Under the pieces are notes generated by a model. That model saw nothing but the letters and a program-made list of their open reading frames with translations, was not told the DNA's origin and ran no database searches. A stretch of 49,216 nt of DNA from a virus. Numbering within the stretch: position 1 is the first letter of the stretch; every line of letters starts with the position of its first letter. A program made the position numbers and the translations under genes. Below, piece after piece: positions 1 to 49,216 of the stretch. The stretch is from IMG/VR virus record IMGVR_UViG_3300046003_007389, positions 1 to 49,216 of that record; one strand, 5' to 3'.

Positions 1-46
1 GGGAAAACCGTTTTTCACTCACCTTACACGAATTTGGCCATTGTTA

Positions 47-76
47 TTGGTTTTTGTTATTTATTTTATATATTTG
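47..76 (+). promoter_or_regulatory. Candidate late promoter before the terminase genes
   Basis: A TTG at 47-49 lies 19 bases before TATATTTG at 69-76, which matches the Bacteroidetes pattern TTG...TAnnTTTG. Transcription would start near base 80 and give a leader of about 80 bases before the small terminase gene. It is the only good rightward match I found at the start of the late block. Confidence 0.6.
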
Positions 77-161
77 CAACAGATAACAAGTATTAAAAAA
101 GTAAAAAATCTAATAAATACGAGGGGTTTAAAAACCTTATAACAAAACAATAACAAACAAT

Positions 162-845
162 ATGGCTGAGTTAAGTAAGGATGAATTCGCGGCAATGTGT
201 CGAACTACACTCGGGGTAATTAACACAAATGTTCATAGAAATAAGTTAGTTTACGACATTGAGACCAAGAAAATTGATACAGATGATCCAATAAACAAAG
301 CATTTTTCAAGAAGTATCAAAAATTACACGAGGAAAAAACAAAAAAGGAACGCATTTCAAAAAGCATTGAAGACGCTTACGACCAAGTGGTAGAAAAAGT
401 TACTACCAATATAACTAAAAAAATAAAGAGTGATGAAGTTACTGAAAAGAAAACAAAGTCACGAGAAAAATCACAAGCGGTTGTTGATTGGGCTGAACGT
501 AAATTGCAGGCTGACACGTTACTTCAAGAAGCTCGTGCGGAAAAAGAAAAATTAAACTTAGAAAAGTTGGCGGGAAAGTTAATACCTGTTGATTTAGTCT
601 TTAATATTTTAAACATACATAACCATGATATATTTGCTACTTTCCAAAATGACGCTGAAAACCTTGCGTCTGTTTATTGTGATATTCTTGCTGGTGGAGA
701 TAGAAAGAAATTATCCGAAATAACAACTAAGCTCAGTGAAAAATTAGATGATTCGGTAAGGCGTGCAAAAGAAGTATCGATGTCAAGTATTGAAAACGCA
801 ATTGATGAATATCGTGAAGTTAGAAGTCGAGGTGAAAAAAAATAA
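162..845 (+). CDS. Terminase small subunit-like protein
   Basis: This protein of 227 residues probably recognises the packaging site and loads the large terminase. The N-terminal 40 residues could form a DNA-binding helical domain. Residues 45-135 are highly charged and probably coiled coil, and the C-terminal helical part begins near KLIPVDLVFNIL, which resembles the C-termini of Nu1/DUF1441-type small terminases. It lies 3 bases upstream of the large terminase gene, as Nu1 precedes A in lambda. The family call rests on position and general similarity. The ATG follows an A-rich stretch with no Shine-Dalgarno motif. Confidence 0.72.
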   Translation: MAELSKDEFAAMCRTTLGVINTNVHRNKLVYDIETKKIDTDDPINKAFFKKYQKLHEEKTKKERISKSIEDAYDQVVEKVTTNITKKIKSDEVTEKKTKSREKSQAVVDWAERKLQADTLLQEARAEKEKLNLEKLAGKLIPVDLVFNILNIHNHDIFATFQNDAENLASVYCDILAGGDRKKLSEITTKLSEKLDDSVRRAKEVSMSSIENAIDEYREVRSRGEKK

Positions 846-848
846 ATT

Positions 849-2903
849 ATGAACATAAAAAGATTATGGCTTGAGAAATTACAAAGTTTTCACGACAAGC
901 TATACCAATATAGAACAGTAAAAGAAATACCATCAGAGTGGGTTGAAAAAAACATTATTTTAACAAACGAGGTATCGAGGTTTAGTGGTAGATTTAGTTA
1001 TGAGCTTTCACCTTATGCAAGGGAAATTATTGATTGTTTGCACCCATCAAGTCCAATACGAATTGCCGCAGTAATGAAAGGAGCTCAGTCAGGTATTACG
1101 CAAGGAGTGATCGTTCCTGGTATGGCTTGGATAATCGACCAGCATCCGGATAACTTTTTATTTACTGCATCTGATAAGGATATTGCAAAGAAAACTATCA
1201 CGCAAAGGTTTGACCCTTTAATGCGTTCGAGCGGATTAAGTCATTTAATTAGACCAAACGTTATTAGAGCACAAGGACAGCGAAGTGGTGATACTGACTT
1301 TTCAAAAGAGTTTGCGGGTGGTAATGCTATTATTGAGGGAACTAATAATGCAGGTAAGTTTCGTTTTTTTAGTGTTAAGACTGTTTTTATGGATGACTTT
1401 GATAACGCTCCAAAGGCTGATAAAACAGAGGGATCAATTCGTAAATTAGTTGAGGGACGTCAAACGTCATACGGTAATTTAGCCAAGACTTTTTATGTAA
1501 GCACACCAACAATCACACAGACATCAAACGTTTATGAAATGTACCTACAAGGTGACCAAAGAAAATGGCATTGGCCTTGTCCGGGTTGTGGTGTTTACGT
1601 CCCGAGTGATTGGCAAATTAAACTTGAAGATGGTGGGTACGCCGGTATTGTTTGGGAGCTTGATGAACATAGTAGATTGATTGAAGAAAGTGTTCACTTT
1701 AAGTGTCCGGAATGTGGTCATAAAATCAGCAACCAAGAGAAGCACGATTTAAACGTTTTAGGAAAATGGATACCAACTGCTGAGCCTGAAGATAGATTTA
1801 TTAGAAGTTACTACATGAACTCATTAATTATTCCGCCTGGGTTTATTGATTGGGTTAGTTTAGTTAAGGAGTGGTTAAAGGCTTGTCCTCCAAAGGGTAG
1901 AGTTAATGTTGATTTATTAAAGGTTTTTAATAACGTGCGTTTAGGTTTACCTTTTGAAGAGCAAGGTGAAGTTCCTAAAATTATGCAGTTGATGGAAAAT
2001 GTTCGTGATTATAAACTTGGAATTATTCCTGATGTAACTTGTGAAAGAGATGGAAATGGCGAAATTGCATTGATTACGCTTGCGGCGGATTTAGGTGGGG
2101 TTATGCAAGACGGAAATGAAGATGTTCGTATAGATTGGGAAATTGTAGCTCACGCAAGTTCAGGAGCAACTTATTCAATTAACCATGGCAGTTGTGGTAC
2201 TTTTAAAAGAGGTAGAACAAAAAGTCAGGCTGATTTAGATAGTGATTTTGATAGAAAGAAATTCACATATATGCACGGTATGAAAAATACTGTTTGGCCT
2301 TTGCTTGAAGAAATTATAAAAGGCGACCTTACAAGCGAAAGCGGAGCGACGTATAATATAAAGTTAAGTTTAATTGATACGGGTCATTTTACAAAGCAGG
2401 CATATCAATTTGTAAAGGATTGTCACAGTCCATCAAATTGGGTTTTCGGAGTAAAAGGTGTTACTGAACAAAATTACAGAAGAAATACAAAAGACGTTGC
2501 CGCTGTAAAAAAATCACCAAACATTCCAAACTTATATCTTTTGGATGTTGAGCAGTTAAAAGATCAACTATCTGAGAACATGAAATTAAGAGCTTCTGAT
2601 GACGGAACTCAAGAAACCGGATTTATGAATTTCCCACAACCTGAAGGAGGTAAATATTCTTTAAAAAGTTTTTTTAAACATTACGAAAGTGAAACGAGAA
2701 AAGAAAAAATTGAAAACGGAGAGTCAGTAGGTTTTAAATGGGAAAAGAAAAATTCAAGTGTTGAAAATCACTTTTGGGATGTTCGAGTTTATAATGATGC
2801 GGCAAGAAGTGTTTTTATAGACTTAATCAAACGCACTAATCCAACCAAATTAAAAGATTTGAATTGGGCTTCTTTTGTTGAAATTTTAATGGGGCAAAAA
2901 TAA
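849..2903 (+). CDS. Terminase large subunit, lambda GpA family
   Basis: This is the ATP-driven DNA-packaging motor and nuclease; 684 residues is normal for GpA proteins. The N-terminal ATPase shows a degenerate Walker A-like segment KGAQSGITQ (77-85) and a Walker B VFMDDFD (179-185). Two CxxC pairs (C244/C247 and C286/C289) form the zinc-ribbon insertion often seen in GpA. The C-terminal half has the nuclease segment starting near LITLAADLGG. It follows the small terminase and precedes a gpW-like gene, which is the lambda order. GpA-type terminases usually cut at defined ends, so cos-type genome ends are possible. Confidence 0.97.
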   Translation: MNIKRLWLEKLQSFHDKLYQYRTVKEIPSEWVEKNIILTNEVSRFSGRFSYELSPYAREIIDCLHPSSPIRIAAVMKGAQSGITQGVIVPGMAWIIDQHPDNFLFTASDKDIAKKTITQRFDPLMRSSGLSHLIRPNVIRAQGQRSGDTDFSKEFAGGNAIIEGTNNAGKFRFFSVKTVFMDDFDNAPKADKTEGSIRKLVEGRQTSYGNLAKTFYVSTPTITQTSNVYEMYLQGDQRKWHWPCPGCGVYVPSDWQIKLEDGGYAGIVWELDEHSRLIEESVHFKCPECGHKISNQEKHDLNVLGKWIPTAEPEDRFIRSYYMNSLIIPPGFIDWVSLVKEWLKACPPKGRVNVDLLKVFNNVRLGLPFEEQGEVPKIMQLMENVRDYKLGIIPDVTCERDGNGEIALITLAADLGGVMQDGNEDVRIDWEIVAHASSGATYSINHGSCGTFKRGRTKSQADLDSDFDRKKFTYMHGMKNTVWPLLEEIIKGDLTSESGATYNIKLSLIDTGHFTKQAYQFVKDCHSPSNWVFGVKGVTEQNYRRNTKDVAAVKKSPNIPNLYLLDVEQLKDQLSENMKLRASDDGTQETGFMNFPQPEGGKYSLKSFFKHYESETRKEKIENGESVGFKWEKKNSSVENHFWDVRVYNDAARSVFIDLIKRTNPTKLKDLNWASFVEILMGQK

Positions 2904-2906
2904 TTC

Positions 2907-2936
2907 TTTGTTTTATTATTTTTATTTGTATTTTTG
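2907..2936 (+). promoter_or_regulatory. Bacteroidetes-type promoter touching the gpW-like start codon
   Basis: TTTG at 2907-2910 is followed after 18 bases by TATTTTTG at 2929-2936. The next gene's ATG is at 2942. In this promoter class transcription starts a few bases after the second box, so the mRNA could begin at or next to the ATG, with no leader. Confidence 0.45.
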
Positions 2937-2941
2937 TGACT

Positions 2942-3229
2942 ATGGAATGCACTATTAAAGAATATATACAAAGTAAATCAAGCCTTGACAGCAAAATAGC
3001 CGCTATCGAATCATTGATAGATGCTATGATTTTAAATTCTATTGAAGCGGTTGATAATAGTGGAACGGCTTCTTACAGTATGGATGACGGTCAAATGAAA
3101 GTCACTACAATGTATAGAAGTATAAAAGAAATCACGCAAGGAGTTAAAAGCCTTGAGCAGATGAAACAAATGTATGTAAATAGAAGAAATGGTCATATTA
3201 CAGTGTTAAGAGGCCGTCTAAAATATTAG
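2942..3229 (+). CDS. gpW-like head-tail joining protein
   Basis: This is a 95-residue protein. An in-frame GTG at 2936 lies inside the promoter-like box, so I prefer the ATG at 2942. The C-terminal half (polar hairpin YSMDDGQMKV, a helix, then a basic NRRNGH tail) has the outline of lambda gpW, which plugs the portal after packaging. The position between large terminase and portal is exactly that of W in lambda. The N-terminal 35 residues are extra compared with the 68-residue lambda protein. Sequence similarity alone is weak and position carries most of the call. Confidence 0.62.
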   Translation: MECTIKEYIQSKSSLDSKIAAIESLIDAMILNSIEAVDNSGTASYSMDDGQMKVTTMYRSIKEITQGVKSLEQMKQMYVNRRNGHITVLRGRLKY

Positions 3230-3231
3230 TT

Positions 3232-4812
3232 ATGAATTGGAAATTTTGGAAAAAAGATATTGATAATGTAATAACTGAAACCGAAGAAGTTTTAGAGCAA
3301 CCAGCACCGTCTTCAATTTTATTTATTGGTAATGGTAGGGTTGGTTACAATCCAATTCTTGACGATGTTTTTGATGGAGAAAAAACACCAGGTGAACTTG
3401 GTAGCGTTTACGATACAGTTCCTGACCACTTAAGATTAAGACTTCGTGCCTATGACATGAATCTTAAAACTGATATAGTAAAAATCATCACGGGTAAATT
3501 TTTTAAATGGGTAATTGGAAGTGGTTTAAAACTTCAATCAGAACCAAATGAAGTTGTTTTAGAGATGAGTGGAATAGATCCAGATACAACCAACTTTAAA
3601 AAGCAGGCTGAAGCACTTTTTGGACTCTATGCTGATTCAAAATATAGCGACTATAATAGAATAGATTGGCTTCACGAAAAAGCGTCAGAGGCTTTTAAAA
3701 CAGCTTTTTTAGGTGGTGATGTTTTATGCGTTATTAGATTTGACAATTATGGTCCAAACATACAAGTTATTGACGGACAACAGGTATCAAATCCTTTAAA
3801 CGAAACAGGTAAAGAAGAAGGAAATATTATTAAGCATGGTATTGAATTAAATAAAAAAGGTGAGCACGTCGCTTTTTGGGTTTCAAGTTATAAAGATGAC
3901 GGAAGTATTGATCATAAAAGAATCAAGGCATTAAGTTCGACAGGTATTTTAATGGCTTGGATGATTTATGGAAATAAAGAGAGAATTGATCACCACAGAG
4001 GTATTCCTGTAATATCTTCAATTCTTGAAAAAATTGCAAAGTTAGATAGATTTGTAGAAGCTTCTGTAACAAAAGCAGAGCAGACGGCAAATGTGGTCTA
4101 CGCTTTTAAACACAATGATGAAAGCACAGGTGAAAATATATTAACTCAACAATTAAGTTCAAAGAAAACTACCGACGAAACTGAAGAAACTACATTTGAG
4201 AAAAACGGCAGAACTGCCGCTATGTTAAGACAAACTACATCAGGAACAGTTATGAACCTAACACCTGGAAGTGATTTAATATCTCTTTCGAACAGCGGAG
4301 AAACTTCGTTTAATGAGTTTTTTAGAGCTGTCTTTGTTTGTCTTTGTGCTTCAGTCGACATACCTGAAGAAGTTGCATTACAGAAATATGAGCAAAACTA
4401 TTCAAGCTCAAGAGCGGCGATTAATGGTTGGGAGCATATTGTTGAAATCTACCGACAAAAATTTGCTAAGAAATTTTACGAACCTTTTTACAGATCTTGG
4501 TTAGAGTATCAAGTTTTAAAAGGTAAAATTAAAGCACCTGGATTTCTTGAAGCTCAAGCAAATAATGATTTTATGGCATTAGAGGCGTATTTTAACGCAA
4601 GATTTACAGGTAAGAAAATGCCACATATTGACCCATTAAAAGAAGCTAAAGCGATTAGAACAATGCTTGGTGAAAATACGACGGCTTTAATTAGTTTCGA
4701 ACAGGCTACTGAGGCAATGGGTAGTGGTGATTGGAATTCAAACTACAAAAAACATCTTGAAGAAAAAAAGATAGTTCCTGTAATAAAAGAAGAAAAACCA
4801 AATAATATATAA
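3232..4812 (+). CDS. Portal protein, lambda gpB family
   Basis: Twelve copies would form the ring at the capsid vertex through which DNA enters. At 526 residues it is close to lambda gpB. Family marks include the early stretch LRLRLRAYDMNLKTDIVK, the DVLCVIRF strand, and YSSSRAA at 390-396, which is typical of lambda-type portals. It starts 2 bases after the gpW-like gene and is followed by a small unknown gene and an adhesin rather than by the usual protease. The C-terminus is charged and flexible, ending in KEEKPNNI. Confidence 0.96.
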   Translation: MNWKFWKKDIDNVITETEEVLEQPAPSSILFIGNGRVGYNPILDDVFDGEKTPGELGSVYDTVPDHLRLRLRAYDMNLKTDIVKIITGKFFKWVIGSGLKLQSEPNEVVLEMSGIDPDTTNFKKQAEALFGLYADSKYSDYNRIDWLHEKASEAFKTAFLGGDVLCVIRFDNYGPNIQVIDGQQVSNPLNETGKEEGNIIKHGIELNKKGEHVAFWVSSYKDDGSIDHKRIKALSSTGILMAWMIYGNKERIDHHRGIPVISSILEKIAKLDRFVEASVTKAEQTANVVYAFKHNDESTGENILTQQLSSKKTTDETEETTFEKNGRTAAMLRQTTSGTVMNLTPGSDLISLSNSGETSFNEFFRAVFVCLCASVDIPEEVALQKYEQNYSSSRAAINGWEHIVEIYRQKFAKKFYEPFYRSWLEYQVLKGKIKAPGFLEAQANNDFMALEAYFNARFTGKKMPHIDPLKEAKAIRTMLGENTTALISFEQATEAMGSGDWNSNYKKHLEEKKIVPVIKEEKPNNI

Positions 4813-4817
4813 AAGAT

Positions 4818-5105
4818 ATGCCAAAAACAGATTATTCATACGAAGGTAATTTCAATAAGGCCGCATTGGGTCAAAATGGAGTTAAACATTTAAAATCAGG
4901 AGAAGAATCACCTACAGATGTGGTTTACATTGGTATCTGTGCTTTAAAAGATTCGGTTTTCTCATCGGACCTAAGTAATAATGAAGGTGATGAAATTAGT
5001 GATACATCGGTAACCGCTCTCGAATTGAAAACCGGATTAACTATTTTAGGTAATTTTTCAAATATTGATTTAACCTCAGGTGAACTTTGGTTGTATAAAG
5101 GATAA
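4818..5105 (+). CDS. Unknown small structural-type protein
   Basis: This protein of 95 residues is not one I recognise. It is rich in Gly, Ser, Thr and acidic residues and looks beta-rich, with a strand-like end LWLYKG. It has no signal peptide or membrane segment. It ends 2 bases before the SGNH-esterase adhesin, so the two are probably co-translated. A role as an adaptor or attachment protein for that adhesin is possible but is only a guess from position. Confidence 0.6.
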   Translation: MPKTDYSYEGNFNKAALGQNGVKHLKSGEESPTDVVYIGICALKDSVFSSDLSNNEGDEISDTSVTALELKTGLTILGNFSNIDLTSGELWLYKG

Positions 5106-5107
5106 TT

Positions 5108-6655
5108 ATGCTAAGTATAGGATTAAACATAGCAAGAAATAATTATGTAGGTAGTGGTTCAGTTCCTTCTGTACCATCTAATATTTCCGTTCCGGTAACT
5201 TACGGAAGTTATCTTGTTGGTGATAGTGGTATAGTTGTAACTGATGGAGTTTGGAATAATGCTGATACAATTTCCTACCAATGGAAAAGAAACGAAAGTA
5301 ATATTTCAGGGGCTACTACAAATACCTACACGCCTTTATTGACAGATGAAAATTTACCAATAACCTGCGTAGTTACAGCCACAAATATGGTAGGTTCTGC
5401 AAGTTATGAAACCCCTCCATTTACTTTAAAGGCAGGATTATTATTTAATACAAATGGAAATGTTTTAACTTTTGCGGCTAATCAGGTAACAGGTAATGAT
5501 TGGACGGTTAAGGCTAGATTCGATAGAAAGAGCAGTACTGCTGACTGTTTTCTATTAAATTTATCAGGAGCTACCGGATTAAGATTCGAAGGGCCTAACT
5601 TTATTTTACTTTCAGGAGGCGTCACTTATTCTTCTAACATTACAAGCGGTGCTGTCGATGATGTTAGAAATTTTTTTAATGGAAACAATACCTGGGAATT
5701 TATAAAAATAGGTACGACCTTAACTTGCAAAGTAAATGGTCAATTATTAAAATCAATTACGGTTGGAGTAACATCAACCTTAAGTTATAGAAGAATTGGT
5801 AGATGGACAACTAACAATGGTTATGATTTTAGAGGTGTTTTGGATTATGTTGAAATAGATGGTGTAATGTATAATTCATCAAACAATTGGGGTGGATTAA
5901 CTCAGACAAGTGTTACCAAGACTCAGATTTATTATGGTGAAATGGAGGACTCTGTTTTTGTAGGGGGTCAATCAAATGCTGTGGCAAGAAATGATGAGGC
6001 TGACAATGCTTATTTAGGAATAACGTTTCCAATCGCAAAATCAAAATATTGGAATAATGGTCCTGGCGCTTTAGGTACGGGTGGAACAGGAACTAACACA
6101 TTTGATCAAACAATTTTTGGTATCAATCAAGCTACTGATTATGGTGGAAATTGGGGTGTTGAGTTTAGAAACGCTTATAATTTATCACAACAAAATAGAC
6201 AAAATTACCTATTTAAGTACGCGATTGGTGGAACTTCAATGGCTACGACTTGGATAACAGGAAGTTACACTATTGCTAAAATTATGGCAAAAAGTGGTAG
6301 AGCTTTTAAAAACTTTTTATGGATTCAAGGCGAAACAGATGCGACAAATTTGGCATGGGCCAATGCTTACCAGGTTAATTTAATTGAATTCATTCGTAGA
6401 GTGCGTATGTATAGCACCTACGGAGATGATACAAAGTTCATTATTTTTAGATTACCAAATATTACTCGTCCTGAATATTTATATGTAAGCACTATTCAGG
6501 CGGCTCAAGATTATGTCGCGGCCAATATTCCAAATGTAGAAATTATAACTGCTCCGATAGATTGGAATGCTCCAGATGGTGAACATTATGACGCACCAAC
6601 AATTGATGCAATTGCAGTTAAAATGTATAACGAATTACAATTAAGAAATCTTTAA
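5108..6655 (+). CDS. Adhesin/depolymerase: Ig-like, LamG-like and SGNH esterase domains
   Basis: This 515-residue protein has three parts. Residues 25-107 look like a bacterial Ig-like domain (SYQWKRN and an ITCVVTATN strand). Residues 110-260 look like a concanavalin-A/LamG jelly roll. Residues 280-515 form an SGNH/GDSL hydrolase of the sialate-O-acetylesterase type: GQSN with probable nucleophile Ser289, the IGGTS glycine block (373-377), QGETD (407-411), and Asp490 and His493 in PDGEH. A virion-borne enzyme that removes acetyl groups from host surface sugars fits. It is far from the tail genes, between portal and holin. Its substrate cannot be read from sequence. Confidence 0.82.
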   Translation: MLSIGLNIARNNYVGSGSVPSVPSNISVPVTYGSYLVGDSGIVVTDGVWNNADTISYQWKRNESNISGATTNTYTPLLTDENLPITCVVTATNMVGSASYETPPFTLKAGLLFNTNGNVLTFAANQVTGNDWTVKARFDRKSSTADCFLLNLSGATGLRFEGPNFILLSGGVTYSSNITSGAVDDVRNFFNGNNTWEFIKIGTTLTCKVNGQLLKSITVGVTSTLSYRRIGRWTTNNGYDFRGVLDYVEIDGVMYNSSNNWGGLTQTSVTKTQIYYGEMEDSVFVGGQSNAVARNDEADNAYLGITFPIAKSKYWNNGPGALGTGGTGTNTFDQTIFGINQATDYGGNWGVEFRNAYNLSQQNRQNYLFKYAIGGTSMATTWITGSYTIAKIMAKSGRAFKNFLWIQGETDATNLAWANAYQVNLIEFIRRVRMYSTYGDDTKFIIFRLPNITRPEYLYVSTIQAAQDYVAANIPNVEIITAPIDWNAPDGEHYDAPTIDAIAVKMYNELQLRNL

Positions 6656-6737
6656 TAACCACTTAAAAAGTAAAAATCAATCGGCTTCTTTGAATCGTGT
6701 CGCTTGTGTAAATTAATAATTTTTAAACCAAATCAAA

Positions 6738-7235
6738 ATGAATCAACCTACAGCTAATGAAATTCTTTGCAAGTATGCTAATGAAATCAAGAACACAATC
6801 TACATCACTTTTGCTTTTTTAAATATTGATTTAGATATAGTAAAAATTTTAATGGTATTAATGTTATTTGATACCGCTTTTGGGGTTATAAGATCATTAG
6901 TTTTAGGTGATAAATTTAGCTTTAAAATGTTGTTCTTTGGATTAAGTACTAAAATGTTGATTCTTTTAATTCCAATGACTTTAGCTTTAGTTGGTAAGGG
7001 TTTGAAATATGATTTTACTCCGATGGTTAATGTAGTTATGAAGGTTTTGGTTGTTGCTGAAGGAATATCAATATTCACATCAATGTATTCGATAAAAACA
7101 AAATCAAAAGTAGAAAACGTAGACTTTATATCAATGCTACTTAACTCTATTCGTAAAGGATTAACAAAACTTTTGAAAATGTGGTTAGGTGAGATAGAAA
7201 ACCCTGATAAGTTAAACAATAATAAAGACGAATAA
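6738..7235 (+). CDS. Holin, phage_holin_4 type
   Basis: This inner-membrane protein of 165 residues would permeabilise the membrane at lysis and release or activate the endolysin. Hydrophobic segments are visible near residues 32-52, 68-88 and 98-115. The DTAFGVIRSLVLG and KFSFKMLFFGLSTK motifs are characteristic of the Holin_4/toxin-secretion holin family. The C-terminal tail (NPDKLNNNKDE) is charged and probably cytoplasmic. It is separated from the endolysin gene by 1 base, and it follows an 82-base gap in which I see no convincing promoter. Confidence 0.85.
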   Translation: MNQPTANEILCKYANEIKNTIYITFAFLNIDLDIVKILMVLMLFDTAFGVIRSLVLGDKFSFKMLFFGLSTKMLILLIPMTLALVGKGLKYDFTPMVNVVMKVLVVAEGISIFTSMYSIKTKSKVENVDFISMLLNSIRKGLTKLLKMWLGEIENPDKLNNNKDE

Positions 7236-7236
7236 T

Positions 7237-7737
7237 ATGACACCAGAACAATTTGTGGCAATATACTTGCCTGAAGCAAAAAAAGTCGAGCAGAAGACAG
7301 GATTTCACTATCTAATCCCATTAACTCAAGGAGCTTTAGAAAGCGGATGGGGTAAAAAGGCTGTTGGTAATAATTTTTTTGGAATTAAGGATACTGATGG
7401 AGTAAATGGTAATGAACAATTAATTACCACTACTGAATTTTTAAAAAGCGACAAAGTAAAATTTCCTGTAATTTTGAAAATTGTAAAAATTGGAAATAAA
7501 TTCAAATATACAGTTAAAGATTGGTTTAGAAAATACCCTTCTGCTCAAATCGCTTTTGAAGATCACATAAATTTCTTTTTGAAAAATAAAAGATATTCAG
7601 AAGCAATTAAGCACAAACAAAATCCTGAAAAGTTTTTTGAAGAAATTGCGAAGGCCGGTTACGCTACGGCACCTAATTACGCAAAAGAATTAAAAGCGGT
7701 TATGAACTCTGTAATTAAAAGATTACCTAAAAAATAA
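7237..7737 (+). CDS. Endolysin, glucosaminidase (FlgJ/LytD-like)
   Basis: This peptidoglycan hydrolase of 166 residues would cleave the glycan strand. It is a single glucosaminidase domain: TQGALESGWGKKAVGNNFFG contains the catalytic Glu35, and YATAPNYAKEL is the conserved C-terminal block. There is no signal peptide, so the preceding holin must let it out. Holin, endolysin and the following spanin-like gene are spaced by 1-4 bases and form a compact lysis cassette. Confidence 0.95.
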   Translation: MTPEQFVAIYLPEAKKVEQKTGFHYLIPLTQGALESGWGKKAVGNNFFGIKDTDGVNGNEQLITTTEFLKSDKVKFPVILKIVKIGNKFKYTVKDWFRKYPSAQIAFEDHINFFLKNKRYSEAIKHKQNPEKFFEEIAKAGYATAPNYAKELKAVMNSVIKRLPKK

Positions 7738-7741
7738 AATT

Positions 7742-8227
7742 ATGAAAAAAATACTCATTTTAATTTGCTTGAGCATATTGATTTTTTCATGTGCGGCAAA
7801 AAAAGAAACAACTGATAAAGAAACGGTTTACATCACAAAAACTGATACAGTAAAATTTGAAAAAATCGTTACCAAGACAGAAATAGTTACCGATACGGTA
7901 AGAGTAAAAGTGCCTTGTGATGAAAAAGGAAATATCAAGGACTTTAGTAGAAAAATAAAAACATCAAATGGCCATGCTTTAGTATATTCAAAAAATGGCG
8001 AAATATTTGCTGAGCTGTATCTTGGGTCAACAGAAAATTCAACAGAAGCAAAGGAAAAAATAAAAACTGAGTATATTTATAAAGACAAATTTAAAACCAT
8101 TTATAAAACACTTTACACTGAGCGTTGGTGGTTGTGGGCTTGGTTTATTGGAAGTTTGATTTATATTTTGTGGAAAATTTATTTATTTTTTCAACCAAAA
8201 TTCAATTTTTTAAGAAAAAATACATAA
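7742..8227 (+). CDS. Probable unimolecular spanin (u-spanin)
   Basis: This protein of 161 residues starts with a lipoprotein signal peptide (hydrophobic residues 4-16, then Cys17 in the lipobox-like LIFSC) and ends with a transmembrane helix at about 129-150 (the WWLWAWFIG segment). The residues between are hydrophilic and Thr/Lys-rich, suited to span the periplasm. An outer-membrane lipid anchor plus an inner-membrane helix in one chain is the T1 gp11 type of spanin, which fuses the two membranes in the last step of lysis. Position directly after the endolysin supports this. There is no sequence similarity I can point to. Confidence 0.72.
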   Translation: MKKILILICLSILIFSCAAKKETTDKETVYITKTDTVKFEKIVTKTEIVTDTVRVKVPCDEKGNIKDFSRKIKTSNGHALVYSKNGEIFAELYLGSTENSTEAKEKIKTEYIYKDKFKTIYKTLYTERWWLWAWFIGSLIYILWKIYLFFQPKFNFLRKNT

Positions 8228-8230
8228 AAA

Positions 8231-8261
8231 GTTAAATCATTAAAAAAAAAACTTATATTTG
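8231..8261 (+). promoter_or_regulatory. Promoter-like -7 box adjoining the protease start codon
   Basis: TATATTTG at 8254-8261 is a perfect Bacteroidetes -7 box. The matching upstream element about 19 bases away (GTTAA at 8231) is poor. Only 4 bases separate the box from the ATG at 8266, so a transcript from here would be leaderless. It would separate the head genes from the lysis cassette. Confidence 0.45.
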
Positions 8262-8265
8262 TAAC

Positions 8266-9525
8266 ATGATAAATTTCAGTCTTGCAAAGGAAATATATGG
8301 CGTGACGCCTTGGATGATGGACACTCATAGTGTTCCTGTAATGACATCTATTTTAAGAGACATTAAAAACGGAGTTAGATTTGATTCTGAAGTATGTAAA
8401 TTGAACTCAACCTGTGTTTATGATTTTAAAAATGATGTAAAAATCATAGAAAAAGAATATCAGTTAAACACGAGAGAAGATTTTGAAGGAATTGGATTAA
8501 TAAACCTAAACGGTCCAATTACTAAAAGTGGTGGACAGTCAACCGTTGGAATGGAAGAATTGTCTGCTAAAATGCAAAGAATGTCGGCTGACAATAGAAT
8601 AAAAGGATTTATTATTTTAACAGATAGTGGTGGAGGATCAAGTTCAGCAGTTGAAATGATGATAGATACTATAAATGAGGTTAAAAAATCAAAACCCGTT
8701 TATTCTTTAGTAACTAAAGGAGGTATGGCAGCCTCAGCCGCTTATGGAATTATTTCTGCTTCAACAAAAATTTATTCAGAATCAGAAATGAATATTGTTG
8801 GTTCGATTGGAACAATGATTCAATTTGAAGGAAAGGAAGCTAATAGTCAAGACAGAGATGGGGTAAAATACATACGTCTTTACGCTACTAAATCAACAAA
8901 AAAGAACGAAGGTTTTGAACAAGCATTAAATGACGATAATTACAAAGTTATTATTAATGAAATGCTTGACCCAATTAATGAGAATTTTATTAATAAAATT
9001 GCTGAAAATAGACCAAGTATAAAAGCAACTACTTTTGATGATGGTAAAACTTATTTTTCAAAAGATGTGGTAGGAACTTTTGTTGATGGGATTGCAAGTT
9101 TTTCAGAGGTTGTTCAAATGCTTACTAAATCAAAAGAATTTGGACCAAAAAAGAATGAATTTAATACTAATATAAACAACAAAAAGATGACAAAAGCAGA
9201 ATTCAAGACTGCCCATCCGGACGCTTACAACGAAATTGTCGCAGAAGGAATCGCTCAGGAACAAGATAGAGCCGGAGCGTGGATGGCACACGTAAACACC
9301 GATTCAAAAGCGGTGGCTGAAGGGATTAAAAGTGGGTTACCGCTTTCACAATCACAGAGAGAAGAGTTTTTCGTTAAACAAAATTCAAAATTAAAAATTG
9401 AATCTATGAAAACCGATTCGGCTGAAGATGTTGTGGTTGATGAATCAATCACTGATCCGGATAAGATTGCTAACAAAGAAAAAGAGGCTGAAATAAAAGC
9501 GGCTTTCGGATTCGATTTAAAATAA
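8266..9525 (+). CDS. S49-family prohead protease with C-terminal scaffold region
   Basis: This 419-residue protein matures the procapsid, like lambda gpC. The S49/SppA core covers about 73-290: GLINLNGPI, the GGGSSSAVE turn (122-130), nucleophile Ser157 in GGMAASAAY, and Lys209 in ATKSTKKN, which is placed like the general base of single-domain SppA proteins. Residues 308-419 are charged and helical and look like a scaffold domain. An internal ATG begins that region (separate entry). If the -7 box really adjoins this ATG, initiation could instead occur at Met17 or Met18. Confidence 0.92.
   Translation: MINFSLAKEIYGVTPWMMDTHSVPVMTSILRDIKNGVRFDSEVCKLNSTCVYDFKNDVKIIEKEYQLNTREDFEGIGLINLNGPITKSGGQSTVGMEELSAKMQRMSADNRIKGFIILTDSGGGSSSAVEMMIDTINEVKKSKPVYSLVTKGGMAASAAYGIISASTKIYSESEMNIVGSIGTMIQFEGKEANSQDRDGVKYIRLYATKSTKKNEGFEQALNDDNYKVIINEMLDPINENFINKIAENRPSIKATTFDDGKTYFSKDVVGTFVDGIASFSEVVQMLTKSKEFGPKKNEFNTNINNKKMTKAEFKTAHPDAYNEIVAEGIAQEQDRAGAWMAHVNTDSKAVAEGIKSGLPLSQSQREEFFVKQNSKLKIESMKTDSAEDVVVDESITDPDKIANKEKEAEIKAAFGFDLK
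9187..9525 (+). CDS. Probable nested scaffold protein (Nu3-like internal start)
   Basis: An in-frame ATG inside the protease gene, preceded by the A-rich AACAACAAAAAG, would give the last 112 residues alone. In lambda, Nu3 scaffold is made in the same way from inside gene C. The segment is acidic and helical with no protease residues, as expected for a scaffold. The upstream context looks like the phage's other start sites. Independent translation is inferred. Confidence 0.5.
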   Translation: MTKAEFKTAHPDAYNEIVAEGIAQEQDRAGAWMAHVNTDSKAVAEGIKSGLPLSQSQREEFFVKQNSKLKIESMKTDSAEDVVVDESITDPDKIANKEKEAEIKAAFGFDLK

Positions 9526-9531
9526 GAAGAC

Positions 9532-9978
9532 ATGAGTATAGAATCAACTCAAAGAAATGCGACGAGAAATCAATCGACCGCAGACTTCCAAAGAAAAAAT
9601 ATTTTTACTTTTGGAAACAGATATTCTGAAGCTGTTTTTTTAAACAATTCAGGAGCTAATTTAACCGTTGAAGCCGGTATTTTAGTTATGAGAAACACAG
9701 CCGCAGTTTCAAACAAAACAGTTTTAGTTCCTGTCACGGCAGATACACTTGCTAAAACTGTCGGTATTTTAAATGTTGACGGTTCAGTTGAAATGATCAA
9801 TGCTGAAGAAATCAATTGTAATTTATGTATCAGTGGTGATATTGACGCTTCGTTATTATCATTACCAGCAACAGTTACTCTTAACACAGTTGTTGGTGAC
9901 AAACTTTTAAAAGATGTATTAACCGATTTAGGTTTCGTTTTAAATAACGTGACTGAAAATTCAAATTTCGATAATTAA
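9532..9978 (+). CDS. Head decoration protein, lambda gpD-like
   Basis: This protein of 148 residues lies between protease/scaffold and major capsid, where D sits in lambda. After a polar N-terminal arm, the segment LTVEAGILVMRNTA, then VPVTADTLAKTVGIL, resembles the beta-tulip fold of gpD-like decoration proteins that clamp the threefold axes of the shell. No catalytic motif is visible. The call combines position and pattern. Confidence 0.75.
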   Translation: MSIESTQRNATRNQSTADFQRKNIFTFGNRYSEAVFLNNSGANLTVEAGILVMRNTAAVSNKTVLVPVTADTLAKTVGILNVDGSVEMINAEEINCNLCISGDIDASLLSLPATVTLNTVVGDKLLKDVLTDLGFVLNNVTENSNFDN

Positions 9979-9979
9979 T

Positions 9980-11065
9980 ATGGCAATTCCAATTCAAGAA
10001 CATAGTGCCTTAATCGCCAAAAAAGTTGTTGGCGTATTCGTTGAAGATATTCCTGTAAGATCAGGTTTTTCAGCATGGTTTCCAACAGAAACATCACCAA
10101 CACTTCATGTTGATGTTGAGGTTGAAAGAGATTCAGATTTAATCGCTGTAGATGTACAAAGATTTACTGAAGGAAAAAAGAACAAGTTCTCAAGAGCAAC
10201 AGAGCACACCTACGTCCCTCCTTTTTATAAAGAGGACTATGACTTTGCTCGTGACGAAGTTTACATGAATACGGTCGCCCTTGGTGCTACCAATTTATCA
10301 GGCGCCAATCAAGCAATTGCTCAAAACGCCTTGAAAAATGTTCGTAAAAATCGTAAAAAAATCGAACGAGCTATCAGAAAACAGCAAGCGGATGTTCTTC
10401 AGTCTGGTATTGTAACGTTGAAAAACGGAGATAGTATCGACTATAGAAGAAAAGCGGAGTCAATAGTTGACTTAGATGTTGATAGTGATTATTGGAGTGT
10501 GAGTGGAGCAAATCCTCTTGAAGATTTATCAAAAGCGATGAGATTCTTGAGAGATGTTGGAAACTCCAATGCCGCTACAATCAATGTCGTAATGAGCACA
10601 GACGCCTTAAACGCATTTATGGCAAATGCCATTGTAAGAGAAGAGGCTGATATTAGAAGAATTGACAGAATCAACTTAGGTATGCCTGAATTTACTGAAG
10701 CGACAGGAATGGCGTTTCATGGGCAAGTTGCCGCAGGTGATTTTATGGTAAATTTATGGACTTACAATGAAAGTTATACTGATGCAGAAGGCAACAGAAT
10801 CAACTACCTTTCAAGAGAGAACGTGATTGTTTTACCAAGTGATTTTGCAGGTAAAACAGTCTTTGGAGGACTTCCTTATATGCGTCAGGCAAATGTTGGC
10901 GGAGCAACTGTTAAGGTTCCGGGTGTTATGGAGGCTGACTTTTTATTAAGAGCTTATGATGACGAAAGAACTATTTCAAGTACTCTTGAATTAACATCAG
11001 CTCCATTAGTTGTACCTTTCACTATTGATAAGGTTTACACAATGAAAGTTTTAGCTGAAGTCTAA
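9980..11065 (+). CDS. Major capsid protein, lambda gpE-like
   Basis: This 361-residue shell protein has the usual features of the gpE/PF03864 family: an N-terminal arm, the AWFPTETSPTLHVDVEVERD strand region, and a late membrane-free domain with FAGKTVFGGLPYMRQ. It follows the decoration gene by 1 base and is followed by a strong hairpin, consistent with very high expression of this part of the operon. Confidence 0.93.
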   Translation: MAIPIQEHSALIAKKVVGVFVEDIPVRSGFSAWFPTETSPTLHVDVEVERDSDLIAVDVQRFTEGKKNKFSRATEHTYVPPFYKEDYDFARDEVYMNTVALGATNLSGANQAIAQNALKNVRKNRKKIERAIRKQQADVLQSGIVTLKNGDSIDYRRKAESIVDLDVDSDYWSVSGANPLEDLSKAMRFLRDVGNSNAATINVVMSTDALNAFMANAIVREEADIRRIDRINLGMPEFTEATGMAFHGQVAAGDFMVNLWTYNESYTDAEGNRINYLSRENVIVLPSDFAGKTVFGGLPYMRQANVGGATVKVPGVMEADFLLRAYDDERTISSTLELTSAPLVVPFTIDKVYTMKVLAEV

Positions 11066-11079
11066 AAAAGTTTAATCAA

Positions 11080-11109
11080 AACAAAGGACTTGAAATATAG
11101 TCCTTTGTT
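11080..11109 (+). terminator. Hairpin after the major capsid gene
   Basis: AACAAAGGACT (11080-11090) and AGTCCTTTGTT (11099-11109) form a perfect 11-base-pair stem with an 8-base loop. No T tract follows on the + strand, which is common in Bacteroidetes. It probably ends part of the transcription or protects the capsid mRNA end. Confidence 0.65.
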
Positions 11110-11124
11110 AAAAAACCAAGCAAA

Positions 11125-11469
11125 ATGGCAAAGTATAAAATCAAAGTTATTCAACACCTTTTAAAAGGAAATAAAACTGCAAAAAGCGGTGAAATTGTTG
11201 ATGGTTCTCAATTTATTAATTTACAAGCGTCTTTAGACGGTAATTATATTGAGGAGTTTGAAGAGAAAAAAGACAAACAGGTTGACACTGATAATGGATT
11301 AACACCTTTAGCGGTTGAGCTTAAAAAGGTAAAAAAACTTAGCAAAGATGAATTGATTGCTTATGCAAAAGATCATGAAATTGATGTTGATACTGAATTA
11401 AGTAAAAAAGACCTTTTGATTGATGTTGTTGCAGAACTTGAAGAAAAATTTTCTAAAGCAAGTGAGTAA
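11125..11469 (+). CDS. Head-tail region protein with HeH/SAP-like C-terminus
   Basis: This protein of 114 residues has a beta-rich N-terminus (MAKYKIKVIQHLLKG, then SGEIVDGSQF), like the small FI/head-completion proteins of other phages. Its C-terminal helix-extended-helix begins at KLSKDELIAYAKDHEID, the pattern of HeH/LEM or Rho-N type nucleic-acid-binding modules. It overlaps the next gene in TAATG. Its place right after the capsid gene suggests a connector or accessory head protein. The exact role is unknown. Confidence 0.6.
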   Translation: MAKYKIKVIQHLLKGNKTAKSGEIVDGSQFINLQASLDGNYIEEFEEKKDKQVDTDNGLTPLAVELKKVKKLSKDELIAYAKDHEIDVDTELSKKDLLIDVVAELEEKFSKASE

Positions 11470-11855
11470 TGGCAGGAAATCTTCTAAATAAAGCGAGAAG
11501 AGATTCTAAAAAATATATTACCAAAGGTGGTTTTCAAGAGAATATTGTCTTGGAAACCATCAATGGTTTAGTTACTATTGAAACTCAAGGATTTGTCTCT
11601 AAACATTGGATAAATTACGATACCGATGGCTCGTCTGTTAATTCTAAAAATGCCCATATTTGTATAGATGAAGATGATTTAATCTTGCAAAACTACCCGG
11701 TTAGAAACAGCGACAATGAAGTTAGCTTAATGAATCATAGAGTAACAACAAAAGACAGTTCAGGAGTTGATAAAAAATACCTAATCAAAGAATGGTTTCC
11801 TGATGAAACTTTAGGATTAATCGTTTGCATTTTAAGTGATTATGAGTCTAATTAA
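11469..11855 (+). CDS. Probable head-tail connector protein
   Basis: This protein of 128 residues is not clearly matched to a family. It starts with a basic segment (NKARRDSKKYITKGG) and then appears to be all beta. Position between capsid and tail-terminator-like genes fits a stopper or head-closure protein. It overlaps the next gene by 14 bases (11842-11855), which implies coupled translation. Confidence 0.5.
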   Translation: MAGNLLNKARRDSKKYITKGGFQENIVLETINGLVTIETQGFVSKHWINYDTDGSSVNSKNAHICIDEDDLILQNYPVRNSDNEVSLMNHRVTTKDSSGVDKKYLIKEWFPDETLGLIVCILSDYESN

Positions 11856-12441
11856 CCAAATAATACCACAACAAGGTTTTGAAGTTGTACGAGATGTGAT
11901 CGGAGCAATTTTAAAAATAGAGCTTGAAAAACAAAAAGAACTTCAATTATTGAACGATGATATAAATGTCTTTATAGGTAGAAATACCCCTTTTCAACAA
12001 TCAGAAAAGTTGATGTTTAATGTTCTTTTGGACAGTGCTGACTATACAGGTAGTAATCAAAAATCAGTATCTGAAAAAACTGTTTTCTTTGTTGATATTT
12101 ATACTTCAGCAAAAGAAACTGAAAGCAATGATGGAGGATATTTATCATCAAGCAAAAGAGATAAATACCTTGGAATGATTAGATATATTTTACAAGACCA
12201 CCATTATCAAACACTTGGATTACCACCAGGTTCAATAATGGGAACTCAAGTTGATGGGTTTGAAAATTTCGAATCAAGCAACAACCAAGACGCCGCTTTT
12301 GTAAAAATGAGTAGATTAACTTTTTCAGTAAGAATAGTTGAAGATCAATCTTTATGGGAAGGTATTGAAATAAATAGTATATTTACAGACGTAAAACTTG
12401 ATTTGACAGAATTAGGTTATCAATATGAATTCATTAATTAA
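11842..12441 (+). CDS. Probable tail terminator/completion protein
   Basis: This protein of 199 residues starts at the ATG at 11842; a GTG six bases earlier is less likely. It has an N-terminal helix, a strand VFFVDIYTSA, then a long helix KRDKYLGMIRYIL and a VKMSRLTFSVRI strand, the alpha/beta outline of neck proteins that cap the tail tube. It is directly before the sheath gene, as in Mu-like phages. Function rests mainly on position. Confidence 0.55.
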   Translation: MSLINQIIPQQGFEVVRDVIGAILKIELEKQKELQLLNDDINVFIGRNTPFQQSEKLMFNVLLDSADYTGSNQKSVSEKTVFFVDIYTSAKETESNDGGYLSSSKRDKYLGMIRYILQDHHYQTLGLPPGSIMGTQVDGFENFESSNNQDAAFVKMSRLTFSVRIVEDQSLWEGIEINSIFTDVKLDLTELGYQYEFIN

Positions 12442-12456
12442 TAAAAAAAGAAAAGT

Positions 12457-13989
12457 ATGACAGCAATTTCATCAGCCATTGGTTCTGAGCGTAGATCTAG
12501 AGTTTCTGGGTTTAAAATCAAAAAAGGCAATTTCGACAACGCTACTCAAAACTTGCCACAATTGATTGCAGTTTTCGGAGAAGCGAATTCGGCAAATCAA
12601 GCAGGTTTGAGCGTTACGAAAAGAGAAATCACTTCGGCTCAAGAAGCCGCTGAATTGTATGGTTGGGGTTCTCCAATCCATCAACAAATGAGAATTTTAA
12701 GACCAATTTCAGGCGAAGGGGTTGGAGGAATTCCTACAATTGTATTTCCTCAAATCTCATCTGAAACCGCTAAAGCGACCGAGATAATTTACGCAATCAC
12801 AGGCACAGCAACTCAAAACGCTACTCATTATGTCGTGATTAACGGAAGAAGAAGTCTTGACTTTCAAAACTATTCATTTGACGTTGTTATTGGCGACACG
12901 CCGTCTATTATTAAGCAAAAAATCATAGACGCTATAAGCGGAGTATTATCAAGCCCGGCAACGGCTTTCTTAGACGCTGAAAATGACGATTTGACTATTT
13001 CAACAAAATGGAAAGGTAATTCAAGTAACGGTTTGAGCGTTTCTTTTGATAATCAAGGAAAAGATGCCGGAATAACTTATGTCCAAACGACTGTCACAAC
13101 AGGAACAGGAACTGTTGATTTAGATGATTCGTTAGATCAATTTGGAAACGATTGGTACACAATTGTCTTAAATCCTTATGGAGCTGACGAAACAATTTTA
13201 TCTTCATTAGAACAATTTAACGGTTTTCCTGATAGCGAAAATCCGACAGGAAGATTTGTTGGAAGAGTTTTTAAACCATTTGTATCCTTGTTTGGTAGTA
13301 CTTTATCTGATAAAGATGATTTAACTGCAATAACTAATGATTCAGCAAGAATCAATCAAGTCACAAATGTTTTATGTCCCGCTCCAAATTCGGCTGGCTT
13401 TGATTGTGAAGCAAGTGCCAACGCTTGTTTATTGTTTGCAAGAACGGCACAAGATACACCTGAGCTTGATGTAAATGCTAAATCTTATCCAGATATGCCT
13501 ATTCCTGAAACTTTGCAAATCGGTGATATGGCTAACTACGATAACAGAGATTTCTTGATTAAAAAAGGTTGTTCTACTGTTATTTTAGAGAATGGAAAAT
13601 ATCAGATACAAGACTTTGTAACTACATATCATCCGGCAGGCGAAACTCCTTTGCAATATGCTTATCCAAGAAACTTGATGATTGATTGGAATGTGAAAGA
13701 TGGTTACATGATTTTAGAATCGAAAAATGTGAGAGATCACGTTCTTGTTTTAGACAGCCAAGTGACTGATGTTGCAAAAAGTGTAAAACCAAAACAATGG
13801 GCCGCAGTACTTTATGATTATTTTGATGACTTGGCTGTTAGAGCTTTGTTAAAAGATCCTGATTTTTCTAAACAAAGTTTAAAAGTTGAAGTTGATGAAA
13901 ATAATCCTGATAGATTTAATACTTTTTTCAGATACAGAAGAACAGGAGTGGCAAGAATTCAGTCAACAGACGCTGAGGCTGGCTTTTAA
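12457..13989 (+). CDS. Tail sheath protein, Mu gpL-like
   Basis: This is the contractile sheath subunit, 510 residues. The N-terminal pattern (KNLPQLIAVFGEA-like strand, then REITSAQEAAELYGWGSPIHQQMR) is typical of Mu-type sheath proteins. The C-terminal part contains VYDYFDDLAVRALL-like and KVEVDENNPDRFN segments that build the sheath interconnecting arms. The pairing with a tube gene directly downstream proves a contractile tail and hence a myovirus. Confidence 0.93.
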   Translation: MTAISSAIGSERRSRVSGFKIKKGNFDNATQNLPQLIAVFGEANSANQAGLSVTKREITSAQEAAELYGWGSPIHQQMRILRPISGEGVGGIPTIVFPQISSETAKATEIIYAITGTATQNATHYVVINGRRSLDFQNYSFDVVIGDTPSIIKQKIIDAISGVLSSPATAFLDAENDDLTISTKWKGNSSNGLSVSFDNQGKDAGITYVQTTVTTGTGTVDLDDSLDQFGNDWYTIVLNPYGADETILSSLEQFNGFPDSENPTGRFVGRVFKPFVSLFGSTLSDKDDLTAITNDSARINQVTNVLCPAPNSAGFDCEASANACLLFARTAQDTPELDVNAKSYPDMPIPETLQIGDMANYDNRDFLIKKGCSTVILENGKYQIQDFVTTYHPAGETPLQYAYPRNLMIDWNVKDGYMILESKNVRDHVLVLDSQVTDVAKSVKPKQWAAVLYDYFDDLAVRALLKDPDFSKQSLKVEVDENNPDRFNTFFRYRRTGVARIQSTDAEAGF

Positions 13990-14019
13990 TTATTAACTTT
14001 ACAAAAAAAATAAAGAATT

Positions 14020-14430
14020 ATGCCAAAATACACCGGTGGTGATTTAACAGAGATTACCTGTAATCACCCAACTTTAGGAAATTTCAAGTTTGCAACTAAG
14101 TCAAACGAGAGTTATACATTGGACCCGGGCGGAAATCGCTCAAATGACGACGCTAACGGTATCACAGGCGACGGAGTATTTATTGATCAAGTAAACAGAG
14201 TTAGATGGTCTTTTGAAGGACCTTTGATGGCTGATTTTACGTCAGGAAATGAATTAGATAATTTACCAAAATTGGCCGAGAGTAGCGAATTAGGAACGTG
14301 GACTTTTGCTCATATTTCTGGAGTTGTTTGGAGAGGTAGAGGTAAATTTGTTGGTGACATTCAAATTGACACCAATACAGCACAATTGACAGCAAAATTG
14401 TCAGGTGGTGGAAAAATAGAGAAATTATAG
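14020..14430 (+). CDS. Tail tube protein, Mu gpM-like
   Basis: This protein of 136 residues forms the inner tube. The beta-rich sequence (FKFATKSNESYTLDPGG, RVRWSFEGPL, and ELGTWTFAHISGVVWRGRG) resembles Mu/T4-type tube proteins, and it sits between sheath and tail assembly chaperone, the standard order. It is followed by a hairpin at 14438-14459, as the capsid gene is. Confidence 0.85.
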   Translation: MPKYTGGDLTEITCNHPTLGNFKFATKSNESYTLDPGGNRSNDDANGITGDGVFIDQVNRVRWSFEGPLMADFTSGNELDNLPKLAESSELGTWTFAHISGVVWRGRGKFVGDIQIDTNTAQLTAKLSGGGKIEKL

Positions 14431-14437
14431 TTTAACC

Positions 14438-14459
14438 GGAGGAGCCTAAAAACTCCTCC
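14438..14459 (+). terminator. Hairpin after the tail tube gene
   Basis: GGAGGAG (14438-14444) and CTCCTCC (14453-14459) form a GC-rich 7-base-pair stem with loop CCTAAAAA, followed by ATAATTTTATTT. It looks like a weak intrinsic terminator or mRNA-stabilising hairpin between the abundant tube protein and the low-copy chaperone and tape measure. Confidence 0.7.
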
Positions 14460-14475
14460 ATAATTTTATTTAAAA

Positions 14476-14913
14476 ATGAGCAGTTTTAAAAAAGTACCAA
14501 AAGAAGTAGCTTTTACAGAATTCGTTGAATTTCTAAAAAAGCACAAAGAAAAAGAATTTAGAAGAGGAAAAATGACAGACAATGTGATTGAAGAAGAGTA
14601 CATTGATGTCTTGGAAGCAATCGAGGATGGTTTGTTAGTTTTTGATGAAAAAAATAAACCGGTTTACTCTTTAAGATTTCCTCTTTACGAAAGTGCTGAA
14701 GACAAATCTTTAGTAATTAAAGAAGTTAGTTTTAGAAGTCGAATAAAAGAATCGGACAAAAATATGCTGATGGATGGATTAGATATCAAGAAACAACTTG
14801 GAACATATACATTGAAATATATTTCTTTTATGACTCAATTAAGTATGTTTGAGGTAAAGGAATTAGAGAAAGATGATTTTGATGTGCTTAACCAAATCTG
14901 CTCGGTTTTTTAA
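14476..14913 (+). CDS. Tail assembly chaperone, short (unshifted) form
   Basis: This helical, charged protein of 145 residues lies between tube and tape measure, the place of lambda G and Mu gp41. Such chaperones coat the tape measure protein until the tube is built. The gene ends at TAA (14911-14913) directly on a T-run slippery site, and the -1 frame continues open for 56 codons with no start codon (separate entry). Confidence 0.82.
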   Translation: MSSFKKVPKEVAFTEFVEFLKKHKEKEFRRGKMTDNVIEEEYIDVLEAIEDGLLVFDEKNKPVYSLRFPLYESAEDKSLVIKEVSFRSRIKESDKNMLMDGLDIKKQLGTYTLKYISFMTQLSMFEVKELEKDDFDVLNQICSVF

Positions 14914-15080
14914 GCCGGTGGTCACTTGATGCTCATGACAATGAAATAAAAAGCATTGTTAATGAGTATCATTGGTCACCACAAATTATTGACGAACTTT
15001 ATTGTGATGATATTGATTATAAAGGCATTCTTTTTTGGTATAATAACTTGAAAGAATTGCACGAACGAATTCCAAAATAA
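14476..15080 (+). CDS. Tail assembly chaperone, -1 frameshift fusion (G-GT-like)
   Basis: If ribosomes slip back one base at TTTTTTA (14907-14913), translation skips the TAA and continues from TTA at 14910 for 56 codons to the TAA at 15078. The extension begins LSRWSLDAHDNEIKS and ends ELHERIPK. It contains no Met, so it can hardly be a separate gene. The fusion has 201 residues. This matches the G/GT strategy of many tailed phages, where the short and long forms are made in a fixed ratio. The frame ends 5 bases before the tape measure start. Confidence 0.8.
14907..14982 (+). promoter_or_regulatory. Programmed -1 frameshift signal: slip site and stem-loop
   Basis: The slip site is TTTTTTA at 14907-14913, with Phe TTT in the P site and the stop codon in the A site. 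Downstream, 14927-14936 pairs with 14962-14971 (10 base pairs, one G-U), and 14937-14943 pairs with 14954-14960 (7 base pairs, one G-U) around a 10-base loop. GTGGT 14918-14922 can also pair with ACCAC 14978-14982. A slippery heptamer followed by a long stem-loop is the classic arrangement. Confidence 0.78.
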
Positions 15081-15085
15081 AAACA

Positions 15086-16993
15086 ATGGCCGCAAGTATA
15101 AGAATACCAACTACATTTACAGCAATAGACAAATTTTCAACGGTTGTGTCAAAAATGACAAAAGGAGTTAAAACCTTTGGGGCTGAAGGTGTTTCTGCGA
15201 TTAAGAGATTTGATCATGGAGTGACTTCTTCTTTTAATAAATTGTCAACATTAAGTCAAATGGCTATTGGTTTGGGTGCTGGTGCTATCTTTGGTCTTGC
15301 AATTCAAAACAATATTGCCTATGAAGATAGTTTAGCATCAGTCGCCGCAGTAACAGGAGCTACGGGCAAAGATTTAGCTTTTCTAGAAACTCAAGCAATG
15401 AAAACGGCAAAAGCTCAAACAATGCTCGGGGCAGATGTCTTTAAAGCCTACGAATTAATTGCAAGTGCTAAACCCGAACTTTTAACCAATACCAAATTAC
15501 TTGACGAAGTAACCAATGCCGCTGTAACATTAGCAAAGGCAGGCAGAATGGAATTAGCACCTGCGGCCGACTCATTAACTACTTCGTTGAATCAATTTGG
15601 ACTTGGTGGTGAGCACGCTAAAAGAGTGGTTGACCAATTAGCGGCCGGAACTATTTATGGAGCTTCAAGCATTACACAGACATCAGATGCTTTAGCGAAA
15701 TTCGGTACAATTGCCGCGGCAACAGGTACAAAGGTTGATGAATCAATTGCTTTAATTCAGTTAGTTTCTCCGTTTGAAAAAGGTGCTGAAGCGGGTACAA
15801 AATTAAGAAACATCTTAGGTAAGATTGCAAGTGCTAAAATCTTGCCTAAAGATGCTTTAGCTCAGTTGCAAAAATACGGAGTTAATACTGATATCTTAAC
15901 AGATAAAACACTTCCTCTTTCAACTCGTTTAAAAGAGATGTCAAAAATTGGAAAAGACACTACCGCAGTTATGCAAGTTTTTGGAACTGAAAATGCCGCA
16001 TTAGCTCAGGCAGTTTTTAACAATGTAGGCGGGTTTGATGATATGTTAAAAAATGTAAATCAAAACGGAAAAGCAATGGAGATGGCTAAAGCAAATACCA
16101 ATACTTTTAAATTTGCTTTAGATGGAATTAAGACATCTTTTTTAAATACCACCACCGCGACTCAAAGTGGAAATTCAACATTAGAAATTTTTAAATCAAT
16201 ACTTTTTTCTGTTGGAGATAATATGGATACAGTTGTTGCAATTGCTCTTTCTTTGGTTGGAGCTTTTGTGTTAATGAAAGCAATAGTTATCGCAACGACA
16301 GTTATTACCGGAGCCTACAACATTGTTTTAGGCATTAATACTGCTATTACTCAAAATAATAAAAGAGCCCTTATAGGTAACGTGGTAGCGACCAACGCCT
16401 ATAAAGTTGCTATGGCGATGTCTACAGGTATTACTTGGTTAGCAACTGCGGCCACAACTGCTTTTGGAATTGCTTTAAATTTAGGTCTATGGCCTATTTT
16501 GGCTATCATTGCGGCGATTGTAGCGGTTGTTTTGGTCATTAAAAATTGGGGAGCAATAACTGATTGGTTTGGTGCTAAATGGGAAGAATTTACAACCTGG
16601 ATTTCAGAGCTTTGGAGTAAAGTTGTTGCATTTTTTACTGATTTTGATTTTAAAGCTCTTTTTATGGGTATTGGACAAGCTATCATAGATTATATGCTTT
16701 TTCCTTTAAAATCTGTCTTAAAATTAGTTGCTATGATACCTGGAGATGTAGGAAAAGCGGCTCAGGCCGGCCTTGATAAGTTAAACGAAATGAGTGAAAT
16801 AGGTGTAAAAAGCGAAAAAACAGTTTTACCAAGCACAAATCAAGCAAGTAATGAATCTGTATCTAAATCAATCACTCAAAATAACTTAGCAATTGATATC
16901 AAAGATAAAGGAGGAAATGTTGACGGATTTAAACAAACAAGAGGCGGAGGAGGAATACCTATTAAGGTATCAAACACTGTCGGAGTTAGATAA
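15086..16993 (+). CDS. Tape measure protein, TP901 family
   Basis: This 635-residue protein sets tail length and helps DNA entry. Residues 90-320 carry the TP901 core (YEDSLASVAAVTGATGKDL, AQTMLGADVFKAYELIA, FGTENAALAQAVF). Hydrophobic segments lie at about 380-415 and 450-485, the latter followed by the usual KNWGAITDWFGAKWEEF motif. At roughly 1.5 angstrom per residue, a tail near 95 nm would be expected. This is an estimate from the known ruler relation. Confidence 0.94.
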   Translation: MAASIRIPTTFTAIDKFSTVVSKMTKGVKTFGAEGVSAIKRFDHGVTSSFNKLSTLSQMAIGLGAGAIFGLAIQNNIAYEDSLASVAAVTGATGKDLAFLETQAMKTAKAQTMLGADVFKAYELIASAKPELLTNTKLLDEVTNAAVTLAKAGRMELAPAADSLTTSLNQFGLGGEHAKRVVDQLAAGTIYGASSITQTSDALAKFGTIAAATGTKVDESIALIQLVSPFEKGAEAGTKLRNILGKIASAKILPKDALAQLQKYGVNTDILTDKTLPLSTRLKEMSKIGKDTTAVMQVFGTENAALAQAVFNNVGGFDDMLKNVNQNGKAMEMAKANTNTFKFALDGIKTSFLNTTTATQSGNSTLEIFKSILFSVGDNMDTVVAIALSLVGAFVLMKAIVIATTVITGAYNIVLGINTAITQNNKRALIGNVVATNAYKVAMAMSTGITWLATAATTAFGIALNLGLWPILAIIAAIVAVVLVIKNWGAITDWFGAKWEEFTTWISELWSKVVAFFTDFDFKALFMGIGQAIIDYMLFPLKSVLKLVAMIPGDVGKAAQAGLDKLNEMSEIGVKSEKTVLPSTNQASNESVSKSITQNNLAIDIKDKGGNVDGFKQTRGGGGIPIKVSNTVGVR

Positions 16994-17004
16994 AAATAAA
17001 AAAA

Positions 17005-17490
17005 ATGAATACAAGTACTAAAGATATCCATTTATTTGAAAGCGGAAGCGGAGGTGAATTTCTTTTAATAAATCAAGACCTTGCTTTATCAGAAACGCTG
17101 TTTCAAACTGTTTATTTAGCTTTATTTGGCGGAAATGTAGAAGCTTCAACAATAGGAAACGAAACAAACAGTCAAGAGAGGTTTGATTTCTGGGGAAATT
17201 CTTTATTTTTTAAAGATCAAAAATCAAAACAATTTAATTCAGAGACTGAAAAAGTGTTAAATTCAGTAACAATTAACTCTTTAGGTAGGTTAAAAATCAA
17301 ATCAGCAGTTGAGCAAGATTTATTTTTTCTTAAAAATATTGTTGATTTAGAAATAGAAGTATTAATTTTAGGAGTTAATAAAATTAACGTACAGGTGAAA
17401 ATGACCCAAATAGGTATTCAATCAAGTAGATTGTTTCAATTTATCTGGGATAATGCAAAAAGTGAAATAATTTTTGAAAAAATAATATAA
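17005..17490 (+). CDS. Baseplate protein, Mu gp46/gp25-like
   Basis: This protein of 161 residues sits directly before the gp47/J-like gene, as gp46 does in Mu. The central FDFWGNSLFF motif is like the WWGD/GSxLW region of gp46 proteins, followed by a helix-strand end (RLKIKSAVEQDLFFLKN and VNKINVQVKMT). It would be part of the baseplate wedge. Similarity is modest and gene order carries much weight. It overlaps the next gene in TAATG. Confidence 0.68.
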   Translation: MNTSTKDIHLFESGSGGEFLLINQDLALSETLFQTVYLALFGGNVEASTIGNETNSQERFDFWGNSLFFKDQKSKQFNSETEKVLNSVTINSLGRLKIKSAVEQDLFFLKNIVDLEIEVLILGVNKINVQVKMTQIGIQSSRLFQFIWDNAKSEIIFEKII

Positions 17491-18668
17491 TGGCATACAT
17501 TCCAACAACTCAAGAGCTTTATAACAACATTTCAAACGACTTAAAAAACAAACTTAATTTATCTAATGACGAATTAAAAAAGGTTTTAGATGCTGTGGCT
17601 ATGGTTTTAGCTGGCCAATTAAAACTATTTTACCTTTCATTAAGTGATATTCAAAATAATGTTTTTCCAGATACGGCTGATTCAACAGAAAATGGTGGTA
17701 CTTTAGATAGACACGGTATGATTCAGTTGAACAGACTTCAAAGACCTGCAACTAATGGGGTATTTCAAGTATCAGTTTCAGCAGTTATTGGAAGTCAATT
17801 AAGAAGTGGTTTAACTTTTAAATCAAATGACAACAGTTTAAATCCTGGTAATATATATATATTAGATACATCTGAAACAATTGTATCAAATCCGCAAATA
17901 ATTGAAATTCGTTCGATACAAGGTGGAACAGAAAATAATTTAGAAATTGGAAATGAATTAACGATAACCGAACCTGTCATTGGAGTCAATCAAATAGTTA
18001 CAGTTTCAGCAGTTACCGAACAACCTTTAGCCGCAGAAAGTGAGGCTGATTACAGAAAAGCAATTATTGACAGTATTCAATTGGAACCGCAAGGAGGTTC
18101 AAAAACAGATTATAGATTATGGTCTTTAGATGCTCAGGGTGTTAGAAGTGTTTACCCCTTTATTAAAGACGGCGAAGCAGGTACAATTCAAATCTTTGTT
18201 GAAGCAACTGTTGAAGATAGTGATGATGGTTATGGTACGCCAGGAACTTCAATTTTAGAAAATGTCAACGATGTTATTAATTTTGATCCAGATATTACAA
18301 AACCGCTTTATGAAAGAGGTAGGAAACCAATTCAAGCAAACTTAGAAGTTCTTCCAATTTCATTAAATCCGGTTGATGTAGAAATAGTTTCTTTGACTGA
18401 AAATAATTTAGATATTCAAAATGCGATCCGTGAAAATATTGTAAATTATTTAAAAGATATTAGACCATTTGTAGCGGGCGGTGATTTAGCAAGAAATAAA
18501 AATGATATTTTATATGCATCAAGAATTCAGTCAACAGTGACCGATATTTTAGATGCTTCAAATTCCTTTAATAACTTAATTGTTTTAGTTGATGGAGTTC
18601 AACAAAATAGTTATTTATTTTCAAGAGAAAATATACCATATTTAAGAAACTTAACATTTAGTTCATAA
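17490..18668 (+). CDS. Baseplate J-like protein, Mu gp47 family
   Basis: This 392-residue wedge protein connects the baseplate to the fibres. Typical features are the AGQLKLFYLSLSDIQNNVFPDTA start, a repeated beta region with VSAVIGSQLRSGLTFKS and IRSIQGGTENNLEIGNEL, and the ESEADYRKAIIDSIQLEPQG motif that is diagnostic for J/gp47. It overlaps both neighbours by one base, which suggests coupled translation. Confidence 0.95.
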   Translation: MAYIPTTQELYNNISNDLKNKLNLSNDELKKVLDAVAMVLAGQLKLFYLSLSDIQNNVFPDTADSTENGGTLDRHGMIQLNRLQRPATNGVFQVSVSAVIGSQLRSGLTFKSNDNSLNPGNIYILDTSETIVSNPQIIEIRSIQGGTENNLEIGNELTITEPVIGVNQIVTVSAVTEQPLAAESEADYRKAIIDSIQLEPQGGSKTDYRLWSLDAQGVRSVYPFIKDGEAGTIQIFVEATVEDSDDGYGTPGTSILENVNDVINFDPDITKPLYERGRKPIQANLEVLPISLNPVDVEIVSLTENNLDIQNAIRENIVNYLKDIRPFVAGGDLARNKNDILYASRIQSTVTDILDASNSFNNLIVLVDGVQQNSYLFSRENIPYLRNLTFSS

Positions 18669-19432
18669 TGAGTGAAAAGACAGTGCATAGTAAACAAACA
18701 TCACACGGATACAGTACACCTCACAGATTTCCGTCTTCATCAATAAGTGAGTTTGATATATTAAAAATATTATCAACACAACTTTATCCAACAGGCAGAG
18801 CTTGGTACGGACCGAATGGCGGCGTTTTTGATCTTTTTCATGACGCTATAAATGTTTCTCTTACCAGGTTGCTACTTAATGAAAAAAAGTTCTTAGATGG
18901 TCTTTTTCCTGATAACGAAAACTTTACAATTGAAGATGTTAGATTGTGGGAATATCGACTTGGATTGATTTCAAATAATTCTGTTAATATTGATTTAAGA
19001 AAACAAGCAATAAAAAGAAAATTAGGTTTTCCAAACAACATTAAAGCAAGGCAACATAATCTTTTCATAGAATCGCAATTGCAGTTGGCAGGATTTAATG
19101 TTTGGGTTCATGAAAATACTATTCCATATAAAACGCCTGATGAAATTTTATCTGTATCTTTGTTAGAAATTCAACACGGAGGAATAACTCAACACGGAAA
19201 TTCAACTTATCATGGCGGAGATTCTTTTGATGTTATTGCTAACAGTATTGAAGAAATTGAATCGTTTGGAGTTGGTGGAGCTAATAATTTATGGTCAACT
19301 TTTTTTATTGGTGGAGAGGTTTTAGGTGAAATAGCCAATGTTCCATTATCGAGATTAAAAGAATTTAAAGAATTAGTAATCAAGTTGAAGCCGGCTCATA
19401 CCGTTGCCTTTACTTTTATAAATTATAATTAA
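18668..19432 (+). CDS. Baseplate protein, Mu gp48-like (DUF2313)
   Basis: This protein of 254 residues follows the J-like gene. The segments LSTQLYPTGRAWYG, FLDGLFPDNENFTIEDVRLW and LRKQAIKRKLGFPNN match the gp48/YmfQ pattern, where the protein bridges wedge and fibre. The N-terminal 25 residues (rich in His, Ser and Thr) are extra. The middle contains a GITQHGNSTYHGGDSF stretch that may be a small insertion. Confidence 0.85.
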   Translation: MSEKTVHSKQTSHGYSTPHRFPSSSISEFDILKILSTQLYPTGRAWYGPNGGVFDLFHDAINVSLTRLLLNEKKFLDGLFPDNENFTIEDVRLWEYRLGLISNNSVNIDLRKQAIKRKLGFPNNIKARQHNLFIESQLQLAGFNVWVHENTIPYKTPDEILSVSLLEIQHGGITQHGNSTYHGGDSFDVIANSIEEIESFGVGGANNLWSTFFIGGEVLGEIANVPLSRLKEFKELVIKLKPAHTVAFTFINYN

Positions 19433-20479
19433 ATGAGAAAGAAAAGTTTACTACTAAATATTGATAACTCTGATTTAGTAAATTATCCTGATGGCCGTAT
19501 AAAAAATAATACCGGCTCAGGTAATGGAACACCTGTAAACGAAGTTGTTTACGGTGATTTACATGAAATGAAAGATAAATTGATGCGTCGTTACGACATT
19601 ACTCACAATAATTTACCTGATAATGAAACCAATGGATACCAATCAATAGAGGCTTTAATGGCTCTTCCGTCAAAAAATGATTTTGTATTAAATCTTACTT
19701 CGTCTTTAGGTAAATTAGTTGTTCCTTTGAAATTAAATAAATTAGAAGACAATGAATCATTTATATTAAAAGCGACAATTGATAAAACTACAGAAACTTT
19801 AATTGTTGGCAGTGATTCAATTCCTTTTTCATTAATTTTTATTGGTGATTTTAAAGCAGGTGAATATATTAGAATGGTTTTTACTTCTGCAAATGTTTAT
19901 TTAATTAGATTAGTTGATGCAGTTAATTTAGATACCGCTGTAAATGAATTACTTTACTTAAAGAAAGCATCTCAAACAGAAGAAGATGCCGGGTTAATAG
20001 ATACTAAATCAACAACTCCTCTAACTAATCTAACATCTTTTATAAAAAGAGTTATAGGCGTTGATTCTGTTAATTATTTAGCAACTGCCTTAAGAAATGG
20101 TTTATATCCAAAAGAGCATTTTGAAATAGTAGCCGGTTTAGGGTCTTCTGACTTAAAAAATATAGGTTGGTTTGGCGGATTAGAAGTTAGCGGAGGAAGT
20201 ATCGGGGCATTGGTCTCAGGCGGTAACATTTCGTCTGCCACAATAACTAACACCGGAGGAGGTTACACTACTATTAGATGCGTACTTCAAAACCCTATGG
20301 ACGACACAAATTACGAAGTTTCTTCAAACGTACAAAGTCAAGCTTCAATCACAGCAGATAACACAGTTGGAGTTCCTGTCTATAAGATAATAAGTAATAC
20401 CACTTTTGATGTTTCAATTCGTGAATTCACGGGCGGAACTCAAAACCTAAAAATTAATATGAGAATTTATCAATTATAA
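19433..20479 (+). CDS. Fibre-like baseplate protein 1
   Basis: This protein of 348 residues lies directly after the gp48-like gene, where Mu has its fibre. The N-terminal ~70 residues (IKNNTGSGNGTPVNEVVYGD) are clearly related to those of the next gene, probably the shared baseplate attachment module. The C-terminal ~110 residues are Gly/Ser/Thr-rich beta, with GGLEVSGGSIGALVSGGN, and could be a receptor-binding or collar domain. I find no chaperone gene. Host-binding function is inferred from position. Confidence 0.65.
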   Translation: MRKKSLLLNIDNSDLVNYPDGRIKNNTGSGNGTPVNEVVYGDLHEMKDKLMRRYDITHNNLPDNETNGYQSIEALMALPSKNDFVLNLTSSLGKLVVPLKLNKLEDNESFILKATIDKTTETLIVGSDSIPFSLIFIGDFKAGEYIRMVFTSANVYLIRLVDAVNLDTAVNELLYLKKASQTEEDAGLIDTKSTTPLTNLTSFIKRVIGVDSVNYLATALRNGLYPKEHFEIVAGLGSSDLKNIGWFGGLEVSGGSIGALVSGGNISSATITNTGGGYTTIRCVLQNPMDDTNYEVSSNVQSQASITADNTVGVPVYKIISNTTFDVSIREFTGGTQNLKINMRIYQL

Positions 20480-20482
20480 ATT

Positions 20483-21658
20483 ATGAGAACGATAGGCAAT
20501 TTACCAATTCCAAAGAAAGTAGGCTCAGAGTTTCCTTTCAATGCAACTATTCAAAATGAAACAGCAACAGAACAAGGGACTCCGGTTATTGAACAAATTT
20601 ACGGAGACCTTTTGATGAATTTCTATAAATTAATGAGTTTATGCGGCGTAACACCAAGTGAAACCCAAGACAATAATTTAACACAATTTCAAATCATAGA
20701 CGCTTTGAAATTATTTTCAAATGAATTAAATGATTTGAATCAATTAATAAAGGTAGATGGGCTTGATTTAGGTGTTTCTTTTGATTTTGACTTACTGCCT
20801 GAAGATTATATTTTTATCGGTAAGTTGGCTGAAGATATTTTAGCTTCAAACAACTATACTATAAACGGTTTAGGATCTAATTCTTACAGCATAAATTCAA
20901 ACGTTGATATAAACGCATTACAGACAGTTTTAATCACTTTAAAAGCATCAGGAAGTACTATTACATTGATTGACGGACTTAACAGCGTAAACGACAATTT
21001 AATTAACGTATCTTTTGAAAGACCTTTGAGTTTTAACAACTCAAATAAGATGTATTATTATTTTTCCGGAAAAATAATAACAGATGAACCAAGAGCTTAT
21101 AATATTCAAAATACTATTCAAGTATATGGATCGAATTTAGATTTATCTGTTGTTGATATTATTGTTCATAAAAATAAATTGATATGTCTTTGTTTTGACA
21201 GCTCAGCAACTACTTATAGAATTTTTTGTTTTCAAACAACTAATTTATCAGTGGTTGAATCAGAGGTATTTATACCAAGTTCATCATCAACTAATTATGA
21301 ACCGTATATGTTTAGCGATGCAAATCACGTATATTTCACAAATTCAAGCTCAACTTTAAACATAAGTTCAGCAGACAATGAAATTGGTAAATTTTTATTC
21401 GACGAAACTACTTTTGAATTCATTCCAATTAGTGATTTTGAGTTGCAAGATGATTTTGAAAAAACTACCAATACAGTAATTAGTGGTTCTTCAGATTATT
21501 TTTATACTTTTGTTTCAGGAAATCTTTGGAAATATGAGGTTTCAACAGCCACAAGAGAATTTCTTGGAGCTTTTAACACTATTGATGGTCGAATTTTTAA
21601 GTTTAACAGTAAGACCTATTATACGAATGGAAGTGTAGCAACGAAATGGAATTTATAA
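20483..21658 (+). CDS. Fibre-like baseplate protein 2
   Basis: This protein of 391 residues shares its N-terminal module with the preceding protein (here NATIQNETATEQGTPVIEQI followed by YGDLLMN). Residues 60-200 resemble the corresponding part of its neighbour only loosely. The C-terminal 190 residues contain repeated four-stranded-looking units (KLICLCFDSS, HVYFTNSSS, YFYTFVSGNLWKYEV) that suggest a beta-propeller. The pair looks like a duplication followed by domain change at the tip. Confidence 0.62.
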   Translation: MRTIGNLPIPKKVGSEFPFNATIQNETATEQGTPVIEQIYGDLLMNFYKLMSLCGVTPSETQDNNLTQFQIIDALKLFSNELNDLNQLIKVDGLDLGVSFDFDLLPEDYIFIGKLAEDILASNNYTINGLGSNSYSINSNVDINALQTVLITLKASGSTITLIDGLNSVNDNLINVSFERPLSFNNSNKMYYYFSGKIITDEPRAYNIQNTIQVYGSNLDLSVVDIIVHKNKLICLCFDSSATTYRIFCFQTTNLSVVESEVFIPSSSSTNYEPYMFSDANHVYFTNSSSTLNISSADNEIGKFLFDETTFEFIPISDFELQDDFEKTTNTVISGSSDYFYTFVSGNLWKYEVSTATREFLGAFNTIDGRIFKFNSKTYYTNGSVATKWNL

Positions 21659-21659
21659 T

Positions 21660-22409
21660 ATGCCAACATTTAATGTAAATAATGACTCGGTGATTGCTTT
21701 GACGGCTAATTTGGAAAGGTTGAATAGATCGGCTTTTCCAAGTGCGGTCAGAAATACGTTAAACAAAGGAGCGTTTGAAACAAAAAAAGAAATTCCAAAA
21801 ACTGCTCAAAGAAAATTCGTAACAAGACAAAGTTCTTTTTTTAGAAAGTTTTCAATAGTTGACAAGGCTAATGGTTTTGATGTAAACAAAATGATTTCCA
21901 CAGTTGGAATTGACGGATCTAAAATTAGTGAAATTGCAGATAATTTAGAGTCTCAAGAATTTGGAGGAATGGTTAGCGGTAAAAAATTAATTCCTCACGA
22001 CGACGCAAGGGTTTCAAAAAGCCAAAATAAAAGAGTACAAAACCAAAATCATTTAAAAAATAAAAAAATACATGACGCCACAGCGGCTTTTAAGTCACAC
22101 AAAGGAACAAGAAAAAGCAAGTTTATATCCGCTGTAATGAGCACAGCAAAAAGCGGAGAAAAATACATGATGATTAAAGCGGGTTCAACCGGAATGGTTT
22201 ACGAAGTAACTGCTATCAGTCAAAATATAAAATCGAAAAAAGTTAATTTTAAAATTAAAAAACTTTATTCAGTAAGAAGTGCAAAAACTCACAATGTAAA
22301 ATCTTCTGGATTTATGCTTGAATCTGTAAAAATAGTTTCAAAAAACCTTGATAAATATTTTGTTGAAAATGCTGAATTTCAATTTAAAAAACAATTAAAT
22401 AGAAGATAA
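21660..22409 (+). CDS. Minor tail protein, gpZ/gpG-like
   Basis: This basic protein of 249 residues begins with a region (ANLERLNRSAFPSAVRNTLN, then KKEIPKTAQRKFVTRQ) like tail completion proteins of the lambda gpZ type. The rest is Lys/Ser-rich. In other phages this gene lies near the head-tail junction, so its place among baseplate genes is unusual. It may instead be a baseplate component. The start overlaps the end of the fibre gene region by spacing of 1 base. Confidence 0.5.
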   Translation: MPTFNVNNDSVIALTANLERLNRSAFPSAVRNTLNKGAFETKKEIPKTAQRKFVTRQSSFFRKFSIVDKANGFDVNKMISTVGIDGSKISEIADNLESQEFGGMVSGKKLIPHDDARVSKSQNKRVQNQNHLKNKKIHDATAAFKSHKGTRKSKFISAVMSTAKSGEKYMMIKAGSTGMVYEVTAISQNIKSKKVNFKIKKLYSVRSAKTHNVKSSGFMLESVKIVSKNLDKYFVENAEFQFKKQLNRR

Positions 22410-22410
22410 A

Positions 22411-23619
22411 ATGGCTTGGAAAGATAGGTTAGATAATATTAAATTTTCAATCACAACAGGTGATGGTAAGATTTATTATCCGTTATGGAAGACAGCGGAA
22501 AAATCAAAAGAATTTAATGTTTCAAGTTATGATTTTATAAATGTTGAAGGCACTTTTGTTGATAGAAAGAAATCTCGTGGAAGTAAATTTCCTCTTGTCT
22601 TTTATTTTCAAGGTAACGATAATATCGAGCAATGTGATAAATTTGAAGCTTCAGCAAATGACAATAGAATTTGGACAATAGTACACCCATTTTATGGCAC
22701 AATTAAAGGGCAACCTACAAATTTAAAAAGAAACGATTCAAGCTACAATGTTACTGAAATTTCTGTTGATTTTTGGGAAAGCATTACAGAGGATTATCCT
22801 TTTGCAAGAACATCAGTACCTGATTCAGCTCAAGCAATGGCTCAGCAGTTAAACAATACATCTTTGGCTCAAACGGTTGGAAATTCAGCACCTCAGACAT
22901 CTGATATTTCAACTGTAAAGGATAGCATAATTTTAACAGCGTCAAAGCATAATCCAGATTCAAATTCTTATAACGACTATAATAACAAAGTTAAGACAGC
23001 AATTAAAACCGCTGATGATTTAGTTACTGATACAGAAACATCTATAAAAAACGCTCAAGAAGTTGTTAACGCTCCGGCTGAATTTGCTACATCAGTAAAA
23101 GAAAAAATTAACTCATATATTGAGTCTTATTTTACATTGAAAGGATTGGTAAATAGTTTGTTCGATAAATACTTTTTCGAGAGTCAAGCATCAAGCATTC
23201 TTTCAGCAATGTGTATCAGTGCCTTAAATCCAGGTGAAAGTGATTACATTGTTAGAGATGACATTGAGTCTATTAATAACTTGATAAATCATGTTTATAA
23301 CGACTATTCGTCAACATTAGATAGTTATCAAATTTCAATTTATGAAAACAATAGTTGGTCACCAAATTCTTTTATTCAGTCAAATTTAAGCACTCTAATA
23401 AATTTTACAGCTAATTCACTTTTTCAAATTTCTTTCGATGCAAGACAAGAAAGACTTTACGAGTTAAAAGAAGATAGTAACTTGATACTATTAACTCATA
23501 GGTTTGTTGGTTTAGATGCTGATGACGAAAATATAGAATCTTTTAGACGAATAAACAACATTAAGAACGACGAACTTTTTAGAGTAAAAAAAGGTAGAGT
23601 TATCAAATACTTTGTATAA
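22411..23619 (+). CDS. Mu gpN-like tail/DNA circularisation protein
   Basis: This protein of 402 residues has an N-terminal 125-residue domain with the pattern of the DNA_circ_N family: WKDRLDNIKFSI at the start, then ANDNRIWTIVHPFYGTIKG and ISVDFWESI. In Mu, gpN belongs to the tail hub. The middle is a low-complexity helical segment and the C-terminus is helical. It overlaps the gpP-like hub gene by one base, and the two are neighbours in Mu as well. Confidence 0.78.
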   Translation: MAWKDRLDNIKFSITTGDGKIYYPLWKTAEKSKEFNVSSYDFINVEGTFVDRKKSRGSKFPLVFYFQGNDNIEQCDKFEASANDNRIWTIVHPFYGTIKGQPTNLKRNDSSYNVTEISVDFWESITEDYPFARTSVPDSAQAMAQQLNNTSLAQTVGNSAPQTSDISTVKDSIILTASKHNPDSNSYNDYNNKVKTAIKTADDLVTDTETSIKNAQEVVNAPAEFATSVKEKINSYIESYFTLKGLVNSLFDKYFFESQASSILSAMCISALNPGESDYIVRDDIESINNLINHVYNDYSSTLDSYQISIYENNSWSPNSFIQSNLSTLINFTANSLFQISFDARQERLYELKEDSNLILLTHRFVGLDADDENIESFRRINNIKNDELFRVKKGRVIKYFV

Positions 23620-24665
23620 TGAAAATAAAAATAAATAATCAGTTTTACAACTTTTTCGATAATATCACAATCAATTACAAACTTGATTCAGTTGCTTCTT
23701 TATTTTCTTTTGACGCAAGATTCAACCCAGACAATGCGGCTCATAGATTAATATTTCAGCCATTAACGTATAATAAAGTAGAAATATTTGATAATAATGA
23801 TAACTTAAAATTTACAGGAACATCGATAAACACTTCTTTGGGTAGTAATTCAAAAAGAGATCTTCAAAATATAAGCGGATACAGTAAAGGTGGAATTTTA
23901 GAAGATTGCACAATACCTTATTCAGCGTATCCTTTGGAGAATTTAAACGTTTCTTTGAAAGATATTAGTACAAGGCTTTTAAAAGAGTTTGGGTTAAATT
24001 TTATAATTGATTCTTCGGTTATGAACGAAATGAATCAAACTTATCCAAAAGCGGTTGCAGGTCCGGAAGAAACTGTAAAGGAGTTTATTTCAAAGTTAGC
24101 GGCGCAGCGGAATATCATACTGAGTCATGATGCAAAAGGTAACATTGTTTTTTTTAAGCCAAACGCCAACGCAAAAGCGAAAATATATTTCAGTGCTGAA
24201 AACACTACATCTATGAATTTATCAGTGAACGGACAATCAATGCACTCAACAATCAGTGTTATAAGACAACCTTCGAAAGATAATCCATCATTAACACCTG
24301 TAGACACAATAAACAATCATTTGTTAAAAACAAACAGGACGGTCGTTAAGGTACTTTCTTCTGGAAGCGAAACAGATACACAGAAGGCAGCCAATAACGC
24401 TCTTGCTGATGAATTAAAAAGCATTGTGGTCGATATTGAAATAAATAGATATGAAGATCTTAACTGCGGCGATATTGTTGAAGTACATAACCACGAAATA
24501 TTCTTGTTTCATAAAATAAGATTAATGATCTCTGAAATAGTTATTACAGAAACAGTTTCAGAACAAAAAATGAGTTTAAAATTAATGCTTCCAGAAACCT
24601 TTACCGGTGATGAGCCAAAAAATATATTTTATGACTTTCAGCATAACCAAAGAAAACATCATTAA
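23619..24665 (+). CDS. Baseplate hub protein, Mu gpP-like
   Basis: This 348-residue protein resembles the gp27/gpD-type hub at the end of the tube. Recognisable parts are the start (KIKINNQFYNFFDNITINYK), DTVASLF-like strands, the long region around EETVKEFISKLAAQRNIIL, and AENTTSMNLSVNGQSMHSTI. It follows the gpN-like gene and overlaps the spike gene by 35 bases, which implies coupled translation of hub and spike. Confidence 0.85.
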   Translation: MKIKINNQFYNFFDNITINYKLDSVASLFSFDARFNPDNAAHRLIFQPLTYNKVEIFDNNDNLKFTGTSINTSLGSNSKRDLQNISGYSKGGILEDCTIPYSAYPLENLNVSLKDISTRLLKEFGLNFIIDSSVMNEMNQTYPKAVAGPEETVKEFISKLAAQRNIILSHDAKGNIVFFKPNANAKAKIYFSAENTTSMNLSVNGQSMHSTISVIRQPSKDNPSLTPVDTINNHLLKTNRTVVKVLSSGSETDTQKAANNALADELKSIVVDIEINRYEDLNCGDIVEVHNHEIFLFHKIRLMISEIVITETVSEQKMSLKLMLPETFTGDEPKNIFYDFQHNQRKHH

Positions 24666-25119
24666 AAACGGACAACGTATTTTAAAAGTATTTGAATTCG
24701 GGGCTAAGACTGCCGAGGTTATATCGTCTTTTGGCGACGATTCAGCACCTTTAAAAGACTTTATTGCTTTATACAGTAAAACGTCTGAGAACGGAGATAA
24801 TGTCATAATTGGCTACATAAATAAGCATCAATTATCTGAGCCTGGTGAAAAAAGAATTTTTAGTCTAAAAGAAGACGGATCTTTATCAATTGCTTTGCAT
24901 TTAAAAAATGACGGAACCTGTGAATTTGGCGGAAATGCTGATAACCTTGTAAGATATGAAGCATTAAATAACGCTTTGCAGTTGGAAAAAGATTTAATCA
25001 ATGCTGAGTTTTTAAAAATTGCAACGGCTATAAATGGATTGGCGCCTGGAGCATATACTCCGGCACCAATTTCGTTAAACATACTTCAAGCAAAAATAGA
25101 AGAAATTAAGACGCTTTAG
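24631..25119 (+). CDS. Probable baseplate spike, Mu gp45-like
   Basis: This protein of 162 residues begins at the ATG at 24631; other starts at 24607 (GTG) and 24610 (ATG) are in frame but overlap the hub gene further. The segment VFEFGAKTAEVISSFGDDSAP and NGDNVIIGYINKH resemble the OB-fold part of gp45/gpV spikes, and the GSLSIALHLKNDGTCEFGGN stretch fits a short beta-helix. The end is helical. It would pierce the outer membrane. It is the last late gene and overlaps the opposing early gene by 14 bases. Confidence 0.66.
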   Translation: MTFSITKENIIKNGQRILKVFEFGAKTAEVISSFGDDSAPLKDFIALYSKTSENGDNVIIGYINKHQLSEPGEKRIFSLKEDGSLSIALHLKNDGTCEFGGNADNLVRYEALNNALQLEKDLINAEFLKIATAINGLAPGAYTPAPISLNILQAKIEEIKTL

Positions 25120-25387
25120 TTTTTACTAAATCAGCTCTACATACGTTAAGCACTTTTAATACCGCATCAATTAAATCAGTTGGTTCTTTCTTGTATCCAT
25201 CTTTTTCAAATCGCCATAATTTTGTATAAATAGACGATTCAGAAAGACCAGGCATCAAGTTTTGTTTATGTATCTGTTTTGATAATTGTCTTTTTGTTTT
25301 TGTCTTTTTTTGTGCAGGTTCTTCTTGAATTTTTTTTGCATCATTGATAATGATTGCATTGTCGACGTCTAAATAATTTATTGCCAT
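25106..25387 (-). CDS. Small basic protein, possible HTH DNA-binding
   Basis: This protein of 93 residues is not recognised with certainty. Residues 33-90 (RQLSKQIHKQNLMPGLSESS, then IYTKLWRFEKDGYKKEP) have the look of a Cro/CI-type helix-turn-helix, so a DNA-binding role is plausible. It is last in the SSB/VRR-NUC operon, shares one base with the nuclease gene, and its stop lies inside the spike gene on the other strand. Confidence 0.55.
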   Translation of the reverse strand: MAINYLDVDNAIIINDAKKIQEEPAQKKTKTKRQLSKQIHKQNLMPGLSESSIYTKLWRFEKDGYKKEPTDLIDAVLKVLNVCRADLVKTKAS

Positions 25388-25794
25388 TAGAATTTTATTG
25401 TTTTTGTTTTTACTTGTTTTACGAGCTCTTTAACCTCTTTTCTTGTCTTTCCTTTAAAGTTACCTTCATAACATGAAATCGCTTCATCTACGGTACAGCA
25501 AAGTCGCCAAATATTGCCCTCACGCTCCCAAACTTTAGCCCATTCAAGTTGTTTCATTATGCGGCTAACTTCGTGCCTTGATCCAGGCTGTTTTAATTCA
25601 GTAGCAACGTTGAATTTCTTGCTAAAAAACAAAAAATCAGCCACTCCAGGTATAATACCTATTGAACGAGCCTTGTACGCCTGTATTACATTGTTTCTTT
25701 CGTTTGAAATGTGAAACAGTTGACCTGACTTCTCCGGATATAGCTGACTAAATTTAATCGCTATATCCGATTGAAGTTTTTCTTCTCTTGCCAT
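25387..25794 (-). CDS. VRR-NUC domain nuclease
   Basis: This protein of 135 residues is a PD-(D/E)xK-fold nuclease of the stand-alone VRR-NUC type. The motif PGVADFLF (49-56) gives the Asp, ATELKQP (64-70) gives the E-x-K pair, and QLEW (82-85) is the following conserved Gln. Viral members cut branched DNA or remove flaps. It overlaps the SSB-like stop in TAATG, so it probably acts in replication or recombination. Confidence 0.87.
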   Translation of the reverse strand: MAREEKLQSDIAIKFSQLYPEKSGQLFHISNERNNVIQAYKARSIGIIPGVADFLFFSKKFNVATELKQPGSRHEVSRIMKQLEWAKVWEREGNIWRLCCTVDEAISCYEGNFKGKTRKEVKELVKQVKTKTIKF

Positions 25795-26306
25795 TAGAAT
25801 GGTAAATCGTCATCTTCGTCAACTTCACCTTTTGATCCGGAAGTATCATTGCTTGAAGTTCCTTTGCTATCTTCAAAATCTTTGATGTTTCCAAGAATTG
25901 GTAGGTTGCGATATTCTTCTTTTTCCTTGTCACTTGCTTCCGACCATTTTTTACCTCCATTTTGAGAAATAAAACCGTTTTGTCCAAAATCATCTTGTGG
26001 CGATTTTGTAACGACATTTACAGCCATATAGACAGCTCCTTCTTTTCCTTCAACCAAGTGATTTTCTTTAATTGGAATAAAAAGACCTTTAATTTCTTTG
26101 CCTTTTTTATTCTTCTTTTTCATTACCACGTGAACGAGTTTTGTCAGTGCAATACTGCCTGAGAATTTTTTTTGTGTAAAATCACCTGCAGGCTTGCTCT
26201 TTTTTTCTTTTTCTGCTGGCTTACCTTTTTTCTCGCTTTTAGGTGCTTCCGCTTTGCTTTTTTCTGCTCCTTTGTCTTTTTTAGACTTTTTGTCTTCTTT
26301 TGCCAT
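25794..26306 (-). CDS. SSB-like protein with acidic DDDLPF tip
   Basis: This protein of 170 residues has a Lys/Glu-rich, probably disordered N-terminus (1-42), a middle segment that could form an OB fold (FSGSIALTKLVHVVMKKK to VYMAVNVVTKSP), a Ser/Gly-rich linker, and the C-terminal tip DEDDDLPF, which is the hallmark of bacterial SSB proteins that recruit repair and replication enzymes. A single-stranded DNA-binding role is likely. The OB fold is inferred. The placement of a basic stretch before the OB domain is unusual. Confidence 0.75.
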   Translation of the reverse strand: MAKEDKKSKKDKGAEKSKAEAPKSEKKGKPAEKEKKSKPAGDFTQKKFSGSIALTKLVHVVMKKKNKKGKEIKGLFIPIKENHLVEGKEGAVYMAVNVVTKSPQDDFGQNGFISQNGGKKWSEASDKEKEEYRNLPILGNIKDFEDSKGTSSNDTSGSKGEVDEDDDLPF

Positions 26307-26398
26307 TGTACTGTTTTTAAATTAGTTATTGAATAAAGAGGGTTTTTAGGCCCGCTGTTTTTTTTAATTATCTGAAGGATTTTTAAGTTAAAACAGGA

Positions 26399-26638
26399 TT
26401 ATTGAATAACCCTGTTTTCTAAATACCATTCTGTTGCATTTTTATCGTTAACAACTTTGAATCTTCCGCTGTTAAATCTTCCGCAATTACCTCTATTAAA
26501 TTTTGAAAGTTGTTTTAACATTATGTTTTTATCAGTAATGTTTGTTATAACCATTTGATTATCAAAGTGATTTACTACATATTGAAACTTGTCGTTTACT
26601 TTGTTTTCTCTTAAAAAATTGTTTGTTAAAGTTGCCAT
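26399..26638 (-). CDS. Unknown small early protein
   Basis: This protein of 79 residues is the first gene behind the promoter at 26670-26701. It has a mixed sequence with a basic, Asn/Gly-rich middle (KFNRGNCGRFNSGRFKV) and no membrane segment. I do not recognise it. Other early promoters are also followed directly by a small unknown gene. Confidence 0.6.
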   Translation of the reverse strand: MATLTNNFLRENKVNDKFQYVVNHFDNQMVITNITDKNIMLKQLSKFNRGNCGRFNSGRFKVVNDKNATEWYLENRVIQ

Positions 26639-26669
26639 AATATTTTGTTTTTTGTTGTTTCTACTTCAG

Positions 26670-26701
26670 CAAATATAAGGCAACATTTTCATACCGCAAA
26701 A
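26670..26701 (-). promoter_or_regulatory. Early promoter P26.7
   Basis: Read on the - strand: TTTTG at 26701-26697, 19 bases, then TATATTTG at 26677-26670. It lies between the helicase stop and the small gene at 26638 and is nearly identical to P32.3. Upstream of the -33 box is the palindrome TTTTGCAAAA. Confidence 0.85.
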
Positions 26702-26727
26702 CTTTTTGCAAAAAAAATGCAATTATT

Positions 26728-28356
26728 TTAAGAATACCTGTTTTGACAGTCTTTTATGACAAAATTTAGTCGACTATTTTTCCAGCTATATTGTTGAGCG
26801 TACTCTCTTATCGTTTGCTCTCCATTTCTTACCCATAACATACGATAGAGCCAATTTATATGATGTTTTTTAATTTCTCGATACTTTGTAAGCTCATCAA
26901 AATTCATGTCTTTAAATGCTTTGTTTTTTATCGATACACCTTGTTCGTCAACAATTTCAGAAAGAGATAATTCAATTTCTTTTCCTTTGTTTTTTTCTGG
27001 GTATTTAAAACCACAAAATGGACATAATTTATATGCCGCTAAAATTAAACGACCACAGCCCTCTTTTACTTTAGCGGCACCTTTGATTTTGTTAAATTTA
27101 CTATCTTCACCACAAACTTTCATTGGCGGAACTCCTCCTCCTGGCTTAACTTCATCATGCCAAAGTCCCCAATTTCTATCAACATCATAAGGTCCGAAAC
27201 GTGATTTATTTCCGCCAAAATCAAGTACAGTGAAGTGAGTTTTTGAACTTGGGTCATTTCTTAAAATCCTTGCCCCTCGACCAATCATTTGCAGATATAA
27301 CACTAAAGACATGGTTGCTCGATAAAGAGCGATAACTTTTACGGTTGGATCATCAAAACCTGTTGTCGCGATATCAACATTAACAAGAACTCCGTCTTTA
27401 CTTTGTTTAAACCATTTAAAAACCTCATCACGTTCACCGCTTAATTCATAAAAGTGCTTTTGATAAAGTTGGTATGATTTGAATTTTTCCTTAAATATTG
27501 CTTCGTTGGCTTGATTCCATTTTTTTGGTTCTTTTGGAACTGTTTTAGAACTACTAATAAATTTCGCGTTTATTCCCGCTTTTTTTAGCTCCTTAGCCGT
27601 TTTTATTGCGTGCTCTACATTACAGCAAAAGACCATCATTTTTTGTCCCTCACAGAGCTTTAAATAGTTTTTAACTAAACCTTTGTATAATTTAGCGTTG
27701 TCAAACTTCTTAAACATTGATGTTTCTGAATAATCACCTTTCATTTTATTTACAGAAACACCACTTAAATCAGGTGTGCCGCAATCGTAAATATCGCAAT
27801 TTAAAAGATATCCTTTTTTAATAAGCCATTTAATTGGTTTTCCTTGTACGATTGTATTATACTGAACACCGAGTTGAGTCATTTTCCCTCCTCTTACAGG
27901 TGTAGCAGTAAAACCAATAACATATTTCTTATCTAAAAAATTATTATCAAAAACATGATTGAATTCTTGTTTATGAGCTTCGTCAATAATAATAAGACCA
28001 ACTTCATTTTGAATAAAAGAACGCCAGACAGGATTATTCATTCTATTTCTCAAAGTTTGAGACATAGCGATATAAATGCTTTTGTTTTTATCAATAAATT
28101 TTGTACCCGCTTGAATATAAAAAGGGTCCATATCAAAACTCTCAATCGTTCCGCCTGCCTGAGCTAAAAGTTCAGTTCTGTCGGTTATAATTAATACCTT
28201 TTTATTTTTTAAAGATGTTTGTTTTGCTATGTATGAAAACATGACAGTTTTTCCAGAACCTGTTGCTGATTGACCAAGTACGTGCTTATTTCCTTTTTTA
28301 AATTCTTTTAATATTTGATCTACAAATTTCTTTTGATGCTTATATAATTGAATCAT
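26728..28356 (-). CDS. SF2 DEAD/DEAH-box helicase
   Basis: This helicase of 542 residues has a complete motor. Domain 1 has ATGSGKT (31-37), DEAH (125-128) and FTATP (149-153). Domain 2 has the TTGFDDPTV and QMIGRGARI motifs. A zinc-finger-like cluster (GCGRLILAAYKLCPFCGFKY) precedes the C-terminal helical part. Phage relatives such as UvsW unwind branched DNA and promote recombination-dependent replication. It is the last gene of the recombination operon after annealing protein, exonuclease and SMC-like ATPase; its start is one base from the stop of the ATPase gene. Confidence 0.95.
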   Translation of the reverse strand: MIQLYKHQKKFVDQILKEFKKGNKHVLGQSATGSGKTVMFSYIAKQTSLKNKKVLIITDRTELLAQAGGTIESFDMDPFYIQAGTKFIDKNKSIYIAMSQTLRNRMNNPVWRSFIQNEVGLIIIDEAHKQEFNHVFDNNFLDKKYVIGFTATPVRGGKMTQLGVQYNTIVQGKPIKWLIKKGYLLNCDIYDCGTPDLSGVSVNKMKGDYSETSMFKKFDNAKLYKGLVKNYLKLCEGQKMMVFCCNVEHAIKTAKELKKAGINAKFISSSKTVPKEPKKWNQANEAIFKEKFKSYQLYQKHFYELSGERDEVFKWFKQSKDGVLVNVDIATTGFDDPTVKVIALYRATMSLVLYLQMIGRGARILRNDPSSKTHFTVLDFGGNKSRFGPYDVDRNWGLWHDEVKPGGGVPPMKVCGEDSKFNKIKGAAKVKEGCGRLILAAYKLCPFCGFKYPEKNKGKEIELSLSEIVDEQGVSIKNKAFKDMNFDELTKYREIKKHHINWLYRMLWVRNGEQTIREYAQQYSWKNSRLNFVIKDCQNRYS

Positions 28357-30027
28357 TTAGTCTTTCATTAAAATTTCACCATTTTCTAACAAAATCTCTC
28401 CATCTTTTAATTGTGACGCTTTAAAATCACCTGTCCAATTAACAAATAACCACAAGTTAAGTTCTTTAGCCATTTTTTCTAAAAGCTCTCTCGTCTTTTG
28501 GTCAATCGGCACATCATCAATCCAAAGGTATGGTAAGGTTTTGTTTTTTTGGCTCAATAAGTAGTTTTGAATTAACAAACAAATCATAGGCTTTTGCGTG
28601 CCACTATATGCTGAAATTTTGCGTAATTCCTTGTTCTTGTTATTAAAGTATTTTGGATCATAAGTTCCGTCATACATCAAATAAATGTTTTCATCTTCTT
28701 CAGCATTTTGATCAGTACAAATGTATAAACCTTCAACACCTGTATCAATTTCAGTTAATTTTAAAAAGTAATCCTTTTTAATATCATTGACTGTTTCGTT
28801 TGCATCGGCCCAATCATGGTATGAATTAACTGCAAGAGCTGTTTTATTGTAATTTTTAGCTGATTCAAGTTGTGCTTTTGCTTCTTCTAATTCAGCAATT
28901 AAATCGGTATTATCAATCTTTAATTCAGAATCTTCTAAATCTTTGTATGACTGTTTGATTTTTTTGTATTTTTTCAAAAGTTTAAAAACCTCCTGGTCTT
29001 CATTTTCAAAATCCTTAGGCTTTGAAACAATTTTTCCGTCTGACGCAAATGAAATTCCTTTTAATGTTTTTTGACCTTCGACTTTTGGCAAGTGGCTTAA
29101 AACAACTTTTAAAACTCTTTCATAATCATCAGCGTCATTGTAAAGGATTTTTACAGAATCTTTTATGTCTTGAATTGCTTTTTGTTTCTTTTTTAATAAA
29201 TCATTAAATGCGTAAATCTTTGAGTTGATATCCCTTGCTTTAGAAACTAATTCACTTCCCTCTAATTTTAATTTGGTTAATTTCGCGTCCCTTGTTTGTT
29301 CAAGATTTGTTTGTGCAAGAGTTATTTTAGCGTCAATAGTATTAACTGTTTTTTGTAGTTGTTCAGTATCTTTTATTTTCCTTCTATCAGTAAAAATAAT
29401 ACCTTTTTTAGTCATGTCATCAGCAATTCCACCAACTTCTTTTCGTTTCATATCCATATGAGCTCTGTGATTTTTTGCCAACTCAATTTTATGAATAATG
29501 CTTTCGGTATATTTTGGGTGGTTTTTATTATAGATAACACCTTGTTCTTCAAGTTCTTTTTGGTACAACTCAAGTAAAATATTTCTTTGAGTTGTTGGAT
29601 TTTCACTTGTTAATTCATCTAAACGCCAGGTTAATGCTGTTTGAAGTGATTTTAAATAACTTGCCGGAGTTGCTCTTTGTCCGTCAAGTACTACATCTTT
29701 AACTTTGTTTCCGTCTTTGTCTATACCATATAAAAAGTAATTCAAAGATCCTGTTTTTATATCAGTTCTACAACCAACAAATATTGACATATCTCCGTCA
29801 GATAATTGAGTTGTAATATCAATGTCACCATAAAGATTTTTGTCTGTTAAAACGCCACTTCCTTGCGTAGTTAGCCGCATTGCTCTATTAAGCGTAGTTT
29901 TTCCAGAACCAACTTCACCTTTAATAAGTGTTAATCTATTTTCTTCGTTAAATTCTAAATCAACAGCCTTCAATCCTCCAAAAGACTTTGCTACTGATAA
30001 ACCTACGATTTTCACTTGTTTTTGCAT
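28357..30027 (-). CDS. SMC/SbcC-like recombination ATPase
   Basis: This 556-residue protein has an N-terminal ABC-type head with Walker A GEVGSGKTTL (37-46), a long coiled-coil middle (about 195-440), and a C-terminal Walker B-like YLWIDDVPID. The SAYSGTQKP region probably holds the signature loop. Similar proteins occur with phage nucleases. It lies between a YqaJ-type exonuclease and an SF2 helicase, so a role in end processing or recombination is likely. No partner Mre11-type nuclease is seen. Confidence 0.85.
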   Translation of the reverse strand: MQKQVKIVGLSVAKSFGGLKAVDLEFNEENRLTLIKGEVGSGKTTLNRAMRLTTQGSGVLTDKNLYGDIDITTQLSDGDMSIFVGCRTDIKTGSLNYFLYGIDKDGNKVKDVVLDGQRATPASYLKSLQTALTWRLDELTSENPTTQRNILLELYQKELEEQGVIYNKNHPKYTESIIHKIELAKNHRAHMDMKRKEVGGIADDMTKKGIIFTDRRKIKDTEQLQKTVNTIDAKITLAQTNLEQTRDAKLTKLKLEGSELVSKARDINSKIYAFNDLLKKKQKAIQDIKDSVKILYNDADDYERVLKVVLSHLPKVEGQKTLKGISFASDGKIVSKPKDFENEDQEVFKLLKKYKKIKQSYKDLEDSELKIDNTDLIAELEEAKAQLESAKNYNKTALAVNSYHDWADANETVNDIKKDYFLKLTEIDTGVEGLYICTDQNAEEDENIYLMYDGTYDPKYFNNKNKELRKISAYSGTQKPMICLLIQNYLLSQKNKTLPYLWIDDVPIDQKTRELLEKMAKELNLWLFVNWTGDFKASQLKDGEILLENGEILMKD

Positions 30028-30033
30028 GATTTT

Positions 30034-30918
30034 TTATTTTAAATAGACATTTAATTTTTCTTTGTTTTGCTTATAAAAATCAATTTGATTGTATAATATT
30101 TCTTTTAAATTTCCGGGTTTTTCTAAAAACTGATTAACAGTGCTTTCAGCGATGCAAATTCTTTTCAATAAAGCATTTTGATGAGTTTTTGATGCTTTTA
30201 CTGTTTGAATTGAAATTGGACATTCTTTTAAAAACTCTTTATAAAGGTCAAAAATATCTCCGTCATAGTTTAGATATTTTTCAATGTTAATTGGCGGCTC
30301 AGCGACCACATAATACGCCGTATCAACTTGCCAAGCAATCATTTGTCCTTGCACTTGCCAAAAGTCCATACCTTTTTCGTCCATTGCATCAAAAGTTCTT
30401 TCATAATGACTGCTCCAAGATGTGCAGGCTTTCATTTCAACAGTTGCGATCGTTTTTTTAGTTTCTTTGTTAATAAAAATAGAATCACTTGAAACTCCGG
30501 CATTTGGCATGGTTGGAAATTGTTTGAAACCAACGCTTTTAATTTTACCTTCAACACCAAGTTCTTTTAACCTCTTTTTGGTTGCTTTTTGAATAAGCGG
30601 TTCGACTTTTGTGCCATATCTCATATCTTTCGTACCAATACCCATATCAACATATCTTCCCGTCTTACGCTCCATCGCGTTTTCGTAAATATATTTTAAT
30701 GCAGTATTTCCAAGTTGAAAAATTTTGTCAACTTCATTCCAACTAATTCTAGCCCCTGATTGACCGCAAGACATCAAATTTTTTAACTGAGCACCTGTCC
30801 AACGCCCAAGTCTTTGCATTCGCCACTCATCAGTTCTTTGCAGTTCTTTGACAGGTTTTTCATCAACAATATCTAAAACAATTGATGATTTTTTTGGTTT
30901 TTTAAATCCCTTACTCAT
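30034..30918 (-). CDS. YqaJ-type exonuclease
   Basis: I choose the ATG at 30918 (294 residues), which overlaps the annealing protein's stop in ATGAGTAA; a longer reading runs back through that gene. The PD-(D/E)xK core is clear: TDEWRMQRLGRWTG (29-42), YGTKVEP (101-107), Asp145 in GVSSDS, the E-x-K pair in VEMKAC (Glu161, Lys163), then QVQGQM (188-193). Such 5'-3' exonucleases pair with single-strand annealing proteins to make a recombination system like Red or RecET, which fits the gene order. Confidence 0.88.
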   Translation of the reverse strand: MSKGFKKPKKSSIVLDIVDEKPVKELQRTDEWRMQRLGRWTGAQLKNLMSCGQSGARISWNEVDKIFQLGNTALKYIYENAMERKTGRYVDMGIGTKDMRYGTKVEPLIQKATKKRLKELGVEGKIKSVGFKQFPTMPNAGVSSDSIFINKETKKTIATVEMKACTSWSSHYERTFDAMDEKGMDFWQVQGQMIAWQVDTAYYVVAEPPINIEKYLNYDGDIFDLYKEFLKECPISIQTVKASKTHQNALLKRICIAESTVNQFLEKPGNLKEILYNQIDFYKQNKEKLNVYLK

Positions 30919-31423
30919 CTTTCTTTTTGTCTTTCTTTTTTGATAAATTATATCCGGCTGAAACTGCTCTTCCAAGGTTCCTACCAAATACATTTCCAAA
31001 AGTTGCAAGTGCGTTTCCTATTGCTGAAGTTCTGGCATTTGGAGCACAATATTCAAGAGAGTTTGTGATTTTTCCTTGAGGAAATTTATGTACTAAAGAC
31101 CCACTTTTTGCGGCTATTGGTTTAGCTCCTGTTCCTGTAATAATTCGATGTTCAGCATTTGGATAACTTGGTAAAACAGATATTTTAACAGTACAAAGAA
31201 TTTCATTTTCAATTTGTTTGTAATTTTCATCAACAACATCAAACTCATCAAAAATAATATCGGCCAAGGCTTGTTGGATTTGAATTGGAACATATTGTGA
31301 AGACTTTCCTCCTCCAAGAGTTCTTGACTTTACCCAACTATCATTTGGCGCCTGCTGTAACGCTTCTTTCCAGGCTTCTTTTGTTTTAAAATTATGCGTT
31401 TCCTTTGTTTTACTATCACTCAT
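30911..31423 (-). CDS. Single-strand annealing protein (Rad52/ERF-like)
   Basis: The ATG at 31423 gives 170 residues; a TTG two codons earlier is less likely. The core from about residue 44 (YVPIQIQQALADIIFDE) to 150 has the pattern of phage annealing proteins: TVKISVLPSYP, a GTGAKPI turn and TSAIGNALATFGNVFGRNLG. The C-terminus is a basic-acidic tail (SKKKDKKKDE). It lies directly before the exonuclease. Precise family (ERF, Sak or another) cannot be settled by eye. Confidence 0.74.
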   Translation of the reverse strand: MSDSKTKETHNFKTKEAWKEALQQAPNDSWVKSRTLGGGKSSQYVPIQIQQALADIIFDEFDVVDENYKQIENEILCTVKISVLPSYPNAEHRIITGTGAKPIAAKSGSLVHKFPQGKITNSLEYCAPNARTSAIGNALATFGNVFGRNLGRAVSAGYNLSKKKDKKKDE

Positions 31424-31703
31424 TATCAAATCTTTTTACAGGTATTAAAACTCTTTTTTTACTTATCCAAGCGGCAAATTCTTTTGTATCGGTATGTTCG
31501 TCAAGTATGTATGGGTCATTTTCAATTTCACCTTTTGAATCTTTTAGCCAATATGGAAGTCCAAATCGAAGTTTCCATTTTTTTTTACCTTTTTCAAGAT
31601 ATCTTTCTAATTCAAGGAAATTATCCTTTTCCGCCACCCTTAAATTTAGCGTTACCTTTATCAGGTTTTTTTGCTTTTTTTCCTTTTTCTTCTTTTTTGC
31701 CAT
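31416..31703 (-). CDS. Unknown basic protein
   Basis: This protein of 95 residues starts with a Lys run (MAKKKKKEKKQKN) and continues with a basic, aromatic part (KKWKLRFGLPYWLKD). No known motif is visible. Its 3' end overlaps the annealing protein start by 8 bases and its 5' end overlaps the upstream gene by 83 bases. It may be a helper of the annealing protein, judging only by coupling. Confidence 0.55.
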   Translation of the reverse strand: MAKKKKKEKKQKNLIKVTLNLRVAEKDNFLELERYLEKGKKKWKLRFGLPYWLKDSKGEIENDPYILDEHTDTKEFAAWISKKRVLIPVKRFDNE

Positions 31704-31929
31704 AACCGAATTGATTCATTACTTTTTTAACGTCTTTTTTCGAATAGCCAACTCTACGATTATGCCCATTACAGCAAATCCAACAGCTCTCCTCTGTATG
31801 ATGACCTGCAAATCCAGATTTCTCTGTTTTTCCTTGTTCGTTAATAATTGAGCACCACCAAGTATCATCGTAAAAAACCGGAATCTTTACAAACTCCGGT
31901 TTTTTTTTATATTTTATTGGATATTTCAT
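31621..31929 (-). CDS. Unknown protein with Cys-rich CWICC motif
   Basis: This protein of 102 residues carries a Cys/His cluster HHTEESCWICCNGHNRR that could bind a metal, and a Lys/Gly-rich tail. It may bind nucleic acid. A strong hairpin (31872-31905) falls within its first 20 codons. Its tail is read in another frame by the next gene over 83 bases. Confidence 0.55.
   Translation of the reverse strand: MKYPIKYKKKPEFVKIPVFYDDTWWCSIINEQGKTEKSGFAGHHTEESCWICCNGHNRRVGYSKKDVKKVMNQFGYGKKEEKGKKAKKPDKGNAKFKGGGKG
31872..31905 (-). terminator. Intrinsic-terminator-like hairpin inside a gene start
   Basis: AAAAAACCGGA (31872-31882) and TCCGGTTTTTT (31895-31905) form a perfect 11-base-pair stem with a 12-base loop and A/T tracts, so it could terminate in either direction. 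For leftward transcripts it falls within codons 9-20 of the CWICC-motif gene and could attenuate the recombination genes downstream. Confidence 0.5.
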
Positions 31930-32041
31930 TTATTGGTTTTTGAAAATTAATATCGTTACCATATTTAGAGCTAATTACTTCAACTCTATTATTATAAATA
32001 ATAGTCGTGATTCCTAAATTCTTTTGATTATAACTTTGCAT
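31907..32041 (-). CDS. Unknown 44-residue protein
   Basis: This small open frame starts at the ATG at 32041 and ends at TAA 31907-31909, overlapping the next gene's start by 23 bases. It begins MQSYNQKNLGITTI. It has no motif. Support is the tight spacing (6 bases after the upstream gene) and the lack of any other gene in this stretch. Confidence 0.5.
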   Translation of the reverse strand: MQSYNQKNLGITTIIYNNRVEVISSKYGNDINFQKPINEISNKI

Positions 32042-32047
32042 GATTTC

Positions 32048-32248
32048 TTATGAATTAAAATTAAAAATCAATGTTCCGTTAGCCCAATCAATTGTGGTAG
32101 TAGCTTGATTTAATCTTAAATCATTTTTTGCTTGATTTGCCACAGTAGGTGAATCGAATTTATAAGTGTTTTCAGAAATCTTTTTTGCTTGATAAAATTT
32201 TACAATTTGTTTAATTTGTCTTTTATCTTCTGTTAATAAATTTTTCAT
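32048..32248 (-). CDS. Unknown small early protein
   Basis: A longer frame starts at 32320, but its first 24 codons read through the promoter, so the ATG at 32248 (66 residues, starting MKNLLTEDKRQ) is the real start. It is charged with an amphipathic first half. It is the first gene behind P32.3. No function can be given. Confidence 0.6.
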   Translation of the reverse strand: MKNLLTEDKRQIKQIVKFYQAKKISENTYKFDSPTVANQAKNDLRLNQATTTIDWANGTLIFNFNS

Positions 32249-32278
32249 CTTTTTATGTTTTTTGTTGTTTCTACTCTG

Positions 32279-32310
32279 CGAATATAAGGCAACATTTTCA
32301 TACCGCAAAA
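32279..32310 (-). promoter_or_regulatory. Early promoter P32.3
   Basis: On the - strand: TTTTG at 32310-32306, 19 bases, TATATTCG at 32286-32279, then GCAGAGTAGAAACAAC. It separates the primase stop (32328) from the gene at 32248 and would drive the recombination operon. The 19-base spacer is identical to that of P26.7. Confidence 0.85.
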
Positions 32311-32327
32311 CTTTTTGCAAAAAAAAA

Positions 32328-33191
32328 TTAATATCTTATTCCATAGCTGTCAGCAATGTAAAAAAAACTTGATAAAGTAACTCGCTTCATATTTCTACAA
32401 TTGTCAAATTTCCTGTCTGCGTCCTTAAATTTATATCCGTGATTGTATTTGCTTACTCTGTGGAAATAATCCCTACCGTGCTCGCCAAATGCATTGTAAA
32501 GTGCTCCGGCTATTTTAACCCAATCGCTATATTCCGAAGTGATATCAATTGCATTACCTTCAATTAAAGAAACAACCGCTTCAACTTTATCTAAATTTCC
32601 TTTTGTTGCAAGGTCAGAAATCTTTTTCTTTTTTGGCTTTTTAGGTTTTTTAGGTAGATTAAAAATTTTCGCATCGGGATTGTAATACGCATTTTCGTCA
32701 ACACTAAAAAACCTTAACCTGGTGTAATCCTTGCAACTCTCATCAATTGTAATTCCGATATCTTTTAACTTTTCTTTAAAATATTCAAAATATTTAATCA
32801 AAGCCTTTTTTTCAGATATTTTAATTATAGCATAAACGCCTTTTTCGCTGATCGAAAAACCTACATAAACTGTTGAAGGGTGTTTCTTGAAAAAATTCTT
32901 TACAAGATTCATATCTGCTATTGGATTAGAATCCTTGTCTATATCGAGACATATTAGCTCGTTCTTTACTTTGATATTATCCAGATTTCTTATTCGCTTA
33001 AAAGTGGCTGAAATAGTCACACAAGGTATCTTAACTTTCATTCTTTTATCTTGTGTTTTTCGATACTTGTCTACCAGGCTTTTTAAATCACCTGGCGGAC
33101 ATATTGTATCTTTCAACCATTTATGTAAACTAAAGTCCTTTGGAACAGTATCTGAAACGTTTTTAAAATATGAAACTTTTGTTTTTTTCAT
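32328..33191 (-). CDS. Primase, AEP/VirE-N-like with PriCT-2 domain
   Basis: This protein of 287 residues combines an N-terminal BT4734-like primase-polymerase domain with a C-terminal PriCT-2 helical domain. In the first, ELICLDIDKDSN (about 78-89) supplies the acidic pair, VGFSISEKGVYAIIKI the conserved Ser/Gly region, and DESCKDYTRLRFFSVDENAYY the His/Arg-type end. The second contains the YSDWVKIAGALYNAFGEHG segment. Such proteins start DNA synthesis and usually work with a VirE/D5-type helicase, here encoded at 41617-42843. The start ATG touches the end of dnaN. Confidence 0.86.
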   Translation of the reverse strand: MKKTKVSYFKNVSDTVPKDFSLHKWLKDTICPPGDLKSLVDKYRKTQDKRMKVKIPCVTISATFKRIRNLDNIKVKNELICLDIDKDSNPIADMNLVKNFFKKHPSTVYVGFSISEKGVYAIIKISEKKALIKYFEYFKEKLKDIGITIDESCKDYTRLRFFSVDENAYYNPDAKIFNLPKKPKKPKKKKISDLATKGNLDKVEAVVSLIEGNAIDITSEYSDWVKIAGALYNAFGEHGRDYFHRVSKYNHGYKFKDADRKFDNCRNMKRVTLSSFFYIADSYGIRY

Positions 33192-34279
33192 TACTGCTGT
33201 AATAATACCGGAGCAATTAAACCTTTTCTTTTCTTTTCATTGATACAGAACATATTTTGTTGACCAATACCAAATTCAGCATTTTTTTCAAAAACACTTA
33301 AAACTTCAACCAATAACTTACTATTAAAACCAATAGTGAATTCTTTTTCTGTTTTAATTGGTAAATCTTCTTGAACTTTACTTGATGAATTCAGATTATC
33401 ACAACTCAAATTAAGATTATCTTTGGTAAAAATAAGTTTTACTGTTTGAACTTTTTCTTTACTTGATAAAGTACTTACTCTTCGAATTGATGTTAATAAT
33501 TTATCTTTATCAAGTTCTATTTTGGTAGCTGATTCTATTGTTTCAATAATTTTATTGAAAACTTGAACAGGAAAATTGCCTGCCTGCTGTATTGCCGAAA
33601 CTTCTTTTTTACCAAATTTAAAGAAAATTGTATTTGAGTTATATTTTAACTGAATTAAATCTTCTTCTTCTTCCATTAAAGAATGAATAGCCGTAGAAGT
33701 TTTGCCGCTTATTAAAATGTGAGCCTCATCGCCACCACCTTTAATTGTTTCTTGAAACAATGAAATTCTGTTTGTTGATCGTATAATGATCTTTTTTCCT
33801 ATTTCAATACTTAAGTTGCTCATAGGTTCTAAATCGTCATTTATGACGAATTTATTTGCTATTTTAAGAGTTTTTTTCAATGCTTTAGCACTTACTTCCG
33901 CTTTTAATTTTAACTTCTCGCCTTTTGCATCAGGAAACAGAGTGGCATCTTCTAAAGGAATTTCAAAGTCACCTTGAGCATGAATAATACTCATCATCTT
34001 TGAATCAACTTTGATTGTGATTTCTTGATTTTTAATTGTGCGAAGTGCAGCAAGTAACATTGAATAGTTAACACAAAAAGCCACTTCAACCTCGCTTTTT
34101 AAAATCTCTGAATTTTTACATCTAACTTCGTGATTATCTCCGGTAACTTGAATTTCTTTTTCAGTAATATCAATTTTTACGCATTGTAAAATTGGTACAA
34201 TATGATTTGGGTTAATAACCGCTTGAAGTGGATCAAGTACGTTAATTAAGACGTCACTATTAATTTTGATTTTTTTCAT
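33191..34279 (-). CDS. dnaN: DNA polymerase III sliding clamp (beta subunit)
   Basis: This 362-residue protein has the length and three-domain layout of bacterial beta clamps. Characteristic segments are KIKINSDVLINVLDPLQAVI, GDFEIPLEDATLFPD (after the first domain), the middle ANKFVINDDLEPMSNLSIE, and KEFTIGFNSKLLVEVL with the end APVLLQQ in place of the common PMRL. It would tether a DNA polymerase to DNA. No polymerase gene is seen in the window, so it may attract the host replicase. It overlaps the preceding gene by 20 bases. Confidence 0.93.
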   Translation of the reverse strand: MKKIKINSDVLINVLDPLQAVINPNHIVPILQCVKIDITEKEIQVTGDNHEVRCKNSEILKSEVEVAFCVNYSMLLAALRTIKNQEITIKVDSKMMSIIHAQGDFEIPLEDATLFPDAKGEKLKLKAEVSAKALKKTLKIANKFVINDDLEPMSNLSIEIGKKIIIRSTNRISLFQETIKGGGDEAHILISGKTSTAIHSLMEEEEDLIQLKYNSNTIFFKFGKKEVSAIQQAGNFPVQVFNKIIETIESATKIELDKDKLLTSIRRVSTLSSKEKVQTVKLIFTKDNLNLSCDNLNSSSKVQEDLPIKTEKEFTIGFNSKLLVEVLSVFEKNAEFGIGQQNMFCINEKKRKGLIAPVLLQQ

Positions 34280-34580
34280 TACTGATTTTTTTAGTGAATT
34301 TTACATTTAATTTAACACCCGGATTTTCAGCTAATCTTTTAAATTTTTTAGCCATTTTTAATCCTTGAGCCTCTGTTTTAAAAACAATTTCAACATCTAT
34401 TGTTCCTAAAAAATCGCCCTTTTCTACTTTTTCGAATAAAACTTTGGCTTCTTTTGGCGACATCTTTTTTGTATCTCCGTTTTTTTGCATAATTGAGCCT
34501 TCTGCTTTTGGAAATTCTCTATGATTTTCGCTTGCTCTGTAAACTTGCTTATGAAGTTCGTTTGTTTCTTGATTTCCCAT
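34260..34580 (-). CDS. Unknown charged protein between queE and dnaN
   Basis: The ATG at 34580 overlaps the queE stop in TAATG, giving 106 residues; an earlier in-frame start is inside queE. The sequence is charged, with MSPKEAKVLFEKVEKGD and a strand-rich centre (GTIDVEIVFKTEAQGLKMAK) ending in a basic tail. I do not recognise it. Strict coupling to queE and dnaN suggests it belongs to the modification/replication operon. Confidence 0.6.
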   Translation of the reverse strand: MGNQETNELHKQVYRASENHREFPKAEGSIMQKNGDTKKMSPKEAKVLFEKVEKGDFLGTIDVEIVFKTEAQGLKMAKKFKRLAENPGVKLNVKFTKKISNEKNQN

Positions 34581-35278
34581 TATACACCTGTTTTTTGATT
34601 CCAAATTACTATATGAAGACGTTCTGAGTATCTTACGCAATGTTTAACGCAAAGTTCAGCGACCATTTGTCTTGTTACATTTAATTTTTCTTGAGTATCG
34701 CCAGCAGGCATTAAAACCACCTTGTCTTTTGAAAGGTATTTACCATAATCGATACTTATTTCAGTCATGTCAAATTCATCATCAACAACAAATTTAAAAA
34801 TAGAACCGGTTAAGTTATTTAATCTTTCAATTACTGCGGGTTTAATTCTTCTTTGTTCTGTTTCACCGCTGTTTGCAAGTTTAGGAGAACAATTCCAATA
34901 TTTCACAGCCATAATCATTTCTTTGTTTGGCATTATTGTCCCATTAGTTTCAACTTCAATAATTGGCTGAAACTCATACTTTTTGTAAAACCATTTAAGA
35001 TATTCGACAATTGCAACTTGATGAAGTAATGGTTCGCCACCTGTAAAAATTAAATGAGCTCCATTAACAAGTTTATTAACTTCGTCTTCGCTAATCACTT
35101 GGTCAAAAGGTGTTTTCGTGCCTTTTTTCCATACTTCAATACTGTCACAGACCCAATTATCTGATTGACATAAAATATTACAACCTGAGAGCCTTACAAA
35201 AATAGAAGGAATTCCCATTGTTTGCCCTTCACCTTGTATGCTGTAAAATTTTTCTGAAACCACTAAACTATCTTTCAT
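34580..35278 (-). CDS. queE: 7-carboxy-7-deazaguanine synthase QueE
   Basis: This radical SAM enzyme turns 6-carboxytetrahydropterin into CDG, the base skeleton of all 7-deazaguanines. At 232 residues it has FYSIQGEGQTMGIPSIFVRL at the start, Cys33, Cys37 and Cys44 as cluster ligands, FTGGEPLLHQ for SAM and VETNGT. The spacing of the cysteines (C-x3-C-x6-C) differs from the standard C-x3-C-x2-C. It follows the ParB-like gene with an 11-base overlap. It makes the precursor for the DpdA-like transglycosylase. Confidence 0.93.
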   Translation of the reverse strand: MKDSLVVSEKFYSIQGEGQTMGIPSIFVRLSGCNILCQSDNWVCDSIEVWKKGTKTPFDQVISEDEVNKLVNGAHLIFTGGEPLLHQVAIVEYLKWFYKKYEFQPIIEVETNGTIMPNKEMIMAVKYWNCSPKLANSGETEQRRIKPAVIERLNNLTGSIFKFVVDDEFDMTEISIDYGKYLSKDKVVLMPAGDTQEKLNVTRQMVAELCVKHCVRYSERLHIVIWNQKTGV

Positions 35279-35759
35279 TTTCGAATGGATTTATTTGTGA
35301 ATTAAATTGTTTTTTATTGAACTCGTTCCAATCAAAATCCAAAAGAGTTGCATATCTTTCGACATTTTCTAAATCAAGTCCGGTTCTGTTTGCAATTGTG
35401 TTTGATGTATATTCGTTTTTGTTTAGATATGAAATTACTTCAGCAATACCAAGATAATCAAGTCTTGATTGATGCACGTTAAGAGCAACTCTGTAAAACT
35501 CATATTCACCATGTTCAAGTTTTCCAAGATTGTAACAAAGAATTTTTTTCTCACCATTTCTTTTTAAAGACTTAAAATATTTGTTTCCATCAACGATTTT
35601 ATAACAACCATTAACCTCACAAACTGTAATCGCCTTATATTGACCAAGTTTCTTTGTAATTGCATTAATTGAAATCATAACATTTTTATCAAGTTCAGTT
35701 ACCACTTCAATACTCGATGTTATGATATTTTTAGTTTTTAATATTTCAAATCTTCCCAT
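35268..35759 (-). CDS. ParB/DGQHR-like protein with HTH
   Basis: This protein of 163 residues has a ParB-N/sulfiredoxin-like domain with YKIVDGNKYFKSL (53-65), which is in the place of the ParB/DndB DGxHR motif, and a helix-turn-helix (about 117-144; YTSNTIANRTGLDLENVERY). It overlaps both queE (11 bases) and the dpdA-like gene (22 bases). In bacterial dpd clusters DpdA needs a DGQHR-type partner, DpdB, for base exchange. This protein could play that part here, or be a site-specific DNA binder; both are inference. Confidence 0.72.
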   Translation of the reverse strand: MGRFEILKTKNIITSSIEVVTELDKNVMISINAITKKLGQYKAITVCEVNGCYKIVDGNKYFKSLKRNGEKKILCYNLGKLEHGEYEFYRVALNVHQSRLDYLGIAEVISYLNKNEYTSNTIANRTGLDLENVERYATLLDFDWNEFNKKQFNSQINPFENER

Positions 35760-36535
35760 ATAATACCTTTTTTAGACCACAGCTCTGTGATATATTCTTG
35801 TGTTTTTTTAGTTTCTAAGATTGCTTTTTCTAAACGTTGCCAATCATCATCATAACATTCAATAGACTTTACTTTAAATATATCTTCTCTTTCATTAAAA
35901 GCCATAATAGGTCGAGTATATCTTCCAAAAATAACAGTACTTAAAGGTGAAGTTGAATCGACGCTAAAAAAAGGATATTTTTCCATTAAACCTAACTTTG
36001 TCATCGCAAAACCATGAAGTTTTACTTTATCTTTAGTTAGGTTAAAAATATCATCCAAATAAGGTGTTGAATCGTTACCTATTCCAATGTATTCATGTCC
36101 ATCATTAATCCATTTTTTTAAAGTTTTAAAATCACCATTATCTAACATAGGATGATAGACTCTAATCATTTTACCCTTGATGCCTATTTTTTGCACTTCG
36201 TCATAAAATTCATCAATTACTTTTCTGTCAAGACAACCGTAAACATCAAACTCAACCCAGACCACTTTTTTATCCTTGTGCAACTTAATGAAATCAAGGT
36301 AGCTAATAAGAAATTCGTCGGCTGGTTTTAGTTTACTCGTTCTCTTCATACCTGTTGGCGTGATGTTCTCTTTGTTCCAACTGTGAGCACCACTGTCAAC
36401 CATTAAGAAATTTTCGTCGTTCCAATTTTCAATCAACTTTTTTTCATTCAACATTGAATAAAGTTTGCAAAGTTTATTTTCAATGACGACTCTACTGCAA
36501 TTTCTTGTGTCGCTTCCGGCTATAATTATCTTCAA
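35738..36535 (-). CDS. dpdA: DpdA-like DNA transglycosylase (TGT fold)
   Basis: This 265-residue protein is like short phage DpdA proteins, which swap guanine in DNA for a 7-deazaguanine. Signs are LMVDSGAHSW (44-53, cf. the TGT DSGG region with an active-site Asp), VEFDVYG (94-100), YIGIGND (149-155), and LHGFAMTK followed by YPFFSVDSTS (187-196), which are typical of this group. It is translationally coupled to the glycosyltransferase upstream (4-base overlap) and the ParB-like gene downstream. The subgroup (DpdA1-4) cannot be settled by eye. Confidence 0.86.
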   Translation of the reverse strand: MKIIIAGSDTRNCSRVVIENKLCKLYSMLNEKKLIENWNDENFLMVDSGAHSWNKENITPTGMKRTSKLKPADEFLISYLDFIKLHKDKKVVWVEFDVYGCLDRKVIDEFYDEVQKIGIKGKMIRVYHPMLDNGDFKTLKKWINDGHEYIGIGNDSTPYLDDIFNLTKDKVKLHGFAMTKLGLMEKYPFFSVDSTSPLSTVIFGRYTRPIMAFNEREDIFKVKSIECYDDDWQRLEKAILETKKTQEYITELWSKKGIIWEDLKY

Positions 36536-37518
36536 TTATTAATAAATTTAATGATTTCCTTTGCGTTATGATTCCATCTTTCAGTATAGATATCTTTGAC
36601 TTGAGCAAAATTAATATCGTCAATATGGTCAAATAAAGCATCTTTTCTCACCATTTCAGGATAACATGATCTATTTGGTACAGCAATAAGACAATTGAAG
36701 TGAATTGCTTCTTGAAGAGTATATCCAAAAGTTTCTTGATATGCAGTACTTAAATAATATTTTGCCCTTGCTAAAACTTCATAATATTGTTTTTTAGTCA
36801 AATTATAAAGATAAGTGACGTTTTCAGGTAAATCAATATCTACTTTGTTTCCGCTTGATGTAATTACAATTTTTTTATCGGTTTTATTTGCAAACTCTAA
36901 AAATTCTTCAATACCTTTTTCACTCGAAAGTCTGTGAGGAAAAACAACAAAATCTTCCTTAATTACTTCTTCATTAAAAATACTTCTAACATAATCTCTG
37001 TCCCAGATATAACCTGTTACGTGAATTTTTTTATAATCGATATTAAAGTGATTTAATATATTGTTTTTATGGTAAAAGCTACCAACAAAAATACCGTCAC
37101 ATACATCATGATAACCTTTTTCGCAAACATCTGCCCATTTACCAAGTTTTTGAACAAAGTCGTTTTTATCTGCACGTCCGGCATAATTAAAACCAAAAAT
37201 CTGAACTTTTATGTCTTGTAATTCAGCCATATATTTTATCGACTCTAGACCCGGAAAGAACATATCAGCAATAAGAAAAACATCACCATCTAAAATTTCT
37301 TTTTTGTAAAACATTTCAGCAATCATCTGCAGTTGTTTTGTCTTGTAGATAATTGTTTTGTTTACATCTAAAAACTGACCACTTTCAATCACTTCAGGGT
37401 AATTAAATTCAGGAGCTATAACAATTGAAATATCATCTATTTCAAAAGCCTTGTTCATCATTTTTGAATACCTTTGCTCAATGTTTTCAAGAGGTACATA
37501 AATAATTCTTTTTTTCAT
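36532..37518 (-). CDS. GT-B glycosyltransferase (GT4-like)
   Basis: This 328-residue protein has a two-domain GT-B outline. The C-terminal donor domain shows FPHRLSSEKG (193-202), with the conserved basic and E-K residues, and ETFGYTLQEA (262-271), the E-x7-E motif of retaining GT4-type enzymes. The N-terminal acceptor domain is divergent. It is one base from the radical SAM gene upstream and overlaps dpdA downstream. A role in adding sugar to the deazaguanine in DNA is the likely inference from this embedding. Donor and acceptor are unknown. Confidence 0.8.
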   Translation of the reverse strand: MKKRIIYVPLENIEQRYSKMMNKAFEIDDISIVIAPEFNYPEVIESGQFLDVNKTIIYKTKQLQMIAEMFYKKEILDGDVFLIADMFFPGLESIKYMAELQDIKVQIFGFNYAGRADKNDFVQKLGKWADVCEKGYHDVCDGIFVGSFYHKNNILNHFNIDYKKIHVTGYIWDRDYVRSIFNEEVIKEDFVVFPHRLSSEKGIEEFLEFANKTDKKIVITSSGNKVDIDLPENVTYLYNLTKKQYYEVLARAKYYLSTAYQETFGYTLQEAIHFNCLIAVPNRSCYPEMVRKDALFDHIDDINFAQVKDIYTERWNHNAKEIIKFINN

Positions 37519-38237
37519 TATCTGTCTTTTTTATGTTCTTTTTTACCCTCATAATCTCCAACCACCAAGGCGTGCTTAAATCTAAATCCTTGACAAGTTT
37601 TACAGGCATCAATTCCTTTACCAGCAATAGCATCAGCATCAAAATCAAAAATAGTTCCAAAAGGTTCTTCTGTGTTAAAATCTTGACAACATCTAACAAT
37701 TCTGCCATCCCATTGTACTTGAACCCAATTATCTTCAATGTAAGAACAGTTTGTAGGTGTGTTTTTTGATTCACCAACACGACTTGCCCAATCGTAAAGT
37801 TCTTTTTTCTCTTGAAATTCTTTTGGTTCACTATCAACCACAATATGTTCGATTTTAAAATCAGGTCTTTCAATAACTTTACCTTCAGGCCATTCAAAAT
37901 AATCGCTCGCAACTACCAATCTGGTAAGACCTGCTTCGTAAAGATTGTCATACATTTTTTGCGTGACCATTTTGCCGTTGCTGTTCAAAAGTGTTTTAAT
38001 ACCTGCATCAGTAAACATTTTAACGATTTGAATAATTTGCGGATGCATTAAAGGCTCACCAAGTCCGTTTATTGAAATAGTGTCAGCCGCTTGCATTTTA
38101 ATGATTTGAGCAACTGTTTCAAGGGTCACGTGACCTTTTGGTCTGTTATGTAGTTCAGGATTAGGATGTGGACAAAACCAACATTTTGCGTTACAATGGT
38201 TAGTGGTTTCCATTGCAAAAATTTTAATTTTTTTCAT
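37518..38237 (-). CDS. Radical SAM protein with SPASM-like C-terminus
   Basis: This enzyme of 239 residues has the canonical C-x3-C-x2-C (Cys15, 19, 22; TNHCNAKCWFC), the NGLGEP SAM motif (57-62), and a C-terminal cluster-binding part with Cys164, Cys183/184 (IVRCCQDF) and Cys212/215 (CKTCQG). It is distinct from QueE. Auxiliary-cluster enzymes of this type often modify sugars, peptides or nucleobases. Direct coupling to the glycosyltransferase suggests that it acts on the base or on the sugar donor. The true reaction is unknown. Confidence 0.85.
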   Translation of the reverse strand: MKKIKIFAMETTNHCNAKCWFCPHPNPELHNRPKGHVTLETVAQIIKMQAADTISINGLGEPLMHPQIIQIVKMFTDAGIKTLLNSNGKMVTQKMYDNLYEAGLTRLVVASDYFEWPEGKVIERPDFKIEHIVVDSEPKEFQEKKELYDWASRVGESKNTPTNCSYIEDNWVQVQWDGRIVRCCQDFNTEEPFGTIFDFDADAIAGKGIDACKTCQGFRFKHALVVGDYEGKKEHKKDR

Positions 38238-38241
38238 ATTT

Positions 38242-38589
38242 TTAAAGTAGCACTTCGGCGCCGTTCTCGTTATCTTCTAAAACTTTACAATAATTAAGAT
38301 TAAATTCTTTAAGTAGGTCTTTAGCAATTTCCTCACAACTCATTCTTCCAAAATTACAACCCTCAGCACCTTTATAACCTACTCCAAATTGCTCTAATAA
38401 GTAAAATCGAATTCTTCTTTTTAGTTGAATGATTTCAATTTGTCTATCATCGTGATAAACTTCTTTTTTGCATTCAATGTGAAAAATGTGTCTGTGAGGA
38501 TGTTTTAAAAATTCAACCTCTTTTATTGGACATTCAGGCCAAGAGTGCATTCCCTCAACCTGTAATGTTATTATGATATTAGTCTTCAT
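38242..38589 (-). CDS. T-fold-like protein, possible QueD relative
   Basis: This protein of 115 residues is close in length to QueD. HPHRHIFHI (30-38) stands where QueD has its zinc-binding HGH, SCEEIAKDL (84-92) is like the PTxENLA helix, and LEDNENGA (104-111) resembles the acidic end. I infer a tunnelling (T-) fold. It overlaps the repeat-protein gene by 11 bases and lies 4 bases from the radical SAM gene. It may catalyse a further step on the pterin or deazaguanine, for example decarboxylation of CDG. This is a guess from cluster logic. Confidence 0.55.
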   Translation of the reverse strand: MKTNIIITLQVEGMHSWPECPIKEVEFLKHPHRHIFHIECKKEVYHDDRQIEIIQLKRRIRFYLLEQFGVGYKGAEGCNFGRMSCEEIAKDLLKEFNLNYCKVLEDNENGAEVLL

Positions 38590-39205
38590 TTTTAGAGTTT
38601 TTTACTTTTAAAGACTTTTGTTTTTCAAGTGCTTTTTCAACTCTTTTAGGATCCTCTTTTGCGGCTTTAATTGCGTTGTAAACATGACCTTTTGACCAAT
38701 CGTTATGCAACTCTAAAATCTTCTTTTGGTCAAAACCTTTAGAGTGGTAAACGTAAATTTCCTCACTTCTTGAAAGTTCTTTTACTTTTACAGTTTTGTC
38801 CGCTTTTACAGTTTTATCTGCTTTTACAGTTTTATCCGCTTTTACAGTTTTATCCGCTTTTACAGTTTTATCCGCTTTTACAGTTTTATCTGCTTTTACA
38901 GTTTTATCCGCTTTTACAGTTTTATCCGCTTTTACAGTTTTATCCGCTTTTACAGTTTTATCCGCTTTTACAGTTTTATCTGCTTTTACAGTTTCTTTTT
39001 CTTCTGCAGGCTGTGATTCGGTTTTAGGAAAATATCTTTCCATTAAAACACTAACTTTAAAAGTCTTTCTATTTCCATCAACCGTTAATCTAACTGAACC
39101 GGCCTGTTCAGTCACTTTTGTTTTTGAAATTGAATTGATAATTTCTCCTTCACTTGTAATGAAATACATTGGAGCTTCTGCTAATTTTTTTTCTACTTTG
39201 CTCAT
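38579..39205 (-). CDS. Modular protein with TVKADK tandem repeats
   Basis: This protein of 208 residues has three parts. Residues 10-60 (MYFITSEGEIINSISKTKV, VRLTVDGNRKTFKVS) resemble a NUMOD4-like DNA-binding module. Residues 72-137 are 11 exact TVKADK repeats plus a twelfth degenerate unit. The C-terminus (RSEEIYVYHSKGFDQKK to WSKGHVYNAIKAAK) looks like an HTH. Two DNA-binding ends joined by a basic-acidic flexible linker is the most natural reading. It may be a structural or regulatory DNA protein of the modification operon. Confidence 0.65.
   Translation of the reverse strand: MSKVEKKLAEAPMYFITSEGEIINSISKTKVTEQAGSVRLTVDGNRKTFKVSVLMERYFPKTESQPAEEKETVKADKTVKADKTVKADKTVKADKTVKADKTVKADKTVKADKTVKADKTVKADKTVKADKTVKADKTVKVKELSRSEEIYVYHSKGFDQKKILELHNDWSKGHVYNAIKAAKEDPKRVEKALEKQKSLKVKNSKNED
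38784..38994 (-). repeat. 18-base tandem repeat, 11 full units
   Basis: The unit, read on the + strand, is ACAGTTTTATCCGCTTTT, with single-base variants at the CCG (CTG in units 2, 6 and 11; GTCCG in the first). It encodes TVKADK in frame on the - strand. The near-identity at DNA level implies recent expansion or gene conversion, and repeat number probably varies between strains. Confidence 0.95.
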
Positions 39206-39216
39206 GATTTTGATTA

Positions 39217-39486
39217 TTATTTGTTTTTATTAATTACTTTGCCGCACAAAGGATAAATTCTTGTGTAATACTTTGTACCCGCTTTTATTTTTCTGTTTTT
39301 AAAAACTATGTCAAATTCAGCCACGTGATGCGTTGTGCTTTCATAACCTATTTTACCACTTTCGTTTGTTTCAACGTTTTTTGTACCAATAAATTTTCCG
39401 TCAACAATGTACTCAACAAAAAATCCAATGTTTTCAAATTTTGTTGTCGAATAATCTAAATCGATTGCTTTTACTTTAGGTTCCAT
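39217..39486 (-). CDS. Unknown small early protein
   Basis: The ATG at 39486 (89 residues, MEPKVKAIDLDYST) lies behind P39.5; a longer frame from 39582 runs through the promoter. It looks all-beta (FFVEYIVDGKFIGTKNV, AEFDIVFKNRKI). I do not recognise it. It is the first cistron of the operon that contains most of the modification genes. Confidence 0.6.
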   Translation of the reverse strand: MEPKVKAIDLDYSTTKFENIGFFVEYIVDGKFIGTKNVETNESGKIGYESTTHHVAEFDIVFKNRKIKAGTKYYTRIYPLCGKVINKNK

Positions 39487-39517
39487 CTTTATTCTGTTAT
39501 TTGTTATATCTACAGAG

Positions 39518-39549
39518 CAAAAATATGGTAATAAATTCATTCTACAAAA
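39518..39549 (-). promoter_or_regulatory. Early promoter P39.5 (modification operon)
   Basis: On the - strand: TTTTG at 39549-39545, 19 bases, TATTTTTG at 39525-39518, followed by the leader TAGATATAACAAAT. It splits queD/folE (upstream unit) from the repeat protein, T-fold protein, radical SAM, glycosyltransferase, dpdA, queE, dnaN and primase. Confidence 0.8.
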
Positions 39550-39575
39550 CATTTTGCAAAAAATTTTAATTTTTT

Positions 39576-40040
39576 TTACCAAGAATAAATTCCTGAGTTT
39601 TTATCATTTTCAAAAACTTCAACTTTACTGACCATAATCCTGCCGCCTTCAGTTTTTTCAAATACATCTGTAAATTTATCAAAGATTAATTTGGCTAATG
39701 ATTCAGCACCCATTTTATCCATAATGCGTAACGAACACAAACCAAGTTCTTCAAGCACTTTAAATGACTCTAACTGTGGATCGTCTTTTTCAACTAACAA
39801 TGTATGGTCAAACATATAATTTAACCAATCTTTTAACCCATTGCGGCTAAAAAGACCAAAGTCAACAATCCAATTCATTTCGTCTAACATTTTGTCAGTT
39901 TCGCATTCTTTTGACTCAAACCAAACTTTAATTTTAAAAGCATAACCGTGAAGCAATTGACAATGACTATGTTGAGCCTTGTGCTGTCTTAATGCGACAG
40001 AAAAATTGTCAAAGATTTTAGTTGATTGATAATTTGCCAT
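39576..40040 (-). CDS. queD: 6-carboxy-5,6,7,8-tetrahydropterin synthase QueD-like
   Basis: This protein of 154 residues catalyses the second step from GTP to CDG. Diagnostic parts are SHCQLLHGYAFKIKVWF, with Cys27 and His31, and WIVDFG (57-62) and MFDHTLLVEKDDPQL. The usual HGH is HGY here (Tyr33), a form I associate with a phage subgroup, so the zinc ligand set may differ. It starts one base downstream of folE's end and the pair is clearly one unit. Length is somewhat above the 120 residues of E. coli QueD. Confidence 0.88.
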   Translation of the reverse strand: MANYQSTKIFDNFSVALRQHKAQHSHCQLLHGYAFKIKVWFESKECETDKMLDEMNWIVDFGLFSRNGLKDWLNYMFDHTLLVEKDDPQLESFKVLEELGLCSLRIMDKMGAESLAKLIFDKFTDVFEKTEGGRIMVSKVEVFENDKNSGIYSW

Positions 40041-40041
40041 T

Positions 40042-40689
40042 TTATTTTGTATTTAAGAATTCGTTTCTAACTGAATCATCTTTAAATGCTCCGCCAAGTT
40101 TTCTTGTGGTAGTAAAACAGTTTTTATCTTCAATTCCTCTTGCTTTTACACAATGATGAACGGCTCTAATTTCAACAGCGACATTATCTGTTTCTAAAAT
40201 AAAACAAAGGGCGGCTTGAATTTGTAAAGTAAGTCTTTCTTGAATTTGTGGCCTTTTACTAAAAAATCTTACAATTCTATTGAGTTTTGAAAGTCCTAAA
40301 ACTTTGTCTTTTGGAATATAAGCTACTTTGGCAATTCCTTCAATATTTTGGAAATGGTGCTCGCAAACACTACTCACATCAATACCGCCTTCAATCACCA
40401 TTTCATCGGCTTTAAACTTATTATGGACGTTTGTGCATTTTGGAAAGTTTGAGTAATCAAGACCTTCAAAAATTTCATGAGTAAACATTTTTGCAATTCT
40501 TGACGGTGTATCTTGTAAACTGTCATCAGTTAAGTCAAGTCCAAGAGCATTCATAATTGCATGAAACGAATTATTAATAATTTCAGATTGATCGTTTTTA
40601 TTGTATCTATCCATAATGAATGGAGTTTCAATACCAAGTTCATTTAAGTGTTTATGAACTTCTAATCCTAAATTTTTGTCAGTACTCAT
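40042..40689 (-). CDS. folE: GTP cyclohydrolase I
   Basis: This 215-residue enzyme opens GTP to dihydroneopterin triphosphate, the first step of deazaguanine synthesis. The zinc and active-site motifs are intact: SVCEHHFQNIEG (Cys109, His112), KLNRIVRFFSKRPQIQERLT and AVHHCVKARGIED (Cys180). Length matches the family. By encoding it, the phage does not depend on host FolE for precursor supply. Confidence 0.96.
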   Translation of the reverse strand: MSTDKNLGLEVHKHLNELGIETPFIMDRYNKNDQSEIINNSFHAIMNALGLDLTDDSLQDTPSRIAKMFTHEIFEGLDYSNFPKCTNVHNKFKADEMVIEGGIDVSSVCEHHFQNIEGIAKVAYIPKDKVLGLSKLNRIVRFFSKRPQIQERLTLQIQAALCFILETDNVAVEIRAVHHCVKARGIEDKNCFTTTRKLGGAFKDDSVRNEFLNTK

Positions 40690-40693
40690 TTTT

Positions 40694-40954
40694 TTAGTTT
40701 TTTTTATTTGATAATAATTTTTGAATTATAAGAAATTCGCTTTCGCTTTTTTCAAGTCTTTGTTCCATTTCGTCTAAAAATTCACTTTCAATTTCTTTGA
40801 AAAATGTGATTGACTGATTTGTTGTTTTTTCATTTAGTAGCAGTGATAAAATAACTCCTTTTTGGAATTCAGCCTCTTTCTGCTTATCGCTTCTTTCTGC
40901 CTTAATGTTTATTAAAAGCAAACATCTTGCAATAAAATTAAATAGATTCTTCAT
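40694..40954 (-). CDS. Unknown helical protein
   Basis: This protein of 86 residues starts with a short hydrophobic stretch (FNFIARCLLLINI) and is otherwise helical and charged, with a likely coiled coil at 55-80 (FLDEMEQRLEKSESEFL). It is 4 bases upstream of folE and overlaps the preceding gene by 17 bases. I do not recognise it. Confidence 0.55.
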   Translation of the reverse strand: MKNLFNFIARCLLLINIKAERSDKQKEAEFQKGVILSLLLNEKTTNQSITFFKEIESEFLDEMEQRLEKSESEFLIIQKLLSNKKN

Positions 40955-41183
40955 CTTCTTCTAAAGTTAAATTATATTTTTCAATAAGTTTTTCGCAATG
41001 CAGTTTAAATCCATTAAATGTCTTGTATGAAAAAAATTCACCATTAAACATTCCTTGAAATGGGTATTGCCAATTATTTTTATTATTAGCTTTAAACCAA
41101 ATTTCTAAAGCATCTTCTTCAGTGCTAAAAGTAAAAGACTTTCCGTCTTTTAAATCTTGAGATGTAATATTAAATTTTGACAT
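40938..41183 (-). CDS. Unknown small protein
   Basis: This protein of 81 residues has an aromatic, acidic composition (NNWQYPFQGMFNGEFFSYKT). The sequence recalls small single-domain phage proteins that occur in early regions, but no family can be named. It ends in an acidic tail. Confidence 0.55.
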   Translation of the reverse strand: MSKFNITSQDLKDGKSFTFSTEEDALEIWFKANNKNNWQYPFQGMFNGEFFSYKTFNGFKLHCEKLIEKYNLTLEEDEESI

Positions 41184-41186
41184 TTT

Positions 41187-41369
41187 TTATAAATTATGAG
41201 TCGATTCGATATCTTGGATTATTTTTAATTCAAAACCACATCTTAACATAAAGGTTCTAATGTGTAATAATCTTCTTTCAATGAATTCTTGATTTGGAGA
41301 TTTTTCGTCAATTGCTTTTCTTGTAATAAGACATAAATTTTCAAATTCTTCTAACATTTTAGTTTCCAT
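41187..41369 (-). CDS. Unknown small early protein
   Basis: The ATG at 41369 (60 residues, METKMLEEFENL) is the likely start; a longer frame from 41429 reads through the promoter leader. It is helical. It is the first gene behind P41.4. Confidence 0.58.
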   Translation of the reverse strand: METKMLEEFENLCLITRKAIDEKSPNQEFIERRLLHIRTFMLRCGFELKIIQDIESTHNL

Positions 41370-41399
41370 GATATTTTGTTTTTTGTTGTTTCTACTCTG

Positions 41400-41431
41400 C
41401 GAATATATGGTAACTAAATTAAACCGCAAAA
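41400..41431 (-). promoter_or_regulatory. Early promoter P41.4 (folE/queD unit)
   Basis: On the - strand: TTTTG at 41431-41427, 19 bases, TATATTCG at 41407-41400, then GCAGAGTAGAAACAAC, identical to P32.3 in the start region. It lies between the HTH gene (stop 41448) and the gene at 41369. Confidence 0.84.
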
Positions 41432-41447
41432 CATTTTACAAAAAATT

Positions 41448-41645
41448 TTATCTTTTTTTTTCAATCTCTTTAAAATATCGGTTAATCGCTCTGTGAATCA
41501 AATGTTCTCCAATCAATAACTCTTTAGAAATTAAAGGTACTCTGTTGTCCTTATTGCTTAAATAGTAATTAATAATTCTTACATATTCTTCATCGCTTAA
41601 TCTTTCTGCTTTTTTGTTAGAACGGCAAGTCGTCGTCTTCTTCAT
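41448..41645 (-). CDS. Small basic protein, probable HTH
   Basis: This protein of 65 residues has a likely helix-turn-helix (LSDEEYVRIINYYLSNKD, then VPLISKELLIGEHLIHRAIN) and basic ends. The start lies inside the 3' end of the VirE-type helicase gene (29-base overlap). It may be a regulator; the target is unknown. Confidence 0.55.
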   Translation of the reverse strand: MKKTTTCRSNKKAERLSDEEYVRIINYYLSNKDNRVPLISKELLIGEHLIHRAINRYFKEIEKKR

Positions 41646-42843
41646 TTATTTTTCCTTTTCCTCCGTGTGCCATTGGCGATGGACTTTCGACAGGTGCGTC
41701 AACACCATTATAGTCAACCCAATACCTTTGAATACCACCTTTCATTTGTTTGTAAAGTGAGTGTTTTGCTAATGCTTTACCCATATTGATATTTCCCATC
41801 TTTGAAGAGAATGCGGGTACGTTATAAAGTATTTTTTGTATTACCTCACTACCTGAAAGCATTTCACCTTTTCCTTTCACGGAATTGCAACTAAAATATC
41901 TCAAAAACAATTCTTCTTCAAGACTAACTGTTCTAAATCTTTCGTTCTGATTATTAATCTCTTTAATTTCATCAATATCAAACCAATAACGATAACCTTC
42001 TTTCCATAGCTTGTAAGCCTGCGACCAAATATCATCAGGATTAATATCGTGCTGATAATCAATCTTATTAACTTTAAAAACTAACCAACGTCTATTTCCT
42101 GTAATATCAGATAAGAATTTATCGTCATTTACAGAGCCAAGGAAGCTCGCTCTTCGAACAAAATTTGTTTTATATCTTCCGTATGCCGCACGCACTGAGA
42201 TTCGCTGACGTGTGATATATGACTTAATAGCTGATATGTCATTGCTTCTTAAAGTTTCTAACTCATCTAAATGTATAAACCAATACTGACTTAAATAAAT
42301 TGTATGGTCTTTATTTTTAGTATCAATATTTCCTTCGTATAAATATTCACTCTGAAAGTGCTTCGGTAATAAAGAACGCATCCATCTGGTTTTTCCAATA
42401 CCTTGTCCAGATTGAAAAACAAGACAAACATCATTAACGCTGTCAGGCTTTAATAGGCAGTCAATACAGCCTACAAAGTATCTTACTAATGTATTATGAA
42501 AGTGTTTTGAATTTTCTGTCTCTACGGTCTTTGAAATCTTTTTTATGTGGTCTTTTTTACCATCCCATTCTTTTAAATTTTCAAAATACTCTTCAAAAGG
42601 ATTATAATCAGGACTAAAATCGGGGCTTTCAATAAAAATATTTACTTTATCGGAAGGAACGTCAATATGCTCTGCCATAAGCTCTAACAAGATAGCATTC
42701 TTATATCTATCATCATATTTTTTCCATTTCGATTTCTTTTTGTTTTTTCTAAACTCATAAAAGTTTGTCACAACATTAAATCTGAAAATATATTTTGATG
42801 AAATATAGTTGAAAGCATTACTATTCTTTCCATTGTATTTCAT
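41617..42843 (-). CDS. VirE-type replicative helicase/ATPase with DDDLPF tip
   Basis: This protein of 408 residues belongs to the virulence-associated E/D5-like superfamily 3 group. Walker A is QSGQGIGKT (144-152), Walker B FIHLDELE (189-196), and RRASFLGSVNDDKFLSDITG followed by NRRWLVF is the sensor region. The C-terminus ends in NEEDDDLPF, the same tip as the SSB-like protein. It should unwind DNA at the fork together with the primase at 32328-33191. The start ATG is 2 bases after the stop of the upstream gene. Confidence 0.9.
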   Translation of the reverse strand: MKYNGKNSNAFNYISSKYIFRFNVVTNFYEFRKNKKKSKWKKYDDRYKNAILLELMAEHIDVPSDKVNIFIESPDFSPDYNPFEEYFENLKEWDGKKDHIKKISKTVETENSKHFHNTLVRYFVGCIDCLLKPDSVNDVCLVFQSGQGIGKTRWMRSLLPKHFQSEYLYEGNIDTKNKDHTIYLSQYWFIHLDELETLRSNDISAIKSYITRQRISVRAAYGRYKTNFVRRASFLGSVNDDKFLSDITGNRRWLVFKVNKIDYQHDINPDDIWSQAYKLWKEGYRYWFDIDEIKEINNQNERFRTVSLEEELFLRYFSCNSVKGKGEMLSGSEVIQKILYNVPAFSSKMGNINMGKALAKHSLYKQMKGGIQRYWVDYNGVDAPVESPSPMAHGGKGKINEEDDDLPF

Positions 42844-42845
42844 TT

Positions 42846-43214
42846 CTAACCTTTAATTAAAACGATGTTTCTTTTTCTAACTTCCGCATGAATAACATTC
42901 TTGACTAAAATTCTTTGAGTTGCATTTAATGAGCTTTCTTTTTGCATGATTAAATTATACTCTTTTAAATATTGTCCAAGTGTTCTAAAAGGTACAGTTA
43001 CTCTTTTTGTTAAAGGTAGTGGTTGAGTAAATATAAAAAAAGCATTCCATTCTTCATCGCTTGCAAAATCTTCTCGAGTAATTGGTTTTGGTCGTTGTCT
43101 TTCTTTTTCTAATTGCTCTTTTATTGCTTTAGAAAGAGATTTCTTATCCTTACTTGATAAAGTACCTATTGGTTGACTATTGTTAGCAACCGTGCCTATT
43201 ATTTTTTTTGCCAT
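42846..43214 (-). CDS. Unknown protein behind a structured leader
   Basis: This protein of 122 residues has a basic, Lys/Ser-rich first half and a helical end (SLNATQRILVKNVIHAEVRK). No family can be named. It is the first gene after P43.4 and immediately precedes the VirE-type helicase, so it may be a replication accessory protein. Its 5' leader of about 140 bases holds a strong hairpin. Confidence 0.58.
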   Translation of the reverse strand: MAKKIIGTVANNSQPIGTLSSKDKKSLSKAIKEQLEKERQRPKPITREDFASDEEWNAFFIFTQPLPLTKRVTVPFRTLGQYLKEYNLIMQKESSLNATQRILVKNVIHAEVRKRNIVLIKG

Positions 43215-43241
43215 GACTTTATATTTTTAAGAAAAAAGCAA

Positions 43242-43299
43242 AAGAGCGGGCTGTAGATACAACAACAAAATGATGAAATAGTGAAGTGTTCCCGCTCTT
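43242..43299 (-). ncRNA. Structured leader or small RNA with terminator-like end
   Basis: AAGAGCGGG (43291-43299 read on the - strand) pairs perfectly with CCCGCTCTT (43250-43242) over a 40-base internal loop. Directly after it on the - strand comes TTGCTTTTTTC, so the structure looks like an intrinsic terminator or attenuator between P43.4 and the gene at 43214. A short RNA of about 110 bases could end here. It might also act as a leader switch; both are hypotheses. Confidence 0.45.
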
Positions 43300-43359
43300 G
43301 ATATGCTTTTATGGTTTTTAGTGTTGTCTTTTGCTTTCATCTATCTCGTATCTACTCTG

Positions 43360-43392
43360 CGAAATAAAGCAAAACATTTCACATCTACAAAT
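43360..43392 (-). promoter_or_regulatory. Early promoter P43.4 (weaker match)
   Basis: On the - strand: ATTTG at 43392-43388, 20 bases, TTATTTCG at 43367-43360, then CAGAGTAGATACGAG. The start region matches the other early promoters but the boxes are degenerate. The upstream box lies on the stop codon of the 303-residue gene. Confidence 0.6.
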
Positions 43393-44303
43393 TATTTGTC
43401 TTTTTTGTTTTTCTTTTTCTTTTTGTCTTTTTTGCCGATTTCAGCAAAAGCGTCGTTTTCTTTGGACTTTTTATCTTTCTTCTTGTCCTTCTTTTTGTCT
43501 TTTTTAACTTCTTCAGCAACTTCATTTTCAACTTCTTCTTCTTCTTTTGGTAAGTTGTCTTTGATTAGTTTCAAGATACGTTTCACAATTTCCTTTTCAT
43601 CAGCATCTGAAGTAATGATCGGCATTTCGTGTTTATTAATAAACTTAATCAATTTTGATTGACTCATACTTTGTAAATGTTCGTCAAGCTCTGCAATGCT
43701 TTCAAATCCATCAACTGCGGCTATTAATAATCCTACATTTACAGCAGGTTTTCCAAAAGCCTCTTCAGGCTCTATTTTTGGAAGCTCTTTTTCCTCGGCA
43801 ATCACAACTTCTTCAGCATCGTTTTCCTTTGCTTTTTTGTCCTTCTTTTTGTCTTTTTTCTTGTCCTTTTTAGTTGGTTCAGGCTCACTACTTGTATCAG
43901 CAGTATTGCCTTTTTCATCAACAACTTCCTCATCTTCAACAGTTAAGGATTGAGCGTAATTCATCATATCACTAACAACAGCTCTAATAAAATAAGCTCT
44001 GCCTTTATTTGTTGATTTAACTTCTTTTGCATTGGTTAAAAGTGATTTACCAAAAGTTCTTGTTTTAATTTCAAAATCTGGATTGATAGCCAAAATCGCT
44101 TCTTCAATTTCTTTTGCAATCATCCAACTTCCTTTTATATCTCCAGGTTCAGCAAATACCACGTGATTTCTAACGTAAATATCTTCGTCGTTGTTTGGTT
44201 TTGATTTTAATTCAATCATTTTTTTGTTTACTGCAATAGCAAACTCAGCCACAACTTTTGGTTCTTGCAATGCCATAATCACTGCTCTTTGAAAATTTTC
44301 CAT
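43392..44303 (-). CDS. Unknown modular protein with duplicated Lys-rich linkers
   Basis: This protein of 303 residues has a folded N-terminal part (1-120), then a linker KKDKKKDKKKDKKAKENDA, a second folded part (about 170-250, with SIAELDEHLQSMSQSKLIKF), and a second nearly identical linker KKDKKKDKKKDKKSKENDA before a basic tail. The repeated linkers point to internal duplication or a flexible scaffold. I do not recognise either domain. Confidence 0.65.
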   Translation of the reverse strand: MENFQRAVIMALQEPKVVAEFAIAVNKKMIELKSKPNNDEDIYVRNHVVFAEPGDIKGSWMIAKEIEEAILAINPDFEIKTRTFGKSLLTNAKEVKSTNKGRAYFIRAVVSDMMNYAQSLTVEDEEVVDEKGNTADTSSEPEPTKKDKKKDKKKDKKAKENDAEEVVIAEEKELPKIEPEEAFGKPAVNVGLLIAAVDGFESIAELDEHLQSMSQSKLIKFINKHEMPIITSDADEKEIVKRILKLIKDNLPKEEEEVENEVAEEVKKDKKKDKKKDKKSKENDAFAEIGKKDKKKKKNKKDK

Positions 44304-44348
44304 TCGTTTTTTAAATTTAATTATTTTATGCTTACTTAAAGGCGTCAG

Positions 44349-44783
44349 CTATCCTGTTATTTTGTAAACTAAATCAGCTATAAAAAAAGCTCTTTGTGAT
44401 GGTTTTAGTTTTTTATAAAAATCAGCTATTTCTTTAATTTCTAAATCTAATTTTGTTGATTGTTTTATTGAATTCCTTATAATTGTTTCAATTCTTTTGT
44501 TTTCAAATTCCCAATCATTAATTTCAGAAAAATGCAACGAAGTTGATTTTAGAATCCCATCAATAGAAATTAAATGAGTCGGTATTGATGATTTTTTATA
44601 AGAAATCATAGTACCTGTTATTTCGCAAAAATAAACCGAACCTATCGTTCCTTTAATAAATATCTTTTTAGAAAAAGTCCAAAGCTCACCAAGTGTATTA
44701 TCATCATTAATTAAATAATATCTATGTTTAACTTTTTCGGAGTAATCTAAAATTTTTCCGGCGTAAATTATTTTATTGTTCAT
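44349..44783 (-). CDS. Unknown early protein
   Basis: This protein of 144 residues has a beta-rich first half (KIIYAGKILDYSEKVKHRYY, GTIGSVYFCEITGTMI) and a helical second half (KLDLEIKEIADFYKKLKP). No family can be named. It lies 7 bases after the next upstream gene in the same leftward run. Confidence 0.58.
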   Translation of the reverse strand: MNNKIIYAGKILDYSEKVKHRYYLINDDNTLGELWTFSKKIFIKGTIGSVYFCEITGTMISYKKSSIPTHLISIDGILKSTSLHFSEINDWEFENKRIETIIRNSIKQSTKLDLEIKEIADFYKKLKPSQRAFFIADLVYKITG

Positions 44784-44790
44784 GATTTAT

Positions 44791-45099
44791 TTATTTTGCG
44801 ATATAAATTGTGTTATGGCGTATTTCTACGTCTTTGAGGTTTTTTTTAATATTAGATTCAATTGAATTTTGTTTTGGTTCATTTTCTGTTTTAACAGCGT
44901 AATGAATTTGACAACCAGCTACAATTACATGATTCTCTTCTGTACCTACTTTAGCATACCAATTAGTGGCTCTTGTATTGGTTTTAATTCCTAAAAAAGA
45001 ATCTTCAACAATAGTTACCTCTCCCCAAACTGCTCTATACTGAAATCCGTTTGGTCCAAAAAACCAATTATCAGTGGTTATTAAATATTTACCTTTCAT
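44791..45099 (-). CDS. Unknown early protein
   Basis: This protein of 102 residues is beta-rich and aromatic (NWFFGPNGFQYRAVWGEVTI), with a basic C-terminus. It is closely spaced (3 bases) after the MazG-like gene. I do not recognise it. Confidence 0.57.
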   Translation of the reverse strand: MKGKYLITTDNWFFGPNGFQYRAVWGEVTIVEDSFLGIKTNTRATNWYAKVGTEENHVIVAGCQIHYAVKTENEPKQNSIESNIKKNLKDVEIRHNTIYIAK

Positions 45100-45102
45100 A
45101 AT

Positions 45103-45405
45103 TTATTTGTTCACTTTTTCATTAGTCAAATATTTATCTCGTTTCAATTGCAACTTTTGATTGACTAATCGGTTAATTTTCTTTTTACTAAACAACATCT
45201 CGGCTTGACGCATCATAATTTTCATATCAGCTAATTCGCCATAGACATCATTTAAACGTTTCTTTTTATCAGTCTTTGTTGGACATTTAAGTTGGTGCAA
45301 GGCAAGAGCTAATTCTTGAGCTTCTTCCTGTATCTTGTCAACAGCCGCATCTGTGCCCATTAAACGAATCATCTTCTTGATTGTCTTAAGATTTTCCTGT
45401 CTCAT
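45103..45405 (-). CDS. MazG-like nucleotide pyrophosphohydrolase
   Basis: This protein of 100 residues has the MazG/all-alpha NTP-PPase signature: EEAQELALAL (27-36) and, after a loop, GELADMKIMMRQAE, the E-x-x-E...E-x-x-D pattern that binds magnesium. Such enzymes hydrolyse (d)NTPs and in phages may adjust nucleotide or (p)ppGpp pools. It overlaps the small gene upstream by 20 bases. The exact substrate is unknown. Confidence 0.72.
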   Translation of the reverse strand: MRQENLKTIKKMIRLMGTDAAVDKIQEEAQELALALHQLKCPTKTDKKKRLNDVYGELADMKIMMRQAEMLFSKKKINRLVNQKLQLKRDKYLTNEKVNK

Positions 45406-45541
45406 TTTTGTTCTGTTGTGTTAATAACAATAACCAAAGCTCTAAGATTTTTATAATCTTTTCAAGTACTATTAAAACAGTAATCGAAGAAAAGAAACTT
45501 GCTAAAGGATATTCGTTGAATAATAAAATTAAATCCTTCAT
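45386..45541 (-). CDS. Unknown 51-residue membrane microprotein
   Basis: This small open frame starts at the ATG at 45541, overlapping the stop of the next gene upstream in TAATG, and ends inside the MazG-like gene. It has one hydrophobic segment (LASFFSSITVLIVLEKIIKI) followed by more leucines. It could be an inner-membrane protein. Support is tight coupling on both sides. Confidence 0.55.
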   Translation of the reverse strand: MKDLILLFNEYPLASFFSSITVLIVLEKIIKILELWLLLLTQQNKNETGKS

Positions 45542-45720
45542 TAGCTTTTCTTTTTTATTATATGGACACTAATCCAACAAACTAAACAACCACAAAATAA
45601 GATGTAGTGGTACTGTATCATTACAATTGGAATATCATCAATTACACATGAAACTAAAATTAAACATAAAAGTGATACCAATAAAATCACAGTAGTCAGT
45701 ATTTTACAAAAATTCTTCAT
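45541..45720 (-). CDS. Unknown 59-residue membrane microprotein
   Basis: This frame starts at the ATG at 45720. It has two hydrophobic segments (ILTTVILLVSLLCLILVSC and YILFCGCLVCWISVHII) and a basic end. The LVSC before residue 26 looks like a lipobox, so it might instead be a lipoprotein. It is 1 base from the upstream gene and shares a base with the one downstream. Confidence 0.55.
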   Translation of the reverse strand: MKNFCKILTTVILLVSLLCLILVSCVIDDIPIVMIQYHYILFCGCLVCWISVHIIKKKS

Positions 45721-45721
45721 A

Positions 45722-45832
45722 TTATAAGTAGGTTAAAATATACACGATGGCACTGATTAATATTCCAAATGAAACTCCAAGTAAAAACCAATCAAAAGGT
45801 TTCATTATATCGTCATTAAGTAATTTTTTCAT
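45722..45832 (-). CDS. Unknown 36-residue membrane microprotein
   Basis: The ATG at 45832 overlaps the stop of the next upstream gene in ATGA. After MKKLLNDDIMKP there is one clear transmembrane segment (LLGVSFGILISAIVYILTYL). Tight overlaps support that it is translated. Confidence 0.55.
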   Translation of the reverse strand: MKKLLNDDIMKPFDWFLLGVSFGILISAIVYILTYL

Positions 45833-45936
45833 AGATCTAAATTAAATGTTTGTCTTAATTTTTTTAGCGTTGGATTGATCTTTAAAAAGCGTCTATACTT
45901 TTCCTTTGGCGTTAGCTTTTTGCGTTTTTTTTTCAT
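45829..45936 (-). CDS. Unknown 35-residue basic protein
   Basis: The ATG at 45936 overlaps the stop of the P-loop gene in TAATG, and its own stop overlaps the next ATG. It is very basic (MKKKRKKLTPKEKYRRF) and may bind nucleic acid. No family is recognised. Confidence 0.5.
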   Translation of the reverse strand: MKKKRKKLTPKEKYRRFLKINPTLKKLRQTFNLDL

Positions 45937-46187
45937 TACAACTGAATGTGAGTGTAAGAACATTTTAATTCGTTTGCACAATTTTCAAGAGTACGTCTTA
46001 AAATGTAATTGGCGGACGTTGCTGTAACAACAATAGTTTCTTTAAAATCTTTTTCGTGCCAAATTTCACGTAAAATTATACCATTTGCGATACCGTTCGC
46101 TTCAATCTCTTTTGCGTTACGCATTAAACGAACTAACTTTGTTTTTCCGCTACCTTGCGGACCTGTAATTAAAAGTAAATTATTCAT
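45936..46187 (-). CDS. Mini P-loop ATPase-like protein
   Basis: This protein of 83 residues has a clear Walker A (GPQGSGKT, 9-16) but is short. A Walker B is not clearly present; the strand TIVVTATSA may replace it. It could be a reduced NTP-binding protein. It is coupled by TAATG to the basic small gene downstream. Confidence 0.68.
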   Translation of the reverse strand: MNNLLLITGPQGSGKTKLVRLMRNAKEIEANGIANGIILREIWHEKDFKETIVVTATSANYILRRTLENCANELKCSYTHIQL

Positions 46188-46191
46188 AATA

Positions 46192-46266
46192 TTATTTTTT
46201 TCTTGTTAAAACACCTATAATAAAACCTATCAAAAAGCCTATTAATATTCCAAAAAATGCACTCAT
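46192..46266 (-). CDS. 24-residue glycine-zipper membrane peptide
   Basis: The ATG at 46266 overlaps the stop of the thioredoxin-like gene in TAATG. The peptide is almost one transmembrane helix (FFGILIGFLIGFIIGVL) with Gly at every fourth position, ending in TRKK. Small proteins of this form often oligomerise in the inner membrane, as some toxins and holin-like peptides do. Translation is inferred from the overlap only. Confidence 0.5.
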   Translation of the reverse strand: MSAFFGILIGFLIGFIIGVLTRKK

Positions 46267-46544
46267 TATTCTTTAAAGGTTTTTAAATGGTTAACTAAAT
46301 CTTCGACAGGGCTTTTATATCTCAAGTAACGTTGACCATTTTGGTAGAACATAAATTCCGGCTCCTTAACATTTAAAGCATCACACAATTCAACATTTTT
46401 TTCAATTTCAATCTTAACTACTTCAATTCTCTTTTCTTCAAGCACTTCAATTAATTCAACGCTCAACTCTTTTCCGTCTTTTACAAAACAAAGCATCACC
46501 TTGTCTTTACTGATAATTTCTCCAAATCTCGAAAACTGTCCCAT
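46266..46544 (-). CDS. Possible thioredoxin-fold protein without CxxC
   Basis: This protein of 92 residues shows a strand KVMLCFVKDG, a central VVKIEIEKN and a cis-Pro-like turn (VKEPEFMFYQNGQRY) as in thioredoxin-like proteins, but it lacks the active-site CxxC. It may be a structural variant or binding protein. The fold call is by pattern only. Confidence 0.5.
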   Translation of the reverse strand: MGQFSRFGEIISKDKVMLCFVKDGKELSVELIEVLEEKRIEVVKIEIEKNVELCDALNVKEPEFMFYQNGQRYLRYKSPVEDLVNHLKTFKE

Positions 46545-46549
46545 AACAC

Positions 46550-46978
46550 CTAATTTGATTGTACACCTAATAACTCGTTAAACAACATCATTACATTTCC
46601 AGGTCCTGTAATTTCAAAAACCTTAGATTGAAGCGTTTCAATTTGCTGTCTTGAATAAACCTCTTCAAGAGCATTGGCCCATTCAGGTTCTAATAGCTCT
46701 TTTTTTACTGCCTGATGCTCTCTTACATTGTAAGTTATAATTCTTTCGTAGACATGATCGTTTAAATCCTTTCCGCTTAATTCTTCCGGAGCATTAGTGT
46801 AATGTTTTAATTGAGTTATTAACTCACTCCAGGTTGCTAAATTCTTTTTATACTTTACTCCTGTAATGAATTGTAAAATAGCAACTCTAACTGATTTACT
46901 ATACTTACCTTTCAGGCTTTCTAAATCCCCTTCGCTTCTAAGGATTATTTGTCTTAAATGTTCGTAATTTGGTAACAT
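46550..46978 (-). CDS. Unknown helical protein
   Basis: This protein of 142 residues is all helical and charged, with segments such as EHLRQIILRSEGDLESLKG and EEVYSRQQIETLQSK. It lies 1 base from the gene upstream and 5 bases from the one downstream. I do not recognise it. Confidence 0.58.
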   Translation of the reverse strand: MLPNYEHLRQIILRSEGDLESLKGKYSKSVRVAILQFITGVKYKKNLATWSELITQLKHYTNAPEELSGKDLNDHVYERIITYNVREHQAVKKELLEPEWANALEEVYSRQQIETLQSKVFEITGPGNVMMLFNELLGVQSN

Positions 46979-46979
46979 A

Positions 46980-47366
46980 TTATATCTGTGTTAAATTAAA
47001 TAATTGATTGTATAATAGTTTTAATGGTTTTACCGATGTAGCAAGCGTCACAACGACATTTAAACCTACTTGCAATGTAGTTGGTCTAAAGTTTGCTAAA
47101 AGACTCTTATTGATCTCTTTTAGTGCTTCAATGTTTGGTATTTCCATTAAGCAAGTTCTATCAAAAATTGCTAATCTTTGCGGCAATGCGTTAAACACTT
47201 TATTTGCAACTTCTTTATCCTCAAAATACAAACTACCTGGAGGGTAATCAACATTCACTCTAATAAGCGTAATTTCAGGCTGAGTAAAGCCAAGCATCGT
47301 TTTAAATAAAACCCAATAAACATCACCTATCTTTATTGGTTTTTTTGTGTCAATAGTTTGTTTCAT
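46980..47366 (-). CDS. Unknown early protein
   Basis: The ATG at 47366 overlaps the upstream stop in TAATG, giving 128 residues (MKQTIDTKKP); an earlier frame start at 47408 lies inside the upstream gene. It has a mixed beta and helical pattern (KIGDVYWVLFKTMLGF). No family is recognised. Confidence 0.57.
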   Translation of the reverse strand: MKQTIDTKKPIKIGDVYWVLFKTMLGFTQPEITLIRVNVDYPPGSLYFEDKEVANKVFNALPQRLAIFDRTCLMEIPNIEALKEINKSLLANFRPTTLQVGLNVVVTLATSVKPLKLLYNQLFNLTQI

Positions 47367-47557
47367 TACAATTTTATATTTTGAAGTTTTGTTAAACTTA
47401 AATAACACCCATCAGTCACACTCCAAATCATTGGTAAATTTAGATCGTTTTGGTAAAGTACAATTCTACCCTGTTCGTTAAGTTCATTAAAACGTTCTAA
47501 AGTTATAAAACCTAACTTTTGATTTCCGTTGCTGATTAGATGAATTGGCTTTTCCAT
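47366..47557 (-). CDS. Unknown small early protein
   Basis: This protein of 63 residues (MEKPIHLISNGNQKLG) has a short beta-rich pattern. It is 1 base from the upstream gene and overlaps the downstream one by one base. No function can be given. Confidence 0.55.
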   Translation of the reverse strand: MEKPIHLISNGNQKLGFITLERFNELNEQGRIVLYQNDLNLPMIWSVTDGCYLSLTKLQNIKL

Positions 47558-47558
47558 C

Positions 47559-47921
47559 TTATTCGTTGATTGAATGTTTGTAAACGATAATCTCTTTTTC
47601 TTTATTTACATCGTAAAGTCTCATTAAAACTATCCCGTCTAAATGTTTAGAGATAAAATCTTTCATCTCATCTACAGTTTCAAATCTGGCTTTCAAAAAA
47701 ACAGTCTTCCAAATACAATTAAAATTACCGTCTTCTGAAATATCATTTTTAACCACTCTAAAGCCAACACCTATTTCAAGTCTTTCTGTTCTATCGTGGA
47801 TAGATTTATGTAAAATTGTTCCAACATTAGAACCGTTAATAATTACATCATAAGATGGATTATATGTCCAAGCCCATTTTCCTGATGGTTTGTTTGTTTT
47901 AAATCTAACAGTATTTTTCAT
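47559..47921 (-). CDS. Unknown early protein
   Basis: This protein of 120 residues has a beta-rich first half (YDVIINGSNVGTILHKS) and a helical VDEMKDFISKHLDG segment. It is second in the early operon behind P48.4. I do not recognise it. Confidence 0.57.
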   Translation of the reverse strand: MKNTVRFKTNKPSGKWAWTYNPSYDVIINGSNVGTILHKSIHDRTERLEIGVGFRVVKNDISEDGNFNCIWKTVFLKARFETVDEMKDFISKHLDGIVLMRLYDVNKEKEIIVYKHSINE

Positions 47922-47923
47922 AA

Positions 47924-48406
47924 TTAATACATCATTAAATTAACTCCGTGAGCATTACAAAACTCAATCGCAACTTTCTTAATTGATTGAATTTCGTCAC
48001 TTTCATCTTCCCAACAGATTTCACTACTTTGGAATTTATAGTTATAATTCAAATATCCATCTTGGTTTTCATCAAAGCATAAAACACCAATTAATTCGCT
48101 GTTTGGTAAATTAATTGTTTCAACGTGACCTTTTAAGTCTTCATTGATTACCCATTCCTTTACTGTGATGGTTTTAGCACGAGTAGAATCGTGTCTATTC
48201 AGCCAAAATACATTAGTAGCAAATGAGTGAAAAACTTGGTAATTAATTCCGTCAATCACAGTATTATAAAAGTTTCCGTCTTCTCTCTCAAAAAATAATT
48301 CACCTAATTTAATTGTCTTACCTGTCATTGCTGATGTCTTAGACATTGTGTTTACATTAGTGACAGCGTCTACGATAGTGATTTCTTTGTTTGCTAAATT
48401 TTTCAT
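47924..48406 (-). CDS. Unknown first early protein
   Basis: The ATG at 48406 (160 residues, MKNLANKEITIVDAV) is the likely start; a longer frame from 48466 reads through the promoter. The protein is mixed alpha/beta and acidic near the end (ICWEDESDEIQ). Being the first gene leftward of the non-coding end region, it may be among the earliest expressed. Function is unknown. Confidence 0.6.
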   Translation of the reverse strand: MKNLANKEITIVDAVTNVNTMSKTSAMTGKTIKLGELFFEREDGNFYNTVIDGINYQVFHSFATNVFWLNRHDSTRAKTITVKEWVINEDLKGHVETINLPNSELIGVLCFDENQDGYLNYNYKFQSSEICWEDESDEIQSIKKVAIEFCNAHGVNLMMY

Positions 48407-48436
48407 CTTAAAAGTGTTTTTGTTATATCTACTCAG

Positions 48437-48468
48437 CAAAAGTAAGGCAACAGAATCAATCTGCAAAA
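48437..48468 (-). promoter_or_regulatory. Early promoter P48.4
   Basis: On the - strand: TTTTG at 48468-48464, 19 bases, TACTTTTG at 48444-48437, then CTGAGTAGATATAACAAA. It faces the large non-coding region and probably starts the whole early block. Confidence 0.82.
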
Positions 48469-48500
48469 CATTTTACAACTTTTTTTCGCATTTTTTTTAC

Positions 48501-48670
48501 TTTGTGATATCGTTATATTAAAAAAGCCTGTAAATATCACGTCTGACGCCTGAAAACTTTTTTTGTGATATTGTGACGTTAAAAACGCTTTTGTTATATA
48601 ACTGTTTTAAAAACACGTCAAATCCGCAATTCTACAATTCATTGACCTAACAGCGTTTTTTTTGTTATAT
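48501..48670. repeat. Four copies of TTTGTKATAT in the end region
   Basis: TTTGTGATAT at 48501-48510 and 48562-48571 and TTTGTTATAT at 48590-48599 and 48661-48670 lie in one direction, each embedded in T-rich then A-rich sequence. A fifth copy at 48419-48428 is in the leader of P48.4 and another at 39500-39509 in that of P39.5. The spacing (about 61, 28 and 71 bases) and shared flanks suggest protein-binding sites or origin iterons. Confidence 0.6.
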
Positions 48671-48750
48671 CGTTAAATAGAACATAGGTTCGTTTAGCCT
48701 ATCTCGGTTTGCCAGACCCCGTAAATAAAGGGCTAAGAGCGTGAAAAGGA

Positions 48751-49047
48751 GATGAGTGTAGGTAGAAGTAGATAGATCTTAAATCCTCCACTGAACCTGA
48801 GACCCTATATATACAGGACCTGAGACCGTGATGTAGTAGATAATGTAGATAGAACACGGGTTAAACTCTATTATATATATACTCCATAGAATTCCACTCC
48901 TATCTACACTGATTTGAAACGAACCCTCATAAACACAGGATCTAAGCCTACGTAGATGACTAATTATATATCTACACTCATCTACAACATCTCATTGATA
49001 CATAGATAGTTAGCTTATTACATACATCTACACTCATCTACACTGAT
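48751..49047. repeat. TCTACA-type direct and inverted repeats
   Basis: TCTACACTCATCTACA occurs exactly at 48971-48986 and 49027-49042. TCTACACTGAT occurs at 48903-48913 and 49037-49047. The inverted form GATGAGTGTAG is at 48751-48761. A second short direct repeat ACCTGAGACC is at 48795-48804 and 48818-48827. This arrangement looks like a binding-site array. Confidence 0.75.
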
Positions 49048-49216
49048 CTATATATTAATAGTTAGATCGTTACATAGATCAGGTCTTTACATATAACATA
49101 GATTATTCATTAGTGAGATGCAAGAGTAATACGATCTCGATGCGTGATGTAGTGACCAATACAATGCTTTTCTATTTAGTTACTTTGCTCGATTCCTTGT
49201 TCCAATGCATCTTTCT

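Follow-up and report, generated by a model that had tools for sequence, protein, structure and literature searches.

The locus described here raises the question of whether a phage can attach a sugar to a 7-deazaguanine base in its own DNA. It lies in a 49,216-nt record from IMG/VR (IMGVR_UViG_3300046003_007389), which was analysed over its whole length and is called the window below, and it is an operon of ten co-directional genes on the minus strand (34580-40689), most of them overlapping. A sequence-only reading of this DNA had listed FolE, QueD, QueE, DpdA-like, GT-B glycosyltransferase (GT), radical SAM, T-fold-like and ParB-like genes at this locus and had described the last four of them as tightly coupled in translation. 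Profile matches recover every one of them in place, and the genes overlap or abut, with gaps between -22 and 11 bases (from FolE to QueE: 1, -7, 11, -11, 4, -1, -4, -22 and -11); the stop of the GT gene and the start of the DpdA gene have the bases TTGA in common. A search of the operon for Rfam elements found none. We consider it probable that this operon makes a glycosylated 7-deazaguanine in phage DNA, with 7-carboxy-7-deazaguanine (CDG) passing first to the T-fold protein, then to the DpdA-type enzyme and finally to the GT.

The route from GTP to CDG that had been assigned to FolE, QueD and QueE is borne out by profile matches to all three: FolE, GTP cyclohydrolase I (40042-40689; PF01227, E=1.2e-55; NF006824 above cut-off), QueD, a 6-carboxytetrahydropterin synthase-like protein (39576-40040; PF01242, E=2e-15; phrog_2389, E=1.4e-32), and QueE, 7-carboxy-7-deazaguanine synthase (34580-35278; phrog_2076, E=2.2e-55; TIGR04349, E=6e-19). 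Together they would convert GTP to CDG, and QueD keeps C27, H31, D78-H79, E113 and E144. QueC was found neither anywhere in the 49-kb record nor in the neighbourhood of any T-fold locus checked, nor in the complete GT-class phage genomes; X1 gave a sub-cut-off match only. This absence excludes the preQ0 branch, and the CDG branch still fits. HVTV-1, considered as a further T-fold carrier, encodes QueC, and no match to the T-fold family was found in it. Downstream of QueD, a gene for a 121-aa protein (39217-39582) has no assigned function and no match in a Pfam scan, and is confined to the close backbone relatives L003 and L004; it is followed by a gene for a 208-aa protein (38579-39205), in which an 18-base unit (KTVKAD) is repeated about 11.7 times in tandem at 38785-38994 and whose homologues in the same two relatives vary within the repeat part.

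The T-fold protein (38242-38589; phrog_17812, E=2.5e-22) belongs to a family with no annotated function. Its AlphaFold2 model (pLDDT 94.5) has the QueD fold, with E. coli QueD (4ntk) as the best PDB match (TM 0.73), a relation that the structural search gave and for which a search of the PDB with the sequence profile returned no match. H15, H32, H34, R49, E52, S84, C85, E86 and E105 are conserved in 100% of 202 sequences, the first three forming the His metal triad expected of a QueD/PTPS protein. Conserved counterparts of the QueD catalytic residues C27 and D78-H79 are absent from the same 202 sequences, and we therefore rejected the idea that the protein is a second QueD. It is probably a CDG-converting enzyme, which would bind CDG and alter it, most likely through a decarboxylation that yields 7-deazaguanine. 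Cui and co-workers are said to have described in 2023 a CDG decarboxylase named DpdL, and further deazaguanine forms of phage DNA, dCDG and 7-deaza-dG among them.

The modified base would then be exchanged for guanine in replicated DNA by the transglycosylase, perhaps together with the ParB-like protein. The transglycosylase (35738-36535) matches phrog_887, 'queuine tRNA-ribosyltransferase' (E=2e-17), and has the catalytic Asp residues of the DpdA type, D47 (in DSGA) and D193 (in VDSTSP), with D97 and H174 conserved too, so that the earlier naming of a DpdA-like enzyme stands. Its profile (A8) has a sole match in the PDB, a weak one (E=0.009), which is the DNA-guanine transglycosylase 7ui4, and DNA-guanine exchange is the expected activity. 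Other loci carry transglycosylases of the PA540 or phrog20335 type in its place. The PA540 profile matched no transglycosylase in the PDB, and since profile-profile comparisons of DpdA, PA540 and phrog20335 aligned the catalytic motif alone or gave nothing useful, the idea that these three share an origin depends on the order of their motifs and not on a score. The ParB-like gene (35268-35759; phrog_620, E=6e-5) lies beside DpdA in most window-type GT loci, as a ParB-annotated gene does in Cellulophaga phage phi38:2, and its product is a possible DNA-targeting partner of DpdA.

The radical SAM protein (37518-38237) was rightly placed in the cluster by the first reading, as seen from its match to PF04055 (E=2e-10) and its CX3CX2C motif (CNAKCWFC), but it does not belong to the core: close relatives occur in two other contigs only (L003 and L027), other radical SAM families occupy the same slot in other loci, and it is an optional, rarer tailoring gene, whose product may act on the base or the sugar. 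Its C-terminus is SPASM-like at a score below the cut-off (E=0.0025; 18.5 bits against 21.5). A second QueE was considered for this protein and rejected, as it matches QueE profiles far worse than the true QueE does.

The GT (36532-37518) is GT4-like, scoring 35.2 bits with PF00534 (Glycos_transf_1; E=1.2e-8) against a Pfam cut-off of 26.4. Its AlphaFold2 model (pLDDT 94.4) is a GT-B fold with PDB matches to BshA, MshA and BGluT (TM 0.6-0.68 for BshA and MshA), and its EX7E motif is formed by E262 and E270; a retaining mechanism is expected. The fold resembles those of many small-molecule and polysaccharide GTs and is thus by itself uninformative about DNA as the target, and scans of Pfam, PHROGs and NCBIfam gave only generic GT group 1 and phage GT families and no match to the T4-type DNA glucosyltransferase family. 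On the acceptor side, 40 GTs, some only 20-30% identical to that of the window, all keep E11, R16, Y17, Q62, D85, D120 and E133, which suggests a single common acceptor; donor-side residues are conserved as well. We suggest that the GT would transfer a sugar from a nucleotide sugar to the base once it is in the DNA, and C7, which faces the major groove, would be the most natural site.

The case for this assignment comes from comparison among phages. The window GT, used as a single-protein query against IMG/VR, gave no matches, and an alignment of nine GTs held no scannable stretch, so two closer GT subsets were used for the scans instead. These GT-first scans found the T-fold gene in 104 of 108 loci (77/80 and 27/28), most of them with FolE, QueE and a transglycosylase, and in the four loci without it the GT lies 0.2-1.4 kb from the contig start. 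Because well over a hundred other contigs carry the module too, the association of these genes is far beyond chance. It is found in many unrelated phages, cultured and uncultured; the complete genomes of PA5oct, ACP17, Phosso and BUCT-ZZ01 have the whole set without QueC. Seen from the T-fold side, 52 of 58 loci with a DpdA- or PA540-type transglycosylase have the GT (five DpdA-type loci and one PA540-type locus had none detected), against 0 of 31 with a phrog20335-type enzyme, and after clustering of the T-fold proteins at 50% identity the figures are 10/12 and 0/4. The T-fold tree has little resolution, with stars on 6 of its 69 inner branches; on it the GT and the transglycosylase class switch jointly in 3-4 of four independent pairs with support, a number too small to reach significance. 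Sugar-nucleotide-type genes go with the GT class: a GalE-like epimerase is found in 53 of 159 GT loci versus 2 of 31 loci without GT, and ADH-like and Gfo/Idh/MocA-like genes in 20/159 versus 0/31. None was recognised in the window itself. What is directly observed is the set of genes with its arrangement and folds, and the fact that GT, T-fold gene and transglycosylase keep near-obligate company in the absence of QueC. The T-fold gene, as the constant partner of the GT, marks a branch of the pathway that does without QueC. The proposal of a glycosylated guanine derivative gains support from this comparison, with the GT near-obligately accompanied by the T-fold gene and DpdA or PA540, and putative nucleotide-sugar genes alongside.

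We infer all reactions after CDG, as well as the identity and position of the sugar and the sequence in which the base is inserted and glycosylated. If glycosylation came before insertion, the T-fold protein and the GT would make a free sugar-bearing deazaguanine and DpdA or PA540 would insert the finished base. The GT and T-fold genes are indeed close and at times adjacent, lying within 150 bases of each other in 38 of 159 pairs. The GT and non-GT classes have different transglycosylase families, as expected if the inserted bases differ, and among the structural matches of the GT are enzymes that act on small molecules, for example the pterin glucosyltransferase BGluT. However, the DpdA and PA540 families are so distant from each other that they provide no argument for a shared pocket taking a bulky base, and we regard this order as unlikely. 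The DNA could also carry dCDG or 7-deaza-dG only, with the GT directed at another base, a host protein or a polysaccharide. GT-B enzymes are common in phages, and the generic fold match would suit such a role; on the other hand, the tie to T-fold loci, the lack of the GT from every phrog20335-type locus and the conserved acceptor side make this quite improbable, and a surface polysaccharide function was rejected on the GT-first scans. Decoration of the CDG carboxyl group as a glycosyl ester or amide-linked sugar, with the T-fold protein for binding or channelling and not decarboxylation, would use a natural handle that stays free with QueC always absent, but it is highly improbable given that the T-fold protein occurs without GT in 31 loci, and so has a separate job, and keeps its full metal-type triad and invariant Arg and Glu.

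We thus favor glycosylation of the inserted base, in DNA that would be shielded from restriction. If the carboxyl group is removed, C7 has no heteroatom, and the GT would have to form a C-glycoside, or the T-fold step differs. C-glycoside formation is rare among GT4-like enzymes, and a sugar carbon-carbon bonded to C7 of 7-deazaguanine after decarboxylation by the T-fold protein is a possible though rather doubtful form of the product; if real, it would be a new kind of DNA base, made by a QueC-free GT branch widespread in cultured and uncultured phages. A glycosylated deazaguanine of any kind would add a new class to the hypermodified bases and open a new route past restriction systems. The first reading had noted that phage deazaguanine pathways are not known to include a sugar-transfer step. 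The literature that could be searched contained no report of a sugar on 7-deazaguanine in DNA, nor any nucleoside analysis of these phages. Our analysis also offers candidate functions for three families that carry no functional annotation (phrog_17812, phrog_20335 and phrog_10773) and for the GT family, which is present in PA5oct, MIJ3, Paride and other jumbo phages.

In phages, sugars on DNA are familiar from hydroxymethylated pyrimidines. As in T4, a phage GT-B enzyme would here put a sugar on a modified DNA base, but the T4 base is 5-hydroxymethylcytosine, whereas here it would be a 7-deazaguanine made via CDG and the enzyme is GT4-like; no sequence link was found between the window GT and the T4 alpha- or beta-glucosyltransferase. 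BGluT, the tetrahydrobiopterin glucosyltransferase (5zer, 9v0l), likewise has a GT-B fold, uses a UDP-sugar and has a guanine-like pterin acceptor, although it is 12-14% identical to the window GT and one among many equal fold matches. Cellulophaga phage phi38:2 (KC821629) has the same backbone and flanks (DnaN, VirE-like) together with QueE, QueD, ParB, DpdA and FolE, but QueC, QueF and other genes fill the slot of the T-fold, radical SAM and GT genes of the window. The cluster of the Cellulophaga phage phiST type comes close in another way, with FolE, QueD, QueE, the T-fold gene and no QueC, yet it has a phrog20335-type transglycosylase and no GT. DNA bases known from the phage DpdA pathway are dPreQ0, dPreQ1, dADG and dG+ (Hutinet et al., 2019, PMC6884629); that study expressed genes of phage 9g in E. 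coli and analysed the plasmid DNA. The locus described here resembles the DpdA pathway in its FolE, QueD, QueE and DpdA-type transglycosylase, joined in a phage operon, and departs from it in having no QueC, in its dedicated T-fold partner and GT-B enzyme, and in the sugar-nucleotide-type genes that lie near the GT in many members of its class.

The sequence-only reading saw in this operon a 7-deazaguanine DNA-modification cluster pointing to a more complex, possibly glycosylated, guanine derivative. The direction of that interpretation was right, and the comparative work adds that the glycosyltransferase (GT) and T-fold genes are near-obligate partners. We scanned IMG/VR with a T-fold profile and took the best 80 of at least 594 loci; adding phage isolates and the window brought the set to 97 T-fold loci, none of which contains QueC. 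The GT was found in 24 of 29 of these loci with a DpdA-type transglycosylase, in 28 of 29 with the PA540/phrog10773 type and in 0 of 31 with the phrog20335 type. In the reverse test, starting from the GT, a T-fold gene was present in 77 of 80 PA540-type and 27 of 28 window-type loci, and in the four GT loci lacking it the GT lies only 0.2–1.4 kb from the contig start. Locus counts are not independent, and clustering at 50% T-fold identity reduces 198 loci to 19 clusters, with the GT in 10 of 12 DpdA/PA540 clusters vs 0 of 4 phrog20335 clusters; resolution of the T-fold tree is not good enough for counting independent gains.

In the window, ten minus-strand genes between 40689 and 34580 encode, in the direction of transcription, FolE, QueD, a 121-aa unknown protein, a repeat protein, T-fold, radical SAM, GT-B, DpdA-like, ParB-like and QueE, with overlaps of at most 22 bases or neighbours at most 11 bases apart. 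Family scans back each assignment and agree with those first made by eye from the sequence, and a search of the 49,216-base record found no QueC. The remainder of the replication region encodes a helicase, a YqaJ-type exonuclease, a primase-like protein, a DnaN-like clamp and a VapE-like protein. An 18-base tandem repeat (38785–38994, 11.7 copies) encodes KTVKAD repeats in the gene immediately upstream of T-fold, and the repeat units of the close relatives L003 and L004 are unlike it. In QueE of this backbone the cluster loop reads CX3CX6C, not CX3CX2C (window, 34580–35278; loci L001, L003, L004 and L005), and varies further among other QueE copies of the compared set.

The 115-aa T-fold protein has the QueD fold (AlphaFold2 pLDDT 94.5; TM 0.73 to 4ntk), and H15, H32, H34, R49, E52, S84, C85, E86 and E105 are invariant in 202 sequences. 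The protein retains the metal-binding His triad of QueD and has a glutamate where QueD binds the pterin edge, whereas the catalytic Cys and Asp-His pair of QueD, kept by the real QueD of the operon, have no conserved counterparts. This residue pattern and the constant absence of QueC suggest an enzyme acting on 7-carboxy-7-deazaguanine (CDG). Cui et al. (2023) reportedly proposed a decarboxylase for CDG, DpdL. In Chryseobacterium phage MA9V-3 (L009, 7461–8342) the T-fold domain forms the C-terminal portion of a protein that matches endonuclease VII-type families in its N-terminal portion.

The DpdA-like protein (265 aa) matches phrog_887 (E=2e-17), and its family profile finds one structure, the DNA-guanine transglycosylase 7ui4, as a weak match (E=0.009); both Asp residues needed for transglycosylation sit in conserved motifs, VDSGAH and SVDSTSP. 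Elsewhere its place is taken by the PA540 type, which retains the textbook GDSGGFQ and FDCASPF, or by the phrog20335 type, with LDNSAFE and DSS, and no locus holds any two of the three families. We read all three as transglycosylases, the latter two by motif order because profile comparison among the families gave no significant score.

The window GT (328 aa) scores above the Pfam cut-off for glycosyl transferases group 1, is predicted with high confidence to have a GT-B fold (pLDDT 94.4), and is nearest to the retaining GT4-type enzymes BshA, MshA, GlgM and BGluT. Among 40 members, with identity to the window protein down to 20–30%, acceptor-side residues E11, R16, Y17, Q62, D85, D120 and E133 are invariant, as are donor-side R196, K201 and E270; the former is the pattern that would be expected if one acceptor were common to all. 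Radical SAM genes of three or more kinds, for which we infer a tailoring role, occupy the position between T-fold and GT: L003 and L027 share the kind seen in the window; L179 and L181 have a 331–336-aa type, which in L180 lies upstream of the GT; and L032, L040, L042, L056, L187 and L204 have a 448-aa type.

Accessory genes were counted in 159 GT loci vs 31 phrog20335 loci, many of them mutually related. A GalE-like epimerase (53/159 vs 2/31), an ADH-like gene and a Gfo/Idh/MocA-like gene (each 20/159 vs 0/31) would fit the supply of a special nucleotide sugar, and a phosphoribosyltransferase (87/159 vs 6/31) could salvage the guanine released by the transglycosylase. A family of 157-aa proteins that Pfam does not recognise (L092, 13856–14329; 52/159 vs 0/31) is a candidate further pathway enzyme, and a 147-aa protein of unknown family (L004, 6405–6848, and others) occurs in 10/159 vs 0/31.

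The genes, their folds and linkage, and the lack of QueC are what the data show directly. It is established that CDG is made by FolE, QueD and QueE, and that DpdA exchanges guanine in DNA (PMC6884629). The T-fold protein would then decarboxylate CDG, the window DpdA would insert the base into DNA, and glycosylation would follow insertion, probably at C7, with the radical SAM enzyme possibly tailoring the product. If the carboxyl group is lost, only a carbon link could join a sugar to C7, which is chemically possible because C7 of a 7-deazaguanine is electron-rich; this linkage is the weakest step of the mechanism.

Cultured phages PA5oct, Phosso, ACP17 and BUCT-ZZ01 carry FolE, QueD, QueE, T-fold, GT and a PA540/phrog10773-type gene, with no QueC match in these four; X1 has the same set and a QueC match (E=7e-4) under the family cut-off. 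The PA5oct record notes ESI-MS/MS on FolE and QueD, which were thus apparently detected as proteins. GT and T-fold also occur in close PA5oct relatives, e.g. MIJ3 and Paride, and the accessible portions of the MIJ3 and Paride papers report no DNA modification tests. The PA5oct genome (MK797984) was put at ~375 kb in an early report vs 287 kb by sequence (as cited in PMC6892783); anomalous running is possible for bulky modified DNA, but the gap may have other causes.

In Magnetospirillum contigs (L221, L222, L224 and L227, around position 6.8–10.9 kb, and L226), of which one comes from M. aberrantis SpK, GT, T-fold, a PA540-type transglycosylase and QueD adjoin a 519-aa gene that is CoiA-like by eye; this may be a prophage or an island in the chromosome. 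Streptomyces loci L228, L229 and L230 hold T-fold, QueD and FolE, and L228, with adjoining P450-like and methyltransferase-like genes (by eye), resembles a gene cluster for the biosynthesis of a 7-deazapurine compound. Amycolatopsis/Pseudonocardia loci L220, L223 and L231 have DpdA, T-fold, QueD, QueE and FolE without GT, and adjoining terminase-like genes (by eye) suggest prophages. MAG contigs labelled Nitrosarchaeum and Nitrosotalea (L212, L214), possibly archaeal viruses, carry the T-fold module, L212 with a GT and L214 with the phrog20335 type.

What the analysis adds to the sequence-only reading is the near-obligate pairing of GT with T-fold, the division into classes that lack QueC, and cultured phages suitable for testing. 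We found no description of glycosylated 7-deazaguanine in DNA in the searchable literature, outside which most subscription papers lie, so that this is not proof. The backbone of the window matches that of Cellulophaga phage phi38:2, in which the corresponding interval holds QueE, QueD, QueC, ParB, DpdA, a hypothetical gene, QueF and FolE; within this group of phages, then, T-fold, radical SAM and GT replace the QueC/QueF portion.
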